The notes beneath the pieces were generated by a model. That model was not told where the DNA came from and did not search any database. It saw only the letters and a list, made by a program, of their open reading frames with translations. A DNA stretch of 64,000 bases from Isoperla grammatica (lineage: Eukaryota; Arthropoda; Insecta; Plecoptera; Perlodidae). The position numbers and the translations under genes were made by a program. This document shows, piece by piece, positions 1 through 64,000 of the stretch; the stretch's first letter is position 1; each line of letters opens with the position of its first letter. The stretch spans positions 76,326,165 through 76,390,164 of the forward strand of contig OX246737.1 in NCBI GenBank assembly GCA_945910005.1. Direction: 5' to 3'.

Positions 1-568
1 ACGAATGGCGTGCACAGTCAGACCTTTCTCACTATGTATCTGGAATTTTAATAGCTATCATAGAATATCTACAATGACGTGTTATATTTTATGACGTTCA
101 CGGCAAACATGCAAAAGTTAACAACCAACTTGGTCGACAAATTAAAAAGCTTTTATTATGGTTAAAAAGTGGTTTATTGTATGATTAAACAATATTAAAT
201 TTGAGATATAGTCTGTACATTATGAAACTTTCCATTCACTGATAGGTTTAATAGTTTTTGAATTAGAGCCTATTAAGTAGACCACGGTCGAATGAAATTA
301 TGTGAAAATCAGTTGAAAAATCAACTTACAGGATTTAATTTATTTTAAGAAAACATCTGAACGGATTTAAATAACATTTCGTGCATTTATTAGCAACATA
401 TCGAGAAAAAATATAAACAAGTAATAAGGTTGTAACTGGATCCTCCATCTTGTAAAAAATCATATGGTTATTATAAGGTTTTTTTTTAAAGAGATGATAT
501 GAAAAGGATTTATATGATTTGAAACATTGAAAATAATCGCTCATCTGTCAACGCGGAGCGTTTTCCTA

Positions 569-627
<59 letters not shown>

Positions 628-684
628 TGTTGTAGTAGTGATAATAATGGTACTAAACAAAAGGTGTGATTTTCTCCTCCGCAG
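1..684. other. Sequence 5' of the first GCH1 exon seen (probably intron)
   Basis: AT-rich DNA with no recognisable coding homology. It ends in a usable 3' splice site, a pyrimidine-rich stretch followed by CAG at 682-684. Because the exon at 685 starts inside a codon, at least the 3' part must be intron. The earlier GCH1 exons are not found here and presumably lie upstream of the window. Confidence 0.6.
570..627. repeat. (AAT)n microsatellite
   Basis: About 19 uninterrupted AAT triplets lie about 57 bases upstream of the GCH1 exon. The isoleucine-rich open frame across it is only the repeat read in frame. Triplet AAT tracts often descend from LINE tails, but no LINE body is visible beside it. 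Confidence 0.95.
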
Positions 685-769
685 TGCAAGAGCGTCTAAC
701 AAAGCAGATAGCGATCGCCGTCACCAAGGCTGTCCAACCAGCAGGCGTTGCCGTGGTCGTTGAGGGAGT
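685..769 (+). CDS. GCH1: GTP cyclohydrolase I, penultimate coding exon
   Basis: This 85-nt exon lies between a CAG acceptor (682-684) and a perfect GTAAGT donor (770-775). It encodes VQERLTKQIAIAVTK followed by AVQPAGVAVVVEG, closely matching the conserved block of animal GTP cyclohydrolase I just before the zinc-ligand segment. The enzyme converts GTP to 7,8-dihydroneopterin triphosphate, the first and committed step of tetrahydrobiopterin synthesis, as a cytosolic homodecamer. The exon begins in phase 1 (two bases TG complete a codon) and ends with GT, which joins the G at 13072 to make Val followed by HMCM. The acceptor site, phase compatibility and sequence identity make this firm. N-terminal exons lie outside the window. 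The donor is also the first unit of the minisatellite that follows. Confidence 0.93.
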
Positions 770-2487
770 GTAAGTATTACCTCCTTAACCTGTGATAGGT
801 GCATGGTAGCCTAAGAGACATGGTGAGAGTGTAAGTATTGCCTCCTTAACCTGTGATAGGTGCGTGGTAGCCTAAGAGACGTGGTGGGAGTGTAAGTATT
901 GCCTCCTTAACCTGTGATAGGTGCGTGGTAGCCTAAGAGACGTGGTGGGAGTGTAAGTATTGCCTCCTTAACCTGTGATAGGTGCGTGGTAGCCTAAGAG
1001 ACATGGTGAGAGTGTAAGTATTGCCTCCTTAACCTGTGATAGGTGCGTGGTAGCCTAAGAGACGTGGTGGGAGTGTAAGCATTGCCTCCTGAACCTGTGA
1101 TAGGTGCATGGTAGCCTAAGAGACATGGTGAGAGTGTAAGTATTGCCTCCTTAACCTGTGATAGGTGCGTGGTAGCCTAAGAGACGTGGTGGGAGTGTAA
1201 GTATTGCCTCCTTAACCTGTGAAAGGTGCATGGTAGCCTAAGAGACATGGTGAGAGTGTAAGTATTGCCTCCTTAACCTGTGATAGGTGCATGGTAGCCT
1301 AAGAGACGTGGTGGGAGTGTAAGTATTGCCTCCTTAAACTGTGATAGGTGCGTGGTAGCCTAAGAGACGTGGTGGGAGTGTAAGTATTGCCTCCTTAACC
1401 TGTGATAGGTTCATGGTAGCCTAAGAGACGTGGTGGGAGTGTAAGTATTGCCTCCTTAACCTGTGATAGGTGCATGGTAGCCTAAGAGACGTGGTGGGAG
1501 TGTAAGTATTGCCTCCTTAACCTGTGATAGGTGCATGGTAGCCTAAGAGACGTGGTGGGAGTGTAAGTATTGCCTCCTTAACCTGTGATAAGTGCATGAT
1601 AGCCTAAGAGACGTGGTGGGAGTGTAAGTATTGCCTCCTTAACCTGTGAAAGGTGCGTGGTAGCCTAAGAGACGTGGTGTGTACGTATTGCCTCCTTAAC
1701 CTGTGAAAGGTGCATGGTAGCCTATGAGACGTGGTGGGAGTGTAAGTATTGCCTCCTTAACCTGTGATAGGTGCATGGTAGCCTAAGAGACGTGGTGGGA
1801 GTGTAAGTATTGCCTCCTGAACCTGTGAAAGGTGCATGGTAGCCTAAGAGACGTGGTGGGAGTGTAAGTATTGCCTCCTTAACCTGTGATAGGTGCATGG
1901 TAGCCTAAGAGACATGGTGAGAGTGTAAGTATTGCCTCCTGAACCTTTGATAGGTGCATGGTAGCCTTAGAGACATGGTGAGTGTGTAAGTATTGCCTCC
2001 TGAACCTGTGATAGGTGCATGGTAGCCTAAGAGACATGGTGAGAGTGTAAGTATTGCCTCCTGAACCTGTGATAGGTGCATGGTAGCCTAAGAGACGTAA
2101 TGGGAGTGTAAGTATTGCCTCCTTAACCTGTTGTCGGTGCATGGTAGCCTAAGATACATAGTGGGAGTGTAAGTATTGCCTCCTTAACCTGTGAAAGGTG
2201 CATGGTAGCCTAAGAGACGTGGTGGGAGTGTAAGTATTGCCTCCTTAACCTGTGAAAGGTGCATGGTAGCCTAAGAGACGTGGTGGGAGTGTAAGTATTG
2301 CCTCCTTAACCTGTGATAGGTGCATGGTAGCCTAAGAGACATGGTGGGAGTGTAAGTATTGCCTCCTTAACCTGTGATAGGTGCATGGTAGCCTAAGAGA
2401 CGTGGTGGGAGTGTAAGTATTGCCTCCCTTACCTGTGATAGGTGCATGGTAGCCTAAGAGGCATGGTTGGAGTGTAAGTATTGCCTC
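770..2487 (+). repeat. 61-bp minisatellite of about 28 units, each with a 5' splice-site motif
   Basis: Tandem units of 61 bp recur without spacers; for example GTAAGTATT lies at about 770, 831, 892 and 953. A typical unit reads GTAAGTATTGCCTCCTTAA, then an interior with CCTGTGATAGGTGCATGG, then a 3' part ending GTGGTGGGAGT. Units differ by a few substitutions (gcatgg/gcgtgg, gacatggtgag/gacgtggtggg), and one near 1680 is about 4 bp short. The first unit starts exactly at the authentic GCH1 donor, and the end of each unit resembles the end of the exon (GGAGT before GTAAGT). A last partial unit lies at 2884-2918, beyond a MITE that split the array. Confidence 0.95.
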
Positions 2488-2492
2488 CTTAA

Positions 2493-2883
2493 GAGGAAGG
2501 ACTACTAGCCAATATTAAAACCCGCGAAACTAACGTATTTTCGTCATATCTCAATAACGCCACACATTATCGAAACAGTGACACCTACGCATATTTTGGA
2601 TTCGTGAGAGCTCATATACCGAATGAAAAAGATTTCGAAGATTGTAGTAATTATAGTTGTTATTTCTAATTAACTTGTAAATTAGTTAAATTAGAAATAA
2701 TAATTATAATGACTACAATTTACGAAATCTTTTTCATTTGGTATTGAGCTCTCACGAATCCAAAATATGCGTAGGTGAATCCCTTATCTGTGGTGTCACT
2801 GTTTCGATATTGTGTGGCGTTATTGAGATATGACGAAAATACGTTTATTTCGCGGGTTTTAATATTGGCTAGTAGTCCTTGTC
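2493..2883. mobile_element. TTAA-target MITE, copy 1
   Basis: A 391-bp non-autonomous element flanked by TTAA at 2489-2492 and 2884-2887. Its two arms of roughly 190 bp are near-perfect inverted repeats, starting GAGGAAGGACTACTAG and ending CTAGTAGTCCTTGTC. It sits inside the 61-bp minisatellite, which resumes directly after it, so it inserted after the array formed. TTAA duplications are typical of the piggyBac superfamily, but the ends do not start with the usual CCC, so the superfamily is inferred only from the target. A second copy lies at 41185-41557. Confidence 0.88.
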
Positions 2884-2918
2884 TTAACCTGTGATAGGTG
2901 CATGATAACTCAAGAGTC

Positions 2919-4223
2919 GTGCGCAATTCGATTTTCTATAGAAAATGTACGTTATATTTTTCAGGAAAATGTAATTACAGTAAAAACTCATTTGTATAAT
3001 GGGGAATTATAGTAACTGTTTTGTTTAAGCGTCTATGTATTTGCGCTAATCTACATGGAATATAATATAGGTAAGTGGTAACTTAAAATGAGGATGGTAC
3101 TGGTACTGATAGGCGTGGAATTCACGGACTCACAATATTCGTCAGTTGGCCTTGTGTGTTCATGTTATTAGACCTACCACAGACAACATATTTTTCACAC
3201 TGCGGAAAATTTTTAAATTACATTTTTTATTAAAGCTAACAATTCTGATTGAGGGAGTGTACCTTGTCAGTGTGTTATGTCGTGTAGGTAGGCCTCGAGT
3301 AATATTATACCTTGTCAATACCTCGTGTCGTGTTCAGAAACTATGGGTTGCTAAGCGCTCTCCACAACAAACACACATACATCGATAAGTGTCGTTTCAC
3401 ACTCACGAACCGAAGAGTCGTTGAGGCGAGTGGGTAGTTCGATACACACGTTCAGTTACGAGCATAATGATCATATTTCGCCACTACATTAGGCCTAATA
3501 AAGAAACCACCAAATGATGTTATACGCACATTTCTTAAATAATAAACGAATTTTTACTTGTAATTGCTGAAACTTCTATCTGAATTTATCACTCAAATTC
3601 GACAACTTCGTTTGCGTCTTTATTAAATCGCCTTGATTATTTTTTACATATGATCGAAGTAGATCATGTTGTTCCAACTTCCAATCATCCTATAAACGCA
3701 CATGCTAACTAGCTTAGACGGGTCACCAGGGAATAATGTCCCTACAGTGGCGAGGCGTGACATTCTAAAGTAGGCATGCACTAAAAATAAGGTGACCATA
3801 AGGTATAACAAACCGGGACAAACTTAGTCGGCACAAGCTGGGGTCTGGGGCAAAGCCCGACATTTTTTTCAGGGTATATGCGTCAAATGCCCCAAAAACA
3901 GCTTCCTGACATGATTCATGAAAATAATTTTAATTGGATATGGGTTCGGTAGATTAGAGTATTCATGCAAGGGCTGGTAATCATTATCAATGAATTGGAA
4001 ATGAAAAAATATATAGTTTGTATAATGTGCAGCCTTGAACTTTTAATACACGTTACCTTTACAATGAAATAATACATGCATGCAAGTTAATAATTGAATA
4101 CTTAAATATAAACCACTTGTTGGATACGCCACTGTTGAACACGTAATTATGGCTGCCAAATGTGAAGTATAATTTTACTTATTTAATTTATTCTGTAGAA
4201 GTGCAAGATGTATGATTTTGGCT
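2919..4223. other. Intron DNA with nothing recognised
   Basis: Short open frames such as 3146-3388 show no family motif. Around 3800-3860 a stretch with CCGGGACA and GGTCTGGGGC resembles sub-terminal sequence of hAT-like elements elsewhere in the window, but I could not find paired ends. Confidence 0.4.
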
Positions 4224-7200
4224 CTCGTAGGCTATTCGTGGAAGAGTATAGCGGTAAATGGGATTATGCAAAGGTATCTATAACAATGTTTTTGGACCAG
4301 GGTTACATCGGCGGAATTACTGCAGACGGCATCGGTGGCGCCGCGACGCCACCTGACGCCGCCACACGACGCCACCGAACGTTTTGGCTTGTAACTTTTA
4401 CACCGTTCGTCTTACAGAAGAAACCTAAAATGATTTTTCGTTCAGTTTTTAAATACAAATCGATTTATATCAATAACGTTATGATTAGATGAGCGTAGCG
4501 AAGCGGAGTGAATCTCTTACTTCAACTCGATCGGCGCGTTGTCTATGTGTGTGTACAAAGTTTTTTCGTCGCGCACAGATCAAACGGCTTGACGGATTTG
4601 GATGAAATTTTAAGACAACACTCGTGACTACTAATCTAGATGCATATAACATAACCAGCAAAATCCGTCTAGATGCCAACCCACACAAAATTAATTAGTG
4701 AATAATATCGAGTTTCAATGTTTTGTTCGTCGCACACGGGTCCAACGGCTTGACGGATTTGGCTGAAATTTAAAATCAACATTCATGACTTCAAAACAAA
4801 ACCAGACAGATTCGTGAAGTTGCCAACCTACACAAAATTAATTAGTGACAAATCAAGTTTTAATTTTTGTTTCTAAAACTTATGGACGGATTTAAATAGT
4901 TTCTCATATTTATTTACAAAATAACAATGTCAACACGTGGTCAAACGTTTGAAGTTGTAACTCTAACTGCCATTTTGTAAAAAAATATTATTTTGTTTCT
5001 GTGCAAAAGTTTGTTCGTCGCGCACAGGTCAAACTGCTTGACAGATTTGGTTGAAAGTTTCAGTAAACACTCGTAACTACTAGATGTTATTAACATAACC
5101 AGCAAAATCCATGAAGATGCCAACCCGCAAAAAAATAATTTCTGAAACAAATCCAAATTTTATTTTATTTTTTTAATGAAAACATACCGTCGGATGTTGA
5201 TAATGTTTTATAATGGTATGGTTTATTATGGTGTCACACATGACAAAAGTGTTTGAATTGTTTTGTTAACCGCCATCTTGTAACCATGTTTTTTTTTACT
5301 TTTACAATTTTACACTTTTTTCGAATTTATTTCTTTCGGTATGTATCTACGACAGTTAATATGAGTGTATGTTTTTTTTTTACTTCCAAAATTTTATGAT
5401 TTATTTTTTTTTTTTTTTACTTTAAAATTTCCATTATTATTTTTTTCTCAAATTCTTTGTTTTACTTTTTTCAAATCCCTTTTCTTTTATCTTTTTTAAA
5501 CACTTGTCACACACAAACATAAATATATTTATATATAGATTCATTTTGTAATCTTGATAAAACACATACAAAAACCAAAACTACCACAACTCGGCCAAAT
5601 CTCGACAAATTTTAAATTTTTTTCAAGGCATAGGCAAATAGACATGTCAAACAAAAGGTTTATAGCAGCTCAAGGCTGCGGAACCATTATAAAAAATTAT
5701 CAACATCCGACACGGTATGTTTTCATTAACAAACAAACAAATGGATTTGTTTCAGAAATTATTTTTTTGTAGGTTGACAGCTTCACGGATTTTGCTGGTT
5801 ATGTAAATAGCATCTAGTGTAGTGGTCACGAGTGTTTGCAGAAGCTTTCAACCAAATCCGTCAAGCCGTTTGACATGTGGGCGACGAACAACCTTTTGCA
5901 CAGAAACAAAATAATATTTTTTTTACAAAATGGCGGTTTAAGTTAAAACTTCAAACGTTTTACGAAGTGTCAACATTATTAGTTTGGAAATTAATCTTAA
6001 AAAGTATTTAAATCCGTCTATTAGTTTTAGAAACAAAAATTAAAACTTGATTTTTCACTTATTAATTTTTGGTATGTTAGCAACTTCACGGATTTGTATG
6101 GTTTCGATTAAAACGTCTACTTTAGAAGTCATGAATGTTGACTTTAAATTTCAGCCAAATCCGTCTAGCCGTTTGACCTGTGTGTGACGAACAAAACATT
6201 CAAATTCGATATTATTCACTAATTAATTTTGTGTAGTTTGGCATCAAGACAGATTTTGCTGGTTATATTGTCAGAATCCAGTGGCGTAACTAGAAAGTAT
6301 TTCTGGGGGGGGGGTTAATTAGGGAAAAGTGAGATGAGGGGACCGAAAGAGGTCTGGGGCGAAGCCCCAGCCGCCAGAGGCCATTTCGCCGAAGGTGAAA
6401 TTTTTTTTCACATCTATAATTATTTCGTGCCTTTTAGACTCAAAGAATACTATACTCGAACCACTACTCGTTTGTTTGTATTATATTGAAGTTACAGTGG
6501 TTCAGTAGGTATTAATTATGGTTCTAAATAAGAATTTCATAGAAATTGTGTTTTTAATGTTTCATGGTTGTTCAATATAATCTCAACATGAAGTGAAACA
6601 TTGTGGTCACAAGTCACATACATTTAAATTCTAATCCACAGACCGTGATATTGTAACATTAGATTAATGCATTTTTATTTATAAGTACCCTCACTTTTAC
6701 TGTTTCGAGCGAAAGGTATATTAGTTGTAGATGAACACATAAATATAATTGAATTATTGAAAGAAATTATATATCTTATCTAAGTGAAGTGGTATGATAA
6801 ATATAATGAAAATGTTATTTGTTGCGATTGTTATACTCCGAAGTGGTTTAAGGATCTTACAATGTAGTACTAAGAAAATGTAGTATTAAGTAAAATCATT
6901 CTCGATGTAGTTTCGGGGGGGGGGGGGGGGTTAAACCCCCTAAACCCCCCCCCCCCCCTAGTTACGCCACTGTCAGCATCTTTAGTTTAGTGGTCACGAG
7001 TGTTGCTTTAAAATTTCATCCAAATCCGTCAAGCCGTTTGATCTGTGCGCGAAGAAAAAACTTTGTACACACATAGACAAAGCGCCGATCGAGTTGAAAT
7101 AAGAGATTCACTCCGCTTCGCTACGCTCATCGAATCACAACGTTATTGCTATCAATCGATTTGTATTTAAAAACTGAACGGAAAATCTATTTCGGGTTTT

Positions 7201-7396
7201 TCTATAGGAAGTACGGTGTAAAAGTTACAAGCCAAAACGTTCGGCGGCGTCGTGTGGCGGCATCAGGTGGCGTCGCGGCGCCACCGACGCCGTCTGCAGT
7301 AATTCCGGCGATGTAACCCTGGTCCAAAAACTTTGTTATACACACCTTTGCATAATCCCGTTTACCGCTATACTCTGCCACGAATATCCTACGAGA
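4224..7396. mobile_element. 3.2-kb foldback element with subrepeat arms
   Basis: The sequence from CTCGTAGG at 4224 is repeated in inverted orientation ending at 7396. The outermost 180 bp of each arm has an open frame (containing EYSGK, DYAK, FLDQGYI, GITADG and ATPPDAATR) on + at 4208-4492 and on - at 7202-7573. Next comes a GATGAGCGTAGCGAAGCGG block, then degenerate subrepeats of about 230 bp containing CTTGACGGATTTGG and AACCAGCAAAATCC. The centre is near 5300-5550. No target duplication was found. A truncated relative lies at 16218-16310. The arm-end frame may be a transposase scrap or chance; I do not recognise it. A hAT MITE is nested at 6279-6972. Confidence 0.75.
6279..6972 (+). mobile_element. 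hAT-type MITE (CAGTGGCGTAACTA family), copy 1
   Basis: The ends are CAGTGGCGTAACTAG and CTAGTTACGCCACTG. They are flanked by the 8-bp near-identical target duplication TCAGAATC (6271-6278) / TCAGCATC (6973-6980), as expected for the hAT superfamily. There are sub-terminal G and C runs and a GC-rich palindromic block with GGTCTGGGGCGAAGCCCC. No transposase is present. It is inserted in the right arm of the foldback element. The same family recurs, in opposite orientation, at 62698-63787. Confidence 0.9.
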
Positions 7397-7944
7397 TACA
7401 CTTTGCTGCTCTACTAGACAAACTATTGGAAAATTATAAATTCTTCTCCTTTTCGTTTGATTAATGGTTTGGCTGTAACCTGTAAATAAACTAAAATGGG
7501 TAGTTTTCAAATGGCACAAAACGCATTTTGCACACGCATCCATTAGCTGTGTCCAACAATAAATACAGATCACTATAAGAAATTCCTAATGAAAACAAAT
7601 AGCAATGACACATGTAGAAATGCAAGCAGTTCTCAGACACAATAGACCACATAATTTCTGGGTGTCCAAGTTAGCCAATACTTGGTATTTAAATACACAC
7701 TTGCTAAATTGCTTTATCATGTGGAGCACATAAGTGGCAAAATAAGTAACAATACGGGGTTTAGTGATAGAAACATAAGATTTTTACCACTTGCAGAAAA
7801 TAATAAACTAAACTAAATTGGGCACGTAGGACAAAAGATTTTTGACCGGTTTAGGAGGGGGAGGGAGTTGACTCTGGGGGTTGAACTTGATTAGTTATAC
7901 TTATATTTTATTTACAACTCTGTTGGTTCAAGGTTTACTTTTTT
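7397..7944. other. Intron DNA with nothing recognised
   Basis: Mixed AT-rich sequence. I find no splice-bounded coding block or paired repeats. Confidence 0.4.
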
Positions 7945-8266
7945 CTTATACATAATAATATTACATGAAAAAAATATTTTTTAAAAAAAACAATTAGCTT
8001 ATATTTAAATGCACTAAAAAGTAAAAAATAAATTTTCGCCCAACAAATTTTTGCCTCACTCGGAAAATAAAAGCGTTGGGCGCTTTCAGTATTGACATAG
8101 ATTGCAGTATTCTGCTGTTTATGCAGGGAAAGCGCCCAACGCTTTCATTTTCCGAGTGAGGCAAAAATTTGTTGGGCGAAAATTTATTTTTGACTTTTTA
8201 GTGCATTAAAATATAAGCGTTGTTTTTAAAAAAAAAAAATTTTTTCATGTAATATTATTTTATACT
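7945..8266. repeat. Near-perfect palindrome (about 320 bp)
   Basis: The arms run through TTTTCGCCCAACAAATTTT and GCCTCACTCGGAAAAT and mirror back with few mismatches after a short spacer (about 8090-8128). It would form a very stable hairpin. It abuts the 146-bp satellite on its right. It could be a hairpin MITE, but no target duplication is evident. Confidence 0.85.
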
Positions 8267-8279
8267 TTTTAGTCTTAAA

Positions 8280-9200
8280 GAATCTTGCAATCGAATATAT
8301 ATCGAATATCAATTAATTAATTATGATGGTTTAATTGATTATTTAGTAAATATGACAATTGATTCATGTATTGCCATTAAGAATACGTCTGTGTGAAAAC
8401 TTTCAGCTCAATTCGACGTTCAAAAGTGGGTGTTTTATCGATTCCCATATAAAACATCAATTAATTACTAATGATGGCTTAAATGATTATTTAGTAAATA
8501 TGACAATTGATTCATGTATTGTCATTAAGAATACGTCTGTGTGAAAACTTTCAACTCGATTCGACGTTGGGAAGTGGGTGAAACATCGATTCCCATATAA
8601 AACATCAATTAATTATGATGAATTAATTGACTATTTTTAGTAAATATGACAATTGATTCGTGTATTGTCATTAAGAATACGTCTGTGTGAAAAATTTCAG
8701 CTCAATTCGACGTTCGGAAGTGGGTTAAACATCGATTCCCATATAAAACATTAATTAATTATGATGAATTAATTGAATATTTAGTAAATATGACAATTGA
8801 TTCGTGTATTGTCATTAAGAATACGTCTGTGTGAAAACGTTTAGCTCAATTCGACGTTCGGAAGTGGGTGAAATATCGATTCCCATATAAAACATCAATT
8901 AATTAATTATGATGAATCAATTAATTATTTAGTAAATATGACAATTGATTCGTGTATTGTTATTAAGAATACGTCTGTGTAAAAACTTTCAACTCGATTT
9001 GACGTTGGGAAGTGGGTTAAACATTGATTTCCATATAAAACATTAATTAATTATGATGAATTAATTGACAATTTAGTAAATATGACAGTTGATTCATACA
9101 TTGTCATCAGGAATACGTCTGTGTAAAAAATTTCAGCTTGATCGGACATCTAAAAGTAGGTGGAATATCGATTCAAAGATTCCGTCCAGACAAACAAGGC
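8280..9200 (+). repeat. Satellite of about six 146-bp units
   Basis: The marker GAATACGTCTGTGTGAAA recurs at 8381, 8529, 8675, 8819, 8967 and, diverged, 9111, giving periods of 148, 146, 144, 148 and 144. Each unit also holds TAAATATGACAATTGATTC, a CAATTCGACGTTC-type core and ATCGATTCCCATATAAAAC. The last unit leads into TTCCGTCCAGACAAACAAGG and an AAT tract, which looks like a LINE 3' end. The array may therefore derive from a retrotransposon tail, but that is inference. Confidence 0.9.
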
Positions 9201-9225
9201 AAGCTAATATAAGCGTTGTAATAAT

Positions 9226-9470
9226 AATAATAAAATGCATCTTAAATATATTGAGCTGATGATTTATAGGCGTATCGGCCTCTTTGACCAAGAGTAACTG
9301 TGATTTGCTTCAAGATCTTGATTCCTTTTCCCACTGGTGTTCTTGTTGGAAACATAATCTCAACGTAAAAAAGTGCAGTGTAATAACATTCACGAACAAG
9401 CGAAAACATGTAATTCTGCATAATTATACAATTGACGGTACGAACTTAGATCGAGTATGCTCATTGAATA
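9226..9470 (+). pseudogene. Non-LTR retrotransposon RT fragment, upstream piece
   Basis: The reading ADDL followed by a stop, then an open frame with DSFSHWCSCWKHNLNVKKC and VITFTN, is the catalytic YADD-like motif and following thumb-side region of a jockey/CR1-type LINE reverse transcriptase. The DNA is cut at 9470 by a TA-target transposon, and the reading resumes at 11280 with the conserved DLGV block. Stop codons and a frame slip at the junction mark it as dead. It is in the sense orientation in the GCH1 intron. Confidence 0.75.
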
Positions 9471-11279
9471 GGGAATGCAAGTGCGCCAAAAAGTAACTAC
9501 TTCCGGTTCAAACTCATATTTTAGGTCCATAAGATTAGCATGGGCGCTGAAGTTTGAACGTGTATGCCATCTTTCCTGTTCAAACAGTTAGTTTCAAAGT
9601 TATGCCGTTGTGAACACTGATTATTCATAATATACTCTAAATTTTTGTGAATTTAAAAGAGTGACACTTTTTAAATTATTTGGTGTTATCGAAACTTCTG
9701 CAAACCGAGTCGGCGTTGCCACATAGTGCACATCACAGCCTTTTCCGTGACAAGATCAAGTAGCAGTAAAAGGCTGCGGACTGGGATTTATTCAACATGG
9801 AGGACCCGTGCTTCTTCAGATTTAAAATAATTAATTCAAACATTTAGTACACGTGTGTTCCAAATTGAAGGCTAAATTTATATATAAATACTTAGCAAAA
9901 ACGTATTACAATCATTTCCCGTTTGAAATACTTTTAATTTCCCGCGAAGTTATAGGTTAGGTTAGCCCCGCCTACCGCCGGCTTCTTGAAAATGTCAACA
10001 GCAGACAGCTGACACTTCGAGGTCTCACGTTTGGTTGCAGTTTGGAGGGGCAACGAAGAGTGTTCCGATAATAGCTGGATCTTCCAAACTACTCTAACAA
10101 TAAGCTTTACGAAATTATTACTTTCCATTCACAAAGTGTGTGCCAAACTCGAGGTTGGTTAGGTTAGCTCTAGGACCCTAGTCATCTGCTCATAGGCCTA
10201 GGCCTACCTGCTCGTGGTTCGATTTGTCCTTGGTGTCAAATTCCGTCAGGAAGACAAGTGTGTTTATGCGCTATATTGGCATATGTCGAAAATTAGCTGG
10301 GAAGTGTCAATTGAAGAGGTTTCCTAACCATTATAGGGCTACATTATTCAGGTTTATCACAGCCTTTAGCTCTTGACTTTTCAACCACTAGCTAGCTGAC
10401 AGATGACATTGCCTGTGTGTTGCAAGAAGCACCTAATTTAGTTATTTTATTTGAACTTTAATTTAAATGCATTTTCTACTGAGGCTCCGATTTTAAAATC
10501 ATATTTATTCAACAATATTATTTTAAGACAAATTCATCAATAAAAACAAAGGCTAACGGACAGCTACGGACGACCTACCCTTGTCTGTCTGCATATTATC
10601 GTACTCTAAAGGCATAGGGAACACATATTACTCTTAATAATCTCTTAGTAATGTTTTCAGTGTCATTGTCTCTTGATATCGGTAATAGGTGTTCATAAAT
10701 AATATTACAAGCTAAATCAGTCGAACACGAGCGTCAGATAAACCCCCACGTGAAATTAACTTCTGTCAAACATCTATCAATACGAAACGGCAATAAAGAC
10801 AACTGACCATCAACTGACGAAGAAACACGTCAAGTATCCTAGCAACACACAGAATGTCAGTGCGAAGTAAACATTGCGAACGCCACCTATATGTGCCGTG
10901 AAGGCTGTGTGATACGCTTGGCAACATCGTACAGCCATCGCCTGCCCGTCTTCGTACATTGTTGTCTAACTTCGCGCTAGCGCTAGCTTCAGCATAGCTC
11001 GGCTGGCTCAATTTGCGTAGATGTTGCAAGCAGCATTGTGTAGACATTCGGATAACTTGCTACAGTTTAAATTGTATCAAATACTGGATCTTACAAAAAT
11101 TATCATAAAGAAACAAATAATTCACGGTTAATCCGATACCCTTATTATTGGGTAATATAACATAGGGAATAAATGGGAGCATATTCTAGGCCAACATTTC
11201 TATTTTACATGTTATTTTCCTATCCCGTGAAAACAAGCTTGAACCGGAAGTAGTTACTTTTTGGCGCACTTGCATTCCC
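9471..11279. mobile_element. TA-target DNA transposon, non-autonomous, 1.8 kb
   Basis: The ends GGGAATGCAAGTGCGCC and GGCGCACTTGCATTCCC are inverted repeats continuing about 40 bp (through AAAGTAACTACTTCCGG) and are flanked by TA at 9469-9470 and 11280-11281. It splits a LINE reverse transcriptase, whose frame is resumed on the far side, giving independent support for both ends. TA duplication suggests the Tc1/mariner group. No transposase was recognised: open frames at 9934-10128 and 10766-11047 lack DDE motifs I can see. Confidence 0.85.
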
Positions 11280-12077
11280 TATGACCTTGGTGTCACTATC
11301 TCCTCCGATTTATCTTTCAGAAGACATCTGGATAAAGTTATGCTTAAAGCCTTCAAACTTCTGGGAACTGTATTGTCGATATCAACTTAGCCACCTTAAT
11401 TAAGGATGTTATATCTAGCACTTGTTCGCCCACAGGTGGAATACGCTAGCGTTATATGGAATCCGCGTCACAAAACCAAAATAGACCACATTGAGAGGGT
11501 ACAGAAGAAGTTTATTAAGTTAGTATGTTACCATTATTTCAGGCAGCCATATAATATATACCACCGAAATGAATGTCTTTTGCACTGTCAAAACATGAGG
11601 TTAATGCCCCTAGAAAAGAGACGAACCTTGCTAGATATGATGTGTCTGCACAAAATCACACATAATTCAGTAGTCACCCCATTGATAACATATCTAAACT
11701 TTTTCGTCCCCCTGAGAACAACTAGAAGGTATTCTACATTTTAATAGAAGAATTGATCTCTATAAGCATTGTGCCATCAATAGATCACAATCCACATACA
11801 ATCAGCTAGCAGAGCATTTGAGCACCGATATTTGTTTTGAAAGTTACAATTGTTTTAATAAAAATAAAATAATCCACGCGTTGTAGCCAATTTTTTTTTG
11901 TTTTTTACTTTTCAATTATGTATTTTTCTTGTTACTGTTTTGGTATACTTGCTTATGAATTATTGTAACTATTATTACTTGCTACTGTCTTCTGTGTGTA
12001 TTATTGTATTGTATTATGTTTGCACTAGTGGGATTTTGATATCCTGTTTGCAAATAAAGGCATTATTATTATTATGA
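11280..12077 (+). pseudogene. Non-LTR retrotransposon RT C-terminus and 3' end
   Basis: This continues the piece at 9226-9470. It reads DLGVTISSDLSFRRHLDKV, then, in the open frame at 11406-11744, LYLALVRPQVEYASVIWNP and IERVQKKF. These are standard C-terminal motifs of jockey/CR1-group LINEs. The 3' untranslated part ends in AAATAAAGGCATTATTATT, a typical LINE 3' end with a short ATT tail near 12075. The frame is broken before 11406. No endonuclease domain is present, so this is a 5'-truncated copy. Confidence 0.85.
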
Positions 12078-12874
12078 TATTAATTATACATGAGGTACAT
12101 AAATTAAATATTTTACTCGTTAAATATAGTCGTGTGACTATTCTATTGAAAGCTATGATTCTATAGAATCAAGTAAAAACAATTTCTTACATGCCACTTA
12201 TACATTTGACCTTGGGTTTGCATTAGTTTTCCATGAGTGCTCATAGACATAGACTACACTTGGCGTATCTAAATAAATGATTGTATGTTATGATGTATTC
12301 ACGAGTTGATTTGTGTCAAATTATTTAATTTAACAGTTACATTTTTTGTATTGGGGGTGAAGATCACGTGCTCAAGGTCACAAGGTCGCCGGCCGTGTTT
12401 GTATGATCACGTTTTAACCGATTAACCAATAACCTTGCGGGTTGAGTCGTTGCACACCGGTACGTATCATTGCAATGTGTTCAGAAATATGGATTTTAAA
12501 GGTTATGTTAAAATATAGGGTTTCATTAAATACCCTAATATGTGTACCAATATTTCATACATTTTTTAACATGCCTGTTGGGATGTAATCCTTTAAACAC
12601 CGGTCGAAATGTGGTGCGTGGCTCTTAACCTCTCTTGCCTATAGTGCTTAACTCGGGTGACATATTTTTGTAGTTTTCAATAATTTATTTGAAATATTCA
12701 TACCTTCTCTTTCATTGGTTAGGCAATGTTTCTAACGTCATCGGAGACGTACATTTTATGCATTAATTTTCCACTGTATACCATTGCCAAGGGTCTACAG
12801 TGGAACCATCCAGCTTTGTATGGCGAGAATAAGTTTGTTGTCATGCTCGATGGATTACAATACTACTACTATGT
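12078..12874. other. Intron DNA with nothing recognised
   Basis: The small open frame at 12726-12953 has no family motif and overlaps the rearranged exon duplicate. I see no repeat structure before 12875. Confidence 0.4.
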
Positions 12875-13043
12875 ACTAACATCTGTTCCATGTTGTTGGC
12901 ACTACACCACTGGTAATACACATAAATTAGAAAAGTACTGCTTTGAATTATAAGATTGTCGAGTAGAGCATCACCGGTGGTGCGGTGATGCGGTGATGCC
13001 AGGCGCTCAGAAGATCAACAGCAAGACAGTCACGTCCACCATA
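12875..13043 (+). pseudogene. Broken partial duplicate of the GCH1 terminal exon
   Basis: The block ACTAACATCTGTTCCATG at 12875 is repeated at 13044. After each, exon sequence follows: GGTGATGCCAGGCGCTCAG at 12990 matches GGTGATGCGAGGCGTTCAG in the true exon, and identity continues to GTCACGTCCACCAT before the copy stops and the second begins. The first copy thus duplicates the end of the intron plus about the first 70 nt of the last exon. It lacks an intact acceptor, is interrupted by a foreign inverted segment at 12896-12967, and contains a GCGGTGATGC stutter. It cannot supply the enzyme's C-terminus. Few differences in the exon part suggest a fairly recent event. Confidence 0.88.
12896..12967 (-). 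repeat. Inverted copy of downstream sequence 13963-14034
   Basis: These 72 bases match the reverse complement of 13963-14034 with only a few mismatches (shared core TACTGCTTTGAATTATAA). Both include a hAT-like end (CACTACACCACTG / CAGTGGTGTAGTG) and its adjoining TAC-rich flank. It is inserted inside the duplicated GCH1 exon segment. The + strand copy at 13963 lies in the 3' flank of the gene and reads into hAT-like sequence, so it is the more likely source. Confidence 0.87.
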
Positions 13044-13071
13044 ACTAACATCTGTTCCATGTTGTTTCCAG

Positions 13072-13201
13072 GCACATGTGTATGGTGATGCGAGGCGTTC
13101 AGAAGATTAACAGCAAGACAGTCACGTCCACCATGTTGGGAGTGTTTCGAGATGATCCCAAGACCCGCGAAGAGTTCCTAAACCTTGTGCATTCCAAGTA
13201 A
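13072..13201 (+). CDS. GCH1: GTP cyclohydrolase I, terminal coding exon
   Basis: After the acceptor TTTCCAG the exon reads, with the preceding [18 protein letters not shown], then [19 protein letters not shown] and FLNLVHSK before TAA at 13199-13201. This is the C-terminal block of animal GTP cyclohydrolase I. The Cys in HMCM is the third zinc ligand (human Cys212), and the nearby His and Arg belong to the active site. Its length agrees with the family; the last residues HSK are one longer than the human end. The exon is intact in frame and phase with 685-769. The enzyme makes dihydroneopterin triphosphate for tetrahydrobiopterin and pteridines. The only oddity is the broken tandem copy of its first half directly upstream (12875-13043). 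Confidence 0.95.
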
Positions 13202-13824
13202 CTCACCACGTGGTACAGCCAAACACAGTATTCATCCCTACCTACTCATCAGTAATCTGGCAACCTGCCAACATTGTAGGCCGAATTAACGTTTTGCCGT
13301 TTCCAATTAGTTGTGTATAAATGTTTCTCGTCTAAAATATATGCGCTAACATGGGTACTGCTCGGTAACATTAACTTCATTCAAATGTCAACTGGCGAGA
13401 ACGAAATCATGATTGTGATATGACTGGAGCACAGATAACTAATTAGATACGTGTTAATTTGTTATCTGTGACTGGAAGTAGGGTATTACTAGCGATGTGT
13501 TTGGTAATTTACTTTCTAATAGTGAGTTACCAACAATTTCATTATGTTATGTATGACACAACACAATGTTGATAAAGTTTGAACAATAGTCGTTAATTAA
13601 GATTATAACGTTACAAGGTTTTGATAATAATTTTAAGTTTTGATTTTGTGGGAGAGGTAGTTCCCAGTGAGGGATTTAAAATATTTAAAATGTTTTTGGG
13701 ATATTCAATGCTAATCCCAAGTCTGGATATTATACATGGTAGGCCTAACTAACAATAACAACATGTTGATGACTAGTTTATTACCGTCTGTTAAAAGAGT
13801 ATAGATTTGAATACCTTAAATAAA
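13202..13824 (+). other. GCH1: Probable GCH1 3' UTR with candidate polyadenylation signal
   Basis: Non-coding AT-rich sequence follows the stop codon. AATAAA occurs at 13819-13824 (within TTAAATAAAAG), about 620 nt downstream. This is the first full hexamer I noticed, so it is only a candidate for transcript end. Confidence 0.35.
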
Positions 13825-14016
13825 AGTTCTATAAACGATAGGACGGTATGAACTACTAATATTTATGTGCACATGAAATGGGAATCAATAATCTTAAGTT
13901 AATCATTGTATTACAATTGATTGATTGTTTGTTTGTAATTATTTGGTGTTTAACGACGTAGGTCTAGTCGACAATTTTATAATTCAAAGCAGTAGTTTTC
14001 TAATTTCTGTGTATTA

Positions 14017-14620
14017 CCAGTGGTGTAGTGCCAAATTTACCAGTACGTATACGCTTCCCTCCCCTTTCTCATGGTCAGCCAGCAGTGGGCCAGTGCGGCA
14101 GTATGTGTATCACAACGTCTTGTTGCTAATTGTTACAACTATTAGTAACATGGTTGTATGTGTGTCAGTCTTCGGGTAATCAGGTTATTTGGATAGCTGG
14201 AGTCAATGCTCATATGGACAGTGGCATAGTCTGGAATATTTCTCGGGGCGGGGGGGGGGGAGACTGGTGGACTTATCGCGAATTAAATATAGTCAAGAAA
14301 CCGGACCCACGTTCGAAAAATAGGAGGGGGGGGGGGGGGGGGGGTGCCCAATGCAACAGCGCCACAGGTACATATTTTCCATTATTGGTTTTACGCGTGT
14401 TTGGAGGAGTACAGGTTGTCTGCTGATTGAGGTAATTTTACCAGATTCTTTGATGACCATTTATATTAAGTTTGATTGCATTATAAGCAAGTGCCCAGTA
14501 CAAATACTGACATCACCAATATATTACATATAAAAATGATTAAGTTTATGAATGCTATTTAACACTTGATGTGGATTCATTGTAGCATTTACAACTGCTA
14601 TTTCGGGGGGGGGGGGAGTT
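14017..14620 (+). mobile_element. Degraded hAT-like ends with long G tracts
   Basis: CAGTGGTGTAGTGCC at 14017 and CAGTGGCATAGTCTGG at 14221 both look like left ends of CAGTGG-type hAT elements. They are followed by G runs near 14248-14260, 14323-14343 and 14605-14617. I could not pair either with a right end or a target duplication, so boundaries are approximate. Confidence 0.45.
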
Positions 14621-14639
14621 CTTTTACTGGCATTTAAAA

Positions 14640-17028
14640 AAAATTAAAATACAACATTTTCGTATTCAGAGCGTGGTGTCCTATTTAACTTACTAGAACA
14701 ATGTGTCATCTATTTTCCCCACTGAAATACAAATTATTATCAACTGTGCAAATAAGTTTTACAAATTACAAAAAATAGACCCTGCCACTAGGCCTACTCG
14801 TGGGTATGAACTATGAAGTAAGACGCAAGTCCGGTATTTTACAATAATTGAGGAAAACCTAATACAATGCCGGTGAGTGCAATCGAACCATCAACCTCCA
14901 AATGATAGTAGCCTATGTCTATAATGTACCAGAGCAGTAGCGTATATGTAATCCTTTGCTAAATAATCTCTAGTTTATATAATATATGCATTGCATTTTC
15001 TACACTGGTTGACTAAACACTGGAAATACACGCGTTGAATGTAATAAATGGTAGGAATAAAAGGTTGTTTTACTGATTTATTTTGTATTAATTTTCAGAC
15101 AATATTAAATAATATCAATATACCTGGCATCGATCTCCTTGCAACATAAAGTGTTACTTAAATGATGATAGAGTATACTCACTCACTTAAATAGCATATT
15201 CTGAAAAAGCAAGCACGCAATAAACATAATAAGCCACAGTATTCACATATTTAATACTATGTTTCAATACACTGGTTTTGTGATGATAAGTGTAATCGAC
15301 TGATTGTACTTTTCTAGTGCAGCTATCATTTATAAGCACGCGAAGCGAAGGCGCGTTCTCCAATCAGCAGCCGTGTTCCACGCGAGCAGATATCTAACAA
15401 GGCCCCTGCTGCTGATTGGATGTGCGCCTTCACTTCGATTCCAATCAACCATAAAGTGATGAGAACATAACGTACCCTAAACCAGCAGTTTGGTAAGGGA
15501 ATAACGGCAATCAGATAATTCTTTGCCAACGGAGAAAAGCTATGGCAAATGATGTATCGATCTCTCAAAGCATGTTACGACCGTGCACTGCACCAATGTA
15601 TGTTACTGCTAATAAGTAATAATAGGAAGTGATTAAATGCAACCATGCTTACATCACAGATAAGGGATTGCTTACATTTAGGTGTAACTCGATCTATAAT
15701 AATATCGCAGTAATACATTAGTATCTTTATTTTTTAAATGTATTGTTCAGAAAATTAAAAGTAACTCCAAAATGAGGATTTTTTTAAGGGTATGCCAAGA
15801 TGAAGCTTTAAATACTGGCGAAGAATATTACATCATATTAGATACGTTTATTGCACATTATACTGATTTGAGCACCAATATTTTCAAGAGTTATACTTTT
15901 ATATACATTTGTAATGAAGTAATATTACGTGGACCAATGTTAATTGCAATTATATGTAATTCACAATTTTAATAATGTTATAACGAATATAATTGCGTCT
16001 AAAGACATTTTAACAAATTGTTGATATATTTTTAAGTTAAAAATGTAATATAAAACTACATAGTGGACCAACTGGAGTATGCTGTGAACTGATATTCATA
16101 TACCTAAGTGAATACATATGTGATGAGCTAAGCATATTTTGCTATGAAATATTGAAATAAAATATTATGTCAGTTGTGAGGATTATAGTTTTATTTATAA
16201 CTGAAACAATATCTCCATTTTCCTATCTCCTTATCAGATGAGCGTAGAGAATCTCTCAATTCAACTCGATCGACTCTTTGTCTGTGGGTGTGCGCGTGTG
16301 TGTGTGTGTTTATTATTATATAAATGGACCGATAGGGAAGAGAAAACGTTATTCCAAAAGGACATAATTTTTTATCAAAAAACAAACAAAAGAACTAAAT
16401 GATGAGGTAAATAAATAAATAATAAATGGTAAATAAAAATAAAAGATGAACTAAGAACAGTTCCTGATGGGCTTCTTTGTTCCGTCGAAAATACTTTAAA
16501 AATAAAGTGGTACACAATACAATATTAGGGTAGGAAGAAAAATGATTGAAAAATCAAACTTTCAGCATAGGAGAAACATTAGGGTTTGGGTGAGCAAACC
16601 CTATCGGTCAGTAACTAAACTGTAAGCTTCTCTGGGATAGTGCTTGGCTAAAGAGGAGCTCTCCATCAAGGGTGAGCATAGCGCCTCTCTCGCACCACTT
16701 TGCCCTAAAGCTGTCAATCGTCCCGCGCGCAAGATGCCAAGCATACTCCTTGAGGAGGCGGGACTTCAGACGGGCCGTAGCGAGCAGGTACCCTGGTCAT
16801 CCTTGAATCAGCTTGATCATGTACATTTCGTGCTGTGGCCCCGTGAGAAAAGGGTGGTGGGTGCTTGGGTGTATGAAGGTATGAAGTATTAATTGAATAC
16901 AGGAGCATGTTACTTATCGTAATAGAGCTATTACCACGTTACTTGTACGGGTGTAGAAGTTAAAAATTCAGAATACGCGTCCCACAGACGGAATCAAACC
17001 GGATGTTCTCTAGAGGCAGTGACAGTTA
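14640..17028. other. Intergenic DNA, mostly unrecognised
   Basis: It contains a short hairpin at about 15345-15440 (GCGAAGCGAAGGCGC mirrored by GCGCCTTCACTTCG, with CCAATCAGCAG inside the arms). At 16218-16310 there is a truncated relative of the 4224-7396 foldback family (GATGAGCGTAG, then ATCTCTCAATTCAACTCGATC) followed by a short TG tract. At 16640-16900 a slightly GC-richer segment has an 82-aa open frame without a recognisable family. Confidence 0.4.
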
Positions 17029-17222
17029 AGCGGGGTTTACACAAAATGACTATTGATTAAGCCACAGGCTTCTTTCATTGACTGTGAGTGCGAATACTGC
17101 GCTCTGATTGGCTGTGACTAAAGTTTGTCAATTCCTTAGTCAAGTCACAGCCTATGAAAGAAGCTTGTGGCTTAATCACGGGGGCTAGTCACTCATCACT
17201 AGTCATTTATGTAAACGGCCCT
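17029..17222. mobile_element. 194-bp MITE, TTA target (PIF/Harbinger-like)
   Basis: The ends AGCGGGGTTTACACAAAATG and CATTTATGTAAACGGCCCT are imperfect inverted repeats, flanked by TTA at 17026-17028 and 17223-17225. Inner arms (AAGCCACAGGCTTCTTTCA / GAAAGAAGCTTGTGGCTT) extend the pairing. A three-base TTA duplication and G-rich ends suit PIF/Harbinger-derived MITEs, but there is no coding sequence to confirm this. Confidence 0.65.
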
Positions 17223-17225
17223 TTA

Positions 17226-18050
17226 CCCTCAGTGTTGCGAGGTCCATCCTTACTGCCCCGCAGAAACGTGAACTACCACAAAATGAACAAACTAAATTAG
17301 TCAAATGGGAAACAGCAATGTTCTTTCCGTAAAAGGGATGAATATGACAATTATTTTTACATATAGACCAAAGTAATATTTGAGACACTACTAAATATAC
17401 TCGCTGATAATTTTGTGAACCTTCTGTACAGTATAGGAAGTTCATACGATCGATAGACGTTATCCAATACGTTGGCGCCGAAAGTAATTTTATCGTATCT
17501 GAGAAATTGAGCTCACCTTTCTCCACTCATCACTTAATTTTCTGTGCGATTCGGGGCCGATTCTCAATTACTTCTAAATTGAATGTTTATACATATTGAG
17601 CGACTTGTGTTTGTGCTGGATGCCACTTTTACCGCCATAATCCTATTGTTTATAACCAATCTCTGATTATAACTAATGTATTTATGTTCAAACAAAATTA
17701 ATACCCTGCTCGTTTATGACATGAATATGCCTCTTTTCTTCACTCTTTTGTAAAGTTGGTGTCACCCAGTGTTTGGGATGCCGATGAGTCAAGTTTTAAA
17801 AGCTTTTCTTATGCACATTGCATTCAGATTTTAGATTAAACTTATAAAATAATAATTTCGATGATGCCCCATTAGGCGTTCGCGAATTGCACGTAAAAAA
17901 GTGAATTTGGCAGCCAATGCAAGTGATTTTTACAATATTTATATCCATAAGCGAACGTTTTATGGCAAAGCATATTATGACAAAAATTATTCTTTGTAAT
18001 ATTCCAGCCATATGATGATAGACAATTTTCTGGGACTTACTTTTTATTCA
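17226..18050. other. Intergenic DNA with one foldback-family relic
   Basis: At about 17836-17990 the motif AATAATTTCGATGATGCCC, then AGGCGTTCGCGAATTGCACG, matches the subrepeat of the 28253-31707 foldback element (AATAATTTCGATGGTGCC, AGGCGTT). This is a solitary diverged copy. Nothing else was recognised. Confidence 0.5.
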
Positions 18051-18055
18051 GAAAT

Positions 18056-18370
18056 TTAAATTTGCTGTTTTCCAGACCAATGGAGTATTTTATACTTTAA
18101 GGCATAGCAGGCAGATGATAGTTGAGTACATAGGGAGTTCACATGGTCTTTCCAGTTTAGGGAATTGTCGATTATAACTCCTAGCAACTTTGTATGGTCA
18201 AGTTCATCAAGGTTTGATTCGTTTAAAGTAATTACTAGGCTGTCTTTAACTGCCTTTTTTACTAATCTAAAATGGATGAAATTGGTCTTTTTCCCATTTA
18301 AACCCATTTTATTTTCTGACAACCAATCATTGATTTTGAATGTTATTGCATTTGCTTTTTCTTTAAACCG
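18056..18370 (-). pseudogene. Non-LTR retrotransposon RT fragment
   Basis: Read on the minus strand, the frame gives NDWLSENKMGLNGKKTNFI, then HTKLLGVIIDNSLNWKDHV and LSSACYALKYKI. This is the post-catalytic region of LINE reverse transcriptases (N..KT..I, then LGV.ID..L.W..H). Both sides are truncated and the YADD motif is missing. It follows, in minus-strand order, another LINE-like 3' end with a triplet tail at 18391-18640. Confidence 0.8.
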
Positions 18371-18390
18371 AAAAGAGAGATGTCAATAAT

Positions 18391-18640
18391 TAGGGATGTT
18401 ATTATTATTATTATTATTATTATTTATTTTCAATATGTAATTTACATTTTTTAAATGTTACAAACACATTGCTGGTGGGAAAAATTAGAGCATAGCCCCT
18501 TAGCACACAGGTGTTTCCCCACCAGTAATTCTAATAACTAAATGTAGACTTACGACTAGTTGAATTATAATTAACCTAAAAATTAACAATTAAACTAAAG
18601 AAAATAAAAGTAAAAGTAAAGCTATGTACACGTCATTATA
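18391..18640 (-). repeat. (AAT)n tail with probable LINE 3' untranslated region
   Basis: On the minus strand the sequence ends TTGAAAATAAATAATAAT with nine or so triplets, the usual form of a LINE 3' tail. The preceding 200 bases (containing GGTGGGGAAACACCTGTG) have no coding content. The link to a particular LINE is inferred. Confidence 0.5.
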
Positions 18641-18659
18641 CTCAGGCCAAAGATTATGA

Positions 18660-18860
<201 letters not shown>

Positions 18861-19039
18861 GAAGTGTGTGTGACTTTAGGCGAGGGTAGAGGTAGGAGTT
18901 TACATGTACAAATGCTAAGGAGCTTGACTCTCGAGACAAGTCTGCCTTAGCTTAGCCTTAAAAGGTTTAATTTCTCTTAATAGTCGGGTGCTAAGGGCTA
19001 GGGAATTGTACAGACTGACGGCACGGCACGGCACGTTAA

Positions 19040-20769
19040 AGGGCATCACAACACTGTGATTTCCCGGCGTAATAAAATGCGTTATTTTTTTAATGATTTA
19101 TGGCGAAAACTAGAAGTCTCTAGCTTGTACCAGAAATGTACTTATAATAAATTATTGAAATGACCCAAGTTTTGGGTGGTGCGCGCGCACCCGATAATCG
19201 TGACGTCACGCTTGCGCATTTTACAAGTCTGACCAGACCCCAAATTATGGGCCAGTGCCGTTAAGAACTCTCGCTGTAGCTGAAGATATGGTGCTCACTG
19301 CTCAGAGAAAAACAAATGGTATCATCGTGTTCGGCGATTTTTTCTCTTCAATAATATTGCTAACGAAAATATTTTTATTGAACAGAAACCATAGTTTTGA
19401 TAAATTTTCCAAATGCCTTCAATTTCACTAAGTTAGCGTATATTTAACAACATTGAAAGCGGATAAGATAAACGAAATGTTAAGATATTTTCATACTGAC
19501 ATACAGCCACATGCATGCAGAAAAATAAAAAAATATGTCACTTATAATTTGTTTCAAAATGTGAACGTATTTGTGTGGTATTTCCAGGCGTGTTTTGTTG
19601 TTGATTCGCGCAGCAGCCTACCGCTGTATGACAGAAATCTCGTTGCGGCTTTTCAGAAAACATTAACCTTTTTACTACTCGTTTGAAACTTAGCCCACGG
19701 GTAACACCATAGTAACCATTATTTATTCTTATTATGCGGATTTCTTTGTAGTAATTTAATATTATTTATTACCACAATATTATTAACTCATTGAAAATTG
19801 TCGGCCATACAAAATATTGCATATTATTTTATTCACGGATTTCAACCAGATGCATTCCATAATTGAGCCATACGAGGTATCTAAGTTTTTATCACATAAC
19901 CGACTGCTAACTGTTTCACAGACCTATACCATTGATTAAACAGGTGTTTAATCAATGCCTATACATACATCACTTACTTACATTAGAGAATGAGTGTATA
20001 ATAGGTGATGATGAACGATAACATATTTTAACACATGCATACGGGATATAAACCCACGTCCCTGTAGTCATATGTGCGCCAGTTATAATCCATCACGAGC
20101 TACAGCGGTTGGGGTAGAGTTTACATTTGTTGGGTGGGTAGTGTTTTGACAACAGTCAGCCGCGGGCGTGACTTGTTCTGGCGATCGCATGTACCACCGC
20201 CGAGTTGACCGAAAATGCGTCTAAATATATTAAACGCACACGTGCACACGTTTCTCTCAATATCCATGTCGTATTTTTTTTATTTTTCTGCATGCATGTG
20301 GCTATATGTCAGTATGAAAATATCTTAACATTTTGTTTATCTTATCCGCTTTCAATGTTGTTAAAAATACGCTAACTTAGTGAAATTGAAGGCATTTGGA
20401 GAATTAATCAAAACTATGGTTTCTGTTCAATAAAAATATTTTCATTATCAATATTATTAAAGAGAAAAGATCGCAGAACACGATGATACCATTTGTTTTT
20501 CTCTGAGCACCATATCTTCAGGTAGGCCTACCGGTACAGCGAGAGTTCTTCACGGCGCTGGCCCATAATTCGGCGTCTGCTTCGACTTGAAAAATGCGCA
20601 AGCGTTACGTCACGATTATCAGGTGCGCGCGCACCACTTAAGACTTGGGTCACTTCAATAATTTATTATACATTTTTGGTACAAGCTAGAGACTTCTAGT
20701 TTTCACCATAAATCATTAAAAAAATAACGCATTTTATAACGCTGGAAAATCACAGTGTTGTGATGCCCT
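19040..20769. mobile_element. 1.7-kb long-TIR element, TTAA target
   Basis: TTAA at 19036-19039 and 20770-20773 flanks arms of about 500 bp that are inverted copies of each other. They start AGGGCATCACAACACTGTG and continue through TGCGCGCGCACC and CACATGCATGCAG. The unpaired middle is about 19544-20265. The middle and arms contain no transposase I can recognise, so this is non-autonomous. It shares only the target with the smaller TTAA MITE at 2493; the terminal sequences differ. Confidence 0.85.
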
Positions 20770-20803
20770 TTAAGTATTGTCTTGGCAGAATTTATGTTTG
20801 CTT

Positions 20804-21590
20804 CTATAGTATTTTTCACCTTGGGAAACGTAGCGGCAAATAGCCACATCAAGCTACTCAACACTCCGGGGATGGACCGTTTATTGGCCTAACTATCGTG
20901 TTTAATTTTCCACCTGTCAATCAACCCTAATTCCCTGATCTTGCCATCCCTTTGTGTTGACATTTTTGGAGTAAACATTCGACTATCGTAAAAGCTCAAA
21001 CTTGTTAGTTCGGTCACAGGGTGTTCTAAAATAAATTGTAGCGAAAAATATCATCAAAAATAAATAACACAAACAAAAGGCGCAATCAACAAATTAGTTA
21101 ATTGAAAAAAGTTTTGATGAATATAGCACACAACGTCAAAACAAATAGCAAAACACTATGAAAATATAAAATACAACACCGCACTTACGGTGAAACGAAT
21201 TTCAAACAACTGAAAGAGGCACAAACACAAAATAAACGCTACAATGTTCACAAAAAGTGATCAATGCCACTTAAATGAATAATACACATAATAAATAATA
21301 AACAATTATAATATTGTCTGCGTCTAGAGATTGTTTAAGTGTATTGCAAACGAATGAGTCACACAGAAAAACGTTCCGTTCGCTCAACAGAAGCGTGCTA
21401 CCGTCTTGCTCTCTTAGCCACCCTGTTTGCTTACAATGAGGCAGACAACTTACCGAGGTGGTGGCGACAAGCACTAACTCATCCCTTCCAGTCGCCACCC
21501 GCTAGTGACGTTTTGACATCTCTCGCGACAACTCAATGGCTTTGAGAGCGCTGTTTACCGCTCCGTTTCCCAAGGTGAAAAATACTCTAG
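20804..21590. mobile_element. Inverted-repeat element of about 790 bp
   Basis: Its ends AGTATTTTTCACCTTGGG and CCCAAGGTGAAAAATACT are perfect inverted repeats continuing into GTAGCGG/CCGCTCC. No convincing target duplication was found. The overlapping open frames at 21271-21545 show no known domain. It lies 30 bp from the TTAA element at 19040-20769. Confidence 0.6.
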
Positions 21591-22994
21591 GTCATTTATG
21601 TAGAGGAGGAACAAGAATGGGTTCTTGAGGTACCCCTGTTAGACTTTCTAGCTATGGGGAATAATGACTTTCTGCATGCCCCTTCTCATTTCCAAACAAT
21701 TTTTACTTGTTGTTTTCTCTTTTTTAAATATTATTTAAACCATTTTACTGTTAGGTCACTGAAACCAGAAGACTCGTGCAGAGTCGAGTTAAGTTTGTGA
21801 TTTGTTTATGGTTGCTATGGAGTTTGTTCTTCTTATGGAAAATGGCATGTAATAAAACAATTCCATAGCAACAAATCATGTACTTAAGGCTATTCCTCCC
21901 CTTCGCGGACAGTCTTGAAACATTTTTTTTTTACAAGCTACAACAAGAAAATATTTTTACCCAAGTCACCCCGAGTATGACCAGAAGAAAAAAAAAAAAC
22001 ATGTTGTTTTTACGCGTACCGGCCGTATACACTTCCAACTTTACGGTGCTGGCTCCACGGTTACAAAATACTAAATGTGACGTTTTAAATATTTTTCTCG
22101 ATTTGAAATACTTATGAAATAGTGACTATTAAATTACATGGCTGTAGCACAAACAGGGACTAAACTACAACAATTTTTGTGTACCGATAAATAAACGAGT
22201 AAAAATGGAACTTTTTTTATTAACAATGTATGCGGAAAGAACTGAAACCCATGCCTCAAACTTCTTAGTCATCATAAGGCATCTTTTACGTATAATTGAG
22301 AATTGACTTCCAGCCTCCAGCACTGTTACTCATCAAAATGTCAGAGAGCGAAAAAGTACGCAATTCGTTGACGCTAGAGGAGCGAGCGACACGAACTTGC
22401 TTCCACAGTGTCTGTAACTCGACTACCCAGTTACTCGGCTGTCTGCTGATACCTCGGCTCGGCGCGGTGGGGGGGGATGTTAGTGTGGTCACATTGCGTC
22501 ATATATCAACAGCTGATAATGATTAAACAATGTGCATATTTGATAGTGGGCTGGAATGGCCTTAACTTGAGGAATTAGTAACTTCTTTATGGAACACGGG
22601 CCTGGATTCATACGAAATTCAAAGTTAGGACGGTCTAAAGGCTCAAAAATTTTTCAGCTACTGGCTAATTCCTTGTCCGTCTGTGGGCCCCAAACGAATA
22701 AAGATGTAAACACCAAATTTTGCACTATTTTTTTTTACCTCCCGGGGCATCCCCTTTCATACAAAAAATTGTAATTGGACAGAATGCCAACCTGAAAAAA
22801 AATAAATACTCCGAAAAAACGAATTATTATCAAACGTTGCCGACGAAAAAAAATAAGTTTGTGTCACAACGTTTGTGCCATCGAAGTAGACAACTGAGAA
22901 ATTTTCAGAATCCTGTCTTGAACAGTGACCATGTAACAAAATAATTAGTTTTAATTACAGGAAAGAAAATCACCAACAAAATGACAAGGGTCCG
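21591..22994. other. Intergenic DNA with nothing recognised
   Basis: Several short overlapping open frames on both strands around 22286-22530 lie in a locally GC-rich patch. None shows a family motif or splice signals that link into a longer product. Confidence 0.4.
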
Positions 22995-23137
22995 CTTGAT
23001 CTCCGCCAAGCGGAGGCTCGTCGAACTCCAACTTGCGAGTTCGGCGAGCCTCTGCTAGTCGCTAGATCTCCCACTAGCGGAGGCTCACCGAACTCGCAAG
23101 GTGGGAGTTCGACGAGCCTCCGCTAGGCGGAGATCAA
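22995..23137. repeat. GC-rich hairpin repeat
   Basis: CTTGATCTCCGCC at the left is mirrored by GGCGGAGATCAAG at the right. Inside, GGAGGCTCGTCGAACTCC and its relatives are repeated in both orientations, giving a multi-branched hairpin of about 140 bp. A similar CTTGATCTCCGATCAAG motif is inside the element at 46733-47227. Confidence 0.75.
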
Positions 23138-24380
23138 GTTGACTTGGATACATGCCAAGATTAGTGTTTTTAAATAAAAAGCATTGATATACGAAACAAA
23201 AATGCAAACAATTTGCAAAAAAGAGGCCAAGCCCAAAACGGAGATGATAACCCGTTACAAACCAAAGAGGGCACACGTACAAAAAACGCCAATTTCAAAA
23301 GAGGCTCAACATTTAAAGGGGTGATATCTAAAATTGTGGCCAAGCTAATTATTTTATTTTCAATATATAAAATATAGTAATTATAATTAAATAAACAAAT
23401 ATATAAATGTTTACATCACTTTATAATTGATAAAAAAAAATATATATATATATCTTGACCCCGTTTCCAACATTAATTATCGGGTATTAAATATATTAAC
23501 ATTAATTACAAAATTAAATTAACTTATTGAAACATTTCGAGGTGGGAAAAATAGAATGAACACACTGTATTTATAACTAAAAGCTTGGCCGATGAATTTG
23601 TAATTGTGATGAACAAACTCCTGCGAGGGGCCCGAATATGAGTTTACGCCACTGCCAATATGGGAAACCCACCTGCCAATTATACGACGTATTTTTGGTT
23701 TATTGGGAATGTTTGAAAGGGTTGTTTAAAAACTGCACAAAATGTGGATACTGTTATACGAACACAACAATCGACCGAAGCTTCCATACTGAAAGAAGAG
23801 ATTCAATCGATTCCAGCAATATTGAATTGAAACTTCAATAGGTTGGTATAAGGTATCACCCATCTTCACACATCAATGTGAAATAACCACTTATTTGTTA
23901 TTTGGTGAATTAGCCATTAATTTCTCTGATACGAAAGTTCAATGTACTATGTAAGTTAAATTGTTTTGGGTCAAATATTTAAAATAATCTTTGGGCTTAA
24001 TTCAGTAAGTTGTGCAAGCTTCGTTTGTTTATATAACACACTAATTGTAAGCTAGGTTATACAATTATATTTACATGATAATAATATGGCCTTAGAAGTT
24101 AGCCAGATAGCCTGAATCAAAATTAGTTTCCAGTAATAATGTAATGCAAATAAAATAATTGAAATAATTTGAAAACAATGACTTGATATCAGAGAGTATA
24201 AATAATAGGAATATAATATGATTGCAGGCCTACTAAGTGTCGGTAAGCCTAATGGCCTAGCTAGCGGGAGTTATATATATACTGTTAATTAGTTATTATT
24301 ATTATTTTTACTAATAATAAATAATAGTTTTTATTATAATAAGCGGTAGCTGGTATCGAACCGGTGACCACCTGATAGAC

Positions 24381-26592
24381 CACTACAGTGGAGACACCTC
24401 GGACAACGAACCAGAATTTCCGGCGAAAACCAGTTCTGAGCGATGACCATATTTTGTACAACCTTTGGGAATGCATCGCATTCATGTCAATATTCAAAGC
24501 TAGAAGATCGTTAAATCAGATTGCAGACTGTTGTATTCTGTTAAATACCCCGTGCTAGTTTTATTATTTTTGCTTCTGGTTTTACGTCATTTTCAATTAT
24601 CACAATCGTTTTCTAAATACATTTATGCATATTGTCATCTTTTAATCGTCTGTGTAGTAGGATTATGAAGAAACATATTATGTAATTCATGTATGCAGTA
24701 TGCAAATCGTTTGATTTGCATTCATCAAATAATAACGCTACAAGAAAAAATAAAAAAGTTTCAAGCTCGTGGTGTTCTGATCTATATTAAAGGCATATTG
24801 TCATCTAGCGTTGAAGTTAAACTATGTCAGACCTTGAATTATTTAAAGAATTTAGGAACAAAAATGAAAGAAATCGGTCCGTATTTAAACAAGTTATGAG
24901 CAATTTTAATCAAGAATGTTCATTGGGTGACGTCACACGCGTGACGTAGTTGGATGCGAGCTGTGCCGCGCTCACTCATCTTCGCTGCTGGCCATCCGTG
25001 GCGCGCCCCACCGCCCCCGACCTCTATCGGACAGTTGAAGGATGTATGTTCGAGATGCAGTATGTTTGGCTTGGAGGAACTTGTCTTGTCATCGTATTGA
25101 ATTGATTGTCATTGGTGTGATCACTCTCACTATCATTGACAGATTCACATTCGTTAAAATCTTCTGTTTCAAACGATTCGTCGTGGTCGTTTATTTCATC
25201 GGTTTCACTTTCCGAACTTGCACAAAACGTCATCCCCTCCGCAAACTGGTTGGCTCTTATTAGTGTTTCAATATCAAGCTCAAACTTTATTTCTATCTCT
25301 TTAGGTTTATTCTGAAATGTTTCGTGATTTAGTGAGTAGTCATTACATAAACATTAATCGTAGCGTAGTACAGCGTGATGTGGAGATGTACTTTGGGCAC
25401 TTTGGGTTTGAATGTTTTCAATAAGACGATGCTTGTTTCGAGCGGCAAGGTAACATGAACTTCGCTCTGTTTTTAAAGGGGTATCAATGCTGCCTCTCAA
25501 TTTGGCAGAAGGTAATGCTCATTTTTTTAACACACGTTTCGATTTTTTTTTTATTAGTTTCATTTTCCATTTTCAAACTGTTGGTAATTTCATAGTCGTC
25601 TTTAATGAAATGTTCGGAACATACACGAGTGTATTTGCTTGGTTGGCCTACAGAGTTCTTAATATTAATTTTCGATAGCCAGTGTTTATGTCGCACTGGC
25701 TAAAAACCCAAAGGGACTGGAGATTTGTCCCTGTTTGGAAAACGGTAAAACGACATGTCGATCGGGCTTACAAGACTGTTATTGCATCCGTACGCACAAC
25801 AATTTAATACCATGATTACTGATTAATATAGCTGGTGCGATACGTACACTATAGTCTATCTATATGGCCATTTACAATAATAACATAACAGTTTTGACAC
25901 TTACAATGTCCGTTATGCTTAATGCCTCCACGACAAGCATAATGAAACTACAACTACAAATAAATCAACTAGAACCTAAAGACGTACTCTACACAATCCA
26001 CTTGTCCGTGCACTCTCTTAATAAACTGCTGGATATTAGCACTCACATTAGTTATTAATAAAACTATTCATTGTGCATCTCTTGAAGCAAATCTAAGAAA
26101 CAACCATCCATACAGACTGTCAAGTGTCAACCCCTTACTGCACCACGCAACGTGTGTTCCTACCCGAGTCGCGCCTCGCCCAGCCGCTCAGCCCGCATCC
26201 AACAACGTCACATGCCCTGAGGCGCGCGTCAACACAAATCATTGTAGGGGGAGTAGGCTTCGTCCAAAGTTGCCATAAACTGCGGTTTCGGTTTTCTTAT
26301 TTTTTTAATGTCTATTTTAAAACAAAAAATACTTACTTGTATGTGAAAATAGGCCTTTAAGGAATAAGTTTCCGAAACGTTAATTCAAATAAAACATTAA
26401 TTTATATTTGGAATTTAGCTTTTACAGTTGTTCGTGTAGCCAATTATGAAATTCTAGGAAATCAGTGAATGGAATGTAGCGCGAACGAGTCGGCCCAACT
26501 ATCCCCCTAACGAGGGGTTAACAAACCAGGTAAATATAAGCTCGACGCGGTGGATCGACTGGTTCGTTGTCCGAGGTGTCTCCACTTTAGGC
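24381..26592. mobile_element. Inner inverted-repeat element with THAP remnant
   Basis: GTGGAGACACCTCGGACAAC at 24381 mirrors GTTGTCCGAGGTGTCTCCAC at about 26571, a repeat of about 28 bp including ACCAG. A weaker pair (GTGACGTAGTTGGATGCG near 24942; its complement near 26190) lies further in. The interior encodes a broken THAP domain on the minus strand, which fits a P-element-like or other THAP-carrying transposon, but no transposase core was seen. Confidence 0.5.
25484..25760 (-). pseudogene. THAP-type zinc-finger domain remnant
   Basis: On the minus strand one frame reads FYRFPNRDKSPVPLGF, a stop, then HKHWLSKINIKN and TRVCSEHFIKDDYE. This matches the THAP order: an aromatic-FP motif, a conserved Trp, then CSEHF with acidic residues. 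THAP domains bind DNA in P-element-type transposases and host proteins. The stop between the FP motif and the Trp, and the absence of a clear upstream C2 pair, mark decay. Its location inside inverted repeats makes a transposon origin more likely than a host gene. Confidence 0.65.
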
Positions 26593-28252
26593 CTACCGAC
26601 GTTTATAAGCCCTACACACCTTTGAATCCCATTTTTTAAACAGTATTGTGGAAAATCCTTGTCCCTTAACAGCTCTGATTGGGATCATTTTACTCCACTA
26701 AAATACTAAAAGCTTAAAATGACAAAAAGTGCTCAATTGGTTGATATAGCCAAAATACGCAGGTCATGATCCGCGGCGGCAGCGAACTCCAACGTAGACA
26801 TCGTGTTGGATGGCGTGGACCGCGCAAGAAGGAATAACTTTCCTATTGTTTTTACCGAAACTCGTGCAAGAAATTCATCCAGTGTATATATTGTTTGTAC
26901 GCGCGATGCAATTGGTTCAAATGTCCCGTCCCCGTTTTCACGTAGACAAGCATCGCTAGACGGGCGGCATTCAGGTTGTCGAGGTTCAACACGGTAGCTC
27001 AAAAAGCGTATTTTTTAAAGTGTCTCACTTTAGTAGCAACAACACTTTCCTGATCAGTAGGCGTTGCCTCAGCCTCACATTCGCCGCACCCGTACAAATC
27101 ATTCCGCACTCTACCTACAATATCACTGATTATCATCTTTTTTTTTTAAGACTTTTCCTTTCTTTCAAATTGTGAGGGTCCTCTTGATACGGAAAAAAGC
27201 TTCCAACACATTCAAAACTGTCGATGTACAAACACAAACTGTAGCGAGTAGCGAGTTGTAGACGAATCAAGCCGTCCGGCATAGGGATCGCGGAGCAGTT
27301 GGGTAGCGATGACGTATTTACCCCCACCACTGCTCACTTGCAAGCGAAGCAGCTCTGGCTAGACGCATGCTAGAAGCGCCTAGTTTTCGACTTTTCATTC
27401 ATACGACTACATTACATAGAAAAATAAGATAATCCGAAAAACACCTATATTCACCGGAGCCTACCTTTAATTACGTAATAGTTGATAAACTACGAAAACG
27501 CTTTCTGACTCTATAGATGGTACAGGGACAGATATTGATTGATTTTGAGGTGAGTAAAACAAAATAAACACATTATTAAAGCTGGGCCGACGAGTTTACA
27601 TTCTTCAGTTTGATTTTGTCCCGAAATGTTTCTTGAATTAAATCAATTAATTAAAGTTTATTAACTTGATTAGTTATTACACCTCTATTGGTTTATACTA
27701 TAGTACACAATATAATACTACATGACCCAAAGCCAAATTACAAATTCATCGGCCAAGCTTTTTATTATAAATGATGTGTCTTTATTTTGTGTTTCCCACC
27801 CTGAAATGTTTTAATAAATTAATTTAATTTTGTAATTGTTATTAATAGTATATTTATTTATCAATTATTAAGTAATGTCAACATATATTTGTTTATTTCA
27901 TTAATTAGGCCTACTATATTAAATAAAGAATGGGTTTTGCCACAATTTTAGATAACACTTTAAATGTCGTTGAAATGGGTGTTTTTGTAAGTGTGGCATT
28001 TTTTGGTTTGCAATTAATTTTCTACGTTTTGGACTTGGCCGTTTTTTGTGTGCAAATTTTTGCATTTTTTTTTAGTTTCCAAATTTCCACAGTCCACCAA
28101 ATATTTTTTCTTCTATACTATACTATACTATACTATATTACTGATACATAACACTAAATTATCTTTGAAATTAATGGCGATTTTTATTTCCAATTGCTAA
28201 ATTACAAATTACTAAACTGGGTAGAAGAAAGTTGTTACAATATACTTCGATA

Positions 28253-31200
28253 TAGTCCAGCATCAAATGGAAACCTGTGCAATTTCGAGGAAAGAGTATA
28301 GCACCATATACCAATGTGTTCATAAGGTTTCACAATATTTAGCCCACTTTGGTGCCAGAGCGATATCCGCGACTGGGGGCGGAGGCGGCGCCCCCAATTT
28401 TGACTACGCATTGCATTGAATATCGCTCAATTACGGCCAAACGGTTGGTCTGACAATGAAAATGATGTTTATAAAATATATTTGTGTGTAATTGATAAAT
28501 ATTTCCTTGTCCCAATTATTCATGTACGGTACATAGTGCGAAAGTAATCGTCAATTAAGTATAAAATTAATATATTCTCAATATATAAAACCATGGGACA
28601 ACTATATATTATCAAAACTTTACAAACACATTCATACACGTATAGAAATTTCAGAGTGTTGCCATATCGGTGATTTTTTTTCATAATTTTATCTTTAAGC
28701 GATTGGTATTAGTGAAGTATTAAAGACAAGAATGCGTGGGGCTTTTGTGCGCCCGCTAAACACAAGTGTAATGCATAGAAGCACTGGCAATCATAATATT
28801 GACCTATTTCGAAAGAAAAGTACACTTATATCTTCGTTTTAGCTTGTAAAATAATAATTTGGATGGTGCCAAGCTCCAAAATTAGGCGTTTACAAGTTAT
28901 ACATAAAAAACAAAATGGCCGACTCTCATGACGTTTTTCCTATTTATCTTCACAATCGTGCATTTTTTGGTTAAACTTAATATGACAAAAATTGTTTCTA
29001 GTAAAATTCTACACACATATGATACTTGGATATTTTCATAGAAACTTTTGTACTTACGTACAAATTTAATTTTTGTATGTGTGCATCTGAACTCAAATGT
29101 ACAAAACTTGGCTCCCGTTCGCTTCTTGATGAAGCAACTGTGACCTAAGGGAGTGGTCTCATCTCTTCTTTTAAGCTTATTCAATAATAATTTTGATGGT
29201 GCCAAGCTCCAATGGTAGGCGTTTACGAGTTGCATGTGAAAAACAAAATGGCTGCCACTTCAGGTGGTTTTGGCAATTTATCTTCATAACCGTACTATTT
29301 ATGACAAAATCTAACACGACAAAAAATATTCCTTGTAAAATTCTACATACAATTCATATTCAGGTATTTTCATATGATTTACCATTTACCTACAAATTTA
29401 GATTAGTGTATGTTAATCTGTACTCAAATGTACAAGCATTGGCTCCCCTGGGCTACTTGATGAAGCAAGTATGGACTATGGGAGTGGGCTCAATCTCTTC
29501 CTTTTAACTTATAGAATAATAATTTCGATGGTGCCAAACTCAAGTACTAGGCGTTCAAGAGAAACACACAAAAAACAAAATGCCCACCAATAGGGTGTAT
29601 TCAGATGTACATCCGTCGGTTGTTTGATGAAGCAAGTATAGGAGTGGGCTTAATCTCTTCTTTATAGCTTATAAAGTAATAATTGTGATGGTGCCTACCT
29701 TAAATATGAGGCATTATCGAGTTACACGTAAAATACAAAATGGCCACCACTATAGGTAGTTTTTCCAATTTACCGTCATAACCGTACGTTTTATGACAAA
29801 ATCTAATATGACAAAAATTATTTCTTGTAAAATTGTACACAGTACACACATGATATTTACATATTTTTATAGGACTTACTATTACCATAAAACTTAAAAT
29901 TTCTCAATGTTAATTAGTACTAAAATGTTTTTTTACGTGTTTCTCTTGAACGTTTTATACTTGAGTTTGGCACCATCGAAATTATTATTCTATAAGTTGA
30001 AAGGAAGAGATTGAGCCCACTCCCATAGTCCATACTTGCTTCATCAAGTAGCTCAGGGGAGCCAATGCTTGTACATTTGAGTACAGATTAACATACACCA
30101 ATCTAAATTTGTAGGTAAATGGTAAATCATATGAAAATACCTGAATATGAATTGTATGTAGAATTTTACAAGGAATATTTTTTGTCATGTTAGATTTTGT
30201 CATAAATAGTACGGTTATGAAGATAAATTGCCAAAACCGCCTGAAGTGGCAGCCATTTTGGTTTTCACATGCAACTCGTAAACGCCTATCATTGGAGCTT
30301 GGCACCATCAAAATTATTATTTTATAAGCTTAAAAGAAGAGATGAGACCACTCCCTTAGGTCACAGTTGCTTCATCAAGAACCGAACGGGAGCCAAGTTT
30401 TGTACATTTGAGTTCAGATGCACACATACAAAAATTAAATTTGTACGTAAGTATAGTACTTCCTATGAAAATATCCAAGTATCATGTGTGTAGAATTGTA
30501 CTAGAAACAATTTTTTTCACATTAAGTTTTGCCAAAAAATGCATGATTGGGAAGATAAATAGTACAAACCTCATGAGAGTCGGCCATTTTGTTTTTTATG
30601 TATAACTTGTAAACGCCTAATTTTGGAGCTTGGCACCATCCAAATTATTATTTTACAAGCTAAATCGAAGATATAAGTGTACTTTTCTTTCGAAATAGGT
30701 CAATATTATGATTGCCAGTGCTTCTATGCATTACACTTGTGTTTAGCGGGCGCAGAAAAGCCCCACGCATTCTTGTCTTTAATACTTCACTAATACCAAT
30801 CGCTTAAAGATAAAATTAATAATTATGAAAAAAAATCACCGATATGGCAACACTCTGAAATTTCTATAAGTGTATGAATGTGTTTGTAATGTTTTGATAA
30901 TGTATAGTTGTCCCATGGTTTTATATATTGAGAATATATTAATGTTATACTTGATTGACGATAACTTTCGCAATATGTACCGTACATGAATAATTGTGAC
31001 AAGTAAATATTTATCAATTACACACAAATATATTTTATAAACATCATTTTCGTTGTCAGACCAACCGTTTGGCCGTAATTGAGCGATATTCAATGCAAAG
31101 TGCAGTCAAAATTGGGGGCACCGCCCCCGCCCCCAGTCGCGGATATCGCTCTGGCACCAAAGTGCGCTAAATACTGTAAAACCTCATGAACACATTGGTA

Positions 31201-31707
31201 TATGGTGCTACAGGGGCGCCGGGTTTTCCTAATTCCGAGGGGTGCTCAACTTCGCAGAAAAGGGACCAAGCAGGGGGGTTGGGGGGCGGAGCCCCCCAAT
31301 AATAGCGCCGCAGGTGAAAATTTTTAAACTCCGTTTTTAGATTGTTTGGTGCGTTCTAGAAAAAAAGTGGCTTGAATGCAATGCCAAAATAATGCATTTT
31401 AAATATATGTATATACATATATATAATAATGCCAAAAAAACATTAATTTAAATCACATTGATTGTATCCAAGATGAAAATAGACACATTATCGTAAATTT
31501 TTTTTTAAATTGAGACCTCAAAACTCGGATATATATGCATAATTTTTCTTTTAGTCTGGATATTTGGAGGGGTGCTGCGCACCCCTCCTAAGAATCCGAT
31601 GGGTGCTTCAGCCCCTGAGCACCCACATAGTCGGCGCCCCTGTGGTGCTATACTCTTTCCTCGAAATTGCACAGGACTATGATTTTCGACACTTTGATGC
31701 TGGACTA
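28253..31707. mobile_element. 3.5-kb foldback palindrome
   Basis: The ends TAGTCCAGCATCAAA and TTTGATGCTGGACTA are inverted, and the arms stay collinear for about 1.3 kb (28253-29575 against 29935-31707, minus a hAT insertion). Each arm is built from diverged repeats of roughly 300 bp carrying ATAATTT.GATGGTGCC, then an AGGCGTT block, then ACAAAATGGC. A further unit sits in the spacer (about 29690-29890). Frames at 28897-29235, 29193-29507, 29985-30311 and 30269-30605 are mirror readings of these arms. A TA at each border could be a target duplication. Confidence 0.85.
31211..31642 (+). mobile_element. hAT-type MITE (CAGGGGCGCCG ends)
   Basis: The ends CAGGGGCGCCG and CGGCGCCCCTG are flanked by a perfect 8-bp duplication TGGTGCTA (31203-31210 and 31643-31650). 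It lies in the right arm of the 28253 palindrome, and the left arm shows the empty site (GAGTATAGCACCATATACC). The ends and 8-bp target are hAT hallmarks; no transposase is present. Confidence 0.92.
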
Positions 31708-31942
31708 ATATGTCTATTGCCAATTTAGTTTAATATTACGATTTATAGGCTATTTTAAACATTAAAAAAACGCTTATACATAGTGAATCTTTGAAAATTA
31801 AGAATGTTTATAAAAGGTATACACTTAATTCTATTAAATTGAATGTAGTACATAATATATGACCATGAGACAATGAAAACTAGTTAAATACACTGTAGAA
31901 GTAGAACAGTTTTGAATATGTGATAAATGTTACTCATTTCTA

Positions 31943-31948
31943 TTTATT
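31943..31948 (-). promoter_or_regulatory. Candidate NF-YB polyadenylation signal
   Basis: The minus strand reads AATAAA here, about 116 nt past the NF-YB stop codon, before the neighbouring palindrome. A short 3' UTR would end just downstream. Confidence 0.5.
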
Positions 31949-32063
31949 AAAATACACTTTAATAAAGATGCCATATACAGGTTTCAAATGTCTATAAGAA
32001 GTTCTAGCATATCCTCAAATTTCACATTAAAGAACAAATCACATGGCATATTTAAAGCAATGT

Positions 32064-32173
32064 TTATGCAAGCTGGAATTGCTGAATTTGATCTCCGGGA
32101 TATGCGTAGATAACTGTTTCGGTCTGGCCATTTTGATCTGTTGTAAGTATGTTTCCTGCTAATGCTTGTGCAT
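32064..32173 (-). CDS. NFYB: NF-YB coding exon 4 (C-terminus)
   Basis: The acceptor TTTTCAACAG precedes 110 nt that, with one base A from exon 3, read NAQALAGNILTTDQNGQTE then TVIYAYPGDQIQQFQLA and TAA at 32064-32066. It resembles the C-terminal tail of animal NF-YB (ITTDGQQ..., VIYT..., QQ.QF). This tail is acidic/Gln-containing, outside the histone fold, and less conserved. The longer open frame of 69 aa over the same DNA (31984-32193) is another frame and is not used, because only this phase joins exon 3 and gives a family-like end. AATAAA on the minus strand follows at 31943-31948. Confidence 0.9.
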
Positions 32174-32270
32174 CTGTTGAAAAGAAAAAACATGTTCTAG
32201 TTCACCACTATAGTAGCTATCCTGTTACTGTATTGCAATTTGCAACTAATGACAGCAACACATTACTTAC
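32174..32270 (-). other. NFYB: NF-YB intron 3 (97 bp)
   Basis: A short intron with GTAAGT donor (32265-32270) and CAG acceptor. It stands out because the other two NF-YB introns are 8 and 18 kb and packed with transposons, while this one is free of them. Confidence 0.88.
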
Positions 32271-32337
32271 TGAATGCTTCTTCACTCATTTCTTCATACA
32301 TATCATTAGGACCCAGTGGCTTGTCACCTTTCGTAGC
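32271..32337 (-). CDS. NFYB: NF-YB coding exon 3
   Basis: This 67-nt exon reads ATKGDKPLGPNDMYEEM then SEEAF plus one base. It follows a TTTTCAG acceptor and ends before GTAAGT. It continues KYRE from exon 2 exactly as in animal NF-YB, where the histone fold ends ...KFRE and is followed by a charged AMKGEKG-type stretch and a (S/T)EEAF motif. Phases fit: exon 2 ends in phase 0, and this exon ends with one base that is completed by AT of exon 4 to encode Asn. It is too short to be called as an independent open frame, so it was found by reading for the expected continuation. Confidence 0.92.
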
Positions 32338-33427
32338 CTGAAAATGTGATAAGTAATAAATAAGATGAATAATGAGATGTAGAAAAGTAAGATTGGCAAT
32401 ATAAGCAAATAATATAATAGTCTTACAAAAAAAATCAGAGTATGAAAGTTACAAAGTCAAACAATACTCAAAGTTACTATCAATTTTATTACCGTACACT
32501 GATTATTATTATACTGATAAGTTTTATTGTACTAGATTATTGCCTTACGTATAAAATATAACTGCAATTTAAGAAATGTGGTAATGAAATTTGAAGCCGT
32601 TTTATGAAAGAAACACCACATTTTTCTTATACGTTGGCATTAATTTTCAAAACTGATTGTAATTAAAATAAAATATACTTATTTTAGACTAGCGCGTCCT
32701 CTGATTGTCTTTGTAAGACTTCTGTTTCCTCTAATACATGAACAAACATTATTTATCTACTAATATTAATTCATTAGTAAGTATGATTGTATCCGTCATA
32801 GAAAGACAAATAAAAAACCACTGATTATATAATTTCCAGCTCTTTATAGCGCAATGTAGAAATATCCATATAATTCAGAAAAACGTGTTGTTCTAAATTC
32901 TATGTGACACTACAGCCAGTCCCATTGTCCTTCTAAACCATTGTAATGATTATGAATGTTAATTAATAATTAATATTAAGTGCTTTCATTGATTATGATG
33001 TGATTAATTACAATGTTTTCAATATATAAATTGTCAGAGTAAGGCCTGCATTGCATAATGAAAATGTCTTATGTATTCAGCCTTCAGCAATTATAATTTA
33101 ATGGTTAATTATTTATATTTTTGTAAAATATTATGAGAACGCATATGGGACCAGTACGTGGTCGGTGTTAAAAATACTGCGCAGAAGAGCGCATTAATAA
33201 CGCTTCAGTGGGCACGCAGACGAAGAGGCACCTCTATTCAGGAGTGGTAGAGTCCAACACAGTGAGGTGGACCAGGTTTAAAGTATGAGGGGTTGCAGGA
33301 GAAAGTGCCCGAAGGCCTATATGGTGCGAACGGGGTAAGAAATTTAAAGAAACTTCGAGAAGGCCATGTTAAAGGGTGCTCTACGCCGGACGCTCTTACA
33401 AGATACAAGCCATAAGCAGTCACTGGG

Positions 33428-33865
33428 GAGGGAAAGGCGTGGTCCAGTGGTTAGCATCCCTGCTTCCAATGCAGAAGGTCCCGGGTTCAAATCCCGCTTC
33501 AGGCAGAAGTTTTTTAACTTCTAATATGGATTCAATTCCATTACTTCTTGGCTTAGGAATAAGTAAACGGTGACTTTGGAGCCGTCCTAGCAACGAAGCA
33601 CTCAATAAATTCAAAGTTGTTCTGAATCGGCCTTGTTGATTCTGGCATTTGTCCGCAGGTGTTCGCACTGTCCAATCACTGATTCATATGTTTCGTATTT
33701 GAAATATCGATCTTTGATTGGTTATCGCTCACTCGTCGATGGTGTTCGAAGCCTACAGGGTTGGTTTAGTCACTTTAAATTAAAGTCCCCCACTGCAAAT
33801 CAGTTTAATTACTGAGTGGGTAGACTCTAAATGTGAATTTATTTATTTATTTATTTATTTATTTA
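33428..33865 (+). mobile_element. tRNA-derived SINE, full-length copy
   Basis: The head has a box A-like TGGTCCAGTGG (33440-33450) and box B GGTTCAAATCC (33484-33494) at tRNA spacing, with an anticodon-arm-like CTGCTTCCAATGCAG between. These would act as an internal RNA polymerase III promoter. A body of about 330 bp follows, ending in a (TTTA)n tail from 33839. The body matches the copy at 48229-48487. The extra body and tail exclude a functional tRNA gene. No target duplication was noted. Confidence 0.85.
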
Positions 33866-35007
33866 GAAGTTACAAAAGTACTGTATGAGAGGGGATGGTT
33901 GGTTAGTTGAACAGTTGAATTGACGGAGGAAACGTCACTGTTTACGGATCGATATGTAATCATTGAAAGTAAGAACTAGCAAGTTTGTGTTCTCCGTGGC
34001 GTGACTACTTTTCACATAATGTAATCTAACATGGATTGAGTACGAACCATGATACAATAATATTACTGTGTGGGCTAGGTATGACATTGCGCAGATGCTC
34101 GCGGCAGCCGGCCCGCTCGTGACGTCACGTGGATACAAGAATCGCCCAGCGCACGAGTCAAGTGCTCGCATTCAGGCCTCCGCTCTGAGTTATTGACAGG
34201 GTAATCAATGAATACTGTCTCTGTTCTTAACTAAACACTCATATTTCAAATTCTCGCACTTTGTTTATGGTTGCCGTGTTGGTGACAACTTATAATCTTC
34301 TTCAGATATCAGTAATTTTGCCACAACAGAACTATCACATTGCATTTTCTTGATACCGATATAAATAACTCACTCCGTAAATAAACACGCACACAAAACT
34401 ACTCTCGATTATGTTCGCTCGATCCTTGTTAGTTCGAAACCTTTTTACGATAGCATTATTCTCGCCAAGTCATCATAACTTTATTACGATTGCTTACTTC
34501 CACAAATATTTATAAACTTCTCTTACTGGCCGTATCTGGACCTCTCAGTAGTGTTTCGTCTGCTTCCAATGTGCAATTAGTCGTGTCCAAACGTCTCGTG
34601 AGTGTAGATACCACAAAGATATTGAGAACTGTTGTCAGTGCGTTTGATTTGAGTGTTTAAAAAGTAGATTTTCTACCCAAAAGGCTTGGTTCCGGAAGAA
34701 TATAAAACAGTTATTAACTTTTATTAAAGTGTTATTTTAGACGTACTTTGTCGATTCGAAGTTCCGATATTATAATATGAACGTTTTTCTTATAGATATT
34801 AATCAGTGTGACGTGATGTGATACTATTTGCGTATTTTGACCTGTATTTGGTTCTCCACGTTTTTACAGCGTTAACTATTAGTAAGCAACTGTGTATTTG
34901 TATGCTTCGATCGTAAAAGCTTTTTATATATTGTTTAAATACATTATTATGTAGTAATGTACTATACAGCTAAAAATACTAATAATGATGATGGTGTGGT
35001 GAGTGGA

Positions 35008-35342
35008 TGTAACAACAGAAGCCCTACCAAACAAAGCGATTTACAGAGTGCCGACGGATGAATAAAACATTTTTTTTTAGATTCCCTAATTATAAACGAT
35101 TGTGTTTTATTTGGGTTCGATTTTGTAAGGGGTCTGACAAAGTCAATCGAAAGAATTGTAGAATTTGTTCTGAACATTTTGAACTCTCTGATTTTCACTG
35201 GGATTTAAAAGACAAGTTGTTGGGTTATTCACCAAAAAAATCACGAAAAGTCAAACCAGGATGCGTCTCAAAACTAATGTCGGCTTCGCAAATTGCCACG
35301 GAGGTACAAGGCTCGATACCCAAAGTAGAAAGAAAACTATAA
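35008..35342 (+). pseudogene. THAP-domain gene fragment (frameshifted)
   Basis: The reading starts VSGCNNRSPTKQSDLQ (Cys of the THAP C2CH finger and the NRS motif) and shifts frame near 35058. It then continues NKTFFFRFPNYKRLCFIWV, NCRICSEHFELSDFHW and a Lys-rich VKPGCVSKL. The order C..NRS - RFP - W - C..H - a VP/GCV-like end is that of THAP DNA-binding domains. Nothing downstream resembles a transposase. It is on the strand opposite NF-YB within intron 2. A transposon relic is likeliest, though a retired host THAP gene cannot be excluded. Confidence 0.75.
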
Positions 35343-36544
35343 CATAGAGTAGTCGAGTCTTCACCACGGTAAGTCAAATATATGATATATCAGAATAATA
35401 TTGTTACCGACTGCCATATACGAACATCTCCATAAAGGCATAAATAAAGGCACCCACATAACCCATTCTCTAAATATATTTACGTTATTATTTTGTATTG
35501 TAGAACAGTAAGCTACATTAGCCTATAACTCGTATAACATTATAATTCGTATTTGAACAGTTTAAAAATGAAATGTACCGACTTGATATTTTTATTGCTT
35601 GTGATGTGACGTTATACTGTATAGTATATGGCACGGCATTATTATGTGCTACGTTTACATGGGCCTAACCATGCCTCCTAACCACAATTTTCGGTATCGA
35701 GATCGGGATCGCAAGCCGGAAATCGTAAAAAAATTAACTTACATGGTTCTTATGGCACTGTTCACAACTAAATCGTAACGCCGTAATTGATTGTAATGGG
35801 AAATCGTATGATTGCAATCACGATTCACGAATCCGATTACAATCACGATTCCAAAAATTGTGGCTGGGGCTTTAGTCCAGTACCGTACTGGAATCTTGGC
35901 CCATGTAAGCATTATATAATAATACGCAATATTATATAATGGTACGAATCATAACTGACGTAATCGAATTTGGCGTAACTCTGGGTACGAATAAAATGAT
36001 AATGCTAAAGCGAAATAATTCCAGTTAAAATGTGTTTGGTGTAACTATATATTTACCTACAAAATGCGTGTTAAATGTTGCTGTGACGGTTTTATCACGT
36101 TCACATGACACATAATAACGCAAAGATGTGTTTATCGGTCATGTCTTCATGTTACCACTGTACGCCTAATATTATAGTAGTTTCTACTGAGCTAATATTT
36201 CTATCAACTTATATAATGCATTGTTAGTAAGTAAATATCAAACACATTCAAATACGACTTAAATTTTGACGATAAATATTTAATCAGTGGAGGAGAGTAG
36301 CATTTTAACACGCGCGAAGCGGCAGCCGGCCAGCGATCTTGTATCCACGTGACGCTATGCGCGGGCCGGACGAGATCGGGCGCGCGGGAGTGCCAGACCT
36401 AGTATATCCTTAGACCATGAGTACGAACTGACTCATTATTTTTGTTTATGTTGATAACCGGCCGTGCTTTTCTGTGAATCTATAAAATGTAATCAAATTC
36501 TGAGATAATAACTTTGTGTTTTATCGAGTTGTGCCTAACCGTCT

Positions 36545-36940
36545 TGAACAGTGATTCGTTACACGCGTCATCCGTGTGCGAACTTCAATAATCATGAACT
36601 AAAACTAAACTATTAACTACAATTGAACAGTGATTCGTTACATGCGACATCCGTGTGCGAACTTCAATAATCATGAACTAAAACTAAACTATTAACTACA
36701 ATTGAACAGTGATTCGTTACACGCGTCATCCGTGTGCGAACTTCAATAATCATGAACTAAAACTAAACTATTAACTACAATTGAACAGTGATTCGTTACA
36801 CGCGACATCCGTGTGCGAACTTCAATCTTCATGGACTGAAAATAAATCATCATCTACAAATTGGACAGTGATTCGTTACGCGCGACATCCGTGTGCGAAC
36901 TCTCATCATCATGGGCTAATATTTAATCGTCTATTATCTA
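36545..36940 (+). repeat. Minisatellite, five units of about 80 bp
   Basis: GAACAGTGATTCGTTAC recurs at 36545, 36624, 36704 and 36783, and as GGACAGTGATTCG at 36863. Each is followed by CATCCGTGTGCGAACTTCAA and, in the first units, AACTAAACTATTAAC. Later units are more diverged and include a 99-aa open frame (36781-37080) without known homology. Confidence 0.93.
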
Positions 36941-37430
36941 CAAGATCTTCAATCCGCTCCACCATCATCAAATTCACCATGGATTTATTTCATCACCCAT
37001 CAACAGTTGACAACGCAACCACCACGATCACCGCATCAGATACGTTACCATTAACAAAATTAAGTATCAACAGTGAATAACAATCTTTTTAAAAATCGAA
37101 CATTCCAATTTAAGGTATACAAAATTAGTAAATTAATGTTTGAAAAAAAAAACAAGAGTAAAATTAGCATGTATTTATCCTGGCGCCAATAGGTAGGGTT
37201 TCATTTGGTTAAATTTACAACTGTCAATATAGATCAATGGAAACTTATCCATCTTTTCAATGTACAATAGAAAACCCATGTAATCCCAATCATTAGGCCT
37301 ATAAGAACCAGTGTGGCTGATGTATCGCACCTGCGATGGAGAGGTGAGTCTTCTTGTAATTAAACTTTTTTTTTTTTCATCATTAAGAATCTTGTGTGAA
37401 ACGAACTGAGCTAGGCAAATTAGTATTTTT

Positions 37431-37710
37431 TTAAGGTAACTTCATCCCTTTCGGGCATTCTTCAGGGGTTTGACTGTTACATCTATATGACATTTGTTGT
37501 GACAGGTCATCAGCATTAGTAGGTAAGATTAGGCTATACACAGCTCGCCGATCAAAGGTATTTGCGGTCAACGGGTCGAGGGAAGGAATGTCGGAGGGTT
37601 TGGCCAAACGATCCAACTTTCAGACCTCGAAAATATCTGTGTGTCCAACTGGGAGTTGTATCTACTATAAGCTGTTGGATCCTTTCCTCACATTATATAC
37701 CATTCCAGCC
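37431..37710 (-). mobile_element. Penelope-type terminal fragment (candidate)
   Basis: At 37661-37695 the sequence ATAAGCTGTTGGATCCTTT followed by CCTCACATTATATAC matches the block at 54345-54375, which lies behind a hammerhead-like fold. The 61-aa minus-strand frame at 37431-37616 is not assigned. The classification rests only on the shared terminal block. Confidence 0.4.
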
Positions 37711-38753
37711 GATTGGCACCTACTTTCATAACCTATGCTAAATAATTGTTATGAATTTATGAATAAATGGTAGATAACCGCAATACTAATATTAATAATA
37801 TCAGGTTCAAGCTGTTTTGTTTCTTCTTAATAACTGTAGTATTATTTAATTTATTTTGTATTTCAAATTCAAAATATAGTTTGTTCAGTTATTCTAAGTT
37901 ATTATATATGCGTTTTTTATTTATTTTTTATTAAAGTATCGATAGCAATAGATTGTGACATACAACTAATAAGTTTATAATTGAAACATTTTATTTTGTA
38001 CAATGTACAAATGCGTCGATATTTTCAGCCAAGCTATTAAAGCTTGACAGGCCATCGGCGGCTTTGCCCGCGCTCACCGAGTTGAACTCCGCGGCAGTGA
38101 ACAGATAGCACGCATTGTTATACGTACATACGATAATCGGCTAAATTTTCATCAATTTCTTGCTGGTTTTCTGCTTGTAATATCTAAACATATCAGTTAA
38201 CATGATAGGCTGGTTGGAATTCTGATTTTTAAAGCCAGCTGCTCATTACATTTGCTTGAAATTGCCCATCCAAATTCCGTCTAAATTATGTCGTAAAGGC
38301 TTCAGATTTAACAATTAATACAATAAGTTGCATAAATGGTAGAAGGTTGTTCAAACATTCATCGTGTAGACCGAAGTAGGACGAATTCAGTGGTATGGTT
38401 GATTTGTGCTCAAGTGAATTAGGTGGATCTGGACGACGAGATATATTTGCGCGGGCCTCGAAACACAGAAGATGCTCCATATGCAGCGAGCAGCGTGGCG
38501 TTTTGTAGACGTCACAACGCCTGGGGCGAAACATTTGTTCTTGAATTTCAAGAGCTTGGATTCACTAGGCAACTTTACACATGCACTAACCGTTAAAGAC
38601 TATGCTTACAATTACACGTTCTAAACGAATGTGAGGGTTTAGTGGGCCTTTTAGAAAACATGTGCAACCATGCTCACAATCATTAATTATTCATTCTCAC
38701 TGCTCGTTTCGCGTTCATGTTTCGGGTGGCGTGGGTTCGCAGACAGAAGAGGG

Positions 38754-39109
38754 TCTACATCAAAAACCGCAAAAAATGTTCATATTTTAATTATATCTCA
38801 AGAATGCGTCTCGAAATTGAAAACCTGAGTGATCAGCGTGCTGTGGTTTGGAAGCCCTACAGACTGAATCATAAATATGTCCAACATTATAATCAGTATG
38901 ACTGTGATACTTATTTAATTAGTAATATAATTGTAATGAAATAGAAATCACAGTCAAACTGATTATAATGTTAAATAAATACATTTATTATTCAGCTTGT
39001 AGGGCTTACCAAAACACAGCACGCTGATTACTCAGATTTTAGATTTCAGGTGCATTCTTGAGATGCAATTAAAACATGACAATTTTCTGCGGTTTTTGAC
39101 GTAAATGTA
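38754..39109. mobile_element. Inverted-repeat MITE, about 356 bp
   Basis: The left arm from TCTACATCAAAAACCGC is mirrored at the right by GCGGTTTTTGACGTAAATG, and pairing continues through CACAGTCA near the centre (about 38930-38955). The open frame at 38717-38944 is the left arm read in frame. A target duplication was not identified. Confidence 0.75.
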
Positions 39110-40002
39110 CGTATCGTTCAGAAGTAAGACACATGTAATTCCGGGACATTTGGCCGTCCCGGAATCAGCTTAATTTCAACCAGGACAAAATCTTCAATCC
39201 CTGGTCTGTCCCGGTGAAACCAGGATGGTTGGGAACTCTTAAGTACAACATTTTATGTAACATGGTTTGTGTAATCTATAAATTGGTATTAATTTTAGTT
39301 TTTTTATACTACTTGACCTGACCCCGATTTCAAAAATCACTACCCACACATCCCTATAACCTAATTAGCCTATTATATATTATTATGACAAATAAAGTTA
39401 CTATTCTTTATTAGGGAGCGCGCAAATGGAGGAAAAAATCAAGTCGGGTAGTACAACAGTACAACATACTGTAGAGATTATGATTGGTAAAAATTGTGAA
39501 TTTCAAGATCAAGCTGCAAGACTGGGAAGCTTGGGAGGAACTGATATTTATAAGAGGATGCCTTACCAGCTATATCTTACTTTATTATTATTTCCTGATT
39601 ATACTTATTTAAATTTATTTCGCATACAAGGGGGCACAACAACATTTTGCGATGTATTCTGACCATTTCGGACAGTGCTCATATTTAAAAGATTATGTAC
39701 CGATCTACCGCCTTCTTGGCGGAAATAGCGCAAAGTATGTCAGGAAATTCAAATTTCCAAATATTTCAAAAATTCGAAACTGTTGAAGTAGATTCAGATT
39801 CAAATTTTGTGGAATCGTAAACCACATTTTGTGTTACGTATTTTGTCTAATCGATAAATCGGTATAAATTTTATTTTTTACACTACCTGACCCGAGCCCG
39901 AGGGTATTTGAAGTACCTGACTCGAGTTCAAAAATCACTACCCACACATCCCTACTAACTTCATAGGTGTGGGAAATGCCTAACTGCTACTTTAGTTCCA
40001 TA

Positions 40003-40112
40003 GGATTGGATAGATAGGGACACAACAGCTTACCTGAAGTAGTAATTGTTGAAGTTCGAACAACAACCAAAACAGGTAAGCTGTTGGGTCCCTATTTTAT
40101 CCAATCCTATGC
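40003..40112. repeat. Hairpin of Penelope-type ends
   Basis: GGATTGGATAGATAGGGAC plus CAACAGCTTACCTG on the left is mirrored by CAGGTAAGCTGTTGGGTCCC and TATCCAATCC on the right. This is the AGGTAAGCTGTTGG block of the putative Penelope-type terminal repeats in head-to-head orientation, without the hammerhead-like part. It lies about 130 bp from NF-YB exon 2. Confidence 0.65.
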
Positions 40113-40240
40113 AACTAATTAGTAACTTCTTTGTGTGACCTGGGTCTGGATTCACAAGAGGTCCAAGGTAAGGCTGGTCTTAAAGTTAAGACCAGAATCG
40201 TAATGTAAATGTAATCGTAATGTAATCGGGAATAACTAAC

Positions 40241-40593
40241 CTCTCGGTATTTTTGTAGGTACAGTTTTAAAGGTTCAACATAGTTATCAAAGCCAAGTGT
40301 TGTCATGGCAAATAAGATATCTTCTCCATTAATAGTTTTTCTTTTTTCCATGTGACATCGGTCACTGGCTTCACTTGTAATGAAGCTTATGAACTCCGAA
40401 ACACATTCTTGCACACATTCGCGTGCATCCTTGGCTATTTTCCCCGGTTCTGGAATACCTCGTTTCATGATTTTGGCTATGTTAGCAATGGGTAAGAAGC
40501 GATCTTGTTCTCGTAGAGGATATCCTGGTTTTTGATCACCTCCTTGGTTTGAATCATCGGTGTTCTCGGCAGTTAGTGCAGCGTCTGCATCAT
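40241..40593 (-). CDS. NFYB: NF-YB coding exon 2 (histone-fold domain)
   Basis: This 353-nt exon encodes the H2B-like histone fold of NF-YB, the subunit that pairs with NF-YC and, with NF-YA, binds CCAAT boxes in the nucleus. Visible blocks are [76 protein letters not shown] and [11 protein letters not shown]. All invariant parts of the family are present. A TTTACCAG acceptor starts it with AT, completing the G of exon 1 to Asp; it ends with GAG before a GTTAGT donor. The larger open frame (40115-40654) extends into introns on both sides. The upstream ATG there is not the start, because exon 1 with a family-like N-terminus lies at 58900-58990. Confidence 0.96.
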
Positions 40594-41184
40594 CTGGTAA
40601 ACACATCAAGTACTGGTACAGTATACATATTGAAAGACAGTCTGCCATGGTCACATACTACGTTTACATGCAGGTTTGAAATCGATTTCAGAACATTTTG
40701 AGTTTTCAAAACTGCATACAAACACTTCCAAAAGTGGATTTGGATTGGTTCGAGTCAACCCTTTTTGCTTGTAGGGTTGACTTGAAAACTAGTTTTGGAA
40801 ACTGCCATGTGAACACCATACTGCCGCCAATACGTTTCGACTGTGCGGGCTAATTAGCAAACTAAACTGGCGGCGGCGGTGCAAATTGAGGTTATGTTCA
40901 CAATCTTTTTTTTTACCGCTCTCGTTCTCTCGTTCTTGCCTATAGTTCTTTTCAGTCTGAGAAGTGAGTGGAAAAATGTCTTTTTCCAACGTTACTAAAT
41001 TTTGTTAATCCCTATAGCGATGTCCTGACGGGCACAACCTGTCACCGAGGATTTATCGACTAATAGATCTGCAGTTATTTGTAAGCCAGCCGTAAAGACA
41101 GGTAGTGCAGGGTCCACCTGTCATGTGATGATAATGGTAAGAGGTAAATTCCACATAACTGCTATTACTGCAAATTTGTATTAA

Positions 41185-41557
41185 GAGGTAGGACTACTCG
41201 CCAATATTAAAACCCGTGAAATTAACGTATTTTCGTCATATCTCAATAACGCCACACAATATCGAAAAAGTGACAACTACGCATATTTTGTATTCGTGTG
41301 AGCTCAATACCATATGAAAAAGATTTCGTGGACTGTAGTAATTATAGTTGTAATTTCTAATTAACTTGTGAATTAATTAAATTTGAAATAATAATTACAG
41401 TAAGTGCAAACTAATAAATCTTTTTCATACGGTATTGAGCTCTCACGAATCCCAAATATGCGTAGTTGTCACTTTTTCGATATTGTGTGGCGTTATTGAG
41501 ATATGACGAAAATACGTTAATTTCGCGGTGTTTAATATTGGCTAGTAGTCCTTCCCC
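41185..41557. mobile_element. TTAA-target MITE, copy 2
   Basis: A 373-bp element flanked by TTAA (41181-41184, 41558-41561). The arms start GAGGTAGGACTACTCGCC and end CTAGTAGTCCTTCCCC and are highly similar to the copy at 2493-2883, including CGTATTTTCGTCATATCTC. Comparison of the two defines the family and supports both ends. Confidence 0.9.
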
Positions 41558-42441
41558 TTAACTTGGTTATCTGATCTAATATGAATTTGGGACTGGAAAA
41601 ATTGGACATGGCTTAAAAAAGTAAGCCAAATAGCATTTTTAATTAAAAATTGTAACACAAAATTAAGCAGTAGGTTAGTTGGTGGTAGGTTTTAAATATT
41701 CAAGTTATTACAGCGATTCAAACATAGAAACGTATTAGTTTTTATTCAAGAATCCAAATAATTTGTTAGAAGTTTGCAATGGGTCACCCCCCACCACAGG
41801 GTAAACCTCCCCTCCTCCAGCAAGGCAGGTTGGTGGTGGCTTTGGACACTAAAGGCAGTAGATGTAAGGCTGTCAAGCCGAGAGGTTGTTCTTGTGTGTG
41901 AGTGTCATAAAATAAACAGGTTCAGGGACGTGGGTGTTTTGGATTGTGCAGTTCTCTGTAGTATTTTCCATTTCAACCTACACCTGTTGTAAAATCAAAC
42001 CTCAAAAGAAGTTTTTGGTGTTATTAGAGACCATAAATGTCAATCATGCCTTTCTTCCGCAAAGTACTCACCATGCCTTGTAGTACAGGCAGCTCCAAGC
42101 CATATTGGCCTCCAACAACAGTGCAAAAAATACCTTACTACCCCCACTGTATCAACAATTAAACACAATTATTAGTTTTAATTATTAACTTTAGCGATCC
42201 TCAGATTAGGTACGTGATGTTAACTTAGATTTTAGGTTATTTATTTCGAAGACAAAATAATCGGAGGTCACTTGATTTTGGAAGCTACACATCTACCCTT
42301 TTTGCTGGTCGAAGAAACTATCAACGTGATTGAAGTTTACAACCTCTACAAAGAGAGCAACAAACCAGCCGCGATTGAACCCAAAATTTGCCGCTGTGCT
42401 AGTTGATATGGAAAATACAGTAGTTCCTGTTCCATTACAAC

Positions 42442-43045
42442 TGGCGCCCAACGTTAATACGGACGGGGTTTGTCGTGGTGTATGTGTGTTCCACGCTGAT
42501 AGTTTTCGTTTGTACCACGCTACAGGTGTGTTCCCCGTTTCTAGTTTTTGTTGTATCGCACTCGCATGTGAGTTTCGCGTGGTGGAATTTTGTTTGTAGC
42601 GCGCTACACGGGGGTTCTACCGCATGCGCGCGTGCATGGTGAAGACGTGCTACACGGGTGTTCTACCGCATGCGCGCGTGCATGGTGAAGACGCGCTACA
42701 CGGGTGTTCTACCGCATGCGCGCGTGCATGGTGAAGACGCGCTCGGGACGTCGAACGACCGACGCCGACATGTCCAACACAGAACTAATTGAACTTATAC
42801 AGGGGTTACGTGACGATCTGAAAGGGACGTGCGACGGCATTACAGCGTCTGTGGGCTCTCTGTCAGAGCGGGTGGCGAGCCTGGAACTCTCAACAGCAAG
42901 CGGCAGGTCGGACACAAGCCGCGACTCAACCGCCCCTGGCGTACGCTATGGTGACGCCATGTGCTTCGGTCTGGGGGGCAGACTACAAGCCACAGCTTGA
43001 GTTGCCCATATTCGATGGGTATGGCGGACCCGTCGTATTCACAAC
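42442..43045 (+). pseudogene. LTR retrotransposon 5' remnant: primer-binding site and gag start
   Basis: TGGCGCCCAACG at 42442-42453 is a primer-binding-site-like sequence of Ty3/gypsy-group elements. About 270 bases later an ATG (42728) opens MVKTRSGRRTTDADMS, then a coiled-coil-like ELIELIQGLRDDLKG stretch. After a frame shift near 42975 comes LELPIFDGYGG, the Gag motif that precedes the core of many gypsy Gags. The element stops at about 43045, where Penelope-type sequence begins. No LTR could be delimited and no pol is present. Whether it belongs to an errantivirus-like lineage cannot be told. Confidence 0.65.
42603..42740 (+). repeat. Three 46-bp tandem repeats at the gag start
   Basis: GCTACACGG recurs at 42603, 42649 and 42695, each unit holding CCGCATGCGCGCGTGCATGG and ending GTGAAGACG. 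Each unit therefore carries a copy of the ATGGTGAAGACG start used by the gag-like frame. GCATGCGCGCGTGC is purine-pyrimidine alternating. Confidence 0.9.
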
Positions 43046-43049
43046 GTGA

Positions 43050-44381
43050 AATATTGAATCTGGAGTTTGTTTGGGAAAGAGTGATAGGGACCGACAGCTT
43101 ACCTGTAGAAGTTCGGGTAGTTGTCCGAAGATTGAAGAATGAAGAGACACGAAAATATTTATAAACAAAACGACGAAACGTTTCGGCTTAGGCAGCTTTG
43201 TTCACTCGTCGGAGTGGAGAAACCAACAGATAAAAACTAACGGACTTTACAAATTCAAATTAAACATAAAGCACTGTTAGTGGTAGAGAAGTGAACTCGG
43301 TGGGGACAGAACGGTAAGGTAGTTCACTGTGTTACCCCTAGGTTAACGTACGTTAAGGTTGGGAGGAACACAGGAATTAGTAACCATTTGATGGGCAAGT
43401 TCTTACTTCCTCAATTCACTTTCATTGCAATTGGGCAGGGCTCTAATAACAGAGGTGTTGAAACACTCAATGAAGCCTAGGTTGTGTGTGACTGTATGTA
43501 GAGATGTAGAGCTTCTGGTTTGTCATTGAGCCTCACGGTAGCATGCCTATGCCCATTCATCCTTTGCCTTAAGTTGATAGTCGTGAGGACTATAAGGGAG
43601 GCTTATGGCACGGATGGGACCCTCGGAGCAGGGATCCATTCCTTTGCATCCTTTGTGGCTCATGTCGCAGATGTTGGGGGATACTGATGAATACTCTGGG
43701 TATATCGGTAGCCAAATGCTGCGTGGTGATGGAGGATGCAAGGAGGTGTCTCCCCTGTTTGAGGATGCCATTTAATCAATGTGGGCCTGGGTGCCATTGT
43801 GTCACTAAAGGTATAATGTCCCCTTGAGTGGGTCTGGTAGGTTGGTTAGTGGTCGGACGGTACACTTGCCTCTGGACAAATTCTTGGGAGTAGCCTCTGT
43901 TTACGAAGGCGTTAGTTACGCACTGGTAGTACATAATGGGAGAGATCCTCTTCCTCGGAGCAGATTCGTCTGCCTAGTGTGGCCGGCGAGTGGGGCAGTC
44001 ACTGCTTGGTATAAGTAGGGTGGCAACTGTTGTAGTGCCGATGTTGCATGCTGTTGGTAGGCTTGAAATGTATCTTGGTTTGTAGCTGTCTTTCTTTGAT
44101 GGTGATGTTTAAATCTAAAAAGGTGACGTGTGTGCGGGATATGTCCAAAGTAAATTTAACAGGGTACATTGAGTTTAATTCTTCGAGGTATTGTATGAGG
44201 CTTTCCTCTCCATGGGTCCAAAGTATGTAAATATCATCAATGAATCTGAGCCAACACAATGGTTCAAGAAGTTGTCTGGACTGGAAGTCAGTATCTAGTT
44301 TGCCCGTGAAAAGGTTGGCAAAGGAAGGGGCTATACAGGTATCCATGGCTGTGCCCTTGATTTGGATGTAATGTCTGTCCA
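43050..44381 (-). pseudogene. Penelope-like element: RT catalytic half and 3' region
   Basis: On the minus strand the frame reads YIQIKGTAMDTCIAPSFAN, then WLRFIDDIYILWTHGEESL (catalytic IDD motif) and PVKFTLDISRTHVTFLDL. This is the pattern of Penelope-like reverse transcriptases (KGTAMGT..AP..AN, R(Y/F)IDD, FLD). After a frameshift near 44010, RRICSEEEDLSHYV continues the domain. The Gly usual after TAM is Asp here. No GIY-YIG endonuclease is recognised. The 5' part of the same RT lies at 47518-47785 beyond a hAT insertion. The element ends at about 43050 in a GGTAAGCTGTCGG block next to gypsy remnants. Confidence 0.85.
43171..43211 (-). ncRNA. Hammerhead-like fold, copy A
   Basis: Read on the minus strand: stem I CGACGA pairs with UCGUCG; the core-like GUGAACAA replaces CUGANGA; stem II is A-AGC/U-loop-AGCC; then GAA, a tiny stem III ACGU, and U as the base before stem I. 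The order matches a type I hammerhead with the short stem III known for Penelope-like elements. Position 3 is G and position 8 is C instead of C and G, and one extra A precedes stem II. Catalysis is untested and uncertain. Confidence 0.5.
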
Positions 44382-44472
44382 CATAGGCGTGCGCAGGGGG
44401 GGGCAAGGGGGGGCCACTGCCCCCCCATTAGGATAGGTTTTAAAAAAAAAATAGAATTTGGGTCAGGGTATA

Positions 44473-45570
44473 GGGTGAACTGGGGTAATGGTGGTCATTT
44501 TTATCAAATATTTTAGTTTTTCTGATACTGTGAGAAAACCATTTGAGATACAAGAATGGTGTTGATGGCAATGGAAAGATTGATTCTTTACCAACAATAT
44601 ACACTAGGCCTATATTACATTATGGTCTCAACCAATGATCCATTGGTTCGAGACCGTTTTGTTTTGGTCCGTTTCGAGACCACATTAGTCCCGTTTTTGG
44701 GGTTATTGTGGTTGCGCTCCAAAAACACATTAGAAATGCAGCCTTATTTTCACGAGGCAAATGTGGTCATCCTCATACCTTAAACAAGAGACCTGCGAAA
44801 ACAGAATTTGATTGTCTCTATTCGTTTAGGAGATGCGGACTTAGGACGGAATGTTAACAACAATTTTATAAAAACTTATTTATGGAGCAAAATTACAAAA
44901 GTGGTAAAACATCTAAATAAGTGACATACAACATTGGTTTTATTATTTTTTTTATACTAGACTTGACAGATCCTCACATGGGACTTTTCTCTCATTTTTA
45001 ATAAAAACACAGCCTTTATTAATCCTTCCAAAAGATAAATGAAAATATTTTAACAGGCCACTAACCACAGCCTTATTTCCATATGATTTTTTGCCAGAAC
45101 TGAGGCCTAGCTTCCTGTTTTGCTAGTAAAAATGAATAATGTGCGGGACCACATTAACCCCTATTGAAAAACCACAATAGCCCCACGCATCAAAAAAACG
45201 GGGCTATTGTGGTTTTGGATGAACCCCCAACCCCATTCTCATAAAAAAAATAAAAAAAAATTGTATTGCATACCATGAAACATGAGTAACTCAAAACAAA
45301 AGAATTTAAACAGATAACTTTAAAACTGACAGATGTAGCCAAGATGGCCCAAACTCTTGTCAAAGAGAATTGCACTTTAGAAATAAAAAAATTTTTGAAT
45401 GAAAGTTTGAGCTATATGAAGCTATAAAATCTTATTTTTTGCTATTGACTATTGTGGACATAGTGCTAAAGAATATAAAAAAAGTAAACTTCAAAACAAA
45501 TTTTTGATTTTTACAGGTCCCAGAGCCAAAGACCACAATTACCTCAAACCACCATTACCCCAGTTGACCC
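44473..45570. mobile_element. TA-target element of 1.1 kb (GGGTGAACTGGGG ends)
   Basis: The ends GGGTGAACTGGGGTAATGG and CCATTACCCCAGTTGACCC are inverted and flanked by TA (44471-44472, 45571-45572). Internal variants of GGGGCTATTGTGGTT recur in both orientations. No coding sequence was recognised. Confidence 0.8.
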
Positions 45571-45813
45571 TACCGTATACGCCTGCCGATCGTAAAAGAC
45601 GAGAAGAGGACCTATAGCACCTTCCTCAAATTAAATATATTCCTCAAACTTTCACTGTTTCTCCAACTAACTGCCTTGCCCGTTTGGCCCGGGAAAGAAT
45701 AGGTCCAGGGACAGTGCCTGCGTAAGGGGCGACAAAAATGATGACGTATGACATAATGGTTCTAATCTTACCTGAAAGTCCTAGATTGGAATGACGTTGG
45801 AATCAGCTGACCG

Positions 45814-46700
45814 CAGTGGTGTATCCAAGGGGGGGGGGGGGTTATAGGTTTCAAACCCCCCATGCCCCCCCCAAAAAAAAATATATGCAGAGAGAAGGAA
45901 GGAAAAGAGGAGGGAAGAGGAAACTACTATTTTGATTATTGTTTAATAACATACTTAACCGTTTAATCATACGATTTTGGGCTCTTGGTTGTCAGGAAGA
46001 GCTGTCTAAGACCTATTGTCTTCCGGGGACAATCGGGAAGGAAGTTTGAGGAATGGGACAAGTTGGAGGAATATATTATAAAATGCTAATGGGTGCTAGG
46101 GGTCAGGGGGTTACTCTTCTCTCTCCTCTTACGATTGGCACTGCGTATAAGAAACTACATTGAATCCTAAATATATTGAATCTTCTTATACCCTAGGCCA
46201 AATACACCCCGGGCCCAGACGGGGGAAAACTACCTTATTTACATGATTTCCATATCGTAGGGCGTATATTATCAAATTATATTTTGTATCACTGCACATG
46301 CTGTTATTCTTGAAGATCTTTACTTAGCCCCCCGTCCCGACCGTTTCATAAAGAAATTTGATATCCCTTAATTCGTAGCCAAATTCAATAGAAATACTAA
46401 AATTAATCAATCAACGCAACATTCGGTGTGTTTGCACATTGCGCTCCTGCAAGTATTTCCACACACTTTTTTTTCCACACCACACTCTTTTTTTCCACAC
46501 CACATTCTTACCTCTTAAACCTATTCTATGACATTTACTAATTCTGAAACGTGTTTCCAGGCGTTTAAAACGTCATAAATAAAGAAAAAAAATTTCGCCT
46601 GCGGCGAATTGGCCTCCGGCGGCTGGGGCTTTGCCCTCAGACCCCTGCCTGCTTGGGATGTTCGACCTCCCCCCATTGTCAATTCCTGGATACGCCACTG
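45814..46700. mobile_element. hAT-type element (CAGTGGTGTATCC ends)
   Basis: The ends CAGTGGTGTATCCAAGG and CCTGGATACGCCACTG are flanked by a perfect 8-bp duplication GCTGACCG (45806-45813, 46701-46708). Sub-terminal features include a G run, a C run, and near the right end a GCCTGCGGCGAATTGGCC / GGCTGGGGCTTTGCCC block like that in the CAGTGGCGTAACTA MITEs. Non-autonomous. Confidence 0.92.
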
Positions 46701-46732
46701 GCTGACCGGCCTCAACATCAACTGTTGCCTTA

Positions 46733-47227
46733 TGGTGAATTCACGACCTTGCGTTGCGTTGCTCTGAGCGTTGGACTTTGTTGCGTTGCATTGCGTTGAC
46801 TTCATCATCTGTTCACGACCTTGCTTTAAACTACAGCCTTCTCGACAGGTCAAACCGCGGATTCAAGGTCTACTTGATCTCCGATCAAGTGGACCTTGCG
46901 TGGATTGAACCCAAGATCCGTCGATCTCCTGGCGGAGGTTTGGTAAACCTCAATGTAAAAACTTGGGAGTTTGACGAGTCCCCGCCAGGGGATTTACGGA
47001 CCTTGGGTTGAACCGACGTTCGAGAAGGCTGTGCTTTAAACCGAGTATCCCGGATCATACATGCCGCGAGGATCAAGAAGGCTTTGCTTTGCGTTATTGC
47101 GTTGGAAAGTTGAACTAGAACAATGTTTGCAGCATCGCACAGTCGCGCACTGATGATGCTCATGATTGGTTGCTAGGACTTCGAAGTTCAAAGTTGCGTA
47201 GCGCAACGCAAGGTCGTGAATTCACCA
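46733..47227. mobile_element. 495-bp element, TTA target
   Basis: The ends TGGTGAATTCACGACCTTGC and GCAAGGTCGTGAATTCACCA are inverted repeats flanked by TTA (46730-46732, 47228-47230). The interior has a strong palindrome with CTTGATCTCCGATCAAG and repeats of GTTGCGTTGC. The 3-bp target suggests a PIF/Harbinger or ISL2EU-like group. Confidence 0.75.
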
Positions 47228-47517
47228 TTACCGCCAAGATTTTGGCTGTGGGACTGACCACTTCCTTTACTTTGTAACAATGATAATCACTGATATTTAC
47301 AAAATTGTGTGAAATTAACCCATTGAACAGACAATCTGTACTCCTTCTAATACGCTTAAAAACTTGTTTAAAAATGCATGTCTTTCCAAAATCTCCTGCG
47401 ACGCTTTTTGTGGGGGGCATCCCCCCCCCCCCCCACCACCCATTGGCGCTGCCGTGAAGTACTTTCATTGGGAATTTATTGTGCCCCCCCATTGATCAAC
47501 CTCTGCGCACACCTATG

Positions 47518-47785
47518 TCTGTCCATAAACCTAAAGTTGTTCATGGTAAGGACCATACGGGCTAGCTCAACTAACAATGGAGTGTCCAGTTTGGTGTGTT
47601 GGGGCTTAGTGTTTAGGAAGTGTTCCATGGCTGCAAGAACCTGGATTGTGGGGATGTTCTTTTTTCTTTGTCTGTCGATAGCGGTCGAACGGAAAGTCCG
47701 ATCAAGTTGAAATTTGAACCATCCACAAGCCTCGATGTGGATTGAAAGTGTATAGTTTTGTGACAAAATCATTCGAAAAGTTACA
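47518..47785 (-). pseudogene. Penelope-like element: RT upstream half
   Basis: The minus-strand reading HIEACGWFKFQLDRTF, KKNIPTIQVLAAMEHFLN, then TPLLVELARMVLTMNNFRF followed by MDRH is the finger/palm entry of a Penelope-like RT. It is immediately continuous with YIQIKG at 44381 once the hAT (44382-47517) and one target duplication are removed. The copy is 5' truncated near 47785. Confidence 0.85.
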
Positions 47786-47789
47786 AAGT

Positions 47790-48220
47790 TACACCATACT
47801 TATTGAAAAATATTTGTATGAAACAAAATGGCGGCAAAATGTGAGATAGGCATATTTGTATAAAGATTTTTCCATTCCCGAATATGTTCATGTTATGGCG
47901 ATCTAATAAGTATTGACAAAGTCACACAAAAGTTACTCGAAAATATTTTTCTGAAACACAGTACCCCGGTAATGTCCAAATGTGAGGTGGCCATGTATTA
48001 TAGTAAATTTTTGTCCGGTCACAAATATACTAATATAGACGCAATCTGATATGTATTAGAGGCAGAAGTTACATTTCTATGTTAGTAACGGTGGCGGACC
48101 GTGTGGAAAACACTATACGAAATGAACAAAAATTCTTAGCAACGCACATTACACAACATTCTCTAATGTTGGGAAGTATAATAACTATAGAAATTAGAAA
48201 CATGCTTGCAATGCACATGC
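47790..48220. repeat. Degenerate tandem repeats of about 130 bp
   Basis: Related blocks recur: ACAAAGTTACACC / ACAAAGTCACACAAAAG / GCAGAAGTTACATTTC, each followed by a change in TTGTATGAAACA-like sequence and AAATGTGAG.T.GGC.T. They resemble foldback-arm subrepeats but no inverted partner was seen. Confidence 0.5.
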
Positions 48221-48228
48221 TTGAATTA

Positions 48229-48487
48229 AATAAAATAAATACATAAATTCACATTAAGAGTCTACCCACTCAGTAACGAAACTGATTTGCAGTGGGGGAC
48301 TTTAATTTAAAGCGACTAAACCAACCGTGTAGGATCCGAACACCATCGACGAGTGAGCGATAACCAATCAAAGATCGATATTTCAAATACGAAACATATG
48401 AATCAGTGATTGGACAGTGCGAACACCTGCGGACAAATGTCAGAATCAACAAGGCCGATTCAGAACAACTTTGAATTTATTGAGTGA
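48229..48487 (-). mobile_element. SINE, 5'-truncated copy
   Basis: In the minus orientation it matches 33597-33850 almost base for base (for example CACTCAATAAATTCAAAGTT, CCAATCACTGATTCATATG, CTTTGATTGGTTATCGC). It starts at CACTCAATAAATTC, so the tRNA-like head with its promoter boxes is missing. The tail is AT-rich (TTTATGTATTTTATTT). Confidence 0.9.
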
Positions 48488-48666
48488 CCATTGAAAACTT
48501 TTCACCAGAAAGTTCGTAGATTTGGATGCGCTCGCTTATCAACGCGTCACACAGAGCGTTTTTCTAGTATCAATTAATTAAATATTGATATTGTCAAATT
48601 ATAGGCCTATAGCCTTGAAGGTATTGATATTTTTCAGGCAAATTTGCAAATTTTTAATTTTTAATA

Positions 48667-49463
48667 TAGGGCTGAGTCGTGTAAACGTTTAAACGTGTAA
48701 ACGCCCGCGCGAAAATATACGTGTACAAATATTCATACACGTTTAACCGTCATCCTATACTCTCCGGACCAATCCCCCTCCCCCAAAACCCAAACTCGCA
48801 GATTTTTCCGATGGGGCGAGTTCAGGGACCGGGCGACGAGGAAGGAGTCATTGCTTAGTGTGTGGGGTCCAAATAACTGTAGACAGTTGGACAATTTCAT
48901 GGTGAGTAATAAGATGCCCCCCCCCCCTCCCCCCCCCCCCCACGCACAACACCGCGTACACGTAACACGACCAACCCAAACGCGCACATTTTTCCCTGTC
49001 CCCCTCCCTTGTTTTTGACCCGAAAGAACAAAGCACTCATTGATTAATGCACACGAGATGGAATCCCCCCCTCAACCCCCTCCCCCCACCTCCTCACACC
49101 ACGACCCGCTCAACACAAACCGCGGCCCACCAGCCATGTGTCCATGAGAGACGGTAACAGGCCACCGATGATTGTCACATGAATGGATGACATACTATTC
49201 AAGGTCGGACTATTGGGGTGAGGGGGAGGGGGCGGCGAGTTCGAGCCAGACCAGACGACGAGACATAGTTTGTTGTGTGGAATCAAAATAGTGGTCCTGA
49301 ACAGTTGGGACATAAAAGATCTGTGCTATTTCGTTGACTTTTTTTTGTGAAAATAAGAACTTGATTCTTTTATCGTTTTGTGAACTGGACAGGTGTTAAG
49401 TTTAAACGCGAAAATTTAGGGATACTAAACGTTTACAAAATTAAACGCATTCTCCCAGCCCTA
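48667..49463. mobile_element. hAT-type element (TAGGGCTGAG ends)
   Basis: The ends TAGGGCTGAG and TCCCAGCCCTA are flanked by TTTTAATA (48659-48666) and GTTTAATA (49464-49471), a 7/8 duplication. Sub-terminal AAACGTTTAAACG motifs recur at both ends. The middle has C-rich tracts and a repeat of CCAACCCAAACGCGCA / CCAAAACCCAAACTCGCA with ATTTTTCC. No transposase. Confidence 0.82.
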
Positions 49464-49582
49464 GTTTAATAACAGGCTACGTCCTAAACCAACACCTTAT
49501 ACGGTAGGTGGACAGAATTTGAATTTGTACACATTTATAATACAGTAGTTTTACCTGAATTGAATATTGAACAAATTTGGTA

Positions 49583-50193
49583 TACTGCTCTCGCTGTAAC
49601 GTACAAGGTGTCGTCACGGATTATGTAATAATTTCCCCTCCCTCTTTCCACCTCCACTCGGTACCGGCTGAGCGCGTGCAAGAAAGGTATGCGGGGAGGG
49701 TTGCGGTCAACAAGCCAGGTGTCATTGTTTAAAATAATAATCTTTTGAAGTAGTTAAATGTTACAATTTCTCAGTTACTTATATAGATAAATCACGAAAA
49801 ATTGAAATAAAATTAACTTTGAGTTTTAAAAATAGCTTGAATATTAACAATGTTGGCATAGTCTGAATATTATAATGATGACGAGACCACTGAGATAAAA
49901 TTTGCAGTTTTCAAGCTAGTATTTTTAAAATTCAAAGTTAATTTTATATCAATTTTTTGTGATTATTCCTTTTACTGTATCTGAGAAGTAATTGAGAAAT
50001 TGTAACATTAAACTACTTCAAAAATCAAAAGATTGCTATTTTAAACAATGACACCTGGCTTGTTGACTGCAACCCTCTCCGCATACCTTTCTCGCACGCG
50101 CTCAGCCAGTACCGAGTAGAGGTGGAAAGGGGGAGGGGAAATTATTACATAATCCGTGACGACAACACCTTGTACGTTACAGCGAGAGCAGTA
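49583..50193. mobile_element. TA-target inverted-repeat MITE, 611 bp
   Basis: TACTGCTCTCGCTGTAACG and CGTTACAGCGAGAGCAGTA are perfect ends flanked by TA (49581-49582, 50194-50195). The arms pair almost to the centre (about 49880), passing through TGTACGTT, the GTCGT region, and ACAAGCCAGGTGTCATTG. Confidence 0.88.
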
Positions 50194-50199
50194 TAACAT

Positions 50200-52690
50200 T
50201 GAATGCTGAAAAAACTGCATTTTTAATACATCACAACACTTAAGCAATTTTTTTGTTTTAAATCTATTGATGTCCCTATCTTAGGCTGGGAGAAAACGCT
50301 TAACTTTTGAACGTTTATTTTTATGATTTTCTCGCGTAAAAACATTCTTACAAAACACCCCTCCTGTTCACAAAATACAGTAATTACAAATAATGAACTG
50401 TAGGCCTAGTGTTCAAGACAAAAAATCTCACAAAATAACAGGACTGATTTATTATATGTGTTCATTGTTGATGAACAGCCATAGGCCCTACTTGGGGAAG
50501 GAACTTTTTAAAGGAGATCAGAACTTTAGATAACGTATGTATGTAGCTAATGTTATATTCAAATAGGTTATCTGAAAAGAATCGTCTAGCGATTCTGTGA
50601 TGTAGAACTGCTCCTTCTCGAGCTATGTGCCTTTATTTGGGACCATGTGTACCTGGGGTGATGTAACAGAGCTCAGCCGGCGGGCGGCTGGCTGGCTGTC
50701 AGGCTGCATTCCACCCTTCGCCATGTCTTATTATTAGTTGACTTTCAAGTACTATTTAAATGTAACGTGCTCGTCAACTGTACAACAGTGATGAATTGAA
50801 CTAGCATTATTCCTTCTTTAGTTTGAACCTGAATATTTCGATAATGAAACAATAATTTAGACGGGGAAGTTGATTACAATGATACCGATGTAGGAAGTGG
50901 AAAACACTAAATAATTCTCTCGTCAAGGAATTATTAATTGGCGTTGACACGTAAACGCCAAACGGCATACTTGAAACTAGTAATGGAAATGAGCAGAATT
51001 AATTGAGTATACCAAATAATTGTTGAAAGTATGTGGTGGGGTGCCAAGAAATTATCTGTTGTTACAAAATAATGTGGATATTTTTATTTTTAACCAACAT
51101 TGATAACATGACAAAGAGCCAATATTTTTGTTACAGACTCAAATACTATCTTCGCTTGGTTACAGCTTTTAAGCTAACTAGGTATTGAAGTGTGTAATTA
51201 TGTATTAGCTTAAATAAATTTAAATATAAATACAAAATATTTATATAGTGAGATTTATTTTAATACTAATTAAAATACAATAATTTTCCATAAGAATTCA
51301 TACTTCAGCTTGGCTTGATATGTTGCTCTATTTGAGCATTTGGATAACTTACGAGGAATGTCCAAAACTGTGAATGGTGGCCTCACTTGAATAATCTGCT
51401 GTATGACTGAGGAAAATATGGGGGAAAACATTCCGTCCATATTGCCGGTGGCTGGAATTGCACTCGCGACTTCGGAAATTAGATTACACGGGTTGAAATG
51501 AATTATATTAAAGTTCCCTTTAATTTGTATTGTTTTATTTTAAATTAAACATGCAGTCATTGATTTTGTAGGTTGCATTATTAATCGTAATTGGAATAAC
51601 TATGAGTATTAACACGATGGTGTTTAATTAAGTACAACAATAAAAGAGGAAGTAAATTGCATAATTCAATACCAAATTTTTAGTGTGTCAGCAAGTTACG
51701 ACACGAGGAAATACTGTACATGCAGTCAGGTCATAGTCATAGAGTGTGGCGGCGGGTGGACCAAACCAAAATATTAATATTCGAATATGAAACATAATGC
51801 CGGCAAAGCAGATTACTTTATTGTCAATGAAGCCAGAAGACTAATAAGTGGCGCTAAACGGAAAAATAAACGACTGTCGTACAAGGAACGTTGTAGAAGG
51901 AAAGTTCCCCGAAAATATCAACTTTCTCAAATAAAAGTTCCTTTGTCATGAAAAGAATCGCATTACTTGAAAAGTTCCCCAAAAAAGGAACATGTTCCCT
52001 GAAAGGAGATCGGAACTTTTGGTTTACACTGTTCAGATTCATATACAAAAATGTGTTGAAGAGAAGATTTCATATATGTAATTGCGACGGCGTAACCCAA
52101 TTTCTAGGAACCCGTGAAACGTCACAACGCTCTAAGGCAGGTAGCGGCCTGCGCTCGCTAGCCTGCCCGCGTGGGTTGTAAGGGGGAGTTGTGACTAAGA
52201 CAAGGACTCATTCACAGTTTCACACAGTTTAGTACAGTTACACCGTCGTTTTTAGTATCCATCTCTTTCATAAACGTCTGTGTTGTGTATGGACGTGTTA
52301 ACAATTCTGGTAGCTGCCTGTCAGTGTAAACATTTCCAAAAAGAGGTAGGCCTATTTGCAGAAAAAATAAATTTACAAGATATTATCTCCATATCAAGTT
52401 CATCTTTATTTGAAATTTATGACAAAGGTCCTGACAAATCTACACTTGAATTTGAAATCGACTGCTATAATTCTAGCTTCGATGATGATACCAATAGTTT
52501 GGGTTTTGGGTATAAAATGTAAACAAGCTTCCAAGCTATTTGTTCCCTGAAAATGGTGTACCTACACCATTTCTGTACACTAAACTGACTTTCTTTACCA
52601 AATACGAGACGGTTTCCGATATTTTCTAGAGAATCAGATTTATGTGTGTCGTTCCAATTGGAGTTACAAAGTGACAGTAAAGAAGCTACT
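50200..52690. other. NF-YB intron 1 segment with nothing recognised
   Basis: No family motif was found in any open frame (for example 51948-52181, 52280-52522), and no paired ends were seen. A short inverted GAAAAGTTCCCC / GGGAACTTTTC-like repetition lies at 51895-52025. Confidence 0.4.
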
Positions 52691-52698
52691 TCTGAGAG

Positions 52699-53778
52699 CA
52701 GGGGATCGAACCGAAAACCGGGAAAACCGTTATTTTTCCCGAACCGAAAACCATTATGAAAAAGTGGTCGAACCGTAAACCGATACGAAAACCGATATTT
52801 TGGGTTTCGGTTATCGGTTTTTTCGGTTCTTTTCGGTACAAGCCTCCGGGTATCAAAATCTCAAAATTGCAATAAAAATAAAAATATATACCGGTATATA
52901 TTTTTTTTTATATCTGCTCCCTGTGTCCAACAATGAAAAATGCAAAGGGAAAAATTATTATTGGAAGTTCTGCGATTTGTTCCACTGGGATTTGGGAGGT
53001 CTTCCTTTGAAAGGTTGGTGATGACAATACTCGATGGATGGCTGAGTTCCTTTTACATTTGCAATAATAGGAACGGAAAGTATAAACAATGGTAACACCT
53101 GTCACAAGTAGAACTCACAAGTACCAACCTTTGGCACCATGATAGTTGGTTGACATTTTGTTAACAATTGAAAGATGTGTTCGGCGAAGATCACAAAACG
53201 CACCGAAAGAAGATTTTGGTTTCCACTTTCCAGGAAGTTAAAAATCAAGAACCTTGGGGACTAATATCCCTACATAAATATTATGTTGAGTCTTGACCGT
53301 TGCCACTAATCTGATAATTACAGGGTTAAGACAAGACTCCGCTGTCGGGACACGTGCAAACCCCACCCTCGAACGTAACGCAAACTTTTGTGGGAAATGA
53401 CCATGTACTGTTACTTTTATGTCAGTCGCGTTTCAGCTTCCATTTCGTAGATATGGGTAGGAAAAAAGAATGTGTTCCGTAACTTTTTAAATTTAACGCA
53501 ACCACAAATGAGTCGTCGTGCCAGATACAGGACTGCAACGTGGTCATGAAGGTAAGAGATTCGATAACACAGTAGGGCCTATTAAAAAAAAAAAAAAAAT
53601 AGTGATCTTTTTTTATGCTATTTCCTCACTTTGAAAATGTCGAATAGGAACATTGCTGAACCGGTTCGAAGCGAACCGTTATTTTTTATTTGCTCGAACC
53701 CAACCGAAAACCGAACCGAAATTATTCTCCCGAACCAAAAACCGAACCGAAATTAAAATATTTTCGGTTCGATCCCTG
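52699..53778. mobile_element. hAT-type element (CAGGGGATCG ends)
   Basis: The ends CAGGGGATCGAACCG and CGGTTCGATCCCTG are flanked by TCTGAGAG (52691-52698) and TCCGAGAG (53779-53786), a 7/8 match. Many sub-terminal copies of CGAACCGAAAACCG and its complement occupy about 150 bp at each end, a common arrangement for hAT transposase binding. The interior (about 52860-53600) has no transposase. Confidence 0.88.
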
Positions 53779-54241
53779 TCCGAGAGTGACTACGAGAACG
53801 CTATCGGTGTCCGGGATACTTAGTTATCGTGTCTCATAGTGTGTTGGTCATTTTAATCCTCACTGTTTCGTGTGTGTCATGATTGTGGGTCACCCGTAAT
53901 TAAAATCATAAAGTCATGCAGAGGTGTAGGCCTATCCATGAGAGTGTCAACCGTGTGTCAAGAAGGACACAAGCTAAAGTGGGACTCACAACCGAAACAC
54001 AACAAGTGCTCGGTCGGTTATACGAAATGATTTCATCTGCGTTGTTATGTGGAATGTATTTTCAAGTATAGCGTATTTTCGAAAACACTGCAGCTCCAAT
54101 TATTTGCTTCTAGAAAATCATTCTATAATATGGTTAACAATTACATTTAACTATCAGTTTCGTAAGCTTGTGTTTCACTATATTATGACAAGCTAATTTT
54201 CAAGCTTTCCGGTGTTCAGAAAAAGCAGTAGCCATTCTTCT

Positions 54242-54275
54242 CTCGAGTGAGCAAGACCTCGGTCGAAACGTCTCG
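54242..54275 (+). ncRNA. Hammerhead-like fold, copy B
   Basis: CGA pairs with UCG (stem I, 3 bp); core GUGAGCAA; stem II GACC-UC-GGUC; GAA; stem III ACGU; C; then UCG. It is followed about 65 nt later by AGGTAAGCTGTTGGATCC (54342-54359), the terminal block seen with the other copies. No RT is attached here. Confidence 0.45.
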
Positions 54276-54874
54276 TTATATTTTGTATTATGTCTTTTAT
54301 GTGTACTTCAAACTCGCAAATCCGTCATCTTACTACACGAAGGTAAGCTGTTGGATCCTTTCCTCACTTTATATACTAATAGTCTTTACAGTTCACTGTA
54401 TAATAATAAAATGATTAGGTAAAAGGTAAAAGACGAACTGGAAAGAGCAAACTAACTGGTTTAGATTCAATTCAACAATAACAACACTTTGCAAGGTACA
54501 CTACAACGTGCATAAGTTTTAACACTTTGGGTGCTGGACGTTGTAGGCACGTCCTCCCCTAGTGGCGGGGGTTTTTTGCCACTTTTCTCGATATTGTACC
54601 GAAGGAAGTAGGAAGTATGGAAGGTGTGTATGTGGGAGCTATACCTAAAAAAAGCTTGAATCTTGATCTTCAAAACGATTTTTTTTTAAATTATTTTCAT
54701 ATGAATAAGTAGGCCTAATAATTTTGTAAAAAAGTGACAATTTTGGAGTTTAGAAAAATAAAAACTAATAATTTAGGCCTAGGCCTACCTATTTTTTAAT
54801 TTTTTTTATTGACTTATTTTGAAGCTAGAACATTTTCACTCTGTACTGATAATAATAATAACAATTTAAATAGG

Positions 54875-54875
<1 letters not shown>

Positions 54876-54910
<35 letters not shown>

Positions 54911-54940
54911 ATACTACTACTAATACTACTAATCGTAGCA
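54876..54940. repeat. (CTA)n microsatellite at LINE 5' junction
   Basis: About 20 CTA/ACT triplets with two AAT-type interruptions lie directly before the first LINE codons. A second ACT tract of six or seven units (about 57540-57560) lies at the LINE 3' end, preceded by a GAA run. Confidence 0.95.
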
Positions 54941-57504
54941 CTGTTGACCAACTGGCAAGACTGTCGCAGGATGTAAAGGACGCTTTCCAAAGAAGGGAAT
55001 CAACGCTGGCTGTTATGGTGGATTTCAAAACAGCATACGACACCATATGGAGACCCAAGTTGCTGACAAAACTAAGTAGGTTAAAAGTATCTGGAAATCT
55101 ACTTGGGTGGATCAAAAGTTTTTTGGACCAACGTTTCATAAGAGTCTCTTTCCAAGATTCTAAATCGGGTTATCAGCAACTCAAGCAAGGCCTACCACAA
55201 GGATCGGTTCTAGGCCCAATGCTTTTCAATGTCATGATAAATGATCTTGCTACGGAACTCAAAGACAATTCTGGGGCCTCATTCCAGTACATTTGCAAAC
55301 TTAACCCCGGTGTTAGCCAATAGCCAATCAGGAGTCAGCAATTGGGACGCCGATCGAAGGAAGGCATTGTTGAAAAAACGAGACAAAATAAAAACAATAA
55401 CAAACAAAAACAGTCCAATAACCTCAAAACGTCGACAAAATACTCAATAAAACTACATATTTACATATGTAGGACCTATATATAATGTACAATAAATACA
55501 CAAAATTGTTTATAAACTTCAATAAACACATAAAGTAACGTATCCATGAAATAGGATATTCTCAATAAAGAATTGAAATGTGACATTTGTGAAACTATAC
55601 ACACGGGCATTGACAAAATGGCGGCATTTCAAAGTATTGTTGAGATAACTCTTCTTAACCCTACTATCAGACAGGGTCATATTTGCCTCCGAATTATGCA
55701 GGGAAGCCTTGGTAGGAGTTAACCCCGGGGTCATTTTAACATGGGGTTAGCGAGAGTTAAGGAGAGTTAAAAAAATGTACAGGAATGAGGCCCCTGGTAT
55801 ACAGGTGCTACTATATGCAGACGACGTAGTAATGTGGAATTCGTCCAATGACATTGAGAGTCTCCAAAGACAAATGAACGAAGCTCTTGTCGTTTTGGCA
55901 CAATGGTTGACAACAATGCGATGACTGTAAATACAACAAAAACAACATACCAGCTCTTCTCACTATCTCACGAGAAGACTGTAACACAAACCCCATTGTA
56001 TCTTAAGTATAAAACCCAGGAGCTCAAACAAAGCTACAATTCCAAATATCTGGGCTTAGCTATGGACCAGAAACTTAGCTGGAAAGAACACGCAATGGAA
56101 ACGGCTAGGAAAGGAACTAAAAGAATGAACCTTTTGAAAAGACTAACTGGCTCAAAGTGGGGAGCGTCTCACAACACTTTGGTCACAACATATAAGACTT
56201 ATGTTAGACCAGCATTGGAGTATAGTGATGAGGTTTTTGTTACAGCCACAAAAAATGTTACTGACAAAATTGACAAAGTCTTACAGAACCAGGCCATGAG
56301 ACTTATATGTGGTGCTCCCAAATCTACACCTATAGGCCTAGCCGCAATGGAGCTCCAAACTGGTTTAGAACCACTGAAGGCACGCAGAGAAAAAAGTGCA
56401 ATGAAGCTCCCCGAGAGGTTGGTAAGGGGAAAGGATGACTACTGGAGGGACTATGGAAATGGGTTTGAGAGACTAAAGACACACAAGAACTTCTCACAGA
56501 CTGCAGTCATGTTAAAACAGAAATACCAAATTCCAGACTGCCCACGTACACGCCTTAGCCAAAGAAACGGGAACAACAATGTAAGACCCCCACTGGATGT
56601 TATGCTAGAACTTGACGAAAAAGTGCAGAAAGCAGCATGTTCAGCCCAAGAGTTAAGACAGATAACATACCGTAATCTACACTCCCGGTACCCAGTGCCA
56701 ACCTGGCTGCACGTGTATACGGATGGATCTGCCACACCACCTAAGGGGCTTGCGGGAGCAGGAGTGTATTGTCAGGTTTTTGAAAAACACACTGCGGCTG
56801 GCAAATTTGGAACAAACTTTGACGGGGAAATGGCAGCCATCCACCTTGCACTAACCGAAGTAGGCAATATTAAGCCATCACAGCCAGTGGTGATCTTGGT
56901 AGATTCAAGGGCAGCACTACAAGCCTTGATATCTCAAAGAGATACAGATTGTGAGATAACAATAGCATGTAGGGAAGAGTACTACAAGCTCTACGACAAA
57001 GGCTGGCAAGTATGTCTTCAATGGATCCCTAGTCATTGCTCAATAGTGGGAAATGAAAAAGCCGACTACCTGGTAAAGATGGGAGCTAAATTGAAACAAC
57101 CTGAAAAGGCAATCTCACTGCAGTCCATCAAGTCTACAATCAATAACCAAGTCAGCTTAGAGTTGAAGAAACAGTATGAAGTAATTGCGCGAGGGAAAAG
57201 ATGGAAACCGCTAATAAGGAAGGAGAAAATGAACGCAAGGAAAATTGATAAGGAAGAAAGAAGGGTATACGTGGCAAATTTCCGGATGGACACCGGCCAC
57301 AACTACCTGCAAGCCCATCTGCACAAAATAGGAGTGGTGGACACGAGAACATGCCCACTCTGCAAAGAACAAGACCAGGACGCGGAACATCTTGCGACAT
57401 GTGTCTCTTTGACAGCAGAAAGGGATCTAATGGAGGGGCAAAAGATAGCAAGGAGGAAATATGTGGCAAACCTTTATTGGGCAACTAGGCAGAGAATGGC
57501 ATAA
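54940..57504 (+). pseudogene. LINE with reverse transcriptase and RNase H (I-group-like)
   Basis: A 5'-truncated LINE ORF2. RT motifs: VMVDFKTAYDTIWRPK (motif A, about 55012), GLPQGSVLGPMLFNVMIND (motif B, about 55193) and VLLYADDVVMW (catalytic, about 55807), then the thumb in the open frame from 55903. RNase H follows at about residues 270-390 of that 533-aa frame: YTDGSATPPKG, GEMAAIHLALTE, VDSRAALQAL and WIPSHCSIVGNEKAD, so all four acidic catalytic residues are present. A zinc-knuckle-like CPLC..H..C is near residue 483. RNase H places it near the I/LOA/Nimb LINEs. Defects: a Harbinger-type MITE between motifs B and C, and a one-base frameshift near 55918. No endonuclease remains. Confidence 0.92.
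55274..55793. mobile_element. PIF/Harbinger-type MITE, 520 bp
   Basis: The ends GGGCCTCATTCC and GGAATGAGGCCC are flanked by CTG on both sides (55271-55273, 55794-55796). Removing the element and one CTG restores the LINE reading DNSGIQVLLYADD in frame, which fixes both borders. A 3-bp CWG-type target and GGGCC ends are typical of the group. It contains AACCCCGG/TTAACCCCGG repeats and no transposase. Confidence 0.9.
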
Positions 57505-57894
57505 GTTCCAACTCTGGGTGTTCGAAAGAAGAAGAAGAAGACTACTACTACTACTACTAGAAGCCATTTGCACTATTCACGCAAACATCTGGACATTTTT
57601 AGCGCCAACAGAAAATAAAAGCGGCTGCCTATGCCATCTAATGGTAAACAACAGTACAAATGTTCTCCCAAAATCCGAGCGGCGTAGAAAAACGGCGGCA
57701 GTCACTAGAACGTTTGATATATATGCCTGACGTAATACTACGCCGCCCGCCAACCTGGCACGACATCGCACGGCGTAATAGTACGCCGGCCGCACGCTAA
57801 GTGTTAATGAAGCGGCGTAAATCTAGCAATAAATCAGTCGTACTGGTACAATGAAAATTACGAAAAAAAATAATTTTGTTACTAGCAAAAGTCA
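57505..57894. other. LINE 3' flank
   Basis: After the LINE stop a GAA run and an ACT tract are followed by ordinary intron DNA with AGGCCT-free, CGCCG-containing sequence. Nothing further was recognised. Confidence 0.4.
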
Positions 57895-58880
57895 TAGGCC
57901 TAGGCCTAGTTTCAATTTCAAAGCATACATTTTGTATGGTGTGCATATTTTAGAAAACTGAAAAAAACCGAGCCCGCACAGCCTTAAACGTGTAGGCCTA
58001 GGCTATGAATATTTGTACATGTATATTTACACGTTGAAACGTCTCAGCCCTAATCTAGCTAGGGCCTGGGCCTAGGCTATCTAGGCTAATGATTTTCAAT
58101 ATCTATAGTAGGCAGCAGGCGTAGCACTTTGATGCCATCTTGAAATGGGCAAATAACACAGGCGGGTATAGGAGTTTCTAATGCGACTTTCTGCCATTGG
58201 CAGCGCTAGCAGAACTAAAAGGTCCAAATTAGTATGTAAATTTCCAGTTTCAAGATGGCTTCAAATCGCTACGCTTGCTACTGAGTGGAAGGTTGGGGGA
58301 CTGGCGATCTAGCCTAGGCCTACTATAGATGTTGAAAATCATTGATCTAGGCCTATTCTTCCGAACTGTCATGCAAACTGCTGCTAGTAGACTAGGTCTA
58401 GGCCTAGTACCACATAAATGATAGGCCTAGGCCTAGGCCTAGCCTACACATTCAGATCACACGGGGCTAATAGGCCTACCAGAACGCAGGGCCTAGGCCT
58501 ACCCCTAGACCCTAGGCCTAATTCAGCATTGGGTTTTGGTGTAGCTAGGCCTAGGGCCCAGACATAGGCCTAGGCTAGGCATATTATTAAGCTGACAGGC
58601 CTAGAGCTGGTTAACAGGCATGTGCAGCTTTTTTACAGCCCTATTGTAGGCCTAGGCTAGGCCTAGGCCTAGGCCTAGCCTAGCGCTTACAGAAATATAT
58701 TATATATCATAATAAGCACATTCTAATGCATACAATATCAAGAGCTGGATAATGGCTATTTATACTGTGATAATGGTCCATCTAGGCCTAGCCCTACGCC
58801 ATTGGGTTTGAATTCAAACCCAATGCCTAGGCCTAGCCTAGGGCCTAGGCCCTAGGCAGGCAGGCAGTCAACAAAAACAT
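57895..58880. repeat. TAGGCC/CCTAGG-rich tract
   Basis: Dozens of overlapping AGGCCT, CCTAGG and TAGGCC words occur, in places as short tandem hexamers (58425-58442, 58650-58680). They are not a regular array, and both orientations coexist because the unit is self-complementary. The tract reaches to the NF-YB exon 1 donor. Confidence 0.8.
58088..58343. mobile_element. Small inverted-repeat MITE
   Basis: AATGATTTTCAATATCTATA at the left is mirrored by TATAGATGTTGAAAATCATT at the right. The arms continue with GCGTAGCACTTTGATGCC against a GGCTTCAAATCGCTACGC partner. It is embedded in the AGGCCT-rich tract. No clear target duplication was found. Confidence 0.75.
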
Positions 58881-58899
58881 AACCTTAGCTCCGCCTTAC

Positions 58900-58990
58900 C
58901 ATCAATATCGTCTCCGTGCACCATATAGTTTTGCGACTCCACCGTCAGGAAATTATTTCCTAGATCATCACCACTTTCACTATTATCCAT
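58900..58990 (-). CDS. NFYB: NF-YB coding exon 1 (N-terminus)
   Basis: On the minus strand ATG at 58988-58990 opens MDNSESGDDLGNNFLTVESQ then NYMVHGDDID plus one G before a GTAAGG donor. This resembles the acidic N-termini of animal NF-YB (MDGDSS..., ...YVIQ.HDD). The single G joins AT of exon 2 to make Asp, giving ...[14 protein letters not shown] and then the histone fold. Total coding length over four exons is 621 nt, or 206 aa, almost the same as the human protein (207 aa), which supports the model. Promoter and 5' UTR should lie at 58991-59290 or further out. The exon is too short to be found as an open frame alone. Confidence 0.88.
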
Positions 58991-59286
58991 TTCAGGAGAC
59001 GTGTTGACTTTTTAATTGAACGTTTGATTATAAACACAGGTGTTGTTGACCAACGCCAGCTTTGCTTTTTGACAGACACACTGTCACACACACACACAGT
59101 TGCCAGATGTTCAGTAGAAGAGCACGCCAGTGGCTCGTTTCGAAAACGCCCAAAAGCGCCAATACGCACTCATGTACAAATTATGTACAAATCGTACGGT
59201 GAAATAAATAAATAAACGTCGCCCACCAGCTAGTGTGCGAAGTTGATTTAAACAATTTGGTTTAGGATGCGCGTACGCACAGTATA
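58991..59286 (-). other. NFYB: Likely NF-YB 5' UTR / promoter side
   Basis: Unique-looking sequence between the start codon and the next palindromic element. I see no TATA box at a convincing position, and no splice acceptor just before the ATG that would demand a separate leader exon. Confidence 0.35.
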
Positions 59287-59471
59287 GAAACAGTTCGTTA
59301 AGCAATAATTTAGCATTTGGAAGCTATTACATTACATTGTACACACATAACATGAAAAAATAAAGTTGTAAGGACGTATCTTCATAGCACAAGAAATGTC
59401 CAATTTATTTATTTATTTATTTATTTGCCTGTCGATTAATACATGGTACAAATATAGGCATCGTCAATCTT

Positions 59472-61374
59472 CATTGGCGGCGCTACGGGGGTGCATGGGG
59501 GGGCAATTCCCCCAAAAAACTGCCCTGCCCCCCCGCATGCCCCCCCCCCCCCCCCGGTCGCAGTGAATTGTTCTGAATTAATTTGTAAATCAATTGCATT
59601 TTATAATAAATTAATACAAGTAAGTAATAGCGGATGAAACGAAAGACGTGAGCAAACAGGAACAGTTATCTATAGTCGTAAGATATTATAAAGAAGGTTC
59701 CTTACACGAAAGATTTTTGGGCTATCACCCATGTGAATCGCTTGACGTAAATCACTCTGTGCATACTTTATTACTATTCTAGCGAAATGTAATATTGACA
59801 AACATACGCGTACCTATTGCACAGACTTATGATGGCGCCAGTGTTATGAGTGGCTCTGCTAAAGGTGTTCAAGAAATATTTGCACAAGAAGTTCCGCAAG
59901 CCGTTTATGTTCATTGTTTTAATTATAGGCTAAACTTTTTAATTGTGGATGTTTGCAAAGAAAACGATTCTCTTTCCCGATATATAGCGCAATTGCAAAG
60001 ACTCTACGTTTTCGTATCTCGGTCAACAGTACACCCTGTATTTGTTGCATTGCAAATGGAGGTGGGCAGTCGAGTGGTTGAATTGAAGCACCTATCAGAA
60101 ACACGTTAAGTTTGCCAGATAGCTGCGTGTGATGCAGTCAAATCAACGTTTTCTGTGCTGATTTTACTCCTTCATCGTATTTCAGTAGAATCAAGCACAA
60201 TGAAAGGTAATAAAGCGCGGGGTATTTTGGAGCAAATTGACTTTGAATTTATTTTCTGCTTGCACTTGCTCAGTGACGTTCTTCGAGCCTTAAAATTAGT
60301 TGCACATGCTTGTGTTCTTGTCGATTCATTGGTGGACACATTCGAACAAATGAGATCGGAACCTGGGAAGTTCAATGCACTGATGACAAACGTAAAACTA
60401 ATTGCCGAGGAAAACTCCATTGAACTCTCTAAGAATCGCAACTCTCGAATGCGCAAGCTTCCCAAAAGATTTGTCAGCTTCGCCACCGAACTGCAAACTA
60501 GTGAAAGTGAGATACGTCGTAGTGATGACGACTTCATGATTAAAATATTTAATCCTGTTCTCGATCATATGATCACCGAGTTAAAAAGGAGGTTCACTAA
60601 CAACAGTGACGTGTTGAACGGGATAAGTGCAATGAAGCCTACAAGTGACAATTTCCTAAAATTCAATAAGTTAAAACCATTAGCCGAACATTACCACAGT
60701 GATATGGAGAGTATTGAGGCTGAAGTAAAATTATTCCCGCTTGTGTTAAAAATAATAGAAAAAGAGAACAATGCCAAAGTTGATGTGACAATCAAATTGG
60801 CAACTGTGATAAACAAATATAAAATGTAATTCAATGAACTTCACAAACTGGTGGTGATAGCAATTATTACCATTCCGCCTTCCAGCGCAGGGTGTGAGAG
60901 ATCTTTTTCAAGTTTGCGCCAAATAAAATCGTATCTACGAAACAATATGAGCAACACTCGTCTCGCTAATTTGGCTGTGTTAGGTATTTAAAAATCACTC
61001 GCAAAATCTTTGGATTTAAATCAAGTAGTGGATCGATTTGCAGTTTCCCACAACAACAGACGAATAGTGTAGGACTCCTTCATCAATCAATAAACAATCA
61101 ACTCGCCTGCGTATCAACTGGGATTTTTGGTGAGTGAATAATCAATTATTGAATGTGGTTTCTAATTTTTAATTTAATTTTTTCTTTTATTTTAAATTTA
61201 ATTTGTCCCCCTGTTACAAGTTCCAGTATTTATGCGATCTTTGGAGAGGAGGGAAGGGGGGGGGAGGTGGCAACGGATAAGAAGATAATGAGATTACATT
61301 TTTTATTGCCCCCTCAACATATTGTGTTGCCCCTGCTCTGCCCCCCCATTGATTTTTTTCTGGCGCCGCCACTG
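59472..61374 (+). mobile_element. hAT transposon with transposase remnant, 1.9 kb
   Basis: The ends CATTGGCGGCGC (one change from CAGTGG) and GCGCCGCCACTG are flanked by the perfect 8-bp duplication TCAATCTT (59464-59471, 61375-61382). G/C-rich tracts lie just inside both ends. It carries a transposase pseudogene and is the only hAT here with coding remains. Confidence 0.93.
59795..60991 (+). pseudogene. hAT transposase, C-terminal two thirds
   Basis: One frame throughout, broken only by stops at 60107-60109 and 60827-60829. Blocks: QTYDGASVMSGSAKGVQEIF then VHCFNYRLNFLIVD (the second catalytic segment region of ZMYM/TTF-type hATs, with the YDGA..M and H...H/N pattern), a helical middle, and at the end PPSSAGCERSFSSLRQIKSY then LRNNMSNTRLANLAVLGI, the hAT dimerisation domain. 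The N-terminal zinc finger/BED and first catalytic Asp are missing, so the copy is internally deleted as well as stopped. The product would have cut and joined DNA at CAGTGG ends. Confidence 0.9.
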
Positions 61375-63165
61375 TCAATCTTATAATATACATACTTAAT
61401 AATACATAAACTTAATATACATATTATGAGCAGATTAAATAGAGACATCGGAGATACATATTATAAATCGATGAATGTGATTAAATCACATTGTGTTGGG
61501 CCGAAAGGAATTCGTGGAGAGAATAGAAGGACTTAGAGATAAGAAAAGATTTCAGATTGGCTTTAAATGAGGGAATGGACGGAGAGGTGATTATTTTTCT
61601 GGGAAGCTTGTTGAAAACGGTAAGAGTAGTGTGGGCCTCTGGAAAATACTTACTTATAATTAAAAAGACAAATGGAATGTGAGTTGTGGCAGATTTAAAA
61701 AAAAGATTATGTAATACACACCTTAATTATTAAAAAATAAAAGTAAACAAATTAAATTTGAAACCATTTATGATGTAAATATCATAACAATACCTTCACA
61801 AAGAAACAGTGCGTTAAGTATTAATTTAGCATTTGGAAGCTATTAAATTACATTGCACACAAACAACAGACAAAATAAAGTTCTAAAGACGTATCATAAA
61901 GCACAATAAATTTCTATTTGTAATACTTATAATTAAAATGGCAAATGGAATGTGTGACACAATGAATAGATTGTAAAAAATAGATTATGTAAAACACATC
62001 TTTAATCATAAAAAATAGCCACCAGGTTATCTAATCAATGGTTCACACATATTGCATGCATATTAATATGACTATTATTAAGAATACTGTGAGGCGGTTG
62101 ACAGTTTTACCAGCCCAAAAACCGCCAGTACAAGTAGGAATAGAGCCAAGAGCGGAATGATAATTTTACCCGCCAATAGTTTGAGTCGAGTAGCACAATC
62201 GGCGGTAAACCGCCCAATCTGGCAACCCTGGTCACACACACAAAAAATGGTTTTATTCGATAATCGACTCAATAGTTGGTCGATCGATAATTTCTTTGAT
62301 AGCCACCGATTGGGCTAATTATCATTTCGCCTACTTGTACTGGCGGTTTTTGGGCTGGTAAAACTGTCAACCGCCTCACAGTATTCTTAATAATAGTCAT
62401 ATTAATATGCATGCAATATGTGTGAATCATTGATTAGATAACCTGGTGGCTATTTAATTAATGTACATACCTATGATTAAAGATGTGTATTACATAATCT
62501 ATTTTTTACAATCTATTCATTGTGTCACACATTCCATTTGCCATTTTAATTATAAGTTTTATGAATAGAAATTTATTGTGCCTTATGATACGTCTTTAGA
62601 ACTTTATTTTGTCTGTTGTTTGTGTGCAATGTAATTTAATTTAATAGCTTCCAAATGCTAAATTCATACTTAACGCACTGTTTCTTTGTGCCTATGGCAG
62701 TGGCGTAACTAAGGGGGGGGGGGGGGGTTAGGGGGTTTTAACCCCCCCCGAAACTACATCGAGAATGACTTTACTTAATACTTCATTTACTTTTACTTAC
62801 TATAAGATCCCTAAACCGTTTCAGTGTATAACAATCGCAATTCGCAACAAATAATATTTTCATTATATTTATCATACCACTTCACTTAGATAAGATGTAT
62901 AATTTCTTTCAATAATTCAATTATATTTATGTGTTCATCTACAACTAATATACCTTTCGCTCGAACCAGTAAAAGTAAGGGTGCCTATAAATAAAAACGC
63001 ATAAATCTAATATTACAAAATGACGCTCTGTGAATTCAAATTTAAATGTATGTGACTTGTGACCACAATGTTTCACTTCATCTTGAGATTATATTGAACA
63101 ACCATAAAACATTAAAAACACAATTTCTATGCAATTCTTATTTAGAAAAATAATTAATACCTACT

Positions 63166-63554
63166 TGTGCAAGTAGGGTATAAGAATAGAGGGAACCCAA
63201 CAGCTTACCTGGTTGGTGACTGCAGGGGTCTCGTAGATAAAAGAGTACATATAAAAGAATTTAGACATACAACGTCGAAACTGTTTCGGCCAAACAGGGT
63301 ACATATAAAAGAATTTAGACATACAACGTCGAAACTGTTCACTGTTCACTCGACAAGTGCAGAGGGATGACTCGTCGAGTGAACAAGGCCCTGTTTGGCC
63401 GAAACAGTTTCGACGTTTTATGTCTAAATTCTTTTATATGTACACTTTTATCTACGAGACCCCTGCAGTCACCAACCAGGTAAGCTGATGGGTTCCCTCT
63501 CTTCTTACCCTACTTGCACATATCTAGCCGTTTGGCCCCTCCTACCGCACAATA
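63166..63554. mobile_element. Inverted Penelope-type terminal repeat, solo insertion
   Basis: Flanked by a 10-bp duplication AATACCTACT (63156-63165, 63555-63564); the uninterrupted site is seen in the sister MITE near 6510. It is a head-to-head inverted structure: GTGCAAGTAGGGTATAAGA, CAACAGCTTACCTGGTTGG and ACATATAAAAGAATTTAGAC on the left are mirrored on the right. ACATATAAAAGAATTTAGAC is also tandemly duplicated in the left arm (63249, 63300). The right arm contains hammerhead-like copy C and an AGGTAAGCTGATGGG block. Inverted terminal repeats without an RT are known for Penelope-like elements. Confidence 0.8.
63373..63415 (+). ncRNA. Hammerhead-like fold, copy C (best preserved)
   Basis: CGUCGA pairs with UCGACG (6 bp, stem I); core GUGAACAA; stem II GGCC-CUGUUU-GGCC; GAA; stem III AC-A-GU; U; then stem I. 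It keeps GAA at 12-14 and the A-U at the base of stem III. The 3/8 core positions are G and C. Downstream AGGTAAGCTGATGGG begins at about 63476. Confidence 0.5.
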
Positions 63555-64000
63555 AATACCTACTGTAACACTGTAACTTCAATATAATACAAACAAACAA
63601 GAAGTGGTTCGAGTAGTATGATTTGATTCTAAAAGGCACGAAATAGTAATTATAGAAGTGAAAAAAATTTCGCCTTCGGCGAAATGGCCTCCGGCGGCTG
63701 GGGCTTTGCCCCAGACCCCTTTCGGTCCCCTCATCTCACTTTTCCCACATTAACCCCCCCCCGAAATAATTCCTAGTTACGCCAGTGGCCTATGGTATTG
63801 TAATGATATTTACGTGATAAATGGTTTCAAATTTAATTTGTTTACTTTTATTTTATAATAATTAAGGTGTATATAACATAATCTTTTTCTTTAAATCTGC
63901 CACAACTCACATTCCATTTGTCTTTTTAATTAAAGTAAGTATAATAATTGGTCATTTCTTGTGCTATAAAGATACGTCTTCACAACTTTATTTTTTCATG

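Follow-up and report, generated by a model that had tools for sequence, protein, structure and literature searches.

Penelope-like elements of Isoperla grammatica carry minimal hammerhead motifs with a flipped 3-8 core pair

Introduction

Textbooks treat the hammerhead core as an example of strict conservation. Within it C3 and G8 form a Watson-Crick pair (PMC2837043, PMC9217987), and residue 8 is described as acting through its 2'-OH, the proposed general acid (PMC6155905, PMC9217987), so that the acting group would be kept by any base at that position. Among the 198 sequences of one natural family, C3 was reported as changed in four and G8 in two (PMC2837043). The window analyzed here, a stretch of 64,000 nucleotides of Isoperla grammatica (contig OX246737.1, positions 76,326,165 to 76,390,164), contains three copies (A, B and C) of a motif which an original prediction, made from the letters alone, had read as hammerheads with C3 and G8 exchanged for G3 and C8. 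To our knowledge a flipped 3-8 pair has so far been a laboratory mutant. We found no natural G3-C8 hammerhead in the literature that we searched, the most relevant papers on hammerheads of Penelope-like elements (PLEs) lying outside that search, and an earlier report of natural G3-C8 cores is possible. The locus raises the questions of whether these motifs are hammerheads, what carries them, and whether the exchanged bases belong to a ribozyme lineage that kept its core pair.

Results

Fold and core of copy C

Copy C (63373-63415, plus strand) fits a type I hammerhead in which the core pair 3-8 is flipped to G3-C8. It is composed of a 6-bp stem I (CGTCGA/TCGACG; 63373-63378 and 63410-63415), the core GTGAACA (63379-63385, with G3 at 63379 and C8 at 63384), an extra A (63386) before a 4-bp stem II (GGCC/GGCC around the loop ctgttt; 63387-63390 and 63397-63400), GAA (63401-63403), the segment ACAGT (63404-63408) and a U as nucleotide 17 (63409). 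Stems I and II are present around the core in type I order. Where the consensus reads CUGANGA ... GAAA ... UH, copies A, B and C read GUGANCA, and the remaining conserved positions match. These parts are as originally described; the 2-bp stem III is not, as AC and GT with a single base between them are unable to form a closed hairpin. Such a stem could form only between two motifs.

When the 64-kb window was scanned loosely for cores with any of the four Watson-Crick pairs at 3-8 (stem I at least 5, stem II at least 3), copy C was the sole match. Loose matches are near chance, since at least one match of any 3-8 core was obtained in 41/100 dinucleotide shuffles (swapped core in 7/100, canonical core in 6/100). 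When the scan was made strict and given the geometry of copy C (stem I at least 6, stem II at least 4, short stem III segment), the window gave a single match, whereas 300 dinucleotide shuffles gave none.

The Rfam scan of the window at gathering thresholds gave no match, and relaxed scans of the three copies (E <= 10) gave no hammerhead. These negatives say little about the minimal type, because a canonical minimal motif found elsewhere in the genome (family H, locus L109, see below) was likewise missed by the Rfam release 15 models (E <= 1). A PDB sequence search returned one match (E 0.83), judged irrelevant. The predicted folds of A and C include a G3-U17 pair, and B has a minimum-energy fold that is not of the hammerhead type. 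Dimers predicted by the folding programs were long duplexes, in which joined stem IIIs were not seen.

Copies A and B and their kinship with copy C

The swap had been claimed for all three copies, and GTGANCA with one extra A is indeed common to A, B and C, although the placement needed correction: A (43171-43211, core GTGAACA) lies on the minus strand, and B (plus strand, core GTGAGCA, C as nucleotide 17) runs from 54241 to 54278. Stem II of A has one broken pair (A.C at 10.1-11.1), and stem I of B consists of three contiguous pairs, like the family B copies of other genomic loci. N7 is the single core difference among the three. Twelve conserved positions (G3, U4, G5, A6, C8, A9, the extra A, G12-A14, A15.1 and U16.1) are identical in A, B and C, as are 17/62 ungapped flank columns. 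One paper, going by its title, deals with a viroid hammerhead whose core contains an additional nucleotide.

A covariance model was built from A and B only, and it retrieved copy C as its next best match (35.0 bits, E 2e-7); outside the C locus the best match in the window reached 12.6 bits. A relic hammerhead (63327-63355, minus strand; 19.3 bits, E 0.0095) is found in the inverted arm of the insertion that holds C, with stem I and GTGAACA retained and the stem II region gone. The likeness extends beyond the motifs. BLASTN matches of C with A (E 8e-5) and with B (E 0.013) start inside the motif and continue 14 and 28 nt beyond it, respectively, and the block AGGTAAGCTG lies 3' of each hammerhead at a similar distance (C, 63478-63487, plus; B, 54341-54350, plus; A, 43095-43104, minus), with the same letters in all three copies and in the inverted arm of C. 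The block resembles a 5' splice site and may be splice-donor-like.

A profile of the pseudo-LTR 3' end, built from A, B and C themselves, matched three more pieces elsewhere in the window at 10-15 bits (maximum in the reversed window, used as control, 3.6 bits). One of these is at 37668-37701 (plus; 12.9 bits), where a hammerhead was looked for and none was found; the others form an inverted pair (40042-40012, minus, 10.1 bits; 40070-40093, plus, 15.0 bits), and no hammerhead was found at 40012-40093.

Stems were compared by hand-set registers and the A/B model, as MAFFT alignments put copy C one base off near stem III. Between A and C two pairs are compensated and one is broken (P = 0.009, random placement of five changes); for B and C the numbers are two and two (P = 0.06), and for A and B three and three (P = 0.03). 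On their letters, A, B and C look like paralogues of one element family, and the swap within the window is then most simply one event and not three.

The motif lies in the pseudo-LTR of a Penelope-like element

The original prediction had missed the carrier. PLE insertions are described as having pseudo-LTRs in inverted orientation with palindromes where they join, together with a 31-bp tail and target-site duplications of 8-10 bp (PMC3846280). Copy C lies in an insertion of this type (63166-63554, plus), made up of an inverted pseudo-LTR arm (63166-63299, minus), a partial arm (63296-63358, minus), the arm with copy C (63361-63520, plus) and a tail that reaches about 34 nt past the end of the left arm (63521-63554, plus). 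It is flanked by two copies of the 10-bp target-site duplication AATACCTACT (63156-63165 and 63555-63564), so that inverted arms, a 3' tail and a short duplication are all present. Copy A is preceded on its own strand by a decayed PLE reverse transcriptase (RT) fragment (43930-44427, minus); at 142 aa, it is the only PLE piece recognized among the listed window frames of at least 110 aa.

Linkage to RT was also seen in the genome. A PLE RT match was present in nine of the 80 genomic loci, or eight places, as L106 and L107 overlap. In seven of the nine the motif is 3' of the RT on the same strand, about 0.8 kb away; the exceptions are L080, where the motif precedes the RT, and L107, where it is on the opposite strand. 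Family C motifs are RT-linked in L071 and L074. Frames were listed for two RT loci, L098 and L118. That of L098 (family B) is open from the locus edge to 1351, with the motif core starting at 1501, and by eye contains RT and a GIY-YIG-like end; L118 is similar, its open RT-EN frame running off the locus edge and ending about 150 nt before the core. Pfam RVT_1 scores were below the Pfam cut-offs in both (2.5e-5 in L098, 1.2e-5 in L118), as was GIY-YIG, detected in L118 only (0.0098). Linked PLE RT with GIY-YIG on the strand of the motif is thereby found in the genome, and in the window itself there is only the decayed RT near copy A. The target-site duplication, tail and inverted arms of C, together with the same-strand order in seven of nine RT loci, led us to the PLE reading: judged from sequence, the motif is a minimal hammerhead of Penelope-like elements, sited in the pseudo-LTR.

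The window also contains a LINE-like element (54874-57501, plus) with an RVT_1 piece and a 533-aa ORF bearing an RNase H domain, an ORF with a histone-fold CBF/NF-Y domain (40115-40654, minus; Pfam E 4.8e-26) that is probably a host gene, and tandem arrays of 61-bp and 148-bp units (764-2492 and 8312-9138, respectively).

Family C across the genome

The host genome (874 Mb, 603 contigs) gave at least 87 matches to the 181 bases around copy C, many of them being the two arms of a single insertion. Fifty loci (30 + 20) around such matches were sampled, in which the A+B model recognized 72 motifs, 55 of them distinct after overlapping loci were merged. All 55 are G3/C8, a state that the model favors, having been built from G3/C8 sequences. 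N7 is A in 52 and U, C and G in one each; nucleotide 17 is U in 53 and C in two; 49/55 contain the exact GTGAACAA; and some copies have core changes, such as A at position 12 (5/55). Covariation within family C was not above shuffles (93.8% paired against 93.5%), and its uniform core may therefore reflect recent ancestry.

Both insertion ends were recognized in 23 of the first 30 loci, some of which overlap, and 21 of these 23 have a shared flank repeat of at least 7 nt, as a raw count. By eye the flanks of the two-ended loci represent about seven distinct contexts, with most loci in one. From these flanks, many family C loci look to have been amplified as passengers of another repeat. In L047-L061 and others, an inverted pseudo-LTR pair sits inside a high-copy repeat with the shared flank AAACGTTTCAATTTGTG or close forms of it.

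Other families and the state of the 3-8 pair

Genome-wide, the G3/C8 pattern GTGANCAA-N4-30-CGAAACGTYTC had 1,876 matches and its backwards control none. These are pattern matches and not folded motifs; among the 100 matches listed, three have a long A+T-rich insert and no evident stem II. Thirty loci were taken (L095-L124) and scanned with positions 3 and 8 free and stem I of at least 3, which yielded 40 motifs with overlaps unmerged: 37 G-C, two U-A and one C-G. A scan allowing other stem III segments (stem I at least 4) gave 66 G-C and one C-G, again unmerged. We then applied a tighter free scan, in which stem II of at least 3 and GAAACGT were required, to the window and all 80 loci. This found 38 motifs at 31 distinct places (0 matches in 10 replicates of a first-order Markov background), 24 of which match the G3/C8 query and are G3/C8 by construction. 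Of the seven motifs not fixed by the query, four have G-C and belong to family E, two have U-A (family G) and the last has C-G (family H); all are Watson-Crick, and none of the 13 other 3-8 combinations was seen. The bases at 3 and 8 in sampled genomic copies are thus not unrelated, and they can form a Watson-Crick pair both here (7/7) and in family C (55/55). Two of the conditions named as refuting the original prediction, unrelated bases at 3 and 8 and a lack of stem covariation, were examined in these samples, and neither refuted it.

Eight families with differing stems (A-H) were distinguished, the 3-8 pair being G-C in six, U-A in one and C-G in one. Stem covariation, the other proposed check, does not exceed shuffles within family C and is seen between the families: 60/64 cells are paired, with 21 Watson-Crick types, and 0/20,000 shuffles did as well. 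For the core pair alone, all eight families were Watson-Crick in 355/20,000 shuffles as well. Ascertainment limits these comparisons: families A-D and F were obtained through the original finding or with queries biased toward G3/C8, and only E, G and H, from the free scan with stem I pairing required, speak freely on the core pair. G12-A13-A14 is intact in all eight representatives, a palindromic ACGU stem III segment is present in seven, and the extra A before stem II, correctly noted at the outset for A, B and C, likewise occurs in seven, the canonical family having T. C3 of a canonical hammerhead has no pairing partner in nucleotide 17, be it A, C or U. G3 is able to pair with nucleotide 17 in each of the six G3 families, this nucleotide being U in A and C and C in B, D, E and F.

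The canonical motif of family H (L109, G000:C1:4663240, minus) is a CTGATGA minimal hammerhead with T before stem II near swapped ones. Family E (L109, L110 and L111; core GTGACCA, 6-bp stem I CTTCTG/CAGAAG) occurs in both orientations at four distinct places, close to motifs of family D. Family G (L116) has a U3-A8 pair in the core TTGAAAA, a 6-bp stem II (GACGAC/GTCGTC) and U17, and occurs as two opposite copies (G000:C1:7813563, plus; C1:7812926, minus). Family D includes a head-to-tail pair of motifs at a spacing of 165 bp (G000:C1:7291376-7291569; C1:7291376 and C1:7291541), an arrangement like that of retrozymes or PLE tandems.

Searches outside the host

In viral contigs the swap pattern gave eight stretches, all with a stem II of 0, the canonical pattern 29 stretches, none with at least 3 pairs in both stems, and the 2x2 pattern no matches; alignment of PLE RT against viral contigs gave 31 pattern stretches, none confirmed. 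Prokaryote genomes gave seven matches to the 2x2 pattern, all in bacterial records, with a stem II of 0-3 bp and a stem I equal to the 3 bp of the pattern. One of them (bacterial match L038) has a canonical core with 3 + 3 bp. All seven were judged to be chance matches.

Discussion

Our best explanation is a lineage of minimal type I hammerheads of PLE pseudo-LTRs in which C3-G8 has been replaced by G3-C8. We give this whole explanation a probability of roughly 0.7, and the interpretation of the original prediction is supported overall. The structural and family part of it we hold with high confidence: the fold, the family with its genomic copies, the linkage to PLE RT and, in the sampled motifs, a Watson-Crick 3-8 pair are what the sequences show. 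That G3/C8 motifs retain some self-cleavage is putative, with odds leaning only slightly in favor.

In the proposed mechanism, PLE transcripts running through the pseudo-LTR would fold the hammerhead motif, and the loopless ACGU (or ACAGU) stem IIIs would pair two motifs, in one tandem transcript or in two transcripts; ACGU is self-complementary, so that two motifs could join. Paired motifs would cut 3' of nucleotide 17, and the cuts would bring RNA that is multimeric or read through down to unit length. The swap would preserve the 3-8 pair, leave the other conserved core bases unchanged and keep in place the 2'-OH of residue 8 and G12, the proposed general base. PLE hammerheads are described as minimal and may act as dimers (PMC7761336). 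In a PLE of the lizard Anolis, C3G or G8C alone abolished cleavage and the double mutant partly restored it, a protein being required for cleavage (PMC11167929). We consider retained cleavage, dimer action and a role of cleavage for the element to be plausible for the motifs described here. Pairing of G3 with nucleotide 17 (C or U) could extend stem I, and this is a real reason for doubt.

Since G3 can pair with nucleotide 17, the strongest rival is an inactive fold, retained for a structural role in PLE RNA (for protein binding, template positioning or as a DNA palindrome), in which the G3-17 pair lengthens stem I and hides the cleavage site. We take this possibility seriously while thinking it the less probable account. 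It gains from the pairing being possible in all six G3 families and appearing as G3-U17 in the predicted folds of A and C, and from the report that hammerhead mutants of the lizard PLE were without effect on insertion in vitro, where cleavage was dispensable (PMC11167929). However, stem lengthening as such leaves C8 unexplained, which is as constant as G3 (55/55), family G with U3 and U17 has no 3-17 pair, and G12-A13-A14 would have no evident reason to be intact in every family representative. The motifs could also be dead relics, the swap having drifted in a decayed master copy that was then amplified, with stems paired by descent. The lack of covariation beyond shuffles in family C, its many passenger copies with one flank, and a window in which the 142-aa RT fragment is the only recognized PLE piece among listed frames of at least 110 aa all fit such decay; one core shared by six families with different stems, a family placed 3' of an open RT-EN frame (two loci), stems that covary between families and window copies differing in the core at N7 alone do not, and we regard it as unlikely.

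Less likely again is that some copies are not PLEs and belong to animal retrozymes, short non-autonomous tandem elements with type I hammerheads. The spacing of the head-to-tail family D pair is consistent with repeat units of about 150-450 bp (PMC7229834), but families B and C adjoin PLE RT, the canonical type has a longer stem III, and copy C sits in PLE-type inverted arms with a tail and not in a tandem array; A, B and C in the window do not form a tandem array of such units with a canonical type I hammerhead. A fold that resembles a hammerhead by chance, in repeat DNA rich in A and T, would account for the yield of the loose rules on shuffles (41/100), but it is contradicted by the strict form (0/300) and by the 1,876 pattern matches against none in the control, and its probability is negligible. 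The PLE hammerhead lineage with a replaced core pair is the reading that we prefer.

We suggest, tentatively and at somewhat less than even odds, that working PLE hammerheads of one animal genome may have passed through C-G, G-C and U-A at 3-8, G-C being the state of well over a thousand copies. If true, this would be compensatory evolution in nature within the active site of a ribozyme, and the change would affect residue 8, the one proposed to act as general acid through its 2'-OH. A natural inverted lineage of high copy number would show that the base of residue 8 is exchangeable if the pair is kept. PLE ribozymes of this kind would escape a search made with the CUGANGA consensus, and the six families with G3 and C17 or U17 make the competition between 3-8 and 3-17 pairing directly testable.

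Among known systems, minimal PLE hammerheads are the closest. Minimal type I hammerheads of PLEs are said to have been described by Cervera and De la Pena in 2014 and by Lunse, Weinberg and Breaker in 2017. The motifs described here share with them the pseudo-LTR position, the type I order, a near-absent stem III, the GAAAC core, and tandem or inverted copies, and differ in the 3-8 pair (G-C in six of eight families, U-A in one) and in the extra nucleotide before stem II. Poseidon from Anolis (PAc) likewise has a PLE hammerhead with an RT and GIY-YIG ORF, and its engineered and partly active C3G/G8C mutant is the state seen here (PMC11167929). PAc itself is C3/G8 with an ORF reported to start inside the hammerhead (PMC11167929), whereas in our case the swap is natural and the motif of L098 follows the end of the ORF by about 150 nt. 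The natural U3-A8 hammerheads reported in 2011 (PMC3088659) also have a covarying 3-8 core pair, and family G has the same U3-A8 state; the portion of that report bearing on the pair gives U3-A8, not G3-C8. Animal non-LTR retrozymes resemble our motifs as type I hammerheads in animal repeats (PMC7229834), but they are described as canonical type I with loop-loop contacts in short tandems (PMC7229834), whereas the motifs of I. grammatica lie in PLE-type inverted pairs beside RT.
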